Source: Gammaproteobacteria bacterium Ga0077554 | GTDB lineage: Bacteria; Pseudomonadota; Gammaproteobacteria; Ga0077554; Ga007554 | Length of the DNA stretch: 42,733 nucleotides | Direction: 5' to 3' | Assembly (NCBI GenBank): GCA_001464585.1 | Contig: LNFF01000001.1 | Location: 1-42,733, forward strand | Shown here: one piece after another, positions 1 through 42,733 of the stretch | How the letters are laid out: each line of letters begins with the position of its first letter | How positions within the stretch are numbered: position 1 is the first letter of the stretch | Made by a program: the position numbers and the translations under genes | Notes under the pieces: model-generated | Database searches by the model: none | Seen by the model: the letters and a program-made list of their open reading frames with translations, nothing else | Told to the model about the DNA's origin: nothing

Positions 1-25
1 TTAATGAAATAGAGAAGTTGTTGCC

Positions 26-370
26 GTGGAATTTCCAGGCGGCTACTTTAACCAACATCACGCCTCGCTGAATAGATTGGGGTTGCTGGAGCGCTTACAT
101 TCAAACGTGACTAAACTGGACATTCTTGGCTTTATCGCCACCGCGTTCACCACATCATCATTCCTGCCCCAAGTGTGGCAGACATGGAAAACCCGCGATG
201 TCAGCGGCATTTCCTTACCCACTTATCTGATTATTACGGTTGGGCTGGCCTTGTGGCTGGCCTATGGCATTCTTAAAGCGGACTTGCCATTAATCATTGC
301 CAATGCCGTGATGGTGGTGTTGACCGGTGCGATTACGCTGATGAAAATCCTGTTTGAGCGGCGTGCCTAA
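26..370 (+). CDS. SemiSWEET / MtN3-like (PQ-loop) small sugar transporter
   Basis: Small integral membrane protein of the SemiSWEET family, which forms homodimers that let sugars cross the inner membrane down their gradient. It has three hydrophobic helices (roughly residues 31-47, 64-82 and 86-108). After the first comes the family signature LPQVWQTWKTRDVSGIS, containing the PQ motif that works as the hinge of the alternating-access cycle. The GTG start gives 114 aa, longer than the usual 85-95 aa; an in-frame GTG at 107 would give 87 aa and fit the family better, but a purine-rich stretch (11-17) supports the first start. It lies 65 nt upstream of a PfkB kinase, suggesting uptake followed by phosphorylation of the same sugar. 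Family assignment is secure; the substrate is unknown. Confidence 0.85.
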   Translation: MEFPGGYFNQHHASLNRLGLLERLHSNVTKLDILGFIATAFTTSSFLPQVWQTWKTRDVSGISLPTYLIITVGLALWLAYGILKADLPLIIANAVMVVLTGAITLMKILFERRA

Positions 371-435
371 TAAATTTAGTGTAAATTCCCGGTAAATTAT
401 GGTGCACTACCGTATTTTTTTGTGGCGCAAATAAC

Positions 436-1377
436 ATGAAGATCGTGGTGCTCGGCAGTTTTGTGCAGGCCTGTTGCTGGAAGGTGGCGCGGCTTCCAGC
501 AGCAGGTGAAACTTTTACCGCATCCGCACTTTCCATCGAAGCCGGGGGCAAGGGGCTGAATGTTGCGATTGGTGCGCGACGGCTCGGTGCGCAGGTGGAT
601 GTTATTCTCGGCATCGGTGAGGATGATGCGGGCGATCAGTTGTTACGCCTGCTGCATCAGGAAGGGATGGGTGCTGATCATGTCTGGCGGCTGGCACCGC
701 AATCGGGCTATGGCGCGGGGTTTATCGCGGATGATGGCCAAAACGCGATCGCAGTTTATCCCGGCCCTAATCTGCTGTTAACTGCCGAGCATATAGCGCA
801 CGCTGAATTTGCCATTGCGCCTGCCGATCTGGTGTATGGGCAACTGGAAACTTCCGTGGCGGCCGTGGATGCCGCGTTTCGTATCGCCCGGCGTGCCGGG
901 GTGCGCACCGTGCTTAACCCCTCGCCCTGGCAGACGTTACCACACACGCTTCTCGAAAATACCGACACATTGATTGTGAACGAAGTGGAGGCGCAGCACT
1001 TGTTTGCGCTGGGCCAATCACTGTCAGGATCATTGGCCGAGTGTGCCTCGACCCTCCGGCCATCATTGGACTCTTTTTGGAGCCAATGGCCTGTGCCACT
1101 GCTGGTGGTTACTCTCGGCAACCTGGGCAGCCTGGCATTCGACCGGCAAGGTGGCATGTACCAGGCGCCCGCTTTCCCGATTGACGCCGTGGACAGTGTG
1201 GGCGCAGGCGATGCTTTCGCCAGCGGGTTTTGCGTCGAGTTATGCAGAGGTGCGTCGCTAGCTCATGCCTTGCGTGTCGGCAATGCTTGTGGGGCGCTGG
1301 TCACCTCGCGCCTCGGGGTGCTTGATGCGTTGCCGCATCAGACGGCGGTTGAGGTGTTCCTCAACTCTGGAGTTTGA
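436..1377 (+). CDS. PfkB/ribokinase-family sugar kinase
   Basis: ATP-dependent cytoplasmic kinase of the ribokinase/PfkB superfamily, 313 aa, close to family length. Both family signatures are present: the N-terminal GGKGLNVA (residues 37-44, sugar binding) and the C-terminal DSVGAGDAF (253-261), where D259 is expected to be the catalytic base and the glycines form the anion hole. The fold reads through without interruption. It follows the SemiSWEET gene in the same direction and converges on a GntR regulator, overlapping that gene's 3' end by 17 bp. The set looks like a regulated sugar uptake and phosphorylation module. Ribose, fructose, adenosine or an aldonate derivative are all possible substrates; I cannot tell from sequence. 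Confidence 0.85.
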   Translation: MKIVVLGSFVQACCWKVARLPAAGETFTASALSIEAGGKGLNVAIGARRLGAQVDVILGIGEDDAGDQLLRLLHQEGMGADHVWRLAPQSGYGAGFIADDGQNAIAVYPGPNLLLTAEHIAHAEFAIAPADLVYGQLETSVAAVDAAFRIARRAGVRTVLNPSPWQTLPHTLLENTDTLIVNEVEAQHLFALGQSLSGSLAECASTLRPSLDSFWSQWPVPLLVVTLGNLGSLAFDRQGGMYQAPAFPIDAVDSVGAGDAFASGFCVELCRGASLAHALRVGNACGALVTSRLGVLDALPHQTAVEVFLNSGV

Positions 1378-2137
1378 CCCGGTAGGCGTAAGCGTCGCCG
1401 CGGAAGGTGCCCTCGACATATTCCACCAGTTGATCAGTGATGGAGTAGGTGCGGCGCTTGATCAAGAGGCACGGGCCAGGCACGATGAAGCCAAACACGT
1501 GTGATTCCGCATTCGAACTCATCACGGCCTCGATCGACTGCTCGGCGTGCCCCAGTTTAATGTCGCATTTTTCTTGCAAGAAGGCATAGGCCGATCCGCC
1601 GGTATCCCAGTATTCGAAGGCCGGGGCAGCCGTCAAGTCGTACCACGCCACCTCGCGTGACATCGGCACGTTATCGCCTAGCCGTACCCGCACCAGCCGC
1701 AGGAAGGTCGCGGTGGACGGCCGGTGGAAAATGGAGGCCAGAGTGCGATCACGCACGACATCGTGCTCAACTACGCGGGTCGACGCGGCCATGCCCAATT
1801 CCCGCATCTCCTCGGTAAAACCCTTGAGCCGTCCCATCTGCGGACTCACCCGTGGCGGCGCCAATACCACGGTACCGCTGCGGCCTTGGGAACTTAGCTG
1901 TTGAGTACCGCGCAATTCATCGTAGCAGCGCTTTACCGTCTTGCGGCTGAGCTGCAAGGCCTCTGCCAGCGCCCGTTCCGAGGGAAGGGTATCGCCAGCC
2001 GTAAGCTGTCCCTCCCTGATCAACGACTCCAGTTGCCGCTTTAACTGAAGATAGTAGGGTTCGGAAGTGGCATGACTGACCTTTAGCTGCTCAATTAAGG
2101 TGGTGGGAAGTTCCTGCGCTACTCTGTTTTCTGTCAT
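1361..2137 (-). CDS. GntR-family regulator, HutC/UTRA type
   Basis: Transcription factor of 258 aa with an N-terminal winged helix-turn-helix (about residues 22-90; key string LPSERALAEALQLSRKTVKR) and a C-terminal UTRA ligand-binding domain (about 100-250, ending in the typical EGTFRGDAYAYRV). HutC-type regulators usually repress catabolic genes and release DNA on binding a small metabolite, often a phosphorylated sugar or amino acid. It is transcribed toward the PfkB kinase and is the likely controller of that kinase and the SemiSWEET gene. The ATG has an AGGGA ribosome-binding site upstream, and a good sigma-70-like promoter lies at 2181-2208. The operator and ligand are unknown. Confidence 0.88.
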   Translation of the reverse strand: MTENRVAQELPTTLIEQLKVSHATSEPYYLQLKRQLESLIREGQLTAGDTLPSERALAEALQLSRKTVKRCYDELRGTQQLSSQGRSGTVVLAPPRVSPQMGRLKGFTEEMRELGMAASTRVVEHDVVRDRTLASIFHRPSTATFLRLVRVRLGDNVPMSREVAWYDLTAAPAFEYWDTGGSAYAFLQEKCDIKLGHAEQSIEAVMSSNAESHVFGFIVPGPCLLIKRRTYSITDQLVEYVEGTFRGDAYAYRVKLQS

Positions 2138-2180
2138 TTTACTGGTTCCCTGCTGATTTCTGCCCGTTAGTTATTGACAA

Positions 2181-2208
2181 ATTATACCCCTGTCCCAGAC
2201 AATATCAA
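2181..2208 (-). promoter_or_regulatory. sigma-70-like promoter of the GntR gene
   Basis: Read on the minus strand, TTGATA (2208-2203) is followed after 16 nt by a perfect TATAAT (2186-2181). The spacer contains the small dyad TGTC-TGG-GACA, a possible operator. The promoter would start transcription about 35 nt before the GntR start codon. Assigned from consensus match only. Confidence 0.55.
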
Positions 2209-2273
2209 TGGACTCCTTATGGATCCCAATAAATGAATCCAGATTCAAGCAGTTATCCTGGGGGATTAACAAT

Positions 2274-3221
2274 ATGAAACCACCATTACCCGGCTTCACC
2301 AAAATCACCCGACCCAAAGCCTCGCACATGGAGGAAGATCAGGACAGAGCGGAAGACACCCTAGCCCTGTTGCATCAGGCGGGCGACCGGGATAATGTTG
2401 CGTGCCTGATTGCTGCGCACGCGTCCGATCTGGTGATAAGCGACCGTCCGCACATCCTGAAAATTTACACCCTGGACCGCTTCACGGTGCTGCTGCGCGA
2501 CGACCAGCCGCTTACGTTCTCTGGCAAAACGCAAAAACGTCCCCTGGAACTGCTCAAGGCACTGATCGCCCTCGGCGGACGCGAAGTGGGCGTGCAGACG
2601 CTCATTGATGTGCTGTGGGGAGACGCCGACGGTGACGCGGGACAGAACTCATTCAACACCACCTTACACCGCTTGCGCAAATTGCTTGGCGAAGAACGCG
2701 CGCTGGTGGTGCAAGACGGGCGTCTCACGCTCAGTGCGCATTATGTGTGGGTGGATGCCTGGGCATTCAGTCGCATGCTGGGGTCAATTGATGGGGCGAT
2801 ACAAATTGGTGATGGCGCACGGCTTGAGGAATTAACAAACAGGATTTTCGCCTTGTACCGCGCGCCTTTTCTTGGGGATATCGACGCGCCTTGGGCAGTG
2901 CCCATGCGCGAACGCCTGCGTAGCCGCTTTCTGCAGCATATCCTGCAAATCGGTGACCACTATGGAAATGTCCAGCAGTGGCGTGACGCTGTACGTCTCT
3001 ATGAGTGCGCGCTGGAAATCAATCCGCTGGCAGAGGATCTCTATCGCCGTCTCATGACAGCGTACCTTCATCTTGATCGCCGTGCCGATGCGCTGCGGGT
3101 CTATCAGCGTTGTGAACAGGTGCTGGGCACATCCTTTGGTGTTCAACCTTCCCACGAAACCCGGTTATTATGTGATGGCCTGGCTATTGTCATCCCGAAC
3201 GTAGTGAGGGATCTTGCTTAA
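2274..3221 (+). CDS. Stand-alone BTAD/SARP-like transcriptional regulator
   Basis: A 315-aa protein, counted from the ATG at 2274, which has GGGGA 8 nt upstream; an in-frame ATG at 2208 is less likely. The middle is an OmpR/SARP-like winged helix (about residues 60-150, containing RPLELLKALIALGG and FNTTLHRLRKLLG). The C-terminal half is an all-helical bacterial transcriptional activator domain (about 155-300, with NPLAEDLYRRLMTAYLHL and ADALRVYQRCEQVL). These domains often sit on large MalT- or AfsR-like ATPases; here no NTPase domain is present. The last ten residues ([10 protein letters not shown]) are encoded by a dispersed repeat that runs through the stop codon. Target genes are unknown; the neighbours are a sugar module and nadK. 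Confidence 0.75.
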   Translation: MKPPLPGFTKITRPKASHMEEDQDRAEDTLALLHQAGDRDNVACLIAAHASDLVISDRPHILKIYTLDRFTVLLRDDQPLTFSGKTQKRPLELLKALIALGGREVGVQTLIDVLWGDADGDAGQNSFNTTLHRLRKLLGEERALVVQDGRLTLSAHYVWVDAWAFSRMLGSIDGAIQIGDGARLEELTNRIFALYRAPFLGDIDAPWAVPMRERLRSRFLQHILQIGDHYGNVQQWRDAVRLYECALEINPLAEDLYRRLMTAYLHLDRRADALRVYQRCEQVLGTSFGVQPSHETRLLCDGLAIVIPNVVRDLA

Positions 3222-3248
3222 GATTTCTCCCGGTGGTCGAAATGACAG
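3189..3248. repeat. Family A dispersed repeat, copy 1
   Basis: Begins GTCATCCCGAACG and ends CGAAATGACAG; the two ends are imperfect inverted repeats, so the whole element can fold into one long hairpin. It overlaps the 3' end of the BTAD regulator gene and supplies its last codons and stop. Close relatives of this repeat occur at 3254, 6251, 9603, 18116 and 22236. Confidence 0.8.
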
Positions 3249-3253
3249 GGGTT

Positions 3254-3324
3254 GTCATCCCGAACGCAGTGAGGGATCTTGCGTAAGATTCCTCCCCCCG
3301 CTTTCGCGAGGGTCGGAATGACAG
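3254..3324. repeat. Family A dispersed repeat, copy 2 (tandem with copy 1)
   Basis: A second copy starting GTCATCCCGAACGCAGTGAG, six bases after copy 1 and in the same orientation. Its second half carries an extra C/G-rich stretch (CCCCCCGCTTTCGCGAGGG) that reappears in inverted form in the copy at 22261. It fills most of the gap between two convergent genes and could act as a bidirectional terminator. Confidence 0.78.
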
Positions 3325-3371
3325 GGGAATACCCTGCTGCTTGTGGCAAGGTTTTTTATTTAGGATTATCT

Positions 3372-4262
3372 TTATAGCTTCTCAACCCAGCGCAACTTCG
3401 CCCGCAAAATTTGATAATGATCATGGTCGGCAGGGTGTATCAGCCGCACCGGCAGCGCCTGTTTGTGGATATGAATGTGATCGCCTTCGAGCAAACCAAA
3501 GTTGATCTGCCCATCGCAGGTGAGTTGCGCGCGGTCATGGTTACATTCGATGATGATGATGGTGATCTGGCTGTCGCTGTTAACCACGATCGGCCGGTTA
3601 CTTAACGTGTGCGGGCAGATCGGCACCAGCGCCAGCGCATTCAATGTCGGATGCAAAATCGGCCCGCCGCCCGACAGCGCATACGCCGTGGAGCCGGTCG
3701 GCGTGGCGACAATCATTCCATCCGAACGCTGGCTGTGGACAAACTGGCCGTTAATGTAAGTTTCAAATTCAATCATGCGCGCCATGTTCCACTTGTGGAC
3801 CACGGCGTCGTTAAAAGCACTGCTGGTGCTGATCTTCTGGCCGTTGCGCTCGATGGTGCTGGAGATCAGGCAGCGTTCTTCCAGTAAATAATGGCCGCGC
3901 AGAATTTCTTCCATGCGTTCAATCATCCGCTCCGGCGAAATATCGGCAAGGAATCCCAGCCGACCCAGATTGACGCCCGCCAGGGGAATGCCATATTCGG
4001 CCAAGGCGCGCGCCGCGTTGAGCAGCGTGCCATCGCCGCCCACCACAATCGCCAGATCACACTGCGCGCCGATGCTCTGGCGGCTGGCGGTTTCCATGGC
4101 ATGGCCGGGATAGGTTTGCGCCGTCGTTTCATCGAGCAGCACCCGCACCCCACGCCCGCGCAGATGAGTGTGCAGAATGCGCAGGGTTTCACCCACGTGC
4201 GGGTCGCCATGCTTGCCGAGCAGACCGATGGTATTAAAAGTGGTGGGTATTTCCCTGAACAT
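3372..4262 (-). CDS. nadK: NAD kinase
   Basis: Phosphorylates NAD to NADP using ATP or polyphosphate; cytoplasmic and usually essential. Family landmarks read in order: N-terminal FNTIGLLGKHGD, the catalytic GGDGTLLNAAR loop, FNDAVVHKW (the family NE/D motif, with D in place of E), and the glycine-rich DGMIVATPTGSTAYALSGGG. The ATG at 4262 gives 296 aa, the typical size; the longer reading from 4319 adds 19 residues unlike the family. It is transcribed away from hrcA. NAD kinase next to heat-shock genes (grpE or hrcA) is a common arrangement in proteobacteria. Confidence 0.95.
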   Translation of the reverse strand: MFREIPTTFNTIGLLGKHGDPHVGETLRILHTHLRGRGVRVLLDETTAQTYPGHAMETASRQSIGAQCDLAIVVGGDGTLLNAARALAEYGIPLAGVNLGRLGFLADISPERMIERMEEILRGHYLLEERCLISSTIERNGQKISTSSAFNDAVVHKWNMARMIEFETYINGQFVHSQRSDGMIVATPTGSTAYALSGGGPILHPTLNALALVPICPHTLSNRPIVVNSDSQITIIIIECNHDRAQLTCDGQINFGLLEGDHIHIHKQALPVRLIHPADHDHYQILRAKLRWVEKL

Positions 4263-4400
4263 GGTGCTTGTGACTCGTTGTGGAGCGTTATTGAGGAGTA
4301 ACCTTGACAAACTTATCATGCTCCAGGGCCAGACGCCAACACCTTGTTTTGAAAGCTGGGGCTTGAAAACGCTGACAAAAGGTGTCCAAGTGGTTTGGTT

Positions 4401-4427
4401 TTGGCACTCGTTGTGTTAGAGTGCTAT
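4401..4427 (+). promoter_or_regulatory. CIRCE element (HrcA operator) upstream of hrcA
   Basis: TTGGCACTC, a 9-nt spacer, then GAGTGCTAT. Each half matches the CIRCE consensus (TTAGCACTC-N9-GAGTGCTAA) in 8 of 9 positions, with the exact spacer length. Its left arm includes TTGGCA, a near -35 box, and TATTAA lies 18 nt downstream, so HrcA bound here would cover the promoter. It is 30 nt before the hrcA start codon, which predicts autoregulation. Confidence 0.9.
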
Positions 4428-4456
4428 TAAAATAGTGGTCACCTTAACACATTACC

Positions 4457-5494
4457 ATGTTAGAAATTAGCGAGCGCGCACAACGTCTGTTAAAAAAGCT
4501 GGTAGAGGCCTACATCCGTGATGGCCAGCCAGTGGGTTCGCGCACGCTTGCGCGCGATTCGGGGCTGGATTTAAGCCCTGCTACCGTGCGTAACATCATG
4601 ATAGACCTCGAAGAACTGGGCATGGTGATATCGCCGCACACCTCGGCGGGACGGATCCCCACGGCTAAAGCCTATCGGCTCTTTGTGGATGCCCTGGTAA
4701 AGGTGCAGCCGCTGCATGAAAAAGAAGTAAACCATTTTAAAAATCAATTGGATACCAGCAGCGGCAGGGGGGGCTTGCTTGACTCGGCATCGGCGCTGTT
4801 ATCCGATATCACGCGCATGGCGGGTGTCGTTATGGTGCCGCGCCGCGACATTACTGTATTACGCCAGATCGAGTTTTTGCCGCTCTCTGATGATAACCGG
4901 GTGCTGGTGATCGTGGTAGTGAACGAACACGAGGTGCAAAACCGCATCATTACTACGGCGCGCCGCTATTCGCCCGCCGAACTCCAGCAAGCGGCCAATT
5001 ACCTGACGGCCATGTTCGCCGGTAAAGACTTGTGCGCGATTAGAAATGCCGTTTTATCAGACATGAAAGCCGCCAAAGACGAAATAAACAGCGTCATGCA
5101 AAGTGCCATCACCATGGCGGGCCAAGTATTTGCCGATACGCCCACCGAAACCAGTTATGTGCTGGCCGGCCAGACTAATCTGATGGATTTTAGCGAATTA
5201 TCGAACCTCGATAAGCTTCGTCAACTTTTTGATGCATTTAATAAAAAGAGCGATATTCTGCATTTGCTTGACCAGTGTTTGCGCGCCGAATCCGCGCAGG
5301 TGTTTATTGGCGGTGAATCAGGTTATAAAGCGCTGGAAGAATGCAGCGTGGTCACCGCGCCCTATATGATCGAAGGGCGGCTGGTCGGCGTGCTGGGGGT
5401 GATTGGCCCCACCCGCATGGCCTATGAGCGGGTCATTCCGATTGTGAATGTAACCGCAAAATTATTAAGCGCGGCGCTTACCCAGCGCCCTTGA
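4457..5494 (+). CDS. hrcA: Heat-inducible transcription repressor HrcA
   Basis: Represses heat-shock genes by binding CIRCE; it needs GroEL to stay folded, so stress titrates it away. At 345 aa it is family length. An N-terminal winged helix (about residues 1-75, with LSPATVRNIMIDLEELG and SAGRIPTAKAYRLFV) is followed by the GAF-like dimerisation region and a C-terminus ending in GVLGVIGPTRMAYERVIPIV, typical of HrcA. It opens the cluster hrcA-grpE-dnaK-dnaJ, and a CIRCE element sits just upstream. No groESL operon, the other usual target, is present in the window. Confidence 0.97.
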   Translation: MLEISERAQRLLKKLVEAYIRDGQPVGSRTLARDSGLDLSPATVRNIMIDLEELGMVISPHTSAGRIPTAKAYRLFVDALVKVQPLHEKEVNHFKNQLDTSSGRGGLLDSASALLSDITRMAGVVMVPRRDITVLRQIEFLPLSDDNRVLVIVVVNEHEVQNRIITTARRYSPAELQQAANYLTAMFAGKDLCAIRNAVLSDMKAAKDEINSVMQSAITMAGQVFADTPTETSYVLAGQTNLMDFSELSNLDKLRQLFDAFNKKSDILHLLDQCLRAESAQVFIGGESGYKALEECSVVTAPYMIEGRLVGVLGVIGPTRMAYERVIPIVNVTAKLLSAALTQRP

Positions 5495-5556
5495 ATTAAT
5501 GTTGGCTGCCCCCCACATTCAAGACAGTTTATGTAGATTTTATTTGGAGATGCAAA

Positions 5557-6141
5557 GTGACGGCTACACAAGAGAATTTTAAAGAACCGATTAACGATGC
5601 CATGACAGATGGCATGACTGATACCGGAGCCGATCATCAGGCTGCCGCAGAAAAAGCCGAGTTAATGCCATATGAACAACTGCAATCGGCGTTGCAGGAG
5701 GCGCATACCCAGGCAGAGGAACAGCGTAATCAATTGTTGCGCACCCGTGCTGAAATGGAAAATCTGCGCCGCCGCGCCGAACGTGACCTGGAAAACGCCC
5801 ATAAATATGGCCTGGAACGCTTCATCAACGAAATTCTGCCGGTAAAAGACAGTCTGGAAATGGGCTTGTCGGTGGCAAGTGATGAATCCACCGATATTGC
5901 CAAAATCCGTGAAGGCATGGATCTCACGCTCAAAATGATGCAGGCGCTGCTGCAGAAAATGGCAGTGCGCGAAATCAATCCATTGGGTGAAAAGTTTAAC
6001 CCCGACATGCACCAGGCCATGATGGCTCAGCCAGCAGCAGATGTTGAACCTAATACCGTGCTGGCCGTGTATCAGAAAGGCTATTCATTAAACGACCGGG
6101 TCGTGCGTCCCGCCATGGTCGTCATATCCAAGGCGCCGTAA
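5557..6141 (+). CDS. grpE: Nucleotide exchange factor GrpE
   Basis: Co-chaperone that releases ADP from DnaK. At 194 aa it has a variable acidic N-terminus, a long coiled coil (about residues 45-100, with RTRAEMENLRRRAERDLENA) and the C-terminal beta domain containing NPLGEKFNPDMHQAM and YQKGYSLNDRVVRPAMVVIS, both diagnostic. It starts at GTG 5557 with TTGGAG seven bases upstream. It lies 62 nt after hrcA and is probably co-transcribed from the CIRCE-controlled promoter. Confidence 0.97.
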   Translation: MTATQENFKEPINDAMTDGMTDTGADHQAAAEKAELMPYEQLQSALQEAHTQAEEQRNQLLRTRAEMENLRRRAERDLENAHKYGLERFINEILPVKDSLEMGLSVASDESTDIAKIREGMDLTLKMMQALLQKMAVREINPLGEKFNPDMHQAMMAQPAADVEPNTVLAVYQKGYSLNDRVVRPAMVVISKAP

Positions 6142-6179
6142 GTTGTAATAATAACGAGGGAATAAGTGCGGGTGGCGCC

Positions 6180-6206
6180 CTTGAAATTGCATTAAAAACC
6201 CCCCAT
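6180..6206 (+). promoter_or_regulatory. sigma-32 (RpoH) heat-shock promoter of dnaK
   Basis: CTTGAAA (6180-6186), a 14-nt spacer, then CCCCAT (6201-6206) followed by CT. This matches the RpoH consensus (CTTGAA with CCCCAT, spacer 13-17) at every core position. It lies in the grpE-dnaK gap, 125 nt before the dnaK start, and gives dnaK its own heat-shock promoter in addition to read-through from the CIRCE-controlled promoter. Confidence 0.85.
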
Positions 6207-6250
6207 CTGTTCAGGCATATGCATCATTTTTTAAACTTAATACTGAAATC

Positions 6251-6294
6251 GTAGTGAGGGATCTTGAAGATCCCTCACTACGTTCGGGATGACA
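6251..6294. repeat. Rearranged family A repeat: perfect hairpin in the dnaK leader
   Basis: Positions 6251-6281 form a perfect inverted repeat: 15-nt arms beginning GTAGTGAGGGATCTT with a single-base centre. This is followed by the rest of a family A end (GTTCGGGATGACA). It looks like two repeat halves joined head to head. It lies between the sigma-32 promoter and the dnaK start, so it would be transcribed into the dnaK 5' leader. Confidence 0.82.
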
Positions 6295-6331
6295 CTTATT
6301 CTTTACGTTCAAGACCAGGAGATATCAGCAT

Positions 6332-8296
6332 ATGGGTAAAATTATTGGCATTGACTTAGGCACCACCAACTCCTGCGTAGCAGTAATGGAAGGTGGTAAG
6401 CCGCGTGTTATCGAAAATGCCGAAGGCACGCGCACCACACCGTCGATTGTGGCCTATACAGAAGACGGTGAAATTCTCGTCGGTCAGGCGGCCAAGCGGC
6501 AGGCCGTCACCAATCCTACCAATACGCTGTTTGCGGTAAAGCGCTTGATCGGCCGCAAATTCGCCGACGAGGTCGTGCAGCGCGATATCAAAATGGTGCC
6601 GTACAACATCATGGCTGCCGACAATGGTGATGCCTGGGTGCAAGTGCAAGGTAACAAACGCATGGCGCCACCGGAAATTTCGGCGCGTGTACTGATGAAA
6701 ATGAAAAAGACTGCCGAAGATTATCTGGGTGAGCCAGTGACTGAAGCGGTGATTACAGTCCCGGCGTATTTTAACGATTCACAGCGTCAGGCCACCAAAG
6801 ACGCTGGCAAGATTGCCGGTCTGGACGTCAAACGCATCATCAACGAACCTACTGCTGCGGCCTTGGCGTTTGGCATGGATAAAAAGCCCGGCGAAAGCAA
6901 AATCGCCGTGTACGATCTGGGCGGTGGCACGTTTGATATTTCCATTATTGAAATCGCCGAAGTGGATGGCGAACATCAGTTCGAAGTGTTGTCTACGAAC
7001 GGCGATACCTTCCTCGGCGGCGAAGATTTTGATTCGCGCCTGATCGAATATCTGGCCGCCGAATTCAAGAAAGACACCGGTATTGATTTGCACAATGACC
7101 CGCTAGCATTGCAACGCCTCAAGGAAGCGGCGGAAAAAGCCAAGATCGAGTTGTCATCCAGCCAGCAGACCGATGTCAACTTGCCGTACATCACCGCCGA
7201 CGCCAAAGGCCCGAAACACCTTAACATCAAGCTGACACGCGCCAAACTGGAATCACTGGTGGAAGAGCTGATTGAGCGTACCATTGCCCCGTGCAGAATC
7301 GCGCTCAAGGATGCGGGTTTGCAGCCTTCGCAAATTGATGACGTGATCCTGGTCGGTGGCCAGACGCGTATGCCCAAGGTGCAGGACAAGGTCAAGGAAT
7401 TTTTCGGCAAAGAGCCGCGCAAAGACGTTAACCCCGATGAAGCGGTGGCGGTAGGCGCGGCGATCCAGGCTGGCGTATTGGGCGGTGAAGTTAAAGACGT
7501 GCTGCTGCTGGATGTCACGCCCTTGTCACTGGGTATTGAAACCATGGGCGGCGTGATGACCAAGCTCATCGAAAAAAATACCACCATTCCGACTAAAGCC
7601 ACGCAGGTATTTTCCACCGCAGAAGATAACCAGACCGCTGTCACCGTGCATGTGTTGCAGGGCGAGCGTGAAATCGCCGCTGCCAATAAATCACTGGGGC
7701 GTTTTGATCTTGCCGACATTCCGCCGTCACGGCGCGGCATGCCGCAAATTGAAGTGGGATTTGATATCGACGCCAACGGTATTCTCAATGTGTCGGCGCG
7801 TGATAAAGCCACTGGTAAACAGCAGTCGATTGTTATCAAAGCGTCTTCCGGCTTGAGCGATGCAGAAATCAAACGCATGGTTCAGGACGCCGAAGCGCAT
7901 GCCGAGGAAGACCGCAAGTTCCATGAGTTGGTGCAGGTGCGCAATCAAGCCGACAACATGGTGCATGCGACAGAGAAGGCTCTTAAAGACCTGGAAGGCC
8001 AGTTACAGGGTGATGAGAAACAGCGTATCGAAGCGGCCATGGCTGAGCTGAAAGAAACCATGAAAGGGGATGACAAAGCAGCTATCGAAGCCAAAACAGC
8101 GGCCTTGACCACTGTGTCGTCAGCACTGATTGAGCGCGCCTATGCAGCGGCTAATGCCGCCACGGGTTCAGGCGGATCAGGGGGTAATGCCTCTGCTGAA
8201 AACCCGTCCGCAAATGCAGGCAACGCGGGTAACAGGGGCAACGATGACGTGGTTGATGCCGAGTTTGAAGAAGTTAAGGACGACAAGAGCAAATAA
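6332..8296 (+). CDS. dnaK: Molecular chaperone DnaK (Hsp70)
   Basis: ATP-dependent Hsp70 chaperone, 654 aa. The nucleotide-binding domain (1 to about 385) opens with [19 protein letters not shown] and contains [21 protein letters not shown] and [15 protein letters not shown]. The linker [16 protein letters not shown] leads into the substrate-binding domain, then a helical lid. The tail is Gly/Ser/Ala/Asn-rich and ends [13 protein letters not shown], the conserved DnaK C-terminus. AGGAG sits 10 nt before the ATG. It works with DnaJ and GrpE encoded on either side. Confidence 0.99.
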
Positions 8297-8314
8297 TAGC
8301 GGGTGTTACGCAAT

Positions 8315-8396
8315 CCGTAGGATGCGGTAAGCTGTGCGAACCGCATCAATCGTGAACGATGCGATTCCTATTGGCCGCCATATCCTACGGTTTTTT
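8315..8396. terminator. Nested inverted repeat in the dnaK-dnaJ gap, possible terminator/attenuator
   Basis: CCGTAGGAT (8315-8323) pairs perfectly with ATCCTACGG (8382-8390), which is followed directly by TTTTTT. Inside, GATGCGGT (8321-8328) can alternatively pair with ACCGCATC (8340-8347). The core resembles REP-like repeats (GTAGGATGCGGT) common in bacterial genomes. It may lower dnaJ expression relative to dnaK by partial termination, or protect the dnaK mRNA 3' end. Confidence 0.6.
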
Positions 8397-8464
8397 CCTG
8401 CTTATGGGAGAGGACGCGTAACTGTAATAAAAACCTAAGAACTTCAACCCGAACACAAAAAAGC

Positions 8465-9589
8465 ATGGCCAAACGTGATTATTATGAAGTACTGGAAGTG
8501 GCGCGCAACGCCAGTGAAGCCGACCTTAAAAAGGCGTATCGACGCCTTGCCATGAAACTTCATCCCGACCGCAATCCTGATGATGCGTCGGCGGAAGAGA
8601 AATTCAAGGAAGCTAAGGAAGCCTATGAAGTGCTTGCCGACGAGCGCAAGCGCGCCGCGTATGATCAATTCGGTCATGCTGGTGTAGACGCCAGCGCCGC
8701 AGGCGGCGGGTCGGCAGGCGGCAATTTCAGTGATGTTTTTGGTGATATTTTTGGTGACATCTTTGGCGCGGGTGGCCGGGGCGGCGGCCGCTCCAATCAA
8801 GGTGCCGATTTGCGCTACAACATGGACTTGAGCCTCGAAGAGGCGGTGCATGGCACCACTGTCAAGGTACGCATTCCCACCCTGGTGGCGTGCACAACGT
8901 GCGCTGGCAGCGGCGCTAAAAAAGGCACCACTGCCTCCACCTGTACTACCTGTGGTGGACACGGCCAGGTGCGCGTACAGCAGGGCTTTTTCTCTTTACA
9001 GCAAACCTGTCCGCGCTGCAAAGGTTCTGGCAAAATTATTCCTAATCCTTGCGGTATCTGCCATGGCCAAGGGCGGGTACAGGAACATAAAACGCTGTCA
9101 GTTAAAATTCCTCCGGGTGTGGATAATGGTGATCGCATTCGCCTTGCAGGCGAGGGCGCCGCTGGTGAAAACGGTGGACCGCACGGTGATCTATATGTGC
9201 ATATCGGCGTTCGTGATCATGCGATTTTTACGCGGGAAGATAACGACCTGATGTGCGAAGTGCCGGTGAGTTTCAGCACGCTGGTATTGGGCGGTGAACT
9301 GGAAGTTCCGACCCTTGATGGTCAGGTAATGCTGAAAATTCCCGGCGAAACCCAGTCGGGTAAAATGTTCCGTTTGCGCGGTAAAGGTGTCAAGTCAGTG
9401 CATAGCAGTGGCGTAGGGGACTTGCTGTGTCGTGTCGTGGTCGAAACCCCGGTAAAGCTTACCCGCCAGCAAAAAGAGTTGTTGCAGGAATTTGACAGGT
9501 CACTGAAAGAAGGCCAGGACAAGCATAATCCGCGTTCCAGTTCGTGGTTTAATGGCGTAAAGAAATTTTTTGATACGATTAAGTTCTAA
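8465..9589 (+). CDS. dnaJ: Co-chaperone DnaJ (Hsp40, type I)
   Basis: Delivers substrates to DnaK and stimulates its ATPase. At 374 aa it has the full type I layout: J domain (1-70) with the essential HPD motif in [10 protein letters not shown]; a Gly/Phe-rich stretch (about 75-115, [15 protein letters not shown]); a zinc domain with four CxxCxGxG modules ([32 protein letters not shown]); and the C-terminal beta domains and dimerisation tail. It is last in the heat-shock cluster, separated from dnaK by 168 nt holding the nested inverted repeat. Confidence 0.98.
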
Positions 9590-9602
9590 ACTGCCCACCA
9601 GG

Positions 9603-9716
9603 TGTCATCCCGATCCTTGCTTAAACTGTCATCCCGAACGCAGTGAGGGATCTTGGGAGATCTCCCATCTTCTTCGGGGCCCAAGACAAGGATTCCTCGC
9701 GGCGCTCGGAATGACA
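9603..9716. repeat. Family A repeats between convergent dnaJ and glgB
   Basis: A truncated start (GTCATCCCGATCCTTGC, from 9603) is followed by a long copy from 9628 (GTCATCCCGAACGCAGTGAG) ending CTCGGAATGACA at 9716. The centre is expanded compared with the copies near 3.2 kb by a GGGAGATCTCCC palindrome and a short insertion. It occupies the gap between two convergent genes, where it could serve both as a hairpin terminator. Confidence 0.75.
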
Positions 9717-9763
9717 TAAATATACCCATAGCTTCCGGCGAGTATATTTATTTCCTGATTGAT

Positions 9764-11947
9764 TCAATTATCCAATTTAAACACCACACCCGCCAACGGC
9801 GGCAATGTCATTTCGATGGAATAAGGTCTGCCCATCCAGGGTGTGGCGGTGGCGGGAATGGGGTCGTAATTCCCGAGATTGCTGCCGCCGTAATACGCGG
9901 AGTCAGAATTTAAAAGCTCTTTATACATACCGCCACAAGGCACACCAATGCGGTATTGATGGCGTGGCACGGGCGTGAAGTTGAATACGGCGATGATAAA
10001 GCCGTCCTCGGTTTTGCGCATATAGCTGATCACGGACTGAGTGGCATCGTGGCAATCTATCCATTCAAAGCCGTGATGATCGAAGTCATAATGATGCAGC
10101 GCAGGTTGTTCCCGGTATAAGTGGTTAAGGTCGCCCACCAGGGTTTGCACGCCTTTATGTAGCGGGTATTGCAACACATACCAGTCGAGTGTCGCCGCGT
10201 GATTCCATTCCTGGCCCTGACCGAATTCGCAGCCCATGAATAACAATTTCTTGCCCGGGTAGGTGAACATATAGGTGTAGAGCAGGCGCAGGTTGGCGAA
10301 GCGCTGCCATTCATCACCGGGCATTTTGTGGAGCAGCGATTGTTTGCCGTGTACCACTTCATCGTGCGAAAACGGTAACACAAAATTTTCGGTGAACGCA
10401 TACAGCAGGCCGAAGGTAAGCTGGTCGTGCTGGTAGTGGCGATGGATAGGATCTTTGCTCATGTATTGCAAAGTGTCGTGCATCCAGCCCATATTCCATT
10501 TCATGCTGAATCCCAAGCCGCCTAGCCAGGTGGGGCGTGACACCATCGGCCATGAAGTGGACTCTTCGGCGATGATCACAGTGCCGGGTTGCTGGTCATG
10601 GGTGAGCTGATTGACTTCGCGCAGAAAGGCGAGGGCTTCGAGGTTTTCATTGCCACCATAAATGTTGGGCTCCCAGTCACCTGCTTCACGTGAATAATCC
10701 AGGTAGATCATCGAAGCGACGGCGTCTACACGCAACCCATCAAGATGGAATTCTTCAAGCCAGTACAGCGCGTTCGACATCAAAAAATTTTTGACTTCGT
10801 TACGGCCATAATTAAAAATATAGGTGCCCCAGTCACGGTGTTCGCCGCGCCGTGGGTCTTCGTGTTCATACAGCGCCGTCCCGTCAAAACGCGCCAGGCC
10901 ATGCAGGTCTTTGGGGAAATGGCCAGGCACCCAGTCGAGTAACACAGCGATGCCGTTGAGGTGGCAATGGTCGACGAAGTAGCGAAAATCATCGGGCGTG
11001 CCGAAGCGGCTGGTGGCAGCATAATAACCAATGGTTTGATAACCCCACGAGGCATCCAGCGGGTGTTCGGTAATGGGTAACAGTTCGATATGGGTAAAGC
11101 CCAACGGCTTGATGTGGCTCACCAGGCGGTGCGCGAGTTCGCGGTAGTTGAGGAAGTTACCTTGGTCGTCACGTTGCCACGAGCCCAGGTGTACCTCGTA
11201 GGTGGACATGGGTTGATGCAGCCAATTGGCTTCGGCGCGTGCCTGCATCCACTCAGCATCCTGCCATTGATAATCGCGTGCGGTGTCCACAATCGAAGCG
11301 GTGCTGGGGCGCACTTCAGCGCGTCGCGCATAGGGGTCAACTTTAGTATGCAGTGCGCCGCTGTCGCGGTTACGGATTTCAAACTTGTAAAGTGCGCCGT
11401 CGGCAAGACCGGGGATAAATAGTTCCCATACGCCGTGATCACTGTGTACGCGCATCGGATAACGGCGGCCATCCCATTGGTTAAAGTCGCCAATCACGCT
11501 CACACGTTCGGCATTGGGCGCCCACACTGCGAATAATATACCGTCGATGCCTTCTACCGTGCGGGGATGCGCGCCGAGAAAACGATACGCATGCCAATGC
11601 TTGCCGGCAGAGAACAAGCCCAGGTCATATTGCGAAAGCTGGCTGGTAAAACAGTAGGGATCGTAAGCAACGTGCGCGTTGCCTAAAGCATCTTGCCAGC
11701 GTAACCGATAGTGTTGTGCAACTGCGCCAGGTTTGCCGCGCCATTCAAACAGGTCGGTATGGGGGATACGTTGCAGAGGCTGGTTATTTTCAACCAATGT
11801 GACTTCAGCGGCACCGGGGATATACGCCCGGACAACTTCATCGTTGCCGGTTTCGGCATGTTTTCCCAGCACTGCAAAAGGATCGTGGTGGCGCGCTTCC
11901 GCAATTTTGTACAGATCAGGTGAAGAATTGTCCAGGGTCGTTTTCAT
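9764..11947 (-). CDS. glgB: 1,4-alpha-glucan (glycogen) branching enzyme
   Basis: Cuts alpha-1,4 chains and rejoins them as alpha-1,6 branches in glycogen. At 727 aa it is the same size as E. coli GlgB. An N-terminal extension precedes the CBM48 domain (about 120-210), then the GH13 barrel with all four conserved regions: [19 protein letters not shown] (nucleophile Asp), AEESTSWP (acid/base Glu) and LPFSHDEV (transition-state Asp). The beta-sandwich C-terminus ends [10 protein letters not shown]. It is divergent from glgC, with the shared 250-bp control region partly occupied by repeat sequence. Confidence 0.97.
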
Positions 11948-11992
11948 GGGGTATTTAATATAAATAACAAAGTAGTATGAGCATTGATTAAC

Positions 11993-12013
11993 GTATGATG
12001 TATAGTATCATAC
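11993..12013. promoter_or_regulatory. Palindrome upstream of glgB
   Basis: GTATGAT and ATCATAC are perfect 7-bp arms around a 7-nt centre, within A/T-rich sequence 46 nt before the glgB start. Position and symmetry suit an operator or leader hairpin; no known regulator motif is recognised. Confidence 0.35.
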
Positions 12014-12029
12014 TTAACAAGGGATTCTG

Positions 12030-12125
12030 TGGCGGTCGCTTCCGGCATCCGACCGCCATGGATGGCGGGAGGTAGGGCAACGCAGGAGCAGTTGCCGGGA
12101 TGCGCAAGAACCGCCATCCATCCAT
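12030..12125. repeat. Family B dispersed repeat between glgB and glgC
   Basis: G/C-rich segment with internal inverted repeats around GACCGCCATGGATGGCGG. The 27-nt stretch 12073-12099 is identical, in reverse complement, to 26195-26221 between fliQ and fliR. GGGATGCGCAAGAACC also occurs at 19521-19536 inside the unrecognised gene after the PadR regulator. Confidence 0.75.
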
Positions 12126-12203
12126 GCACGGCGTGCTTGAAAACGGAATGATTCAAAACTTTCATGCCATAAAATAATGTGACAGCAAAAGGGGAGAGTG
12201 CCT

Positions 12204-13472
12204 GTGGTTCCTGGTCATAAAACACGTTTTATCAGCCGCCTTACGCGTGATACCCTGGCATTGATTCTGGCCGGTGGGCGCGGTTCACGGCTCGCAAATC
12301 TTACGGAATGGCGAGCCAAGCCGGCGGTGCCTTTTGGTGGCAAGTTCCGCATTATTGATTTTCCTCTGTCCAATTGCATTAACTCCGGTATTCGCCGCAT
12401 TGGTGTACTCACCCAATACAAGGCTCATTCGTTGATTCGCCATATTCAGCAGGGATGGGGTTTCTTGCGCGGTGAATTTGGTGAATATGTCGAGCTGTTG
12501 CCCGCGCAACAGCGCGTCGATGCAAATTGGTATGCCGGCACCGCCGATGCCGTATATCAAAATCTGGATATTATTCGTTTGCATGACCCCGAATATGTGC
12601 TGATTCTGGCGGGTGATCATATTTACAAAATGGATTACGGCACCATGATTGCGTATCACGTTGAGCATGGCGCGGATATGACCGTGGGGTGCATGGAAGT
12701 GTCACTCGATGATGCCCGCGCCTGTGGTGTGATGTCGGTGGATGTGGCTGGACAGGTGGTTAAGTTTATCGAAAAACCCCCGAACCCAGAGCCGATTCCT
12801 GGCCGTGCCGGGGTAGCGTTGGTTTCAATGGGAATTTATATATTTAACACCAAATTTCTCTATGAGCAACTGATTAAAGACGCTGACAAGAAGAACTCCA
12901 GCCACGACTTTGGCAAAGATATCATTCCCGCGATCATTGATAAATATCGGGTGCTGGCTTATCCGTTCCGTGATGTACAGAATAACGTGCAAGCTTACTG
13001 GCGTGACGTGGGTACAGTGGATGCTTTCTGGCAAGCCAATATGGAGTTGATCGGGATAACACCGGATCTTAATTTATATGATGAGGAATGGCCGATCTGG
13101 ACGTATCAGGAACAGCTTCCTCCTGCCAAGTTTATTTTTGATGACGAAGAGCGGCGTGGTATGGCGGTTGATTCCATGGTGTCGGGGGGCTGCATTATTT
13201 CCGGCGCAGTGGTACGGCATTCATTGCTGTTTTCCAGTGTGCATGTGCATTCTTATTCAACTGTAAAAGATTGCGTGGTGTTACCCAGCGTGGAAATTGG
13301 CGAAAATTGCCATCTTACTAAAGTAGTGGTGGACAAGGGATGCCGCATACCCGCAGGTACGGTAATTGGCGCTGATTTAAACGAAGACGCCAAACGCTAT
13401 CATGTAACACCCAATGGCATCGTGCTGGTTACGCCAGAAATGCTGGGGCTTGAAATACACCATGTCCGATAA
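12204..13472 (+). CDS. glgC: Glucose-1-phosphate adenylyltransferase (ADP-glucose pyrophosphorylase)
   Basis: Makes ADP-glucose, the committed step of bacterial glycogen synthesis. About 422 aa, usual length. The N-terminal nucleotidyltransferase domain has the pyrophosphorylase signature [13 protein letters not shown] followed by [19 protein letters not shown], plus [12 protein letters not shown] and FIEKP. The C-terminal left-handed beta-helix holds the allosteric and oligomerisation region. Two GTG starts are possible, 12198 and 12204; the second lies 7 nt after GGGGAG and is preferred. The next gene's start overlaps its end, so it leads an operon glgC-GH57-malQ. No glycogen synthase gene (glgA) is in the window. 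Confidence 0.97.
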
Positions 13473-15249
13473 TCCCAAAGCGCTGGGCAGCACTCCTAAA
13501 AAACGCCTGAAAGTAGTGCTGTGCTGGCATATGCATCAGCCGCAATACTGTGATCTCATCAGTGGTGAATATCAATTGCCGTGGACTTACCTGCACGGCA
13601 TTAAAGACTATGTGGACATGGCGGCGCACATTGAAGCGGTGCCAGGCGCGCGTGCGGTGGTTAATTTCGCCCCCATATTACTTGAGCAAATTGCGGATTA
13701 TGCCGCGCAAATTCAGGGCTTTTTGCAGAATACTTATGCAGTTCGTGATCCCTTGCTGGCGGCGCTTGTGCAACCCGTTTTACCTGTAGATCCAAGTCAG
13801 CTCCTTATTTTGGCCAAGGCCTGCTTGCGTGTTAATGAAAAACGTGTGATTAATCGTTTTCCGGCGTATCGCCAACTGGCTGATATGGCCGTGTGGATAA
13901 CCAGCAAACCGGAGTCTCTGGTTTATTTGAATGATCAATTTATGGTGGATCTGCTGGTATGGTATCACCTGGCGTGGCTAGGTGAAACGGTACGGCGCGA
14001 AGATAAACGCGTTAAAGAATTGATGGAAAAATGCGCCGGATATTCTCTGCAAGATCGTCGTCTATTGCTGGAAATCATCGGTGAATTATTGGGGGGTGTC
14101 ATCGGCCGCTATGCTGCATTAGCTAAAAGCGGTCAGGTGGAATTATCCCTCACGCCTTATGCGCATCCGATTGTACCGTTGCTATTGGATTTGGAATCGG
14201 CACGTGAAGCCATGCCCGATGTGCCACTCCCGCATATCGAACAGTATCCCGGCGGCGAAGAGCGTGCGCGTTGGCATATCAAAAAAGGTTTGGAAACCTT
14301 TGAACATTACTTTGGCATCACGCCGCAGGGCTGCTGGCCCTCAGAGGGCGGTGTCAGCACGGCAGCGGTGAAGCTGTTAGGCGAAAGCGGGTTTCGGTGG
14401 GTCGCCAGTGGCGGTAGCGTTATGCATAACAGTTGGGCGCACGCTAAAATTGCATCTGCCGCGATCCCGAATATTAAGCATGTGCCTCAGCCTGTCCCAG
14501 GATTAAATGGCGTTGGCGTACATCATCCCTATCGCCTGGAAGCATTACTGCCAAAAAATAAAGTGGCGTGTTTTTTTCGTGATGATGGACTTTCCGATTT
14601 GATCGGCTTTACCTATTCCGACTGGCATGCCGATGATGCCGTCGCCAACCTGATCCATCACCTGGGAAACATTTCAGATGCGACATCTGAGTCAGACAGT
14701 GTTGTTTCCATTATTATGGATGGCGAAAATGCCTGGGAATATTATCCGGAAAATGGCTATTATTTTTTGAGCGCTTTATACCGCCGTTTGGCGGAACATC
14801 CTGACATTGAGTTGACAACATTCTCTGCCTGCCTGGATGATGAAGTAACTATGTATCAGATGCCGGAGCTAGTGGCAGGCAGTTGGGTATATGGGAGCTT
14901 TTCTACCTGGATTGGCAGCCCCGATAAAAATCGTGGTTGGGGCATGTTGAGCGATGCCAAACGCGCATTTGATAAAGTGGTTACCAGTAATAAATTAAGC
15001 GCCGGGCAGCTTGCCCGTGCCGAACAACAATTAGCGGTTTGCGAAGGCTCAGACTGGTTCTGGTGGTTCGGGGATTATAACCCATCAGACACGGTGAGCG
15101 ATTTTGAGCGTCTTTATCGCCGTCATCTTGCTAACCTTTATCAAATGCTTAATGTCGATCCGCCCGAATATTTATCGCATGCCCTTTCTCATGGTGGCGG
15201 CGCGCCACAACTGGGTGGAGTAATGCGGCCAGGGCAGGCCTCCCCTTGA
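13462..15249 (+). CDS. Glycoside hydrolase family 57 protein (alpha-amylase / 4-alpha-glucanotransferase-like)
   Basis: Cytoplasmic GH57 enzyme of about 595 aa from the ATG at 13462, which overlaps the end of glgC by 11 bp; a longer reading from 13414 lies fully inside glgC and is unlikely. GH57 landmarks: N-terminal [19 protein letters not shown] in the middle, [11 protein letters not shown] (nucleophile Glu expected here), [11 protein letters not shown], and [12 protein letters not shown] (acid Asp expected here). The family includes amylases, amylopullulanases, 4-alpha-glucanotransferases and a branching enzyme. With glgB already present, trimming or transfer on glycogen chains is the likelier role. 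If malQ is dead, this may be the remaining glucan-remodelling enzyme of the operon. Confidence 0.88.
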
Positions 15250-15268
15250 TGCAAAGCCAGGCGGCCTC

Positions 15269-16752
15269 GTGATGCAAAGTATGGGATCGCAAAGCACGCA
15301 CCTTAATCTATGTGGTAATCTGTGCACGGATAGACGCAGGGCAGGTATTTTATTACACCCCACCTCGCTGCCTGATGGCGACTTTGGGCCGGACGCATTT
15401 CGCTTTATCGACTTCATGGCAGCGTGCGGCATGGCCGTCTGGCAAATGCTGCCACTGGGTCCCACGCATGACGATGGCTCACCCTATCAATGCCTGTCTG
15501 TGCATGCGGGTAATCCGCGCTTGATCAGCCTGGAAATGCTGGTGCAAAGCGGATGGTTGCCAGCAGAAAGTCCCGCATCTGATTCCACTGAGCCAACTGA
15601 TTCAGCAGCGCATCGCTCTTCCTGCCTTACGCAAGCATACCAGGGATTTATGCAGCGCGCCTCCGCAGAAGAGCATGCCGCGTTTAAATCATTTCTCTCA
15701 CAACACTATTGGCTGAAAGATTTTGCCCTGTATACCGCCTTGCACCAGGAAAATGCAGCGCGCTCCTGGCTGGATTGGCCAGTGTTATTGCGCGATCGCG
15801 AACCCCAGGCTTTGGAAGAAGCACACCAGCGCCTCGCCGATGTAATAGAGCAAATTTGTTTTGAGCAGTTCATATTTTTCCGTCAGTGGTATGCCCTCAA
15901 GCAGTACGCCAATGAACGTGGCATCCTCCTGTTTGGCGACATGCCCATTTTTGTCGCGCATGACAGTGCTGACGTATGGACGCACCGCCACTACTTCAAG
16001 CTGGATCAAACCGGGCATCCCCTGGTAGTTACGGGTGTGCCACCCGATTATTTTTCAGCGACGGGACAGCGTTGGGGTAATCCGCATTATGAATGGGAGC
16101 GGATGCAAGCCGACGGTTTTCAATGGTGGATAGAGCGTATAACCACCCAGTTTGCCTTATTTGATTTAGTGCGTATTGATCATTTCCGTGGCTTCGAAGC
16201 CTGCTGGGAAATCCCGGCGCAAAATCCCACGGCCGAGGGCGGCCGTTGGGTTCAGGTGCCTGGCGATGCTTTGTTTGGCGTGTTACAGGAAAAATTCATG
16301 GCGTTACCCCTGGTAGCGGAAGACCTGGGCATTATTACCCCGGAAGTTGATGCCTTACGCGAAAAATATCATTTACCGGGCATGAAGATTTTACAGTTTG
16401 CTTTTGAGGGTGGCCCAACCAATCCTTACCTTCCGCACAACCATAAAAAAGACAGCGTACCACCCTCGGCTGGTTCCAGGAATTATCTTATCCCGCGCAA
16501 AACTACATCATGGAATATCTGGCCAAACCGCTGGAATCCATGCCCTTGCCATTGATACGCAGTGCGCTTGCTTCGGTGGCGTGTCTGGCAATCATTCCCA
16601 TGCAGGATGCATTACGGCTCGACGCCACACACCGCATGAACTTGCCCGGTACCGCGCAGGGTAACTGGCGCTGGCGCTATACGTGGGATCAAGTGCCAGC
16701 CGACCTGGCGGCGCGTTTGCGGCGCATGGTGGAGATGTACGGTAGGTTGTGA
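15269..16752 (+). pseudogene. malQ: 4-alpha-glucanotransferase malQ, disrupted by an internal out-of-frame deletion
   Basis: Amylomaltase (GH77), which disproportionates maltodextrins. Reading from GTG 15269 gives an intact N-terminal two thirds: GILLHPTSLPDGDFG, RIDHFRGFEACWEIP (nucleophile Asp) and LPLVAEDLGIITPEV (acid/base Glu). After HNHKKDSV (ending 16459) the frame is lost and stops at 16555. The other frame resumes at 16459 with TTLGWFQELSYPAQNY and continues through SALASVACLAIIPMQDAL and MNLPGTAQGNWRWRY to a stop at 16752. Family members have about nine residues, including THDND, between DSV and TTLGW. Their loss equals a deletion of about 28 nt and removes the third catalytic Asp, so the product should be inactive. 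Confidence 0.88.
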
Positions 16753-16773
16753 GGGGGCTACCTTGCTATATTG

Positions 16774-16795
16774 CCCCATTGCTGGGGTATTTTCA
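16774..16795 (+). terminator. Weak terminator-like hairpin after malQ
   Basis: CCCC (16774-16777) and GGGG (16784-16787) flank a 6-nt loop, followed by TATTTTCATTT. A short stem with an imperfect T-run, placed 22 nt after the malQ stop. A weak candidate for the end of the glycogen operon. Confidence 0.35.
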
Positions 16796-16942
16796 TTTGT
16801 TGCCTGGATGATCTGCAATTAAAGCGGGATTCGCATTGAATCTCTTGGGGTTTGGAACCCTCGCTACGCTCTCTCTGCAGCTTGCTGCGTTTATTGTCAT
16901 CGCCCTTATCATTTCAGGCGAAGTGAGCAACTGTGTTTCAAG

Positions 16943-18115
<1,173 letters not shown>

Positions 18116-18153
18116 AGGGATCTTAAGATTTCTCGCTGCGCTCGAAATGACAG
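18116..18153. repeat. Truncated family A repeat beside the IS110 element
   Basis: AGGGATCTTAAGATTTCTCG through CTCGAAATGACAG is the right half of repeat A; the left half (GTCATCCCGAACGCAGTG) is missing and IS110-linked sequence lies in its place. This marks a probable insertion junction. Confidence 0.65.
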
Positions 18154-18184
18154 GAGAATCCTTCGCCGCTTGCGGTGGGATTCT

Positions 18185-18871
18185 TTATTCCTGGCGCTGA
18201 CGCGACCGGGACATCCCAAGCCCGATCAACCCCGCGCCAAAGAGCAGCAAGATACCCGGTTCGGGGACGGCGTTTGCGCTGATAACATTGACGCGACCGC
18301 TGACCAGTGATGCATTCACCGGAACACCACCCTGAAAGGCCAGCGCGTCGAGATTAGTCGCCATGAGCAATGAACTGGTGCCCAGCGCATTGGCCGTGAA
18401 GTTGAACAGCGCTACGGTGATGGGACTGGAACCGGCGAGGCTAAAGGGATCTGTTACGCTGGAATAGGAGAAGTAATCAAAATTTGCCAGGTAACCGGGC
18501 GTGATGCCGAGATCCGAAGTGGACAGCGTGTCAGCCTCATTAATGTCGATAAATGAAAGGGCAACGTTATCCCAGGTTTCTATAGGCGACATATCGGCCA
18601 ACGCTCCCGCAACGGGACTTCCAACACCGGCGAGCACCATCCCACTGTCGTTGTAATTCACATCAAACGAAACCGTGTCGATCAGCGTGGCGCTATCGTA
18701 ATCGCTCAGCACCACGGCAACAATGAAGTTGTTCCCCAGCAGCACATTCCGTGAACCCTGGATGCCGGGCGCGGCGGTGTCGAGATCAAACGACAACACC
18801 GGAACTGCCCAAGCCGGGCTTGAACCCAGCGCAGCCACGAACGCACCCGCGATAAAACGATTAATGTACAT
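18185..18871 (-). CDS. PEP-CTERM sorting-domain exported protein
   Basis: Secreted protein of 228 aa from the ATG at 18871, which has AGGGGG just upstream. A signal peptide ends near SSPAWA-VPV. The body (about residues 25-195) is a beta-rich, Asp/Ser/Thr-rich domain resembling cohesin-like modules in other PEP-CTERM proteins. The C-terminus is a textbook sorting signal: VPEPGILLLFGAGLIGLG (VPEP motif and membrane helix) followed by the basic tail MSRSRQRQE. Such proteins are processed by an exosortase and often accompany exopolysaccharide or biofilm production. No exosortase gene is present in this window. It is divergent from a PadR-like regulator. Confidence 0.88.
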   Translation of the reverse strand: MYINRFIAGAFVAALGSSPAWAVPVLSFDLDTAAPGIQGSRNVLLGNNFIVAVVLSDYDSATLIDTVSFDVNYNDSGMVLAGVGSPVAGALADMSPIETWDNVALSFIDINEADTLSTSDLGITPGYLANFDYFSYSSVTDPFSLAGSSPITVALFNFTANALGTSSLLMATNLDALAFQGGVPVNASLVSGRVNVISANAVPEPGILLLFGAGLIGLGMSRSRQRQE

Positions 18872-19022
18872 ACAACCCCCTGAAAATGCCATTTTATTGT
18901 ATATTTATCGAGCTACGGGGGTGTTACACTTCGCCCCGCAGCCGCTACATTGGTGAGTGACTCTCACAATAGCGGAACATCTTCTTTGTCTTTGCTGTCA
19001 GACAGAAGAGTATCAATATCTG

Positions 19023-19045
19023 TATATCTTACTGTTTAAGATATA
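19023..19045. promoter_or_regulatory. Perfect palindrome in the PEP-CTERM/PadR divergent region
   Basis: TATATCTTA and TAAGATATA are perfect 9-bp inverted arms around a 5-nt centre, within the divergent control region and 85 nt before the PadR-like start. PadR proteins bind A/T-rich dyads as dimers, so this is a plausible autoregulatory operator. A smaller dyad, CTGTC-A-GACAG, lies nearby at 18995-19005. Confidence 0.55.
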
Positions 19046-19129
19046 GTTACAGCAAAGTCGTTGTCAAGCGATTTGCGTGAACTTTTTATTAAATTTTTGA
19101 CATTTCACCAAGCAAGGAAATATTATTCG

Positions 19130-19468
19130 ATGAGCGATTTACCCGTAGCCAAACTCAGCCTGACCGAAGCGGTGATCGCGCACTTGCTACGGCAAAGTGC
19201 CACGCCGCTGTTTGGGCTGGAGTTGGTACGCCGTTCACCTACCGGCGAGTTCCAGCTTAAGAAGGGCACGATCTACGTCACGCTGGAACGCATGGAGAAT
19301 AAGGGATTGGTCACTTCTGAACGCGAAACATCACCGCCGCCGAATCTCAAGGAAGGCGCGTTTTATATTCCCCGACGCATGTATACGCTGACGCCGAAAG
19401 GATTAGAGGCCTTGGCCGCCACGCAAGAGGCGATTGCCCAGGTTCACAGTTTTATGGCGGAGTCGTGA
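19130..19468 (+). CDS. PadR-family-like transcriptional regulator
   Basis: A 112-aa winged-helix protein: SLTEAVIAHLLRQ, FGLELVRRS, LKKGTIYVTLERMENKGLV and the wing strand MYTLTPKGLEAL follow the PadR pattern (recognition helix plus the conserved Y-LT-G-L segment). PadR proteins are usually repressors that dissociate on ligand binding. The ATG at 19130 is chosen because it is preceded by AAGGAAA and matches the family start; a GTG upstream at 19061 adds 23 unrelated residues. A perfect palindrome lies upstream. The next gene starts one base after its stop, so the two are probably co-transcribed. Confidence 0.75.
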   Translation: MSDLPVAKLSLTEAVIAHLLRQSATPLFGLELVRRSPTGEFQLKKGTIYVTLERMENKGLVTSERETSPPPNLKEGAFYIPRRMYTLTPKGLEALAATQEAIAQVHSFMAES

Positions 19469-19469
19469 G

Positions 19470-19946
19470 ATGGGCAATATACACGCACGCCAGGCAGGAT
19501 GCCTAAGTGTGGTGGGCGCAGGGATGCGCAAGAACCACCGCTCGGGAGCCGCTTTCGAAACCCTGGATCGCGGCGTGATGCTGGCCGCTCTCGGCGGCAT
19601 GGCGTTCAATGGATTGGAGGTATCGCTGGGTGGGATGGCATTAACAGCGACAGCAGCGACGACCTATGGGCTGGCGCGCAACCGCATCGCTAATCTTGAT
19701 GATTTCGGCGGCGCGGCAACGATTCCCCCGCCACCCGGCATCAATCTCGCGCAGTTCACGTGGATCTGTCAATGGCTGGGAAGCAGGCGATTGTTTGACG
19801 GGCTGCTCGAAGATCTCATCGACCCCCACATCGGCGGCACACCCGAAGCGGCGCGCCAGTACATACGAGAAACGCTCTGGCTCACCATCAGGTTTCACAT
19901 CAAAACAAAACTCTTGAGCTTGCTCTGGCTCGATCGTCCTCATTAA
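19470..19946 (+). CDS. Unrecognised protein, co-transcribed with the PadR-like regulator
   Basis: I do not recognise this 158-aa product. It begins one base after the PadR stop codon. It has a Gly/Ala/Met-rich weakly hydrophobic segment (about residues 34-67, GVMLAALGGMAFNG), a proline patch (IPPPPGINLAQF), and a C-terminal half rich in Leu, Arg and Trp that might be helical. The N-terminal coding DNA (19521-19536) shares an exact 16-mer with the family B repeat, so the start of the protein may be repeat-derived. PadR regulators are often paired with small membrane proteins, which would fit, but no function can be assigned. Confidence 0.5.
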   Translation: MGNIHARQAGCLSVVGAGMRKNHRSGAAFETLDRGVMLAALGGMAFNGLEVSLGGMALTATAATTYGLARNRIANLDDFGGAATIPPPPGINLAQFTWICQWLGSRRLFDGLLEDLIDPHIGGTPEAARQYIRETLWLTIRFHIKTKLLSLLWLDRPH

Positions 19947-19974
19947 GAAAATCACGGATATGTCATTTCGCCGC

Positions 19975-20100
19975 TCCTGCGCATCCATGCGCTCGCGGCA
20001 CTTGTGCTTCCCTGCACATCGAACCAGCGGGAGAAATCCTTGTCTGGAGTCTCGAACGAAGGTGAGAGATCTTTGGGAGATCTTCCGGCGATTTCTCGGC
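19975..20100. repeat. Fragments of dispersed repeats (families B and C)
   Basis: Contains GCGGCACTTGTGC, also found in reverse complement inside the fliQ-fliR copy of family B. It also contains GAGTCTCGAACGAAGGTGAGA (20047-20067), identical to 26338-26358. The remainder up to 20175 shows no gene. Confidence 0.55.
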
Positions 20101-20175
20101 AACCGCTCCCTGCATTGCTCTACCTAACGTAACGTAAAGCTAAGCGGTGGCGTAGCCGTCCGCTTGAGCGCGGGG

Positions 20176-20436
20176 TTATGCCGCAGCTTCGTCTGGAAGC
20201 TTCCAACCGGGAAACACCAGGACGCCGGGATGGCACTTAAGCGCCGTGGCCAGAATTTTTGCCCGCTCAACCCCCAATCGGACACGATCATTTTCAATGG
20301 CCGAAATAGTGGCTTGGGAAATTCCAGTAAGCTGGGCGAGTTGGTTCTGACTCAATTCCTGGAGATCGCGAAGAATACGTACCGACTCACCAACCGAGAC
20401 GGTAATGCGTTGTTTGGCTGGGCGATAGTCTTTCAT
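20176..20436 (-). CDS. XRE-family antitoxin (HigA-like)
   Basis: DNA-binding antitoxin of 86 aa. The helix-turn-helix reads LSQNQLAQLTGISQATISAIENDRV (shown here as LSQNQLAQLTGIS then QATISAIENDR), and the C-terminus is short and hydrophobic (PGVLVFPGWKLP). It begins one base after the stop of the upstream toxin gene, the toxin-first order typical of higBA. Antitoxins of this type bind their toxin and repress the shared promoter. A palindrome at the operon start is the likely operator. Confidence 0.85.
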   Translation of the reverse strand: MKDYRPAKQRITVSVGESVRILRDLQELSQNQLAQLTGISQATISAIENDRVRLGVERAKILATALKCHPGVLVFPGWKLPDEAAA

Positions 20437-20437
20437 T

Positions 20438-20719
20438 TTATGGTTTCCGATAATCGTGTGCGGTTATGGACGCGACCTGAAACAGAAGATCCTCTGCAAC
20501 AATGCGGTAGATCACGCGCCACTGAAACCCAACACTGGAAGAGCGGTAGCCACGCCATTCACCAGAAAGGGCTTCATCATGAAACCCTTTGATCAGGCGG
20601 AGCCCGGGTGGGCCAGATATTGTGGTGATGTCTTTCCATTTCTCGTATCGCTTGAGAATATCTTTCGGGATTGCTTTAACCTGTTTTCCGATCCGACGAT
20701 GCTCTTCTATGCTCCACAT
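20438..20719 (-). CDS. RelE/HigB-family toxin
   Basis: Small basic protein of 93 aa with RelE/ParE superfamily features: helical N-terminus (RRIGKQVKAIPKDILKRYEKW), then strands containing LRLIKGFHDEAL, WRGYRSSSVGFQWRVIYRI and the ending ASITAHDYRKP. HigB and RelE relatives cleave mRNA on the ribosome; the conserved Arg, Tyr and terminal His-Asp-Tyr-Arg fit that class, though a gyrase-poisoning ParE activity cannot be excluded. It is first in the operon and its start codon lies inside a palindrome. Confidence 0.85.
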   Translation of the reverse strand: MWSIEEHRRIGKQVKAIPKDILKRYEKWKDITTISGPPGLRLIKGFHDEALSGEWRGYRSSSVGFQWRVIYRIVAEDLLFQVASITAHDYRKP

Positions 20720-20750
20720 GCCATATTATGGCTATATCTATTATGGCATG
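20717..20750. promoter_or_regulatory. Putative operator of the toxin-antitoxin operon
   Basis: CATGCCATA (20717-20725) and TATGGCATG (20742-20750) are perfect 9-bp inverted arms separated by 16 nt. An extra TTATGG lies between them. The left arm contains the toxin start codon (complement of CAT, 20717-20719). This is the expected position of an autoregulatory site bound by the XRE antitoxin. Confidence 0.65.
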
Positions 20751-20884
20751 TCAATACCGTAAGTCGCTATTGCGGCATAACATCAATTAGATCCTCACTG
20801 CGTTTCGGGATAACAATAAATTCTTTCGATGTGACCCCAACCCCTGCAGCGGTTTGATCCAATTCAAAGTGCCTCAAGACCACA

Positions 20885-20899
20885 TGGCGCATAATTTGC
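20885..20899 (+). promoter_or_regulatory. sigma-54-type promoter upstream of fliK
   Basis: TGGCGCA, 4 nt, TTGC: the -24/-12 spacing is exact, with GG and GC in place and one deviation in the -24 box (G for A after TGGC). It lies about 95 nt before fliK. RpoN control of hook-length and switch genes is normal in Pseudomonas- and Vibrio-type flagellar hierarchies. Confidence 0.55.
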
Positions 20900-20993
20900 A
20901 TTTCATTTAGGAAGAAGTCAGCGGCGGGACGTTGAAAAGAGTAGAAATCAACGCTTGATAAATCATTAAAGATTTGAATATAACGGTAAATAT

Positions 20994-22202
20994 ATGGATT
21001 TTATGCAAATGCAGCCGAGATCAACAAACATGCAACCCACGGTAAATATGGCCGTGGATGCCCCTGCGGGAAAAGCTGCAGTAAGTGATTCATCTGCCAA
21101 TAGTTTTTCTGATACGCTGGAATCGGCGCTAGGTTTAAACGAGGACACCGAGCCTGCAGCCACTGCGCTGCCGGGTGCTCCGCAAGAAGCTTTATTGAAT
21201 AACGGTGGTATGCCACTCTCCCCGCAGGGACAGCAGGAAGCGGGCGCAGAGCGGCAAGATATGCCGGTAGAGAACGGCCTTTTGCCGCCTGCGCCTATGA
21301 TGCCAATAGTGATGCCGCCCTCTGCAGCAGTTAACTCAACCACCCTGGCCGCAGCGAGCGTTATAGAGAGTGCGACGGCAAGTCTGATGCAGAAAGAGTC
21401 TGGTACATTGACGAGCGCGCTGCTTCTTTTGAAGGCCAGGAGCATGGACGCCGCGCTGAATGCGTCATTATCACCGGTCTTATCCCCATCGACTGCCACT
21501 GCTTTGCCACTCCCTCCCACAAGCTCGCAAAGTGTTATGGGGTTACCGATGAGGCCAGAGATGCTAGTGCCAGCTTTGGCTCTTGTGGCATCACCGCTGC
21601 AAAATAAAATCAGCGCTGATGTTTTAGCAGACCTTGGGAAGATGGTGAATGAGAATCTATTTCAAACTCCCGCAATGGTAGCGGCTCCCGGTGAGAATAG
21701 CAGTTTGCCCAATACAGCAATGGTTAATATTCAGTCCGGCGGCATTTCTAATACGCTTGCCTTGACCAGTGCACCCGCCATCACAATACCGTTGGGGTCA
21801 AGTGGTTGGGATCAGGAGCTAGGTGGCCGCGTGCAGTGGATGATGACGCAAGGCTTACAGGCCGCGGCGTTGCATATTAATCCGCCGCATCTTGGGCCGA
21901 TTGAAGTGCGTATTGTTATGGATCAGGATCAGGCGAGCATTTCATTTAATGCCTCGCATATGCTTACACGCGATGCGCTCGAAGCATCTATTCCAAAATT
22001 GCGCGATATGCTTAATGATAATGGCTTGAATTTAGCGAATGTGAATGTCGCGTCAAATTCATTTTCAGATCAACGCGGACAACACCCCGGCTCTGCTGCA
22101 ATACACCCAATATTTTCCGCCATGGATAATGCCATTGACGATGTTCCCTTGCAGGAAGCACAGAGTCAAACCATCAGAAATTTAGTTGATTATTATGCTT
22201 GA
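20994..22202 (+). CDS. fliK: Flagellar hook-length control protein FliK
   Basis: Exported ruler protein that measures the hook and switches export specificity through FlhB. At 402 aa the N-terminal two thirds is low-complexity, rich in Ala, Pro, Ser and Thr, as usual. The conserved C-terminal domain (about residues 270-350) includes GGRVQWMMTQGLQAAALHI, PPHLGPIEVRIVMDQDQ and ASHMLTRDALEASIPKLRDML, the Flg_hook signature. An ATG at 21003 is a possible alternative start. It opens the flagellar region, with a sigma-54-like site upstream and no fliF-fliJ genes before it in this window. Confidence 0.92.
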   Translation: MDFMQMQPRSTNMQPTVNMAVDAPAGKAAVSDSSANSFSDTLESALGLNEDTEPAATALPGAPQEALLNNGGMPLSPQGQQEAGAERQDMPVENGLLPPAPMMPIVMPPSAAVNSTTLAAASVIESATASLMQKESGTLTSALLLLKARSMDAALNASLSPVLSPSTATALPLPPTSSQSVMGLPMRPEMLVPALALVASPLQNKISADVLADLGKMVNENLFQTPAMVAAPGENSSLPNTAMVNIQSGGISNTLALTSAPAITIPLGSSGWDQELGGRVQWMMTQGLQAAALHINPPHLGPIEVRIVMDQDQASISFNASHMLTRDALEASIPKLRDMLNDNGLNLANVNVASNSFSDQRGQHPGSAAIHPIFSAMDNAIDDVPLQEAQSQTIRNLVDYYA

Positions 22203-22555
22203 TGAATAAAGTGGGATACTGGGTTTCGGTTTACTGTCATCCCGAACGCAAAGAATAACTGTCATCCCGACCCCCGCGAAAGCGGGGGGAGGGATCTTTT
22301 AAGATTCCTCGCGGTGCCCGGAATGACATAGAACATCCTCACCAGACGGATTTTATTATCCATCTGAATGCGATGAGGAATCTGGCCTAGAGTCATCACC
22401 ACCTTCACAATGACCTTCATTGCTGCACTCACCCATCAAAATCCCCGCCATATTTTCGCCATGCTAATGCCACTGTAGTTGTCAATTTGCTGTCAGCCTC
22501 CTGAAAAATATCTTTAACACACTAATTTATATGTATAAAAAATAAAACATTTTTA
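22203..22555. other. fliK-fliL intergenic region with family A repeats
   Basis: More than 400 bases separate fliK from fliL. A repeat A fragment (GTCATCCCGAACGCA, 22236-22250) and a fuller copy (22261-22328) fill the first part; the latter carries CCCCCGCGAAAGCGGGGG, a strong hairpin. The rest (22330-22555) has no gene that I can support; it ends in an A/T-rich tract just before the sigma-54 site. TGTCAATTTGCTGTCAG, near 22478-22494, vaguely resembles a FleQ-type site, but I would not call it. Confidence 0.7.
22236..22328. repeat. Family A repeats between fliK and fliL
   Basis: One 15-base fragment (22236-22250) and one longer copy (22261-22328) beginning GTCATCCCGA and ending GGAATGACA, in the same orientation. 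The longer copy contains an internal C/G hairpin that is the inverse of the one in the copy at 3254. May terminate fliK transcription. Confidence 0.75.
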
Positions 22556-22570
22556 TGGCATGGCGCTTGC
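22556..22570 (+). promoter_or_regulatory. sigma-54 promoter of the fliL operon
   Basis: TGGCATG, 4 nt, TTGC followed by T: a full match to the RpoN consensus TGGCAYR-N4-TTGCW. It is 46 nt before the fliL start codon, placing the transcription start near 22582. It most likely drives fliLMNOPQ and possibly the genes beyond. Confidence 0.85.
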
Positions 22571-22615
22571 TTGTGTTCCTGCAGGCAGACCATCATTGAT
22601 CGCAAGGAGTCACGC

Positions 22616-23170
22616 ATGGCAGTTCAGAATCTGGATAAAGAAGATAATGAAAAGGAGGAGGCCGCACAAGACACCCCCAAGAAAAAATTTTCGATGGGTA
22701 AGATAATCATCATTCTTATAAGTGTACTGGTGCTGGCGGGAGGAGGGGCGGGAGCCTATTTTTACTTTGGTCAAGCTCGTGAAGGTGACGCCACTGCTGG
22801 TGCCGCAGCAGGGGAAGCTACAGCAGGAAAAAGTGTTAATCATGCTAAGGCGGCGCCTGTTTATTATGCCTTTGATCCCGCTTTTGTAGTTAATTTTCAG
22901 GACAACTCCGCGATTCGTTTCTTACAGGTGACGATTGAAGTGATGTCGCGCGACCCCGTGGCCATTGAAGCGGTTAAAACCCATATGCCGGTTATTAGAA
23001 ATGGTCTGGTGTTACTTTTTAGCAGCCAAACCCCAGAAAATATTATGACTCGTGAAGGAAAAGAAAAAATTCGTACGGATGCTTTAAAAGAAATACAAAA
23101 AGTCATGACAGAGCAAACGGGGTCGCCCAGTATTGAGGCGGTTTATTTCACTGGTTTTGTGATGCAATAA
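22616..23170 (+). CDS. fliL: Flagellar basal body-associated protein FliL
   Basis: Inner membrane protein that surrounds and supports the stator units. From the ATG at 22616 (AAGGAG eight bases upstream) it is 184 aa. It has a charged cytoplasmic N-terminus, one transmembrane helix (about residues 29-51, GKIIIILISVLVLAGGG) and a periplasmic domain with FVVNFQDNSAIRFLQVTIEV and the C-terminal EAVYFTGFVMQ typical of FliL. A TTG at 22571 would overlap the promoter and is rejected as start. It is the first gene after the strong sigma-54 site. Confidence 0.93.
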   Translation: MAVQNLDKEDNEKEEAAQDTPKKKFSMGKIIIILISVLVLAGGGAGAYFYFGQAREGDATAGAAAGEATAGKSVNHAKAAPVYYAFDPAFVVNFQDNSAIRFLQVTIEVMSRDPVAIEAVKTHMPVIRNGLVLLFSSQTPENIMTREGKEKIRTDALKEIQKVMTEQTGSPSIEAVYFTGFVMQ

Positions 23171-23174
23171 TTAT

Positions 23175-24161
23175 ATGGCTGTTAGTGACATTTTATCCCA
23201 AGACGAAATTGATGCGCTGTTGCATGGTGTCGATAGTGGTGATGTAGAAACAGAAAAAGATGATCTTCTGCCTGATGGATCAGCGCGCCCTTATAACTTT
23301 ACCAGCCAGGACCGTATTGTACGTGGACGGTTGCCCACACTGGAAATGATCAATGAGCGCTTTGCCCGCCATTTTCGTATCAGTCTCTTTAATATGTTGC
23401 GCCGTTCCCCGGAAATATCGGTGGGTGGGGTGCAAATGCTCAAGTTCGCTGAGTATGTGCATAGCCTGTTTGTTCCCACCAGCCTGAATATGGTGCAGAT
23501 CCAACCATTACGCGGAACAGCACTTTTTATTTTTGATCCAAAGCTTGTTTTTATTGTGGTTGATAATTTTTTTGGTGGGGAAGGACGGTTTTACACGCGT
23601 ATTGAAGGCCGGGAATTTACGCCTACAGAAATGCGCGTTATCCAGATGCTGTTGCAACAGGTATTCAAGGATATGAAAGAGGCTTGGACACCTGTAATGA
23701 AAGTGGATTTTGAATATATGAGTTCCGAAGTTAACCCTCAATTTGCAAATATTGTTAGTCCGACGGAGGTAGTTGTTGTGACTACTTTCCATATAGAGCT
23801 TGATGGCGGTGGCGGGGATTTGCATGTGACCATGCCTTATTCAATGATTGAACCAATTCGGGAACTTCTTGACGCAGGCATGCAAAGTGATCGTTCTGAT
23901 GTTGATGAAAGATGGTTAATTGCGCTAAGGGAAGAAATGCAGGAAGTCCCTATAGAAGTCAGCGCGGTTCTTGCTGAGGCAGATATTAATATTAGAGATC
24001 TTCTTAATATGAAGGCAGGTGATGTTATTCCAATAAATATCCCTGATACAGTTATGTTACGCGCTGAAGATGTACCGGTATATAGAGGCGTTTTTGGAGT
24101 TTCAGGCGGTAAAAATTCCATTAAAGTCCTGGAGCCAGCAAAGCATTCATCTCAAGAATAA
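23175..24161 (+). CDS. fliM: Flagellar motor switch protein FliM
   Basis: Core of the C-ring that binds phospho-CheY and reverses rotation. At 328 aa the N-terminus carries the CheY-binding peptide ILSQDEIDALL (residues 6-16). The middle CheC-like domain contains RIVRGRLPTLEMINERFAR and GEGRFYTRIEGREFTPTEMR, and the C-terminal SpoA/FliN-like domain (about 245-325) includes LNMKAGDVIPINIP. It starts four bases after fliL, indicating co-transcription and coupled translation. Confidence 0.97.
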   Translation: MAVSDILSQDEIDALLHGVDSGDVETEKDDLLPDGSARPYNFTSQDRIVRGRLPTLEMINERFARHFRISLFNMLRRSPEISVGGVQMLKFAEYVHSLFVPTSLNMVQIQPLRGTALFIFDPKLVFIVVDNFFGGEGRFYTRIEGREFTPTEMRVIQMLLQQVFKDMKEAWTPVMKVDFEYMSSEVNPQFANIVSPTEVVVVTTFHIELDGGGGDLHVTMPYSMIEPIRELLDAGMQSDRSDVDERWLIALREEMQEVPIEVSAVLAEADINIRDLLNMKAGDVIPINIPDTVMLRAEDVPVYRGVFGVSGGKNSIKVLEPAKHSSQE

Positions 24162-24176
24162 ATTGTGGAGTAAAAC

Positions 24177-24611
24177 ATGAGTGACCAAGTGATTGACGTT
24201 AACAATGAGGGTGTAGTCGATGAGTGGGCGGCCGCACTTGCGGAACAAACCGGAAGTAGTCCTGATAAGGGTAGTTCCGGTAATACAGATTATGCGCGTG
24301 CACAGTTTCAGGAGCTAAGAACAGAGACACGCACCACAGGACAATCCACAGATATTAACATGGACGTTATTCTGGATATTCCCGTTACCATTTCCATGGA
24401 AATAGGCAGAACCATGATCAATATACGCCAGTTATTGCAACTGAACCAGGGCTCCGTGGTCGAGCTGGACCGGCTCGCAGGTGAACCGATGGATGTATTA
24501 GTCAATGGCACATTGATCGCGCATGGAGAAGTAGTGGTGGTTAACGACAAATTCGGCATTCGCCTGACGGATGTGATTAGCCCGGCAGAACGTGTCAAGA
24601 AACTTAAATAA
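24177..24611 (+). CDS. fliN: Flagellar motor switch protein FliN
   Basis: C-ring component that docks the FliH-FliI export complex and shares the SpoA fold with FliM. At 144 aa it has an N-terminal extension ending near residue 60, then MDVILDIPVTISMEIGRTMI, LLQLNQGSVVELDRLAGEP and IAHGEVVVVNDKFGIRLTDVIS, the full FliN domain. GTGGAG precedes the ATG. Its stop codon overlaps the first base of fliO. Confidence 0.97.
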   Translation: MSDQVIDVNNEGVVDEWAAALAEQTGSSPDKGSSGNTDYARAQFQELRTETRTTGQSTDINMDVILDIPVTISMEIGRTMINIRQLLQLNQGSVVELDRLAGEPMDVLVNGTLIAHGEVVVVNDKFGIRLTDVISPAERVKKLK

Positions 24612-25102
24612 TGAAAATCCATAATAAATATATCGCTGGTTCATGGGTATTGTTTGCATTACTGTTTTATTTTCCCAGGATGGTTTTTGCTATTGAGAAA
24701 CCACCTGTTCAAATAACGCCGCCATTATCTCCTGGCGTGTCTGGCGGGAGTCTTGTGCAGGTTACATTAGGTCTTCTGCTTGTGCTCGCCATGATTGTCG
24801 GTATTGCGTGGTTATTACGTCGTTATGGCCGCCTTCAGTCAGCAGCGAGTGGATCGCTAAAAATTATCGGGGGTTTATCCATTGGCCCGAGAGAGAGGGT
24901 GGTGTTGCTGCAAGTAGGTGATACCCAGTTATTAGTTGGTGTTGCACCTGGCAGGGTGCAGACGTTGCATGTATTGGATGAACCTTTGATCATGCCAGAA
25001 ACAAGTCCTTCATCCAGTATTTCTGGTGGTATTAGTGGTAATGATGTAAGGAGTTTTGCTGAGCGTTTAAGTATGGCAATCAAGCAGCGAAAAGCAACAT
25101 GA
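24611..25102 (+). CDS. fliO: Flagellar biosynthesis protein FliO
   Basis: Membrane chaperone that helps assemble the FliP pore. At 163 aa it has an N-terminal signal-like helix ([14 protein letters not shown]), a second membrane segment (about residues 53-72, [20 protein letters not shown]) and a cytoplasmic domain with [20 protein letters not shown] and [15 protein letters not shown], the FliO signature. The start overlaps the fliN stop by one base and the end overlaps fliP by four. Confidence 0.93.
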
Positions 25103-25836
25103 GAACATTTTTTTTGATAAGTGGATTATTCCTTTTGTCTGCAAGTGTGGCAGTGGCGGCTCCCGGCATTGATGTGGCCACGGTGACGAACGCACCCGGC
25201 GGAGGGCAAACCTATACCGTAAGCATTCAAACCTTGATTTTCATGACGCTGCTGTCTTTATTGCCGGCGGGTTTGTTAATGATGACGGCGTTCACGCGCA
25301 TTATCATAGTATTGGCTATTCTTCGCCAAGCCTTGGGCACGGGCGCTACCCCCACTAACCAGACCCTGCTCGGCCTTGCTTTGTTCCTGACATTTTTTGT
25401 GATGTCGCCGGTTTTTGATAAGGCAAATGAGAGCGCGTTAACGCCTTATATGGACGGAAAGATATCTGCACAAGAGGCGATTAATAATGCACGGGCGCCT
25501 TTCAGGGATTTTATGTTAGGGCAAACCCGCGACAGTGATATTGAATTATTTGCACGTATTTCTGGCAAAGAATCTATTGAATCACCCGAGATGGTGCCAT
25601 TTTCATTGCTTGTTCCAGCTTTTGTTACCAGCGAATTGAAAACGGCATTCCAGATAGGTTTTATTATTTTTATTCCCTTCCTGATTATTGATCTGGTCGT
25701 CGCAAGTGTATTGATGTCCATGGGTATGATGATGTTATCCCCCATGGTAATTTCGCTGCCTTTCAAGTTGATGCTATTTGTGTTGGTGGATGGTTGGGCG
25801 TTAATTATAGGTTCATTGGCGGCCAGTTTTAACTAG
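25099..25836 (+). CDS. fliP: Flagellar type III export pore protein FliP
   Basis: Main pore subunit of the export gate (FliP5Q4R1). At 245 aa it has a cleavable signal peptide ([17 protein letters not shown]), then the conserved [46 protein letters not shown] and [20 protein letters not shown], ending [19 protein letters not shown]. The ATG overlaps the fliO stop. Residue pattern and length are fully standard. Confidence 0.98.
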
Positions 25837-25865
25837 CCAACGTGCTGTATTAAAAGGCAAGACTC

Positions 25866-26135
25866 ATGACTCCAGAATCCGTTATCCATATTGGCAGAGA
25901 AGCCCTGGAAGTAACTGTTTTGCTTCTTGCCGTATTGCTATTGCCTGCCTTTGCAATCGGTTTGTTGGTCAGTATGTTCCAGGCGGCTACGCAAATAAAT
26001 GAAGTAACACTCAGTTTTATTCCCAAGTTGCTGGTGACACTGCTGGCTATCGTTATAGCGGGCCCGTGGATGATAAATGTTCTGGTGGATTATATGCGGC
26101 GTCTCATAGAAAGCATACCCAGTATTATAGGATAG
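25866..26135 (+). CDS. fliQ: Flagellar export gate protein FliQ
   Basis: Two-helix membrane protein, 89 aa, part of the export gate. Typical strings are ALEVTVLLLAVLLLPAFAIG, SMFQAATQINEVTLSFIPKL and IAGPWMINVLVDYMRRL. It follows fliP by 29 nt. Unusually for this operon, 262 nt of repeat-derived sequence separate it from fliR. Confidence 0.97.
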   Translation: MTPESVIHIGREALEVTVLLLAVLLLPAFAIGLLVSMFQAATQINEVTLSFIPKLLVTLLAIVIAGPWMINVLVDYMRRLIESIPSIIG

Positions 26136-26186
26136 CGCTAATGCGTACCAATGAATATAACGCTCTGCTATTCCTGGTGAATGTTA

Positions 26187-26360
26187 AGATTTCTCCCGGC
26201 AACTGCTCCTGCGTTGCCCTATCTTCCGCCGTGCATGGATGCACAAGTGCCGCCAGAGGCAGGATGCCGGAAGCAGCCGCCATCCATGGCGGTCGCCTTT
26301 TGTCGAAATGACGTAAGGTCACACACTTTGTCATTCCGAGTCTCGAACGAAGGTGAGAAC
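26187..26360. repeat. Composite of dispersed repeats between fliQ and fliR
   Basis: Holds several repeat pieces: GTTAAGATTTCTCCCGG (family A-like), a family B segment (26195-26281) and GAGTCTCGAACGAAGGTGAGA (26338-26358, also at 20047). Positions 26220-26281 are the reverse complement of the segment inside cheA (35428-35489), 57 of 62 bases identical by eye. A minus-strand reading frame here encodes the same peptide type (GILPLAALVHPCTAE) but has no other sign of being a gene. Nothing else is seen in the gap. Confidence 0.8.
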
Positions 26361-26397
26361 TTTGAGGAATCTTTTTGGAACACACGAGAATTAGTAA

Positions 26398-27177
26398 ATG
26401 CAATTTACTGATGCCGATTTAACTTCATGGGTGGCTCTGTATCTTTGGCCATTATTCCGCATTGCTGCTCTCATTAGTGTTGCCCCAATATTTGGCGCGC
26501 AAAATGTGCCAATACGTATTCGTGTGGGGCTTTCTCTGGCAATTACCATGGTCATAGCCCCGGCATTGCCACCCATGCCGACGGTTGACCCGATAAGCTC
26601 TACCGGATTTATTATTCTTATGCAGCAGATTTTGATCGGGCTGATAATGGGTTTTACTTTGCGTCTGGTATTCGCGGCATTTGTGCTGGCAGGGCAACTG
26701 ATCGGGCAAACCATGGGGCTGGGTTTTGCTTCGATGGTTGATCCGCAACATGGTGTTCAAGTACCCGTGGTCAGCCAATTTTACCTGATTCTCGTTACGC
26801 TACTGTTTCTGGCTTTGAATGGCCACTTGATATTACTGGAAGTGCTGGCCGGAAGTTTCAAATCCTTACCAGTAGGTGAACATGGCATCACAACCCATGG
26901 ACTATGGAGTGTTGTCATGTGGGGTGGACAAGTTTTTTCCGGGGCAGTTCTGGTTTCTCTTCCGGCGATGACGGCATTGCTGGTGGTGAATGTGGCCTTT
27001 GGCGTGATGACACGCGCCGCGCCGCAACTGAACATTTTTTCTATTGGGTTTCCGGTAATGATTTTTCTCGGCCTGGTGATTATGTTGATGAGCCTGCCTG
27101 TATTACTCCCTCAGTTGACCTATATGGTGAATGATGCGTTTACGCTCATTCAAGAGCAAATTATTACTTCAAAATAA
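26398..27177 (+). CDS. fliR: Flagellar export gate protein FliR
   Basis: Inner membrane subunit that completes the FliPQR gate. At 259 aa it has about six hydrophobic segments. Family strings include LWPLFRIAALISVAPIFG, PIRIRVGLSLAITMVIAP, AGQLIGQTMGLGFASMVDPQ and GVMTRAAPQLNIFSIGFP. The start is weakly supported: the repeat block upstream reaches to within 40 nt and leaves no clear ribosome-binding site. flhB follows after 16 nt. Confidence 0.96.
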   Translation: MQFTDADLTSWVALYLWPLFRIAALISVAPIFGAQNVPIRIRVGLSLAITMVIAPALPPMPTVDPISSTGFIILMQQILIGLIMGFTLRLVFAAFVLAGQLIGQTMGLGFASMVDPQHGVQVPVVSQFYLILVTLLFLALNGHLILLEVLAGSFKSLPVGEHGITTHGLWSVVMWGGQVFSGAVLVSLPAMTALLVVNVAFGVMTRAAPQLNIFSIGFPVMIFLGLVIMLMSLPVLLPQLTYMVNDAFTLIQEQIITSK

Positions 27178-27193
27178 GATGACAAAATAATAG

Positions 27194-28339
27194 ATGGCCG
27201 CGCAAGACACCGGGCAGGAACGCACAGAACAGGCGACACCCAAGCGCCTGCAAGACGCGCGTGAAAAAGGGCAGATTGCCCGCTCGCTGGATCTCAATTC
27301 CACCGTAATTCTGTTAGCTGCAGCAGGTGGTTTAATGGTGCTGGGTGGTCGCATGACGGCCGGGCTTCTTGAGGCGATGCGCCAGAATTTTAATATTAAC
27401 CGCAGCGCCATTTTTGACCCTAACACTTTGTTTAAATCACTGGAAGACTCCACCAGCACGGTATTAATCGCACTGGCGCCTTTTTTTATTTTGATGGTGG
27501 TGGCCGCTGTGTCTGCACCCATGGCGTTAAGTGGATGGTCCATAAATGCCAAGTCACTGGGGTTTAAATGGGAGAAGCTTAATCCCCTGTCGGGCCTGAA
27601 GCGAATATTCGGCCCACAAGGTTTAATGGAATTATTCAAGGCGCTGGCAAAATTTCTGGTATTAGGCGCTGCGGCGGTTTTTTTATTATGGAACATGATG
27701 GGCTCTTTTATGGGGTTGGGTAGCGAGCCGTTACCGGAGGCATTAAGCCACGTTGCCCAACTTATAGGATCATGCTTTCTGACATTAAGTGCGGTGATGG
27801 TGCTGATCGCCTTGGTGGATGTGCCTTTCCAGCTGTGGAATCATAGTCGCCAGTTAAAGATGACTCTTCAGGAAACAAAAGATGAATACAAGGAAACGGA
27901 TGGTAATCCTGAGATCAAAGGGCGTATCCGTAGTCAGCAACGCGAGATGGCGCAGCGCCGCATGATGGCAGAAGTGCCCAAGGCGGATGTGATTATTACC
28001 AATCCTACGCATTACGCCGTGGCTTTGCGTTATAACCCAGACAAGATGCGCACACCTATTGTAGTGGCTAAGGGTAAAGATTTGATGGCTATGCAAATCC
28101 GCAGCATCGGCGTGACGCATCGCGTGCCGATTCTGTCATCTCCGGCGTTGGCACGCGCCCTGCATCATAGCACTGAGCTGAACCACGCTATTCCGGCGGG
28201 GCTTTATTTGGCGGTAGCTCAGGTGCTTGCTTATGTATATCAATTGAAGAAACGCCAAAACTATGACGCCTCTTATGATGGTACGCCGGTGCCACTGCTG
28301 GATGTGCCGATTCCTGAAGAATTAAAGCGTGACATATAG
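27194..28339 (+). CDS. flhB: Flagellar export switch protein FlhB
   Basis: Autocleaving protein that changes export from hook to filament substrates when FliK signals. At 381 aa it has an N-terminal ERTEQATPKRLQDAREKGQI, four membrane segments, a charged linker, and the cytoplasmic domain with the cleavage site in VIITNPTHYAVALRY (N-PTH), followed by VVAKGKDLMAMQIR. The C-terminus continues past LDVPIPEEL as in family members. It lies between fliR and flhA. Confidence 0.98.
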   Translation: MAAQDTGQERTEQATPKRLQDAREKGQIARSLDLNSTVILLAAAGGLMVLGGRMTAGLLEAMRQNFNINRSAIFDPNTLFKSLEDSTSTVLIALAPFFILMVVAAVSAPMALSGWSINAKSLGFKWEKLNPLSGLKRIFGPQGLMELFKALAKFLVLGAAAVFLLWNMMGSFMGLGSEPLPEALSHVAQLIGSCFLTLSAVMVLIALVDVPFQLWNHSRQLKMTLQETKDEYKETDGNPEIKGRIRSQQREMAQRRMMAEVPKADVIITNPTHYAVALRYNPDKMRTPIVVAKGKDLMAMQIRSIGVTHRVPILSSPALARALHHSTELNHAIPAGLYLAVAQVLAYVYQLKKRQNYDASYDGTPVPLLDVPIPEELKRDI

Positions 28340-28374
28340 TCCTAAAAAAAGATGTGCTCTTCTGGAGACGTAAT

Positions 28375-30468
28375 ATGACCCCAAGCTCAGCGTTAATGCC
28401 TGCGCACTGGCGCGACTGGATGCGCAGTGGTTTAGGTGTGCCAATATTCATGATGATGCTGCTGGCGATGATGGTGGTGCCGTTGCCGCCTTTGCTGCTG
28501 GACATATTTTTTAGCTTTAGCATTGCGTTGGCATTGGTAATTTTGCTCACCAGTGTATATGCGCAAAAACCGCTGGATTTTGCATCGTTCCCTACCATAT
28601 TGTTGCTGGCTACGCTGCTGCGGCTGGCGCTGAATATCGCCTCGACACGCTTGATTTTAATGGAGGGCCATAATGGCACGGATGCGGCGGGTGATGTGAT
28701 TCATGCGTTTGGCGAGTTTGTCATTGGCGGTAATTATGCAGTAGGCTTTATCGTGTTTGCGATTCTGGTGATTATCAATTTTGTGGTGGTTACCAAAGGC
28801 GCGGGGCGTATTTCTGAAGTAAGCGCACGCTTTACCCTGGATGCCATGCCGGGCAAGCAAATGGCGGTTGACGCGGATCTTAATGCAGGTGCGATTACGG
28901 CGGAAGAGGCGAAGGAGCGACGTAAAAACATTGTAGAAGAGGCTGATTTTTACGGTTCGATGGATGGCGCCAGTAAATTTGTGAAAGGTGATGCTATTGC
29001 GGGCATTCTTATCCTGTTCATTAATCTTATCGGTGGATTCATTATTGGTGTAGTGCAACATGATATGAGCTTCAGCGATGCACTACGTACCTATACATTG
29101 TTGACGATTGGTGAGGGTCTGGTGACGCAGATTCCAGCATTGGTGTTGTCTGTTGCGGCTGCCATTATGGTCACGCGTGTGTCGAGCGCGCAGAACATGG
29201 GCAAACAGATTTTGCTGCAATTGTTTGATAATCCCCGTGCGTTAGGTGTTGCGGCAGGGGTGCTGGGGATTATGGGCATAATTCCCGGCATGCCAAATGT
29301 TGCATTCCTCACTCTCGCCGCGATTGCCGGTGGCATAGCCTATATGATTGCGCAGCGTAAACAGGCGGCGTTATTAGTGCCGACGACGGCATTGCCGGCG
29401 AAATCAATGGAGCCTGTTGCCGAAGCGCGGGATTTGAGCTGGGACGATGTGATGCCCGTGGACACCATTGGACTCGAAGTGGGTTATCGGCTGATTCCCA
29501 TGGTGGATAAAAATCAAGGTGGGCAGTTGATGGGGCGCATCAAGGGCGTGCGCAAGAAGTTGACTCAGGAGTTAGGTTTTCTGGTGCCGTCAGTGCATAT
29601 CCGTGACAATCTGGATCTGGCACCCAACGCGTATCGTATCAGTCTGTTGGGTGCAACCGTGGGCGAAGCGGAAATTTATCCTGAACGTGATCTTGCGATT
29701 AATCCCGGCCAGGTATTCGGTACGTTGCAAGGTCTACCGGGCAAGGATCCTGCCTTTGGGTTGCCGGCCATCTGGATTGAAACGGGACAGCGTGAACATG
29801 CCCAGACGCTGGGCTATACCGTGGTGGATTCAGGCACGGTTGTCGCCACTCATCTAAGTCAGATTTTGCAAAGCCATGCCCACGAATTGCTGGGTCGTGA
29901 AGAAGTTCAGCAGTTGCTGAATAGCCTGGCAAAAACAGCACCAAAATTGATAGAAGACCTGGTGCCCACGACGCTGTCTCTGGGTGTGATACTGAAAGTT
30001 TTGCAGAATTTACTTGAAGAGCGGGTTTCTATCCGTGATATACGGACGATTGCCGAAACATTGGCAGGTCATGCGCCCAAGAGTCAGGATCCCGCCGTAC
30101 TGACGGCTGCGGTGCGCATCGCATTGGGTCGATTAATCGTTCAACAAATCAATGGGATGGCCCAAGAACTCCCGGTTATCACTTTGGATCCTGGCCTGGA
30201 ACAGATATTGCAGAACTCTATACAGACATCGGGTTCAACGGGCATAGGTTTAGAACCAGGCTTGGCAGAAAGGATGCATAGCGCGTTAGTACAGAGTGTG
30301 CAACGCCAGGAATTGGCGGGACAGCCCGCAATCTTGTTAGTGCCTATGCCGCTGCGTTTGCCTTTGGCACGGTTGGTAAGGCATTCGATCTCAGGGTTGC
30401 ATGTACTTGCATACAATGAGATACCCGATAACAAACAGATCAGAATCATAGCGACTGTAGGAAAATGA
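28375..30468 (+). CDS. flhA: Flagellar export gate ring protein FlhA
   Basis: Nonameric export gate ring that receives chaperone-substrate complexes. From the ATG at 28375 (TGGAG nine bases upstream) it is 697 aa. The N-terminal half has eight membrane helices and the FHIPEP signature region (NASTR-like LRLALNIASTRLIL; FVVVTKGAGRISEVSARFTL; MPGKQMAVDADLNAG). The C-terminal cytoplasmic domain starts near residue 350 and includes LGFLVPSVHIRDNLDL. A GTG at 28354 is possible but has no ribosome-binding site. Confidence 0.98.
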   Translation: MTPSSALMPAHWRDWMRSGLGVPIFMMMLLAMMVVPLPPLLLDIFFSFSIALALVILLTSVYAQKPLDFASFPTILLLATLLRLALNIASTRLILMEGHNGTDAAGDVIHAFGEFVIGGNYAVGFIVFAILVIINFVVVTKGAGRISEVSARFTLDAMPGKQMAVDADLNAGAITAEEAKERRKNIVEEADFYGSMDGASKFVKGDAIAGILILFINLIGGFIIGVVQHDMSFSDALRTYTLLTIGEGLVTQIPALVLSVAAAIMVTRVSSAQNMGKQILLQLFDNPRALGVAAGVLGIMGIIPGMPNVAFLTLAAIAGGIAYMIAQRKQAALLVPTTALPAKSMEPVAEARDLSWDDVMPVDTIGLEVGYRLIPMVDKNQGGQLMGRIKGVRKKLTQELGFLVPSVHIRDNLDLAPNAYRISLLGATVGEAEIYPERDLAINPGQVFGTLQGLPGKDPAFGLPAIWIETGQREHAQTLGYTVVDSGTVVATHLSQILQSHAHELLGREEVQQLLNSLAKTAPKLIEDLVPTTLSLGVILKVLQNLLEERVSIRDIRTIAETLAGHAPKSQDPAVLTAAVRIALGRLIVQQINGMAQELPVITLDPGLEQILQNSIQTSGSTGIGLEPGLAERMHSALVQSVQRQELAGQPAILLVPMPLRLPLARLVRHSISGLHVLAYNEIPDNKQIRIIATVGK

Positions 30469-30514
30469 TTCTCCCAGTCCGATAAGTATCCAGTATAAAT
30501 AAAAGGTATGCGGG

Positions 30515-31951
30515 ATGAAGATGAAACGGTTTTTCGCTGCCGACATACGTCAAGCGATGCGCAAGGTGCGTGATGAGTTCGGCTCGGATGCAGTAATCCT
30601 GTCTAACCGCCGTGTAGACGGAGGCGTTGAAATAGTTTCTGCTATTGATTACGACGAATCATTGGTAAGCAATGCGGAGAATGCGCATCAAGATCATATG
30701 CAGTCCGCTCCATTTTTATCTGCAAGTGCTTCAACAGCGCCGTCGGATATAGCCTCAGAGTCCGCAAAAATCCCCCCTTTTAAATCTCTCTATGATGCCC
30801 CAGCCTACGCTGTGCCAATGGAAAAATCGGCATGGGATGATGAAGATAATATCCACCCTGGAAATTTTTCATCAGTAGAACATATCAACCCGGATGTTCG
30901 TGGGCGCGGGTTCGATTCGCAAAGATACCGTGAAAATACCGATGATCTTGCGCACCATAACAAACAGCAGCACAACGAAGCACTTCAGGACATGTGGCTT
31001 GAAATTAAAGCATTGCGGGGATTGCTTGAAAATCAGTTGTCCACACTTGCCTGGGGTGAGCTGACACGTAAACATCCCCAGCAGGCAGAGTTATTCCAAC
31101 GCCTGATGAAGCTGGGCTTAAGTTCAACTTTATGCCGTCAAGTCGTCGCTAAAATTCCTGCTGGCATTGCCCAGGCACCTGATATTGAGGCGCTATGGCG
31201 GCGTGCCTTGGGGATATTGGCTCATGAAGTGCCGGTATTGGATGATGACATTCTTACCCATGGTGGAATTGTTGCCTTGATAGGACCGACCGGCGTAGGA
31301 AAAACTACTACAGTCGCAAAGTTAGCCGCCCGTTATGCCTTACGTCATGGGTCACGGCATGTTGCCCTGGTCACAATTGATAATTACCGGATTGGCGCGC
31401 ATGAACAACTGCGTTCGTATGGACGAATTCTCAATATTCCAGTACGTGTGGCTGCAGATCACCAGGAGTTACAGGCAGTTCTTGCGGAGTTGGGGGAAAA
31501 GCGCTTGATATTAATTGATACGGCCGGGATGGGCCAACGTGACTTGCGGTTGACAACTGAATTGAAAATGCTAACCCATGGAGAATCGAATAGCGAGCCC
31601 CATAGCATAAGACGCAAAATAAAAACTTATCTGGTGTTATCTACCGCAACGCGATTATCAGGATTAAATGAAGCAACGGAAGCCTTCAAAGGTGCGGCTC
31701 CCGATGGAGTGATTCTCACCAAAATTGACGAAACCACAAGTTTAGGCAGTGCCCTCAGCGTTATTATTAAACATCAGTTGCCTATTGCCTATGTAAGTGA
31801 TGGACAGCGGGTTCCTGAAGATTTACATAATGCGCGGGCACATACATTGATCAGTAAAAGTATAGCCATTATGCAACAGAGCGCCAAAATGCTGGAAGAT
31901 GAAGCATTGACATTAACTGTAGAAAAGGTGGCAACTCATGCTCATATCTGA
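30515..31951 (+). CDS. flhF: SRP-type GTPase FlhF (flagellar placement)
   Basis: Marks the pole where a flagellum is built. At 478 aa the N-terminal B domain (MKRFFAADIRQAMRKVRDEFG, then LSNRRVDGGVEIVSA) is followed by a long variable linker (about 50-150) and the NG GTPase module. P-loop GPTGVGKTTTVAKLA begins at residue 257; VTIDNYRIGAHEQLRSYG, LIDTAGMGQRD and ILTKIDETTSLGSAL follow. It ends inside the start of fleN (14-bp overlap), so the two are translated together and act as a pair. Confidence 0.97.
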   Translation: MKMKRFFAADIRQAMRKVRDEFGSDAVILSNRRVDGGVEIVSAIDYDESLVSNAENAHQDHMQSAPFLSASASTAPSDIASESAKIPPFKSLYDAPAYAVPMEKSAWDDEDNIHPGNFSSVEHINPDVRGRGFDSQRYRENTDDLAHHNKQQHNEALQDMWLEIKALRGLLENQLSTLAWGELTRKHPQQAELFQRLMKLGLSSTLCRQVVAKIPAGIAQAPDIEALWRRALGILAHEVPVLDDDILTHGGIVALIGPTGVGKTTTVAKLAARYALRHGSRHVALVTIDNYRIGAHEQLRSYGRILNIPVRVAADHQELQAVLAELGEKRLILIDTAGMGQRDLRLTTELKMLTHGESNSEPHSIRRKIKTYLVLSTATRLSGLNEATEAFKGAAPDGVILTKIDETTSLGSALSVIIKHQLPIAYVSDGQRVPEDLHNARAHTLISKSIAIMQQSAKMLEDEALTLTVEKVATHAHI

Positions 31952-32837
31952 AGCACGTCGAGAATTTATGGGGGATCAGGCTGCCGGATTGCGTCGAGTA
32001 ACCACTGTCCGGCCGATACGCGTCATCGCCGTGACCAGCGGTAAAGGGGGCGTAGGTAAAACCAATGTTTCTGTAAATTTAGGAACAGCACTGGCCAATG
32101 AAGGGAAGTCCGTTTTAATCATGGATGCGGATATGGGATTAGCCAATGTGGATGTTCTACTGGGCTTGCGGCCTTCCTATAACCTTTCTCATGTTATTAG
32201 CGGTGAACGTAGCCTTGAGGAAATTATCTTGCCCGCCGCACGGCGACTATCGATTATCCCTGCCTCCTCTGGACTGAAAAGTATGGCTGAACTAAGTCCC
32301 GCCCAGCATGCGGGAATAATTCGTGCCTTTAGTGAGTTAAGTCAAAATCTGGATGTGCTATTAATTGATACTGCTGCGGGTATCTCAGAAAGTGTGATCA
32401 GCTTCAGCCGGGCGGCGCAAGAAGTTATCGTTGTTTTATGTGATGAGCCTGCCTCCATCACGGATGCCTACGCTTTAATAAAGCTATTAAACCGTGATTA
32501 TGGCGTGCATCGATTCAGGATTCTCGCCAACATGGTACAAGGCGCCCAGGAAGGCCGTGAATTATACAACAAGATCCTCAAGGTTGTAGACCGTTATCTT
32601 GATGCAACCCTGGACTTTATGGGAGCTATACCCTATGACGAATATCTTAAAAAAGCAGTACAAAAACAGCGGTCGGTGGTTGACACCTATCCACGCAGCA
32701 GGTCCGCCATGGCATTCAAGAAGTTGGCCCATAAAACCGATAACTGGCCGGTAACCACGGCTGCAGGCGGTCACCTGGAGTTTTTTGTTGAGCGGTTGAT
32801 TCAATCCAATCAACTTTTTGGAGCGGCACAATTATGA
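31938..32837 (+). CDS. fleN: MinD-like ATPase FleN/FlhG (flagellar number control)
   Basis: Limits flagellar number by stimulating FlhF GTPase activity and, in Pseudomonas-type systems, by restraining the FleQ regulator. At 299 aa the N-terminus carries the FlhF-activating helix GDQAAGLRRV (residues 12-21, the DQAxxLR motif), then the deviant Walker A VTSGKGGVGKTNVSVNLG, VLIMDADMGLANVDVLLGL and LLIDTAAGISESV. A membrane-targeting C-terminal helix is expected at EFFVERLIQ. It overlaps flhF at its start and fliA by four bases at its end. Confidence 0.96.
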   Translation: MLISEARREFMGDQAAGLRRVTTVRPIRVIAVTSGKGGVGKTNVSVNLGTALANEGKSVLIMDADMGLANVDVLLGLRPSYNLSHVISGERSLEEIILPAARRLSIIPASSGLKSMAELSPAQHAGIIRAFSELSQNLDVLLIDTAAGISESVISFSRAAQEVIVVLCDEPASITDAYALIKLLNRDYGVHRFRILANMVQGAQEGRELYNKILKVVDRYLDATLDFMGAIPYDEYLKKAVQKQRSVVDTYPRSRSAMAFKKLAHKTDNWPVTTAAGGHLEFFVERLIQSNQLFGAAQL

Positions 32838-33562
32838 GCGCACTTGCCATGTATAACACCTCAAAGCCAGACAAGCGGGAGGAGATTGTTAATCAACATG
32901 CTCCTCTGGTTAAGCGTATTGCCTACCATCTGATGAGTCGTTTACCACCTTGTGTGCAGGCCGATGACCTGATTCAGGCAGGTATGATGGGATTGCTTGA
33001 AGCAGCACGTAATTATGATGCTACGCAAGGCGCAAGTTTTGAGACATATGCTGGAATTCGCATTCGCGGTGCGATGCTGGATGAAATTCGAAAAAATGAT
33101 TGGGCGCCGCGTTCCGTACATAGAAAAGCCCGAAAGGTAGCGGAAGCGGTGCGCAAGATAGAAAATATAATGGGCAGGGATGCGCGTGACAGTGAGGTTG
33201 CCCAGGCGCTTGAAATATCCTTGGATGAATATCATCAAATGTTACAGGATGCCAGCGGATACCTGGTGCTAAGCTTTGAAGATATGGGCATGGATGATGA
33301 AGCAGTGGCGGCACAGTTTGCCGATAGGGCCCCAGGGGTGTTGGAAGGTCTCCAAAGGGAAGATTTCAAAAAGAATTTAAGAGAAGCGGTCGCAGGTCTT
33401 CCTGAGCGGGAAAGATTGGTCATGGCGCTTTATTACGATGAAGAGTTGAACTTAAGGGAGATTGGCGCTGTGCTGGGGGTAAGTGAGTCGCGTGTAAGTC
33501 AAATTCATAGCCAGGCTTTGATTCGCCTGCAAGCACGTTTAAGCCAGTGGAGATCGGGATGA
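32834..33562 (+). CDS. fliA: Flagellar RNA polymerase sigma factor FliA (sigma-28)
   Basis: Drives late flagellar and chemotaxis genes; held inactive by anti-sigma FlgM until the hook is complete. At 242 aa it has region 2 (LVKRIAYHLMSRLP, DDLIQAGMMGLLEAARNYD, FETYAGIRIRGAMLDEIRK, DWAPRSVHRKAR), region 3, and region 4 with LPERERLVMALYYDEELNL and LGVSESRVSQIHSQAL. ATG overlaps the fleN stop. No flgM is in the window. Confidence 0.98.
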   Translation: MSALAMYNTSKPDKREEIVNQHAPLVKRIAYHLMSRLPPCVQADDLIQAGMMGLLEAARNYDATQGASFETYAGIRIRGAMLDEIRKNDWAPRSVHRKARKVAEAVRKIENIMGRDARDSEVAQALEISLDEYHQMLQDASGYLVLSFEDMGMDDEAVAAQFADRAPGVLEGLQREDFKKNLREAVAGLPERERLVMALYYDEELNLREIGAVLGVSESRVSQIHSQALIRLQARLSQWRSG

Positions 33563-33635
33563 TCTTTTTATAGTAACAGATAATGCATAGTTCTTGGGCT
33601 ATGAAATTGTTTGGTTTATATTTTTGGAGGTTGCT

Positions 33636-34025
33636 TTGAATAAGGATATGAAAATACTCATAGTGGATGATTTCTCTACTATGAGACGTATTATCAAGAA
33701 TTTAATGCGCGATCTGGGATTTAATAATACCAGCGAAGCGGACGATGGAAAAACTGCCTTGCCTATTTTGCAGGCGGGTGACTTTGATTTTCTGATTACC
33801 GACTGGAATATGCCGGGGATGACGGGATTAGATCTTATAAAGGCCGTGAGAGCTGATCCCAGGTTGTCAAAAATACCCGTACTTATGGTAACCGCAGAAG
33901 CAAAACGTGAGCAGATAGTGGAAGCAGCCCAGGCGGGCGTAAATGGTTATGTAGTAAAACCATTTACTGCGGCAACATTAAAAGAAAAAATTGATAAAAT
34001 TTTTGAACGTCTCGAAACAAAATAA
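33636..34025 (+). CDS. cheY: Chemotaxis response regulator CheY
   Basis: Single-domain receiver, 130 aa, which after phosphorylation by CheA binds FliM. The acidic pocket is D11 and D12, the phosphoacceptor D56 is in [11 protein letters not shown], the switch Thr is in [12 protein letters not shown] and the invariant Lys is in [11 protein letters not shown]. The start is a TTG at 33636, because GGAGG ends five bases before it; an internal ATG lies at 33648. It follows fliA by 73 nt. A MITE-like element separates it from cheZ. Confidence 0.97.
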
Positions 34026-34032
34026 ATTAGAT

Positions 34033-34210
34033 GAGGTTCTGTTGACATTCTGGATCGTCGCGAGGGTGCGTAGGGTCAACTACTGCAAAGTGCACGGACT
34101 GGAGGATGACGCAGGCGTACTTGCGGTACGTTAAGGAGTCCGTAAGGAGTACGCTTTGCAGTAGTTGACCCTACACAGCCGCAATAGATTCAGAACGTCA
34201 ACAGAACCTC
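34033..34210. mobile_element. MITE-like inverted-repeat element between cheY and cheZ
   Basis: 178 bp with terminal inverted repeats GAGGTTCTGTTGACATTCTG (34033-34052) and its complement at 34191-34210 (19 of 20 match). A second perfect 20-bp pair lies inside, starting TAGGGTCAACTACTGC at 34071-34090 and complementary at 34154-34173. No coding capacity and no clear target-site duplication. The termini suggest a non-autonomous relative of a DDE transposon; the parent family is not identified. It sits 8 bp after the cheY stop and 16 bp before the cheZ start. Confidence 0.82.
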
Positions 34211-34226
34211 AATTACAGGAAGAACA

Positions 34227-34982
34227 ATGAGTGAGCCGAGAGAAATGAGTGAAGAAAAAAAATATTACCTTACTCAGGCGCGCGCTCTTGTGGAAAATAT
34301 TGAACAGGGAAACGATAGTGAAGTGAATTCCCTGATTGAGAGTATTTCAAAATTTCACGAGTCCACACTTTTCCAGGAAGTAGGAAAGCTGACCAGGCAA
34401 TTGCATGAAACATTAAATAATTTTCATGTTGATTCACGTGTAGAAGCTTTGACAAAAAATGAAATACCTGACGCTAAGGAACGGCTTAATTATGTGATTA
34501 AAATGACTGAAGATTCCGCCAATAGAACACTTAACGCTGTAGAAAATGGACTCCCTATTGCTGAAGAATTAAAAGAGAAATCGAATGTACTTAACAAAAA
34601 ATGGCGGCGGTTTCGCCAACGCGAAATGCCTGTCGAAGAGTTCCGTGAGTTAAGTAATGAGATTGATAATTATTTAAGTTGGTCGGTTATCCAATCCGAA
34701 AAAGTGCGTGAAAATTTCTCTCATATTCTTATGGCTCAGGATTTCCAGGATCTAACCGGACAAGTGATAAGGCGTGTTATTAATCTCGTACAGGAAATGG
34801 AAGGTAATCTGATAGATCTGGTTAGGATTTCTGGCCAGCGCATGAAGAAAGAGCCTCTGGAAGAGAATAATGGATCTGATTCGAAAGCTGATGGACCACG
34901 TATCCCTGGGTGTGACAGCCATAAAGACCGGCTTTCCAGTCAGGATGATGTTGATGAACTTCTTTCAAGTCTGGGTTTTTGA
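34227..34982 (+). CDS. cheZ: CheY-P phosphatase CheZ
   Basis: Speeds dephosphorylation of CheY-P. At 251 aa it is a long helical hairpin: LTRQLHETLNNFHVDSRV and RLNYVIKMTEDSANRTLNAVE precede the catalytic AQDFQDLTGQVIRRV (about residues 170-184), which supplies the active-site Gln. A variable acidic linker leads to the C-terminal CheY-binding peptide DDVDELLSSLGF. The ribosome-binding site (AGGAAGAAC) is immediately outside the right end of the MITE-like element, which left it intact. Confidence 0.96.
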   Translation: MSEPREMSEEKKYYLTQARALVENIEQGNDSEVNSLIESISKFHESTLFQEVGKLTRQLHETLNNFHVDSRVEALTKNEIPDAKERLNYVIKMTEDSANRTLNAVENGLPIAEELKEKSNVLNKKWRRFRQREMPVEEFRELSNEIDNYLSWSVIQSEKVRENFSHILMAQDFQDLTGQVIRRVINLVQEMEGNLIDLVRISGQRMKKEPLEENNGSDSKADGPRIPGCDSHKDRLSSQDDVDELLSSLGF

Positions 34983-34993
34983 GAATTATTTGA

Positions 34994-37009
34994 ATGAGCA
35001 TAAATCTGGATGACGATATACTCCAAGATTTTCTTGTTGAGGCAGGAGAAATTGTCGAAAAGTTAAGTGAACAATTGGTCAATCTGGAGCAGTCTCCCCG
35101 CGACTCTGATTTATTAAATGCAGTTTTCCGGGGATTTCATACCGTTAAAGGGGGCGCGGGATTTTTGGGATTAACAGCGTTAGTGGCGGTATGCCATCGC
35201 GCAGAGGATGTATTTAATACCCTTCGCCAGGGCAAGCGCTATGTTGACGCAGCGCTGATGGATGTAGTGCTCGTTGTCCTTGATGTTGTGAATGAAATGA
35301 TGGGCTCGATTCGCGCCGGTGAAGATCCTTCTCCGGCAGACCCTGCTCTGTTAATTAAATTAGATGAGTTCTCGAAGCCACAAGATCAAGCGATATCACA
35401 ACCTGCTGAGGTTATCAAAAAAAATCAGGCGGTCGCTCCCGGCATCCTGCCTCTGGCGGCACTTGCGCATCCATGCACGGCGGAAAATACACCGATACCA
35501 ACTGATCCAGTTTCTGATAAAAAAAACGCATCCCCTGATGAAATATTTTTGGCCAAGGAGGGGGAGATAACGGATGATGAGTTCGAAGCTCTGCTTGATC
35601 AACTGCAGGGGAAAGATGGTCATGAAACCACTAAAAATAATGCTGATACTGGGCTGATATCCGTACCGGAGAACGTAAATTCTGATGCTATCACGGATGA
35701 TGAATTTGAGGCCATATTAGACAATCTTCACGGCAAAAAGCCTGGGGAATCAGATATCAATGCTTCACCACAAACAGAAAAAGAATCTGTGGAAAAAGCC
35801 ATAGCGGAGCATGCTCCATCACCACCCAAAGATTCTCCCCAAGTTGAAACAACCGTACGCGTAGATACAAAACGCCTTGATGATATTATGAATCTGGTGG
35901 GAGAGTTGGTGTTGGTACGTAATAGACTTTCTACACTAAAGTCTTCAATGGTGCAGGAGGAGGCGATACAGGTTATTGGTAATCTTGATCTGGTGACTGC
36001 CGACTTACAAAATGCAGTCATGAAAACACGAATGCAGCCAATAAAAAAAGTTTTTGGGCGATTCCCCCGTGTGGTGCGTGATCTCGCACGCAGCCTGAAT
36101 AAAGAGATTTCTTTGGAACTTCATGGAGAAGATACGGATCTTGATAAAAATCTGGTGGAAGCATTAGCCGACCCGCTTGTGCATCTGGTGCGTAACGCAG
36201 TGGATCATGGTGTAGAAATTCCAGAAGTGCGTTTAGCTTGCGGGAAGCCAAGGGAAGGAAAGGTCGTGTTATCTGCACAGCAGGAAGGTGATCATATCCT
36301 TCTTGTTATTCAGGATGATGGGGCAGGAATTGATCCAGAAGTTTTACGGCGTAAAGTGGTAGAGAAAGGATTAATGGATACAGAGAGCGCCTCACGTCTT
36401 GATGATCGCGGCTGTTTTAACTTGATCTTCCTTCCTGGGTTCTCAACAAAAAATCAGATATCGGATGTTTCGGGTCGTGGCGTGGGAATGGATGTAGTTA
36501 AAACACGCATTTCTCAATTGAATGGTGTTGTAGAAATAGATTCGGTTTTGGGTAAAGGCAGTAAATTTATCATTAAATTGCCTTTAACGCTCGCCATTAT
36601 GCCTACTTTAATGGTGCTTCTTGACGCGCAAATATTCGCCATGCCGCTCGTGAATGTAAGTGAAATATTCAATCTTGATACTGCGCGCATAAATACCGTA
36701 AATGCCCAGCTAGTGGTAATTGTCAGAAACAAAGCCATTCCCTTGTATTATCTTCGGGAATGGCTGGTTAAAGGAGCATCCCCCGGCAATCGCTCCCCGA
36801 CCGGATACGTAGTAGTAATAAATATATCTGAACATCGAATCGCCTGTGTAGTTGAGCAACTTATAGGACAGGAAGAAGTGGTTATCAAGCCGTTAGGCGC
36901 TTTATTGCATGGCACACGTGGATTTGCGGGAGCCACCATTACCGGGAATGGCCGTATAGCCCTTATCCTGGATTTATCAGGGCTAATTGGATCGTATACG
37001 CATCATTAA
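34994..37009 (+). CDS. cheA: Chemotaxis histidine kinase CheA (with in-frame family B repeat in the linker)
   Basis: Receptor-coupled kinase that phosphorylates CheY and CheB; 671 aa. The N-terminal Hpt domain (1 to about 105) has phosphoacceptor H49 in GFHTVKGGAGFLG. A long linker (about 130-285) lacks a classical P2 domain. It carries two copies of ITDDEFEAxLDxLxGK (about 192-207 and 233-248), likely response-regulator docking peptides. Dimerisation domain (RLDDIMNLVGELVLVRNRL), ATPase domain (LVRNAVDHGVEIPEVRL, DDGAGIDPEVLRRK, GRGVGMDVVKTRI) and a CheW-like domain follow. Residues about 145-165 (core APGILPLAALAHPCTAEN) are encoded by a dispersed repeat, 35428-35489. Confidence 0.97.
   Translation: MSINLDDDILQDFLVEAGEIVEKLSEQLVNLEQSPRDSDLLNAVFRGFHTVKGGAGFLGLTALVAVCHRAEDVFNTLRQGKRYVDAALMDVVLVVLDVVNEMMGSIRAGEDPSPADPALLIKLDEFSKPQDQAISQPAEVIKKNQAVAPGILPLAALAHPCTAENTPIPTDPVSDKKNASPDEIFLAKEGEITDDEFEALLDQLQGKDGHETTKNNADTGLISVPENVNSDAITDDEFEAILDNLHGKKPGESDINASPQTEKESVEKAIAEHAPSPPKDSPQVETTVRVDTKRLDDIMNLVGELVLVRNRLSTLKSSMVQEEAIQVIGNLDLVTADLQNAVMKTRMQPIKKVFGRFPRVVRDLARSLNKEISLELHGEDTDLDKNLVEALADPLVHLVRNAVDHGVEIPEVRLACGKPREGKVVLSAQQEGDHILLVIQDDGAGIDPEVLRRKVVEKGLMDTESASRLDDRGCFNLIFLPGFSTKNQISDVSGRGVGMDVVKTRISQLNGVVEIDSVLGKGSKFIIKLPLTLAIMPTLMVLLDAQIFAMPLVNVSEIFNLDTARINTVNAQLVVIVRNKAIPLYYLREWLVKGASPGNRSPTGYVVVINISEHRIACVVEQLIGQEEVVIKPLGALLHGTRGFAGATITGNGRIALILDLSGLIGSYTHH
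35428..35489. repeat. Family B repeat inside the cheA reading frame
   Basis: 62 bp reading GGCGGTCGCTCCCGGCATCC... and ending GGCGGAAAATA. It matches the reverse complement of 26220-26281 between fliQ and fliR at 57 of 62 positions by eye. It is open in the cheA frame and encodes a hydrophobic, cysteine-containing patch in an otherwise polar linker. Confidence 0.85.
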
Positions 37010-37074
37010 ATAAATATATATTTTTATAATGAAAAATATTAATAACTCAATAATATTCCTCAGGAGAATGCAGT

Positions 37075-38142
37075 ATGGCGGTGCGAGTTCTAGTGGTTGA
37101 TGACTCCAGTTTTTTCAGGAAACTGGTTGCTGATATTCTCAAGGGGGATGGGCATATTGAGGTGGTTGGAACCGCTGTAAATGGATCAGATGCGATTGAA
37201 AAAGTAGAAAAGCTCAAGCCAGATGTGATTACCATGGATATTGAAATGCCGGTTATGGATGGTATAACTGCGGTTCGGCGCATTATGGCTTCGCATCCTA
37301 CACCAATACTTATGTTTTCATCACTTACAACCAGCGGTGCACAGGCAACACTTGATGCCCTGGATGCGGGAGCGCTGGATTTTTTGCCAAAGAAATTTGA
37401 TGACATATCCCATGAAAAAGGCGAAATAAAAAGAATATTATGCGCACGCGTGCGCGTTCTTGGGGCAAAAGGATTAGCGGGTAAAAATCCGATACCATCC
37501 CCTGCCATGAAAATTGAAACTGTGTCAGGTGCCGCAACGACCCGTTCTGCTTCAGCCACACAAAAAAAACTTACTGCGGTAAAAGTAGTAGCCATTGGTA
37601 CCTCGACGGGTGGTCCTGTTGCATTGCAGCAGGTATTGGCAAAGTTACCCAAGGAGTTCCCTTTTCCTCTATTGCTCGTACAGCATATGCCAGCAAGTTT
37701 TACGGGTGCATTTGCGCAGCGGCTCGATAAGCTGTGTGCTATTGGTGTTAAAGAAGCCGAAGACGGTGATGTGCTGATGCCTGGCATGGCGTTTCTGGCG
37801 CCTGGTGGAAAACAGATGCTGGTTGAGCAACGTAACGGAAAAGTACAGATATGTATTCAGGATGGATTACCTGGGCAAACCTATAAGCCAAGCGTAGATA
37901 TAACTTTTTCATCCATTTCCACAGTATATCCTGGTCATGTGCTAGGTGTTATTTTGACAGGTATGGGGGCTGATGGAAGAGAAGGTGCACGACTTCTTAA
38001 ATCGGGCGGGTCTGCCGTGTGGGTTCAGGATGAGCAGAGCTGTGTTGTTTATGGAATGCCTATGGCGGTTGCCGAAGCCGGATTAGCGGATCAAGTCATG
38101 TCATTAACGGATATTGGAACTCAACTTTCGCAACGGATTTGA
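37075..38142 (+). CDS. cheB: Chemoreceptor methylesterase CheB
   Basis: Removes methyl groups from receptors and deamidates glutamines, giving adaptation. At 355 aa the receiver domain (1 to about 125) has D9, D10 and phosphoacceptor D55 in ITMDIEMPVMDG. The C-terminal esterase domain carries the catalytic triad: Ser in VAIGTSTGGPVALQQVL, His in LVQHMPASFTGAFAQRL and Asp in ILTGMGADGREGARLL. AGGAG lies before the ATG. The 65-nt gap after cheA is very A/T-rich and has no recognised site. No cheR is present nearby. Confidence 0.97.
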   Translation: MAVRVLVVDDSSFFRKLVADILKGDGHIEVVGTAVNGSDAIEKVEKLKPDVITMDIEMPVMDGITAVRRIMASHPTPILMFSSLTTSGAQATLDALDAGALDFLPKKFDDISHEKGEIKRILCARVRVLGAKGLAGKNPIPSPAMKIETVSGAATTRSASATQKKLTAVKVVAIGTSTGGPVALQQVLAKLPKEFPFPLLLVQHMPASFTGAFAQRLDKLCAIGVKEAEDGDVLMPGMAFLAPGGKQMLVEQRNGKVQICIQDGLPGQTYKPSVDITFSSISTVYPGHVLGVILTGMGADGREGARLLKSGGSAVWVQDEQSCVVYGMPMAVAEAGLADQVMSLTDIGTQLSQRI

Positions 38143-38145
38143 TGC

Positions 38146-38886
38146 GTGGATATTTTAACGATAGCTGGTTTGATTGTTGCCTTTGGGGCAATTTTGGGTG
38201 GAAATGCCTTGGAAGGAGGGCATATTTCGTCGTTGTTATTAGGTCCTGCTTTTGTGATTGTTTTTGGCGGTACTCTTGGCGCAATTTTAATTCAGACGCC
38301 GAAAGTTACTTTCATGCGCTCACTGAAAATAGCGTCATGGATGATAAAACCGCCAGTGTTGGGCGAAGCAGATATTATTCCAAAGATTGTTAACTGGAGT
38401 AATGTGGCAAGAAAAGAAGGATTGTTGGGTCTTGAACCTTTAATTGAGGCCGAAGAGGATCCATTCGCTAAAAAAGGGTTGCAGCTTCTGGTAGATGGAA
38501 GCGAACCAGATGTGATCAGAAATATTCTTGAGGTTGAAATAGAGACCAAAGAACACCAGGACACCCAAGCTGCCAAAGTATATGAAGGTATGGGTGGGTA
38601 TTCTCCCACGATTGGTATTATTGGTGCAGTTATGGGGTTAATCCATGTTATGCAGAATCTGTCAGATCCGAGCAAGCTCGGAGCGGGTATTGCTGTGGCG
38701 TTTGTGGCTACTATTTATGGTATAGGTATGGCTAATTTGTTTTTATTGCCGATGGCGAACAAGCTCAAAGCATTGATACATAATCAAACACAGTTTCGCC
38801 AAATGGTCGTTGAAGGGATTATATCCATAGCCGAAGGTGAGAACCCTCGCAACATAGAAACGAAATTACATGGTTACTTACACTGA
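38146..38886 (+). CDS. motC: Flagellar stator protein MotC (MotA family)
   Basis: Ion-channel stator subunit with four membrane helices, 246 aa from GTG 38146, three bases after cheB. Landmarks are the N-terminal LTIAGLIVAFGAILGGNALEG, the cytoplasmic loop with EGLLGLEPLIEAEEDPFAKK, the proline-bearing GGYSPTIGIIGAVMGLI and GAGIAVAFVATIYGIGMANL. Position after cheB and before a MotB-like gene matches the MotCD stator of Pseudomonas, which uses protons and supports swarming. Ion type cannot be read from sequence with certainty. Confidence 0.94.
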   Translation: MDILTIAGLIVAFGAILGGNALEGGHISSLLLGPAFVIVFGGTLGAILIQTPKVTFMRSLKIASWMIKPPVLGEADIIPKIVNWSNVARKEGLLGLEPLIEAEEDPFAKKGLQLLVDGSEPDVIRNILEVEIETKEHQDTQAAKVYEGMGGYSPTIGIIGAVMGLIHVMQNLSDPSKLGAGIAVAFVATIYGIGMANLFLLPMANKLKALIHNQTQFRQMVVEGIISIAEGENPRNIETKLHGYLH

Positions 38887-38930
38887 TTAGTAAATTTATT
38901 TATTTTTATTTAAATTAGTATTATGGATTT

Positions 38931-40058
38931 ATGGCTCGCAAGAAAAAACATGAGGAGCATGAAAATCATGAGCGTTGGCTGGTGTCTTATGCCGACTTCA
39001 TAACCTTATTGTTTGCTTTTTTTGTTGTTATGTATGCCGTTTCATCAGTTAATGAAGGTAAATACCGGGTGTTATCTGATGCGCTGGTTTCTGCATTCAG
39101 GTCTGCGCCGAAGTCAATGGAACCTATTCAGGTTGGGAATCCTGCCAAGTCTCCCCATGAAACAGATCTTGAGCATAGAACAAATCCTAATGTGCTAAAA
39201 AGACTAAACATGTTAATTAATAAATCTGTAAAAGACCAACAGGCAAAATCTGATGAGCCTCGAACAAAATGGCCAGAACAGGCAGAAAATGATACGTCCG
39301 GCGCAGGTGAGAAGCAGGCGCTGCATTCCCTGCATTCAATCGCGGATCAAATAGAGCGTGCCATGGCGGGATTGATTCAGCAAAATCTTGTAAAAGTGCG
39401 GCGTGACGAATTCTGGCTGGAAGTGGAGATTAACACTAACATTCTCTTTCCCAGTGGTGACGCCCATCTTCAGGATGAGGCCAGGCCCATCTTGAACGAA
39501 TTGGCGAAAATATTGCGCAACTTTGACAACAAGGTCAAAGTTGAGGGTTTCACGGATAATGTACCGATTAGTAATATGATTTACCCTTCGAATTGGGAGT
39601 TATCCGCAGCACGCTCTGCAAGTGTAGTGAATTTGCTGATGAATCAGGGAATCCGCCCAACACGTATGGCCGCGATTGGTTATGGAGAGTTTTATCCGGT
39701 AGCGAACAACGATACTCCTGAAGGCCGAAACAAAAATCGCCGCGTGATTCTTGCGATACTTGAAAATGGCGCATCTGAACGTGTCTACGACGATAATAAA
39801 TTTAAAAAAGAAGAGAACATCAATATTTCTGAAACGCCGATAATGGAGACGCCAACGCCAACGCCAACGCCAATAGTGAGCGCTGCCTCTGCGGAAACAC
39901 CATCTGTGTCTAATGTGCCGATAGATGTCACGGGTCGAGAGGTAACGGATAGGGGAATATTTAAGGTTATCGAGCCACCTATTAAGCTGCCCTCGGTTTT
40001 CTCATCTAATGGTTTGCCTAAGGCAACCACGAGCCTATCAGGTAATGGGGGTGGATAA
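38931..40058 (+). CDS. motD: Flagellar stator protein MotD (MotB family, OmpA domain)
   Basis: Stator partner that anchors to peptidoglycan; 375 aa. A basic N-terminus precedes one membrane helix (WLVSYADFITLLFAFFVVMY) with the ion-binding D22. The OmpA-like domain (about 165-285) has NILFPSGDAHLQDEARPIL, VEGFTDNVPISN, NWELSAARSASVVNLL and NRRVILAIL. A proline/threonine tail follows, including TPTPTPTP encoded by a 6-bp tandem repeat (39851-39873). The stop overlaps the start of the ParA-like gene. Confidence 0.94.
   Translation: MARKKKHEEHENHERWLVSYADFITLLFAFFVVMYAVSSVNEGKYRVLSDALVSAFRSAPKSMEPIQVGNPAKSPHETDLEHRTNPNVLKRLNMLINKSVKDQQAKSDEPRTKWPEQAENDTSGAGEKQALHSLHSIADQIERAMAGLIQQNLVKVRRDEFWLEVEINTNILFPSGDAHLQDEARPILNELAKILRNFDNKVKVEGFTDNVPISNMIYPSNWELSAARSASVVNLLMNQGIRPTRMAAIGYGEFYPVANNDTPEGRNKNRRVILAILENGASERVYDDNKFKKEENINISETPIMETPTPTPTPIVSAASAETPSVSNVPIDVTGREVTDRGIFKVIEPPIKLPSVFSSNGLPKATTSLSGNGGG
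39851..39873. repeat. GCCAAC hexanucleotide tandem repeat in motD
   Basis: About 3.8 copies of GCCAAC encode alternating Thr-Pro in the C-terminal tail of MotD. Copy-number change would alter tail length by two residues per unit without shifting the frame. Confidence 0.8.
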
Positions 40059-40855
40059 TGAAAGTATGGGCTGTCGCTAACCAGAAAGGTGGGGTGGGGA
40101 AAACCACTACCGCAATTACCCTCGCCGGATTACTCTCTTCGCGCGGATATAATACCTTAATGATAGATATGGATCCGCATGGTTCCCTTACATCCTATTC
40201 GGGTTTTGATCCTGATACGGTAGACGATGGCGTTTATACCTTGTTTAAAGGTTCCAACATCATGTTGGCTTCAGTCATAAAAAAAACAAAATTCGACAGG
40301 CTCTATCTGATGCCTGCCTCGACGGCATTGGCAACGCTTGACCGGCAATTAGGTGCGCAAGATGGCAAAGGGTTGGTATTGTCTCAAACATTACAGCGTA
40401 TTTCGTCGCGGTTTGATTATGTCTTGATTGACTGTCCACCCATGCTGGGCGTGTTAATGGTGAATGCGCTGGCGGCATGTGATCATCTTATCATTCCGGT
40501 ACAGACTGAATTTCTTGCGCTGAAAGGCCTGGAAAGAATGATGTATACACTCAATATGATCATGCGCTCAAGAAAAATTCCTGTACCTTATACAATACTC
40601 CCGACCATGTATGATAAAAGAACTCGCGCCTCCCAGCAAAGTTTGCGGCATCTTGAGGAGCATTATGCCGCCAATTTGTCAAGTACGCCAATTCCCATCG
40701 ATACACAATTTCGAGAGGCCAGCCGCGCCGGGGTGCCCTTGCCGATGGTGGATAGGTATGCGCGTGGTGTGGTCGCTTATACAACCCTTTTAAATTATCT
40801 TGCTGACTTCGATTCTGTGCGCGAGCAGCCTTTTGAAAAAGCGGTCTCGATGTGA
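40058..40855 (+). CDS. ParA-family ATPase of the chemotaxis cluster (ParC-like)
   Basis: A 265-aa MinD/ParA ATPase with deviant Walker A in NQKGGVGKTTTAITLAGLL, IDMDPHGSLTSY and LIDCPPMLGVLMVNAL. In Vibrio and Pseudomonas, the ParA homologue in this exact position (after motD, before a CheW-domain protein) positions chemotaxis arrays at the cell pole and passes them to daughter cells. That context, with no parB or centromere-like sites near, argues against a plasmid or chromosome partition role. Start overlaps the motD stop and the end overlaps the next gene by four bases. Confidence 0.92.
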   Translation: MKVWAVANQKGGVGKTTTAITLAGLLSSRGYNTLMIDMDPHGSLTSYSGFDPDTVDDGVYTLFKGSNIMLASVIKKTKFDRLYLMPASTALATLDRQLGAQDGKGLVLSQTLQRISSRFDYVLIDCPPMLGVLMVNALAACDHLIIPVQTEFLALKGLERMMYTLNMIMRSRKIPVPYTILPTMYDKRTRASQQSLRHLEEHYAANLSSTPIPIDTQFREASRAGVPLPMVDRYARGVVAYTTLLNYLADFDSVREQPFEKAVSM

Positions 40856-41541
40856 ATATTTTTTCTGAACAGCCCGCTGTAGTGCTGGAGCATGAAACAG
40901 CATTGCAGGTGTATTTTGACGCACTTTTGCAGGATATGTCTGGCTCGATCTACGCAGAAGAATCACAAAAGTCACTTATTGAAGAAAAAATATTAGAACA
41001 AAATAATATTCTTGGGCCAGTGATTGGGATTGCAGAAGGAAGTGCTCCCTTTACGGTTAATGAACGCAGAGTTTCCAGTAAAGTGCCGACGTGGGCAACG
41101 ACTCCTTTTCAGTCTCTTTTATTTAGCACCTACGGTGTGAAAATGGTTGTTCCGCTGATTCAATTGCATAGCATTGTTAATTTAAAAGCGCCAATTAAAT
41201 ATGTGCCGAGTAATTCCGCGTGGTTTATGGGGATCTTGCCGTGGCGGGGCAAGCATGTCAAAGTGATTGATATTTGCAAATTAATGGCTATGAAAGGCGC
41301 TGAATTTAAAGGGTTGGAGGAAAGCGCCCATAAACGCCTGGTGTTAATAAATGATGGATCATGGGGTTTTGTGTGTGATGACGTTTCTAAAGTTTTTACT
41401 CTTTACCCAGGCCAGATTCAATGGAGGTCCGATTGGACACATCGTGCATGGCTGGCGGGAACTGTAATAGAACATATGTGCACACTGTTGGATATGGATG
41501 AGTTTGTCCTTCATATATCCGGCATATCTCCGGCGGCATGA
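40852..41541 (+). CDS. CheW-domain protein, ParP-like partner of ParA
   Basis: A 229-aa protein with an N-terminal region (about 1-90) that is mostly variable, including EHETALQVYFDALLQDM. The C-terminal CheW-like domain contains FSTYGVKMVVPLIQLHSIVNL, WFMGILPWRGKHVKVIDICKL and LVLINDGSWGFVCDDVSKVF. In Vibrio, ParP has this layout and links ParC, CheA and receptors, keeping arrays stable at the pole. It overlaps the ParA-like gene by four bases, which supports a two-protein system. Assignment rests on domain layout and position. Confidence 0.85.
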   Translation: MNIFSEQPAVVLEHETALQVYFDALLQDMSGSIYAEESQKSLIEEKILEQNNILGPVIGIAEGSAPFTVNERRVSSKVPTWATTPFQSLLFSTYGVKMVVPLIQLHSIVNLKAPIKYVPSNSAWFMGILPWRGKHVKVIDICKLMAMKGAEFKGLEESAHKRLVLINDGSWGFVCDDVSKVFTLYPGQIQWRSDWTHRAWLAGTVIEHMCTLLDMDEFVLHISGISPAA

Positions 41542-41655
41542 TTAATGCCTGCTAATTCTTCTGAAGATACCGCGCTTGCTTTTTGACGGGTGTGTAAAGA
41601 TATTTGTATCTTATTGATGACGCTATGGGAGTGCCTTAACAATGAGACAAGCACA

Positions 41656-42132
41656 ATGAGACAAGCAGAGAAAAGTCAGACGGATTTGATTTCGCAATGG
41701 GTCACTTTCTTTCTGGACGGTGAGACGTATGGCGTGAACGTCTTGCAGGTTCAGGAAGTGTTGCGGGTGAGTGAAATTGCGCCAGTGCCAGGTGCTCCTG
41801 AATATGTGTTAGGAATTATTAATTTACGAGGCAATATTGTCACGGTAATTGATACGCGGCAGCGTTTTGGGCTGCGGCCAAAAGAGCTTGATGATTTAAG
41901 CCGGATTGTGATTATTGAAGTGGCGCGTAATGTGATTGGTATTTTGGTGGATAGCGTTGCAGAAGTCGTTTATCTGAGCGAATCCAGCATGGAAAGTGCT
42001 CCGAACGTAGGCAGTGGCGAGAGTTCACGGTATATACAGGGTGTTTGTAATCGCGAAAATCAATTGTTGATTTTGGTAGACCTCAATAAGCTTTTGGCTG
42101 ATGATGAGTGGAAGGATGTGTCTTCATTGTAA
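41656..42132 (+). CDS. cheW: Chemotaxis coupling protein CheW
   Basis: Adaptor that joins receptors to CheA; 158 aa from the ATG at 41656. The CheW fold is complete: QWVTFFLDGETYGVNVLQVQ, EVLRVSEIAPVPGAPEYVLG, IINLRGNIVTVIDTRQRFG and ILVDSVAEVVYLSESSME. An upstream TTG at 41590 would add 22 unrelated residues. A 13-bp direct repeat (AATGAGACAAGCA, 41641 and 41655) surrounds the start; the first ATG runs into a stop after five codons. Confidence 0.95.
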   Translation: MRQAEKSQTDLISQWVTFFLDGETYGVNVLQVQEVLRVSEIAPVPGAPEYVLGIINLRGNIVTVIDTRQRFGLRPKELDDLSRIVIIEVARNVIGILVDSVAEVVYLSESSMESAPNVGSGESSRYIQGVCNRENQLLILVDLNKLLADDEWKDVSSL

Positions 42133-42153
42133 AGTGTACTCTGGAGTAGTCTT

Positions 42154-42330
42154 GTGGCCAAAGTAGGTGATGTCGGTCCGTTGCGTCCTATCTGGCCGCA
42201 AAAACCCCAGGACAAACTTGATCCCAGGAAAGACCCTTCACGGCGCAAACGCACACCCTCGTCTGAAGAAGGCGATGCAGGTCGTAATGAGCCTGATGGT
42301 GATGAGGGACATATTGATGATTACGCCTGA
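42154..42330 (+). CDS. Small hydrophilic protein between cheW and the DUF2802 gene
   Basis: A 58-residue reading frame from GTG 42154 to TGA 42330. It begins (V/M)AKVGDVGPLRPIWPQKPQ, continues with a very basic middle (RRKRTP) and ends acidic, GDEGHIDDYA. TGGAG lies seven bases before the start and GGAGGG for the next gene comes right after, so the frame fits cleanly into the operon. The charge pattern and spacing look like a real small protein; I do not recognise a family. Confidence 0.6.
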   Translation: MAKVGDVGPLRPIWPQKPQDKLDPRKDPSRRKRTPSSEEGDAGRNEPDGDEGHIDDYA

Positions 42331-42360
42331 TTTATACTCGTTTTCTGGAGGGTTATGTAC

Positions 42361-42732
42361 ATGAATGCAGATATCATCGGGGGATTACTGTTGGTGTTGG
42401 TTGTGTTGCAGATTCCTGTGTGGTGGAAAATTGCGGCGTTGCAGCGGCGCATCAGGCAATACGATGCAGAGCTACAAATGCTAAAAAATGATATGCGTGC
42501 TGTGTGTGATGGATCAATCAGTATAGAGGAGTATAAGTTAAGTACCGAGCAGCAATTGCGGCGATTAGCCGAGCGTCAGGATCAGACGGATTTTCGTGAA
42601 CCAGTGTCTCCCACTTATAACCACGCCATTAAGCTGGTGCAGAAAGGTGTCAGTATTGACGAGTTAATGGCGGTCTGTGGTTTGGTGCGGGGTGAAGCTG
42701 AATTATTAATGCGTCTGCACCGGTTGAATTAA
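42361..42732 (+). CDS. DUF2802 family membrane-anchored protein
   Basis: A 123-aa protein from ATG 42361 (GGAGGG eight bases upstream; ATG 42355 is too close). One N-terminal membrane helix (IIGGLLLVLVVLQIPVWW) is followed by a coiled coil (about 22-75) and a C-terminal helix-turn-helix-like motif, HAIKLVQKGVSIDELMAVC then GLVRGEAELLMRLHR. Proteins of this family occur at the end of flagellar/chemotaxis operons in Pseudomonas and relatives. Function is unknown. It ends one base before the window edge and is complete. Confidence 0.8.
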   Translation: MNADIIGGLLLVLVVLQIPVWWKIAALQRRIRQYDAELQMLKNDMRAVCDGSISIEEYKLSTEQQLRRLAERQDQTDFREPVSPTYNHAIKLVQKGVSIDELMAVCGLVRGEAELLMRLHRLN

Positions 42733-42733
42733 C

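Follow-up and report, generated by a model that had tools for sequence, protein, structure and literature searches.

In bacteria, MITEs are usually taken to be what deletion has left of a single insertion sequence. The terminal repeats of IS5-family MITEs closely resemble the ends of a coding element of that family. Among non-coding repeats compared here by description, the Correia repeat enclosed elements, or NEMIS, described in Neisseria, are small, with terminal repeats and TA ends, and lie beside or between genes; they are transcribed into long hairpins, and RNase III cuts transcripts bearing Correia elements (PMC10969869, PMC2229807); the literature searches turned up no report of a core that they have in common with other terminal repeats. 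QMITE1 and QMITE2 of Coxiella burnetii, also compared by description, are gammaproteobacterial MITEs that give rise to small RNAs; QMITE2 is about 190 bp long and its short forms are REP-like, and one core with several kinds of termini is not described in the cited passages (PMC5896051). The GTAG- and CGTC-tagged REPs are palindromic repeats with conserved unpaired tags, those of the GTAG type occurring mostly in Gammaproteobacteria according to the passages cited (PMC3733652).

The element considered here is like each of these in part. Its sister copies show the TA duplication of IS5-family MITEs but, unlike them, it has an interior that is not a piece of the insertion sequence and that is common to elements with other termini. 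It differs also from the tagged REPs, which as described are 20-40 bp, without DDE-type terminal repeats and with the tags placed differently (PMC3733652).

The hairpin between cheY and cheZ

The window, the whole stretch of 42,733 nucleotides that was analysed, includes a flagellar-chemotaxis operon in which a hairpin stem at 34032-34211 separates cheY, whose product is a CheY-type receiver (Pfam Response_reg, 7e-31), from cheZ, whose product matches Pfam CheZ (7.8e-73). The element starts 6 nt downstream of the cheY stop codon (TAA, 34023-34025) and ends 15 nt upstream of the cheZ ATG (34227), within 1-2 nt of the 8 bp and 16 bp given in the original prediction, whose coordinates agree to the same margin. 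The predicted RNA fold of 34026-34226 has an energy of -109 kcal/mol, against a mean of -54.4 for 200 dinucleotide shuffles (z -12.87), none of which was as stable (0/200); the hairpin is thus borne out, and its RNA is predicted to be highly structured, as foreseen. The near-perfect outer repeats and perfect inner pair claimed for it were likewise recovered: the outer repeats are identical at 20 of 21 positions and extend imperfectly to 25 nt at 92%, and the inner pair, perfect over 21 bp, is part of a 32-nt arm pair with 88% identity.

The nested hairpin is made of two parts of different origin, a terminal shell of about 21 bp and a 138-nt module, and what the original prediction chiefly missed is that the inner hairpin stands on its own as a conserved module, present also in elements with other termini. 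The features of the locus are as follows.

33594-34025, plus strand: cheY, as the longest frame from TTG; the true start is probably further in
34032-34211, plus strand: whole element, an extended hairpin of outer repeats and inner module
34032-34052, plus strand: left terminal inverted repeat, shell type D, TGAGGTTCTGTTGACATTCTG; the same ends are found on copies C8 and C22, and resemble those of an 824-bp IS5-family element
34053-34190, plus strand: conserved structured module, 138 nt, common to elements with other termini
34056-34064, plus strand: left near-invariant motif CGTCGCGAG
34070-34090, plus strand: left arm of the perfect 21-bp inner stem
34114-34132, plus strand: central hairpin GGCGTACTTGCGGTACGTT, the most conserved inner part
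34154-34174, plus strand: right arm of the perfect 21-bp inner stem
34180-34187, plus strand: right motif CGCAATAG, one base off the family motif CGCAGTAG
34191-34211, minus strand: right terminal inverted repeat, 20/21 identical to the left
34217-34222, plus strand: AGGAAG, putative cheZ ribosome-binding site, unpaired in the predicted fold
34227-34982, plus strand: cheZ

With terminal inverted repeats, a length below 400 bp and no coding capacity (no ORF of at least 80 aa lies inside it), the element has the build of a MITE. No promoter- or terminator-like site was found in 33900-34300, and the element lacks the arrangement of an intrinsic terminator, a G+C-rich hairpin followed by a T run. 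Against Rfam, the window stretch gave no family match at E up to 1, and seven module loci gave none at gathering score.

Copies, the empty site and a possible IS5-type partner

A search of the element's own genome (G000) for further copies, proposed with the original prediction, found two more full ones, at C8:115952-116127 (94%) and C22:146210-146386 (92%). Among same-family relatives, a 75% copy is found in G004 and a shortened one, of 103 nt, in G001. In the congener G002, cheZ follows cheY after about 34 nt with no hairpin between them. Copies at unrelated loci and absence from the orthologous site in a relative are marks of a MITE; together with the terminal repeats, the lack of coding capacity and a plausible autonomous partner, they uphold the MITE-like mobile element that had been proposed, while the alternative then offered, a regulatory RNA structure fixed at this locus, finds no support, since a same-genus relative has cheY-cheZ without the insertion. 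The exact terminus pattern occurred in only two records, taken as G004 and G001, among genome contigs of 84,980 species, a set from which own-genome records may be left out. In viral contigs neither this pattern nor two core patterns had a match, and BLASTN of the element, or of a G247 copy, against plasmids and phages gave none.

Copies C8, C22 and G004 have TA on both flanks, in YTAR contexts. The window copy is flanked instead by TGA/TCA and shows no target-site duplication, a feature that old copies need not have; these flanks would be accounted for by two mutually pairing substitutions. The missing TA duplication nevertheless leaves the insertion footprint short of clean, and counts against the explanation favoured below.

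The proposed search for an autonomous parent gave a candidate. Genome G006 has four 824-bp elements whose ends start with AGGTTCTGTTGACGTTTC, each with a TA duplication at YTAR and one transposase frame that belongs to the IS5 family (NCBIfam NF033580, 5.3e-81), and ends of this element are also present at own-genome contig edges C33 and C18. The hairpin element has only its outermost bases, about 15, in common with that insertion sequence and is therefore no straightforward deletion derivative of it, the insertion sequence being a plausible, not proven, partner. Truncated IS5-type transposase starts lie beside intact ends of the same kind in the own genome, from C36:22069 to the contig end and at C32:209986, and are remnants of the presumed partner. 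Two other candidates for the parent were set aside: an IS5-like gene on own-genome contig C5, from a PF13340 family search, where matching ends were not seen, and contig C20, which on reading had no parent present.

A module within several kinds of terminal repeats

A class-wide search of 369 sampled genomes with the whole element matched one genome outside its own, G290, and by the core only. There the core is enclosed by ends CTAGCCCGCATTTCTCACA, of which 151 are present at up to 2 mismatches. These approximately 151 ends are of IS1380 type, and the MITEs of that genome (L150-L192) fall into size classes of 62, 90, 165, 183, 283, 319 and 373 bp, many of them without the module.

A covariance model, R1, built from seven interiors with the plus-strand structure, matched in 21 of the 369 class genomes at E <= 0.01 and in 19 at E <= 7e-11, the own genome included; only 8 candidates per genome were scored, and per-genome counts are therefore lower bounds. 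A second model, R2, built from 60 copies, matched five of 398 phylum genomes at E <= 0.001, namely the own genome and four listed as sharing the phylum only (best E from 4e-10 to 3e-5). Five more own-genome copies were found with R2, in another kind of ends, TTATCCTAAAAACGGCGATTGG, at C15:42745-42885, C40:103848-103988, C9:48431-48571, C39:7104-7244 and C32:48818-49009, all antisense to both neighbour frames by simple ORF calls. As a control on specificity, the G290 MITEs L156, L161, L163, L164 and L185-L187, along with L121, L122 and L033, were unmatched by R2 at 1e-5. A match in G119 (L213, E 1.5e-4), in which the motifs described below are absent, was taken as false; one in G332 (L212, E 4.8e-6) has the motifs and no clear shell.

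Other small elements were seen in passing. L121 (G006:C7:299830-300096) and L122 (G007:C35:24605-24870) are MITEs of about 266 bp with ends AGGCTCTGTTGACGTTT, whose inner GTACTT..GTACATAAGCGA hairpin resembles the module centre, though R2 does not match them. Some modules or MITEs have an extra insert (L273 on G000 C32; L182, L184 and L186 in G290), about 50 nt long in L273 and L182. The sequence CACATGGATGTGC.AGTGTC, or one much like it, occurs in each of L273, L184 and L186, which lie in genomes of different families, and may be a smaller mobile unit.

The terminal repeats were sorted in 71 copies aligned to R2, a census in which 13 further rows matched the sorting expression at one end only and L265 was labelled by hand. 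The module was found within at least five kinds, listed here, and two copies (L263, L266) were given no type.

Shell A, CTAGCCCG[CG]ATTTCTCACC: 44/71 copies
Shell B, AACCTAAATAAATCAGTTG: 9/71 copies
Shell C, GCC.G.AT.ATTCATGAA and kin: 6/71 copies
Shell E, the own-genome type, TTATCCTAAAAACGGCGATTGG: 5/71 copies
Shell D, the window type: 4/71 copies
Shell F, CTAGGAGGCTGTCCGAGAATAGA: 1/71 copies

Shells A and C, which start similarly, may be kin, as may B and E. Full-length partners were found for two of them: for shell A a 1754-bp element in G290 with an IS1380 transposase (NF033539, 1.2e-117), and for shell B a 1689-bp element in G165 whose 516-aa IS1380-like transposase falls below the NCBIfam cut-off. 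Two shells coexist in single genomes, D and E in the own genome and A and B in G357; G165 has shell B plus a motif-found shell A hairpin (L294). In a module tree of few columns, with bootstrap not settled, copies with D, E and B each form one group, A needs 7 changes and C needs 4; taken over all shell labels the tree requires 10 changes, where shuffling gives a mean of 26.2, and the starred branches by themselves force few shell changes.

Strand-specific folding and its explanations

Pairing was assessed in two sets drawn from 66 plus-strand R1 matches, one of 60 copies (without L210, L212, L226, L232, L243 and L259) and one of 59 (without L212, L226, L232, L243 and L259, which are truncated, disrupted or weak, and the near copies L233 and L234). 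RNAalifold on a MAFFT alignment of the 59 copies gave only 20 pairs; replaced stems cannot be aligned by MAFFT, and an alignment fitted to the model was therefore used. In the latter, with 60 copies, 91.4% of paired cells were complementary, against 33.7-42.3% with partners slid by 1-3 columns, and the covariation score was 0.672 against 0.220 for shuffles; a model-fitted alignment leans towards its own structure, though the slid controls are far off. Two-sided changes were found in 39 of 42 pairs, stem sequences being replaced wholesale with pairing kept, and the module thus shows the compensatory changes expected of structured RNA.

Matched changes of this kind on both arms, in long perfect inner stems, are also what would be expected of an ordinary MITE with a passive interior, whose palindrome is maintained solely through repair between its two arms, by template switching or gene conversion. 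Template switching needs no selection to homogenise a palindrome, and the paired change that would have given the window copy its TGA/TCA flanks fits such repair. Repair would, however, erase mismatched motifs, yet the module has two that are near-fixed and not complementary: CGTAGCGAG or CGTCGCGAG on the left in 54 of the 71 copies, and CGCAGTAG on the right in 49. Repair is moreover blind to strand, but RNA folding energies favour the plus strand of the module in 58 of 59 copies, the mean difference being -14.9 kcal/mol, and the same holds for 19 of 20 genome means. Single mismatches in structures predicted without G-U pairs comprise 102 G-T against 41 A-C, and departures from Watson-Crick pairing within genomes 41 G-T against 19 A-C (binomial p 0.006). 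In light of these asymmetries a passive interior seems unlikely.

The strand difference is small in a shell-only control (-1.9 kcal/mol; 35/57 copies) and weaker in the variable stem alone (mean -5.8 kcal/mol; 46/59 copies), for which four genome means run in the opposite direction (type-D copies of the window genome +1.1, G004 +5.1, G270 +1.4, G179 +0.5). R1, having been built with a plus-strand structure, could be biased towards copies with a good fold on that strand. The same strand is favoured in all ten further copies that R2 found, and in eight of eight motif-selected hairpins in terminus-fetched loci, six of them already among the model matches. We read these results to mean that the fold of one strand, be it RNA or single-stranded DNA, is under selection; part of the asymmetry can be put down to common ancestry and to bias of the model.

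A strand-specific fold would also suit a substrate of a single-strand transposase or recombinase (HUH or RAYT-like) that recognises it, the shells being its landing palindromes. The module adjoins very different palindromic ends, and the GTAG and CGTC at its boundaries recall the REP family tags, as these are described in the passages cited (PMC3733652). The order of the tags is nevertheless not the head-to-head or tail-to-tail order of REP dimers, and no copy with clear boundaries was found outside a shell, the doubtful L212 and L266 excepted; we regard this explanation as distinctly improbable.

Of all these readings we favour a composite MITE, in which IS5-type outer repeats of about 21 bp enclose a structured 138-nt module that is found in many Gammaproteobacteria within other ends, and which was probably moved in trans. 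An IS5-type transposase would have brought it into the cheY-cheZ gap, recently enough that the congener is without the insertion, and selection on the one-strand fold, as RNA or folded single-stranded DNA, would keep the module, its fold serving the spread or upkeep of the element itself. The window copy may be degenerate, given the changed base in its right motif.

The genomic neighbourhood agrees with such a role. By simple ORF calls of at least 90 aa, 13 of the 71 copies are sense to both neighbours and 17 antisense to both, 13 lie between convergent and 5 between divergent frames, 15 are inside a called frame and 8 have no frame on one side; this lack of orientation preference argues against a general role as a cis-acting mRNA element, and the fold probably serves the element. 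A module-to-frame distance of 19 nt recurs because the terminus often provides the stop codon of the neighbouring frame; insertion may favour gene ends. That the hairpin is a cis-regulatory RNA structure selected here to set the CheY:CheZ ratio, as its sense orientation, intergenic position, very stable predicted RNA fold and the translational coupling studied between cheY and cheZ of E. coli (PMC2716512, in the passages cited) might suggest, is highly improbable, since the congener is empty at the site, the same element lies at unrelated loci and its overall orientation is unbiased.

The composite element may still have an effect at this locus. The module is sense to the operon, and the cheY-cheZ mRNA would thus bear a hairpin of great stability between the two genes. 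The stop-to-start spacing, 201 nt as against about 34 in the congener, would loosen translational coupling of cheY and cheZ, and the mRNA hairpin may be cut by a double-strand RNase, transcription not being terminated. By analogy with coupling in E. coli and with RNase III cutting of Correia transcripts, looser coupling or a cut between the genes would be the likeliest local effect. The change in CheY:CheZ ratio put forward in the original prediction, through processing or partial termination, is plausible from the predicted fold, termination being the weaker route in that no terminator-like site is present. E. coli chemotaxis is described, in the passages cited, as tolerating joint overexpression of cheY and cheZ better than that of either alone (PMC2716512).

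A literature search with the terminus sequences found no paper, and a herpesvirus paper that matched motif strings was taken as a chance hit. In the open-licence literature, text searches on MITEs that have interiors in common, differ in their termini or form structured RNA turned up no description of the module, which is weak evidence of novelty.

What makes this element informative is its interior, a conserved fold specific to one strand and found repeatedly within transposon ends that look unrelated. A wider reading, which we offer more tentatively, as one that may well not hold, is that the module, whether as RNA or as folded single-stranded DNA, is a structured nucleic acid that is mobile and belongs to no single transposon: it would have been repackaged in ends from at least two families of transposase (IS5; IS1380 and IS1380-like) and have spread through many gammaproteobacterial genera, with two packagings coexisting in one genome, that of the window included. 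A testable consequence of the conserved fold is that mutations in the two fixed motifs should have an effect on the element irrespective of the ends that enclose it. Should the fold function as RNA or single-stranded DNA, the module would be a parasite of several transposases, and this would offer a reason why such non-coding elements persist.

Follow-up and report, generated by a model that had tools for sequence, protein, structure and literature searches.

The window examined here is a stretch of 42,733 nucleotides from Gammaproteobacteria bacterium Ga0077554, and it holds a cheA gene with a short dispersed repeat inside its coding sequence. The first-pass annotation described this repeat as a 62-bp segment (35428-35489) that lies in cheA without breaking the frame and is otherwise confined to non-coding gaps. 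The 671-codon open reading frame does run through, and the segment is indeed repeated, with a 92% match over 62 nt to the reverse complement of 26220-26281. The cheA gene and the copies found in the window are given below, scored with two covariance models, of which R1 was built from an alignment (A1) of 29 copies and R2, which is broader, was built with divergent subfamilies.

34994-37009, + strand: cheA, uninterrupted open reading frame of 671 codons (671 aa), with orthologues in six family genomes
35432-35482, + strand: 51-bp element inside cheA, encoding CheA residues 147-163 (VAPGILPLAALAHPCTA); target base G at 35431; R1 match 35431-35482, 77.8 bits, E 1e-14
26227-26277, - strand: second copy, lying between fliQ and fliR in non-coding sequence; target base 26278; R1 match 26278-26227, 80.6 bits
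19969-20021, + strand: divergent copy with a 52-bp unit, in a non-coding gap, its stems different but paired; R1 36.2 bits, R2 67.6 bits
19488-19539, - strand: divergent subfamily copy of the GGUGGUUCUU... type; R1 31.2 bits, R2 63.5 bits
12034-12133, + strand: interrupted copy in which one unit contains a second, probably by nesting, located in a non-coding gap upstream (5') of a glgC-like gene; weak, R1 11.9 bits

The last of these overlaps the related sequence previously placed at 12030-12125; within it, 12050-12115 on the other strand gives a similarly weak R2 match of 26 bits. The window also contains a second dispersed repeat family, mostly intergenic (3187-3334, 6267-6297, 9624-9718, 18122-18163 and 22259-22330), with the motifs TTGTCATCCCGAACG...GGGATCTTG and AAGATTTCTCGC...CGAAATGACA, and copies of the 51-bp type are sometimes found within or next to it. 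Between the CheY and CheZ genes there is an inverted repeat (34064-34180), the arms of which are 32 nt long, 88% complementary and 53 nt apart. At 15269-18019, a 4-alpha-glucanotransferase-like open reading frame is cut early, just before an IS110-type transposase open reading frame (16943-18019, - strand), which suggests disruption by an IS.

The length of the repeating unit was determined by setting copies against the empty sites of relatives. In 27 comparisons covering 19 sites, the net insertion was exactly 51 bp and the target-site duplication was 0. Of 55 copies, 50 have a G immediately before the element; copies 38 and 61 are preceded by T, and the empty site of a near relative likewise has T, indicating that the 52-column alignment includes the target base as its one additional position. 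Since the net insertion is 51 bp and the target base falls outside the unit, the unit in cheA comprises 35432-35482, and the rest of the 62-bp match is chance or shared flank. It adds 17 residues to CheA, not the 20 or so originally counted. The edges of the cheA copy were taken from the empty sites of its sister copies together with the reading frame; at the cheA insertion point itself, no alignable empty site was found in relatives at the DNA level.

Searching the whole genome for further copies, as the first-pass annotation had proposed, showed the repeat to be dispersed. With 76 bp around the cheA insert as query, the window genome (G000; 2.91 Mb, a draft of 44 contigs) yielded 40 scored full or nearly full copies (BLAST, E down to 1e-19), while R1 at E<=1e-3 recovered 111 and R2 at least 139. 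The first two of these counts far exceed chance. Aligned copies have sharp edges and unrelated flanks. R1 copies number 120 in the second genome of the genus, 35 in the third and 13-52 in four genomes of the sister genus; across the family there are thus 13-120 copies in six other genomes and 1 in a seventh. The draft state of the G000 assembly might raise the suspicion of chance similarity, an assembly chimaera or contamination, but the copies are spread over many contigs and eight family assemblies, they are also present in genomes assembled as one contig, G088 and G138 among them, and the empty sites differ by exactly 51 bp. The cross-assembly copies and exact empty sites refute this explanation, to which we attach practically no weight.

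The arrangement of the copies shows how they are inserted. Tandem copies are spaced exactly 51 bp apart and lie head-to-tail. In the RlmL, EtfB and GcvPA genes of a relative (G002), a second 51-bp unit is nested in the first with the frame kept, and the nested units have other stem sequences, an identical folding plan and a length of 51 bp each. It can be seen from these comparisons that insertion is precise, generates no target-site duplication, usually takes place just 3' of a G, and occurs in either orientation, in intergenic DNA and in genes; some insertions are tandem or land within an existing copy, again in 51-bp steps. Orthologous sites that are filled in some genomes and empty in others show that insertion took place during the history of the family. 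The insertion in CysE and that at copy 59 are common to G000 and G002, those in PheT and PurH are private to G000, and such shared and private insertions show gain over time.

The CheA insert is situated, as was originally noted, in the linker between the Hpt domain and the docking-type motifs, and is a hydrophobic segment with one cysteine in otherwise polar surroundings. Alignment of CheA from relatives shows it to be lineage-specific, since the orthologues of G001, G003, G004, G005, G006 and G007 all lack it. The same residues in distant CheA proteins would count against an origin from the repeat, and neither the insert peptide nor the repeat was found at any of 80 other CheA loci of Gammaproteobacteria (a named collection, searched within 3 kb). 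CheA of the groundwater MAG JACPOZ01 is identical in its aligned part to that of G007, marking JACPOZ01 as a member of the family. The incomplete assembly of G002 has no cheA orthologue. An AlphaFold model of CheA residues 1-300, with 33 relatives, predicts no structure for the part that holds the insert, which follows the Hpt bundle (last helix 117-126) and precedes the first motif helix (194-206); pLDDT is <50 for residues 151-163.

The first-pass annotation regarded the repeat as recruited, arguing that either the linker tolerates anything or the insert is used. Adoption as a functional component of CheA, for instance as a hydrophobic docking or regulatory segment of the linker, would fit a hydrophobic, cysteine-bearing segment in a polar linker and a copy that is intact and in frame. 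We consider it extremely improbable, because the insert is missing from the six family orthologues and the 80 other loci, has no predicted structure, and recurs as an identical peptide, in an identical frame, in unrelated proteins that include EtfB, GpsA and HflD, which indicates that its hydrophobicity comes with the element. The predicted disorder, and the presence of the element in frame in dozens of unrelated enzymes, argue that the insert is explained by the element itself (51 bp, or 17 codons, with six open frames) and not by a property of CheA. Of the two options, then, toleration is upheld and use is not indicated: the insert would be a neutral passenger of a predicted disordered linker.

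Host genes were called for the 73 best copies from the frames running through the element, NCBIfam naming and alignment of family orthologues. A codon-usage model for the coding flanks gave 25 copies in frame on both sides versus 1 same-strand shift, but was too weak alone, and therefore homology was used to call coding flanks. Of the 73, at least 42 occupy an in-frame position within a recognised gene (two of them as a tandem pair in one gene), so the restriction to non-coding gaps, which holds for the other copies in the window, does not extend to the genome: there, the majority of the best copies are found within genes. In G000 the hosts include PheT, PurH, SMC, Alr, Glk (glucokinase), RimO, CoaX, GpsA, EtfB, RlmL, HflD, Pgl, KdsD, QueE, LpxK, YgfZ, CysE, AmiC, CopA, GcvPA, FabD (at the C-terminus), a PEP-CTERM system ATPase and CheA. 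Most of the host alignments show relatives that lack exactly the 17 residues in an otherwise intact protein, as seen for orthologues of PheT, CoaX, RimO, HflD, Glk, Pgl, GpsA, PurH, CopA and YgfZ, among others. Because 51 bp is divisible by three and the consensus is open in six frames, insertion into a gene normally adds 17 residues with no frameshift or stop. Two shared inserts were usable for scoring selection (dN/dS), the SMC pair being left out because it was misaligned by one codon; with one synonymous and one replacement change, they are too few to be informative. In a RAYT-like gene (L339:1149-1710, G005:C4), the element junction creates an in-frame stop directly after HIDYIH and ends the open reading frame, indicating that element insertions can break genes.

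Openness of the consensus in all six frames has a dinucleotide-shuffle probability of 0.11 and so is no proof of selection by itself. Usage of the frames is strongly skewed. Among the 42 genic copies, 19 are read in rev2 (AVHGCTSVARGRMPEA), 6 in rev3 and 1 in rev1 (RRAWMHKCRQRQDAGSD), with 11 in fwd1 (VASGILPLATLVHPCTA), 5 in fwd3 and none in fwd2 (SLPASCLWRHLCIHAR), compared with approximately 5-13 per frame expected when coding sequence is scored with a weight matrix of the target site (p ~1e-5 to 1e-6). This skew suggests selection against readings that are rich in Trp and Cys or strongly cationic. Copy length is also associated with location: simple 52-bp copies are found in recognised genes in 0 of 8 cases versus 42 of 66 for 51-bp copies (Fisher p 0.0007), a test that is partly pseudo-replicated and not fully independent since a single subfamily, whose members have flanks in common, accounts for most 52-bp copies. 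That subfamily (L369, L370, L371 and L372 in G000) has the common flanks gtcattt...gagaaatctt and looks as if it belonged to a larger composite in intergenic DNA.

Byp elements of Magnusiomyces mitochondria are small mobile hairpins in protein genes that are skipped by the ribosome, and their length need not be a multiple of three. The 51-bp element is likewise a mobile hairpin within genes, although nothing in it points to skipping. If it were removed from the message or skipped in this manner, the host proteins would lack the 17 residues, which would suit a sharp-ended hairpin element with strongly conserved pairing in very conserved enzymes. However, neither process needs a length divisible by three or a stop-free sequence, whereas genic copies are 51 bp long and simple 52-bp copies lie outside genes. 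Moreover, frame usage is non-random, both orientations are found in genes, and the stop made by the element in the RAYT-like gene of G005 terminates that open reading frame. We therefore judge removal or skipping to be very improbable.

The element is not restricted to one family. R1 at E<=1e-5 detected it in 38 of 274 genomes sampled from the class Gammaproteobacteria, the 38 representing 34 genera, and 21 copies from eleven genomes were taken as a sample from outside the family. One genome of 1.4 Mb has in-frame copies in TsaD, RsmE, GlmM, TopA, a P-type ATPase and Tgt, and in others the in-frame hosts are MoaA, MurD and MetE; the MurD gene of G087 (L363:1128-2702, G087:C55) carries two head-to-tail copies, which add 34 residues in frame. 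The frames used in these distant genomes are mostly rev2, with some fwd1 and one fwd3. Near the TsaD gene there is a match to Rfam sX9, a Xanthomonas sRNA, just above the gathering score (L352:434-508, G119). No element match was found in the phage and plasmid records searched. One IMG/VR contig with Mu-like tail genes (IMGVR_UViG_3300012964_000155; L388:1435-1506) has one copy at the start of a baseplate-type gene, and on the strength of this copy phages may be a vehicle for the element between hosts.

Folded as a single strand, the element forms a 5-bp stem enclosing a 4-bp hairpin, followed by an ACTT linker, a 5-bp hairpin and a GGCG or GTCG tail. There are 7 compensatory cells within A1 against 1.4 in shuffles, 19 against 5.1 among the 21 copies from other families, and 43 against 11.8 +/- 4.0 in the set with divergent subfamilies; for the latter, the covariation score is 0.464 versus 0.182 when shuffled and <=0.17 in slid registers. 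The counts from alignment A3 lean towards structure, since A3 had been fitted to the model; A5 was aligned by sequence alone. As read from these aligned copies, the two-hairpin structure is maintained by compensatory change. No Rfam family matches at the element at the gathering threshold, nor at E up to 0.5.

Taken together, the CheA insert is very probably one copy of a small, non-autonomous, mobile 51-bp palindromic element that behaves like a Rickettsia palindromic element (RPE) and is tolerated as translated 17-residue inserts. Precise joining 3' of G, the lack of duplication, the conserved hairpins and the head-to-tail tandems suggest a folded single-stranded intermediate, and the element would move in this form through the action of a trans-acting enzyme. 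Copies would survive where 17 residues are tolerated, in linkers, loops and termini, and, by analogy with the Rickettsia RPE insert, would be translated within the host protein.

One candidate for the mobilising enzyme is a RAYT transposase, in which case the element would be a tagged REP of the GTAG or CGTC superfamily. It is a small hairpin element without target duplication, each of the eight family genomes has PF01797 (Y1/RAYT-like) genes, some copies end in CGTCG, and tagged REPs can be intragenic (PMC3733652). Nonetheless, this assignment seems unlikely to us. Terminal GTAG is absent from the aligned copies, and so is the unpaired terminal CGTC of CGTC-tagged REPs, the consensus 3' tetranucleotide being GGCG and the CGTCG copies having one base beyond CGTC. 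Instead of the single stem of 8-9 bp with a loop of 4-5 and a CCA tail, there are two hairpins in 51 bp, with stems of 5, 4 and 5 bp, an internal loop and the ACTT linker. None of 20 RAYT/Y1 loci is flanked by the element on both sides, and only three have it nearby. Finally, REPs keep mainly to intergenic DNA, whereas the majority of the best copies here lie within genes.

The behaviour of the element is RPE-like, yet the size and stem of RPE-1, the tag and stem of REPs and the target duplication of MITEs all failed to apply, and we found no description of it among open-licence papers. We tentatively raise the possibility that it belongs to an undescribed class of structured mobile elements, present in many Gammaproteobacteria, which could have evolved to be compatible with coding (17 codons, usually stop-free, with a bias to the mildest frames) and may move by a route other than that of RAYT/REP or MITE systems. 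Such a class, if real, would provide free-living bacteria with a natural source of short peptide insertions in their core proteins. In-frame mobile palindromes were formerly held to be typical of Rickettsia and a few REP-rich genomes, and here more than 40 are found in one genome, many of them in core enzymes. The tolerance of conserved proteins for 17-residue insertions, and the movement of a 51-bp element with neither target duplication nor a known transposase, can be tested in bulk. For annotators, lineage-specific 'insertions' with peptides like those of fwd1 and rev2 are mobile DNA and not domains.

Palindromic DNA inserted in frame is known from Rickettsia and Wolbachia (PMC2229807). RPEs are 105-146 bp long, form long stem-loops from terminal inverted repeats and belong to obligate intracellular alphaproteobacteria; their inserts are recorded for 19 protein genes, and Gmk carrying such an insert has been produced and was active (reviewed in PMC2229807). 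Like RPE-1 and its relatives, and the Wolbachia palindromic repeats (Ogata, Claverie), the element described here is a dispersed palindrome, found in frame in conserved genes and also between genes. Unlike them, it is 51 bp long, has two adjacent hairpins and resides in Gammaproteobacteria with genomes of mostly 2-4 Mb, where more than twice as many host genes are found in one genome. Tagged REPs are 20-40 bp long, consist of a stem tagged at its end with GTAG or CGTC and are mostly intergenic, and CGTC elements are mainly head-to-head dimers (Di Nocera 2013, PMC3733652). With these, including RPE-4 and RPE-6 of R. conorii, the element shares the character of a short hairpin repeat that is found in many species, occurs in groups and is sometimes in frame in open reading frames, but its consensus is untagged and its tandems are head-to-tail. 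It also resembles QMITE1 and QMITE2 of Coxiella, where MITEs overlap open reading frames mostly at their 3' ends (PMC5896051), and other bacterial MITEs, in being non-autonomous, dispersed and in some cases fused in frame to open reading frames (PMC5896051, PMC2229807). MITEs, however, are 70-400 bp long with terminal inverted repeats and usually target duplications, whereas this element measures 51 bp and inserts without duplicating its target.
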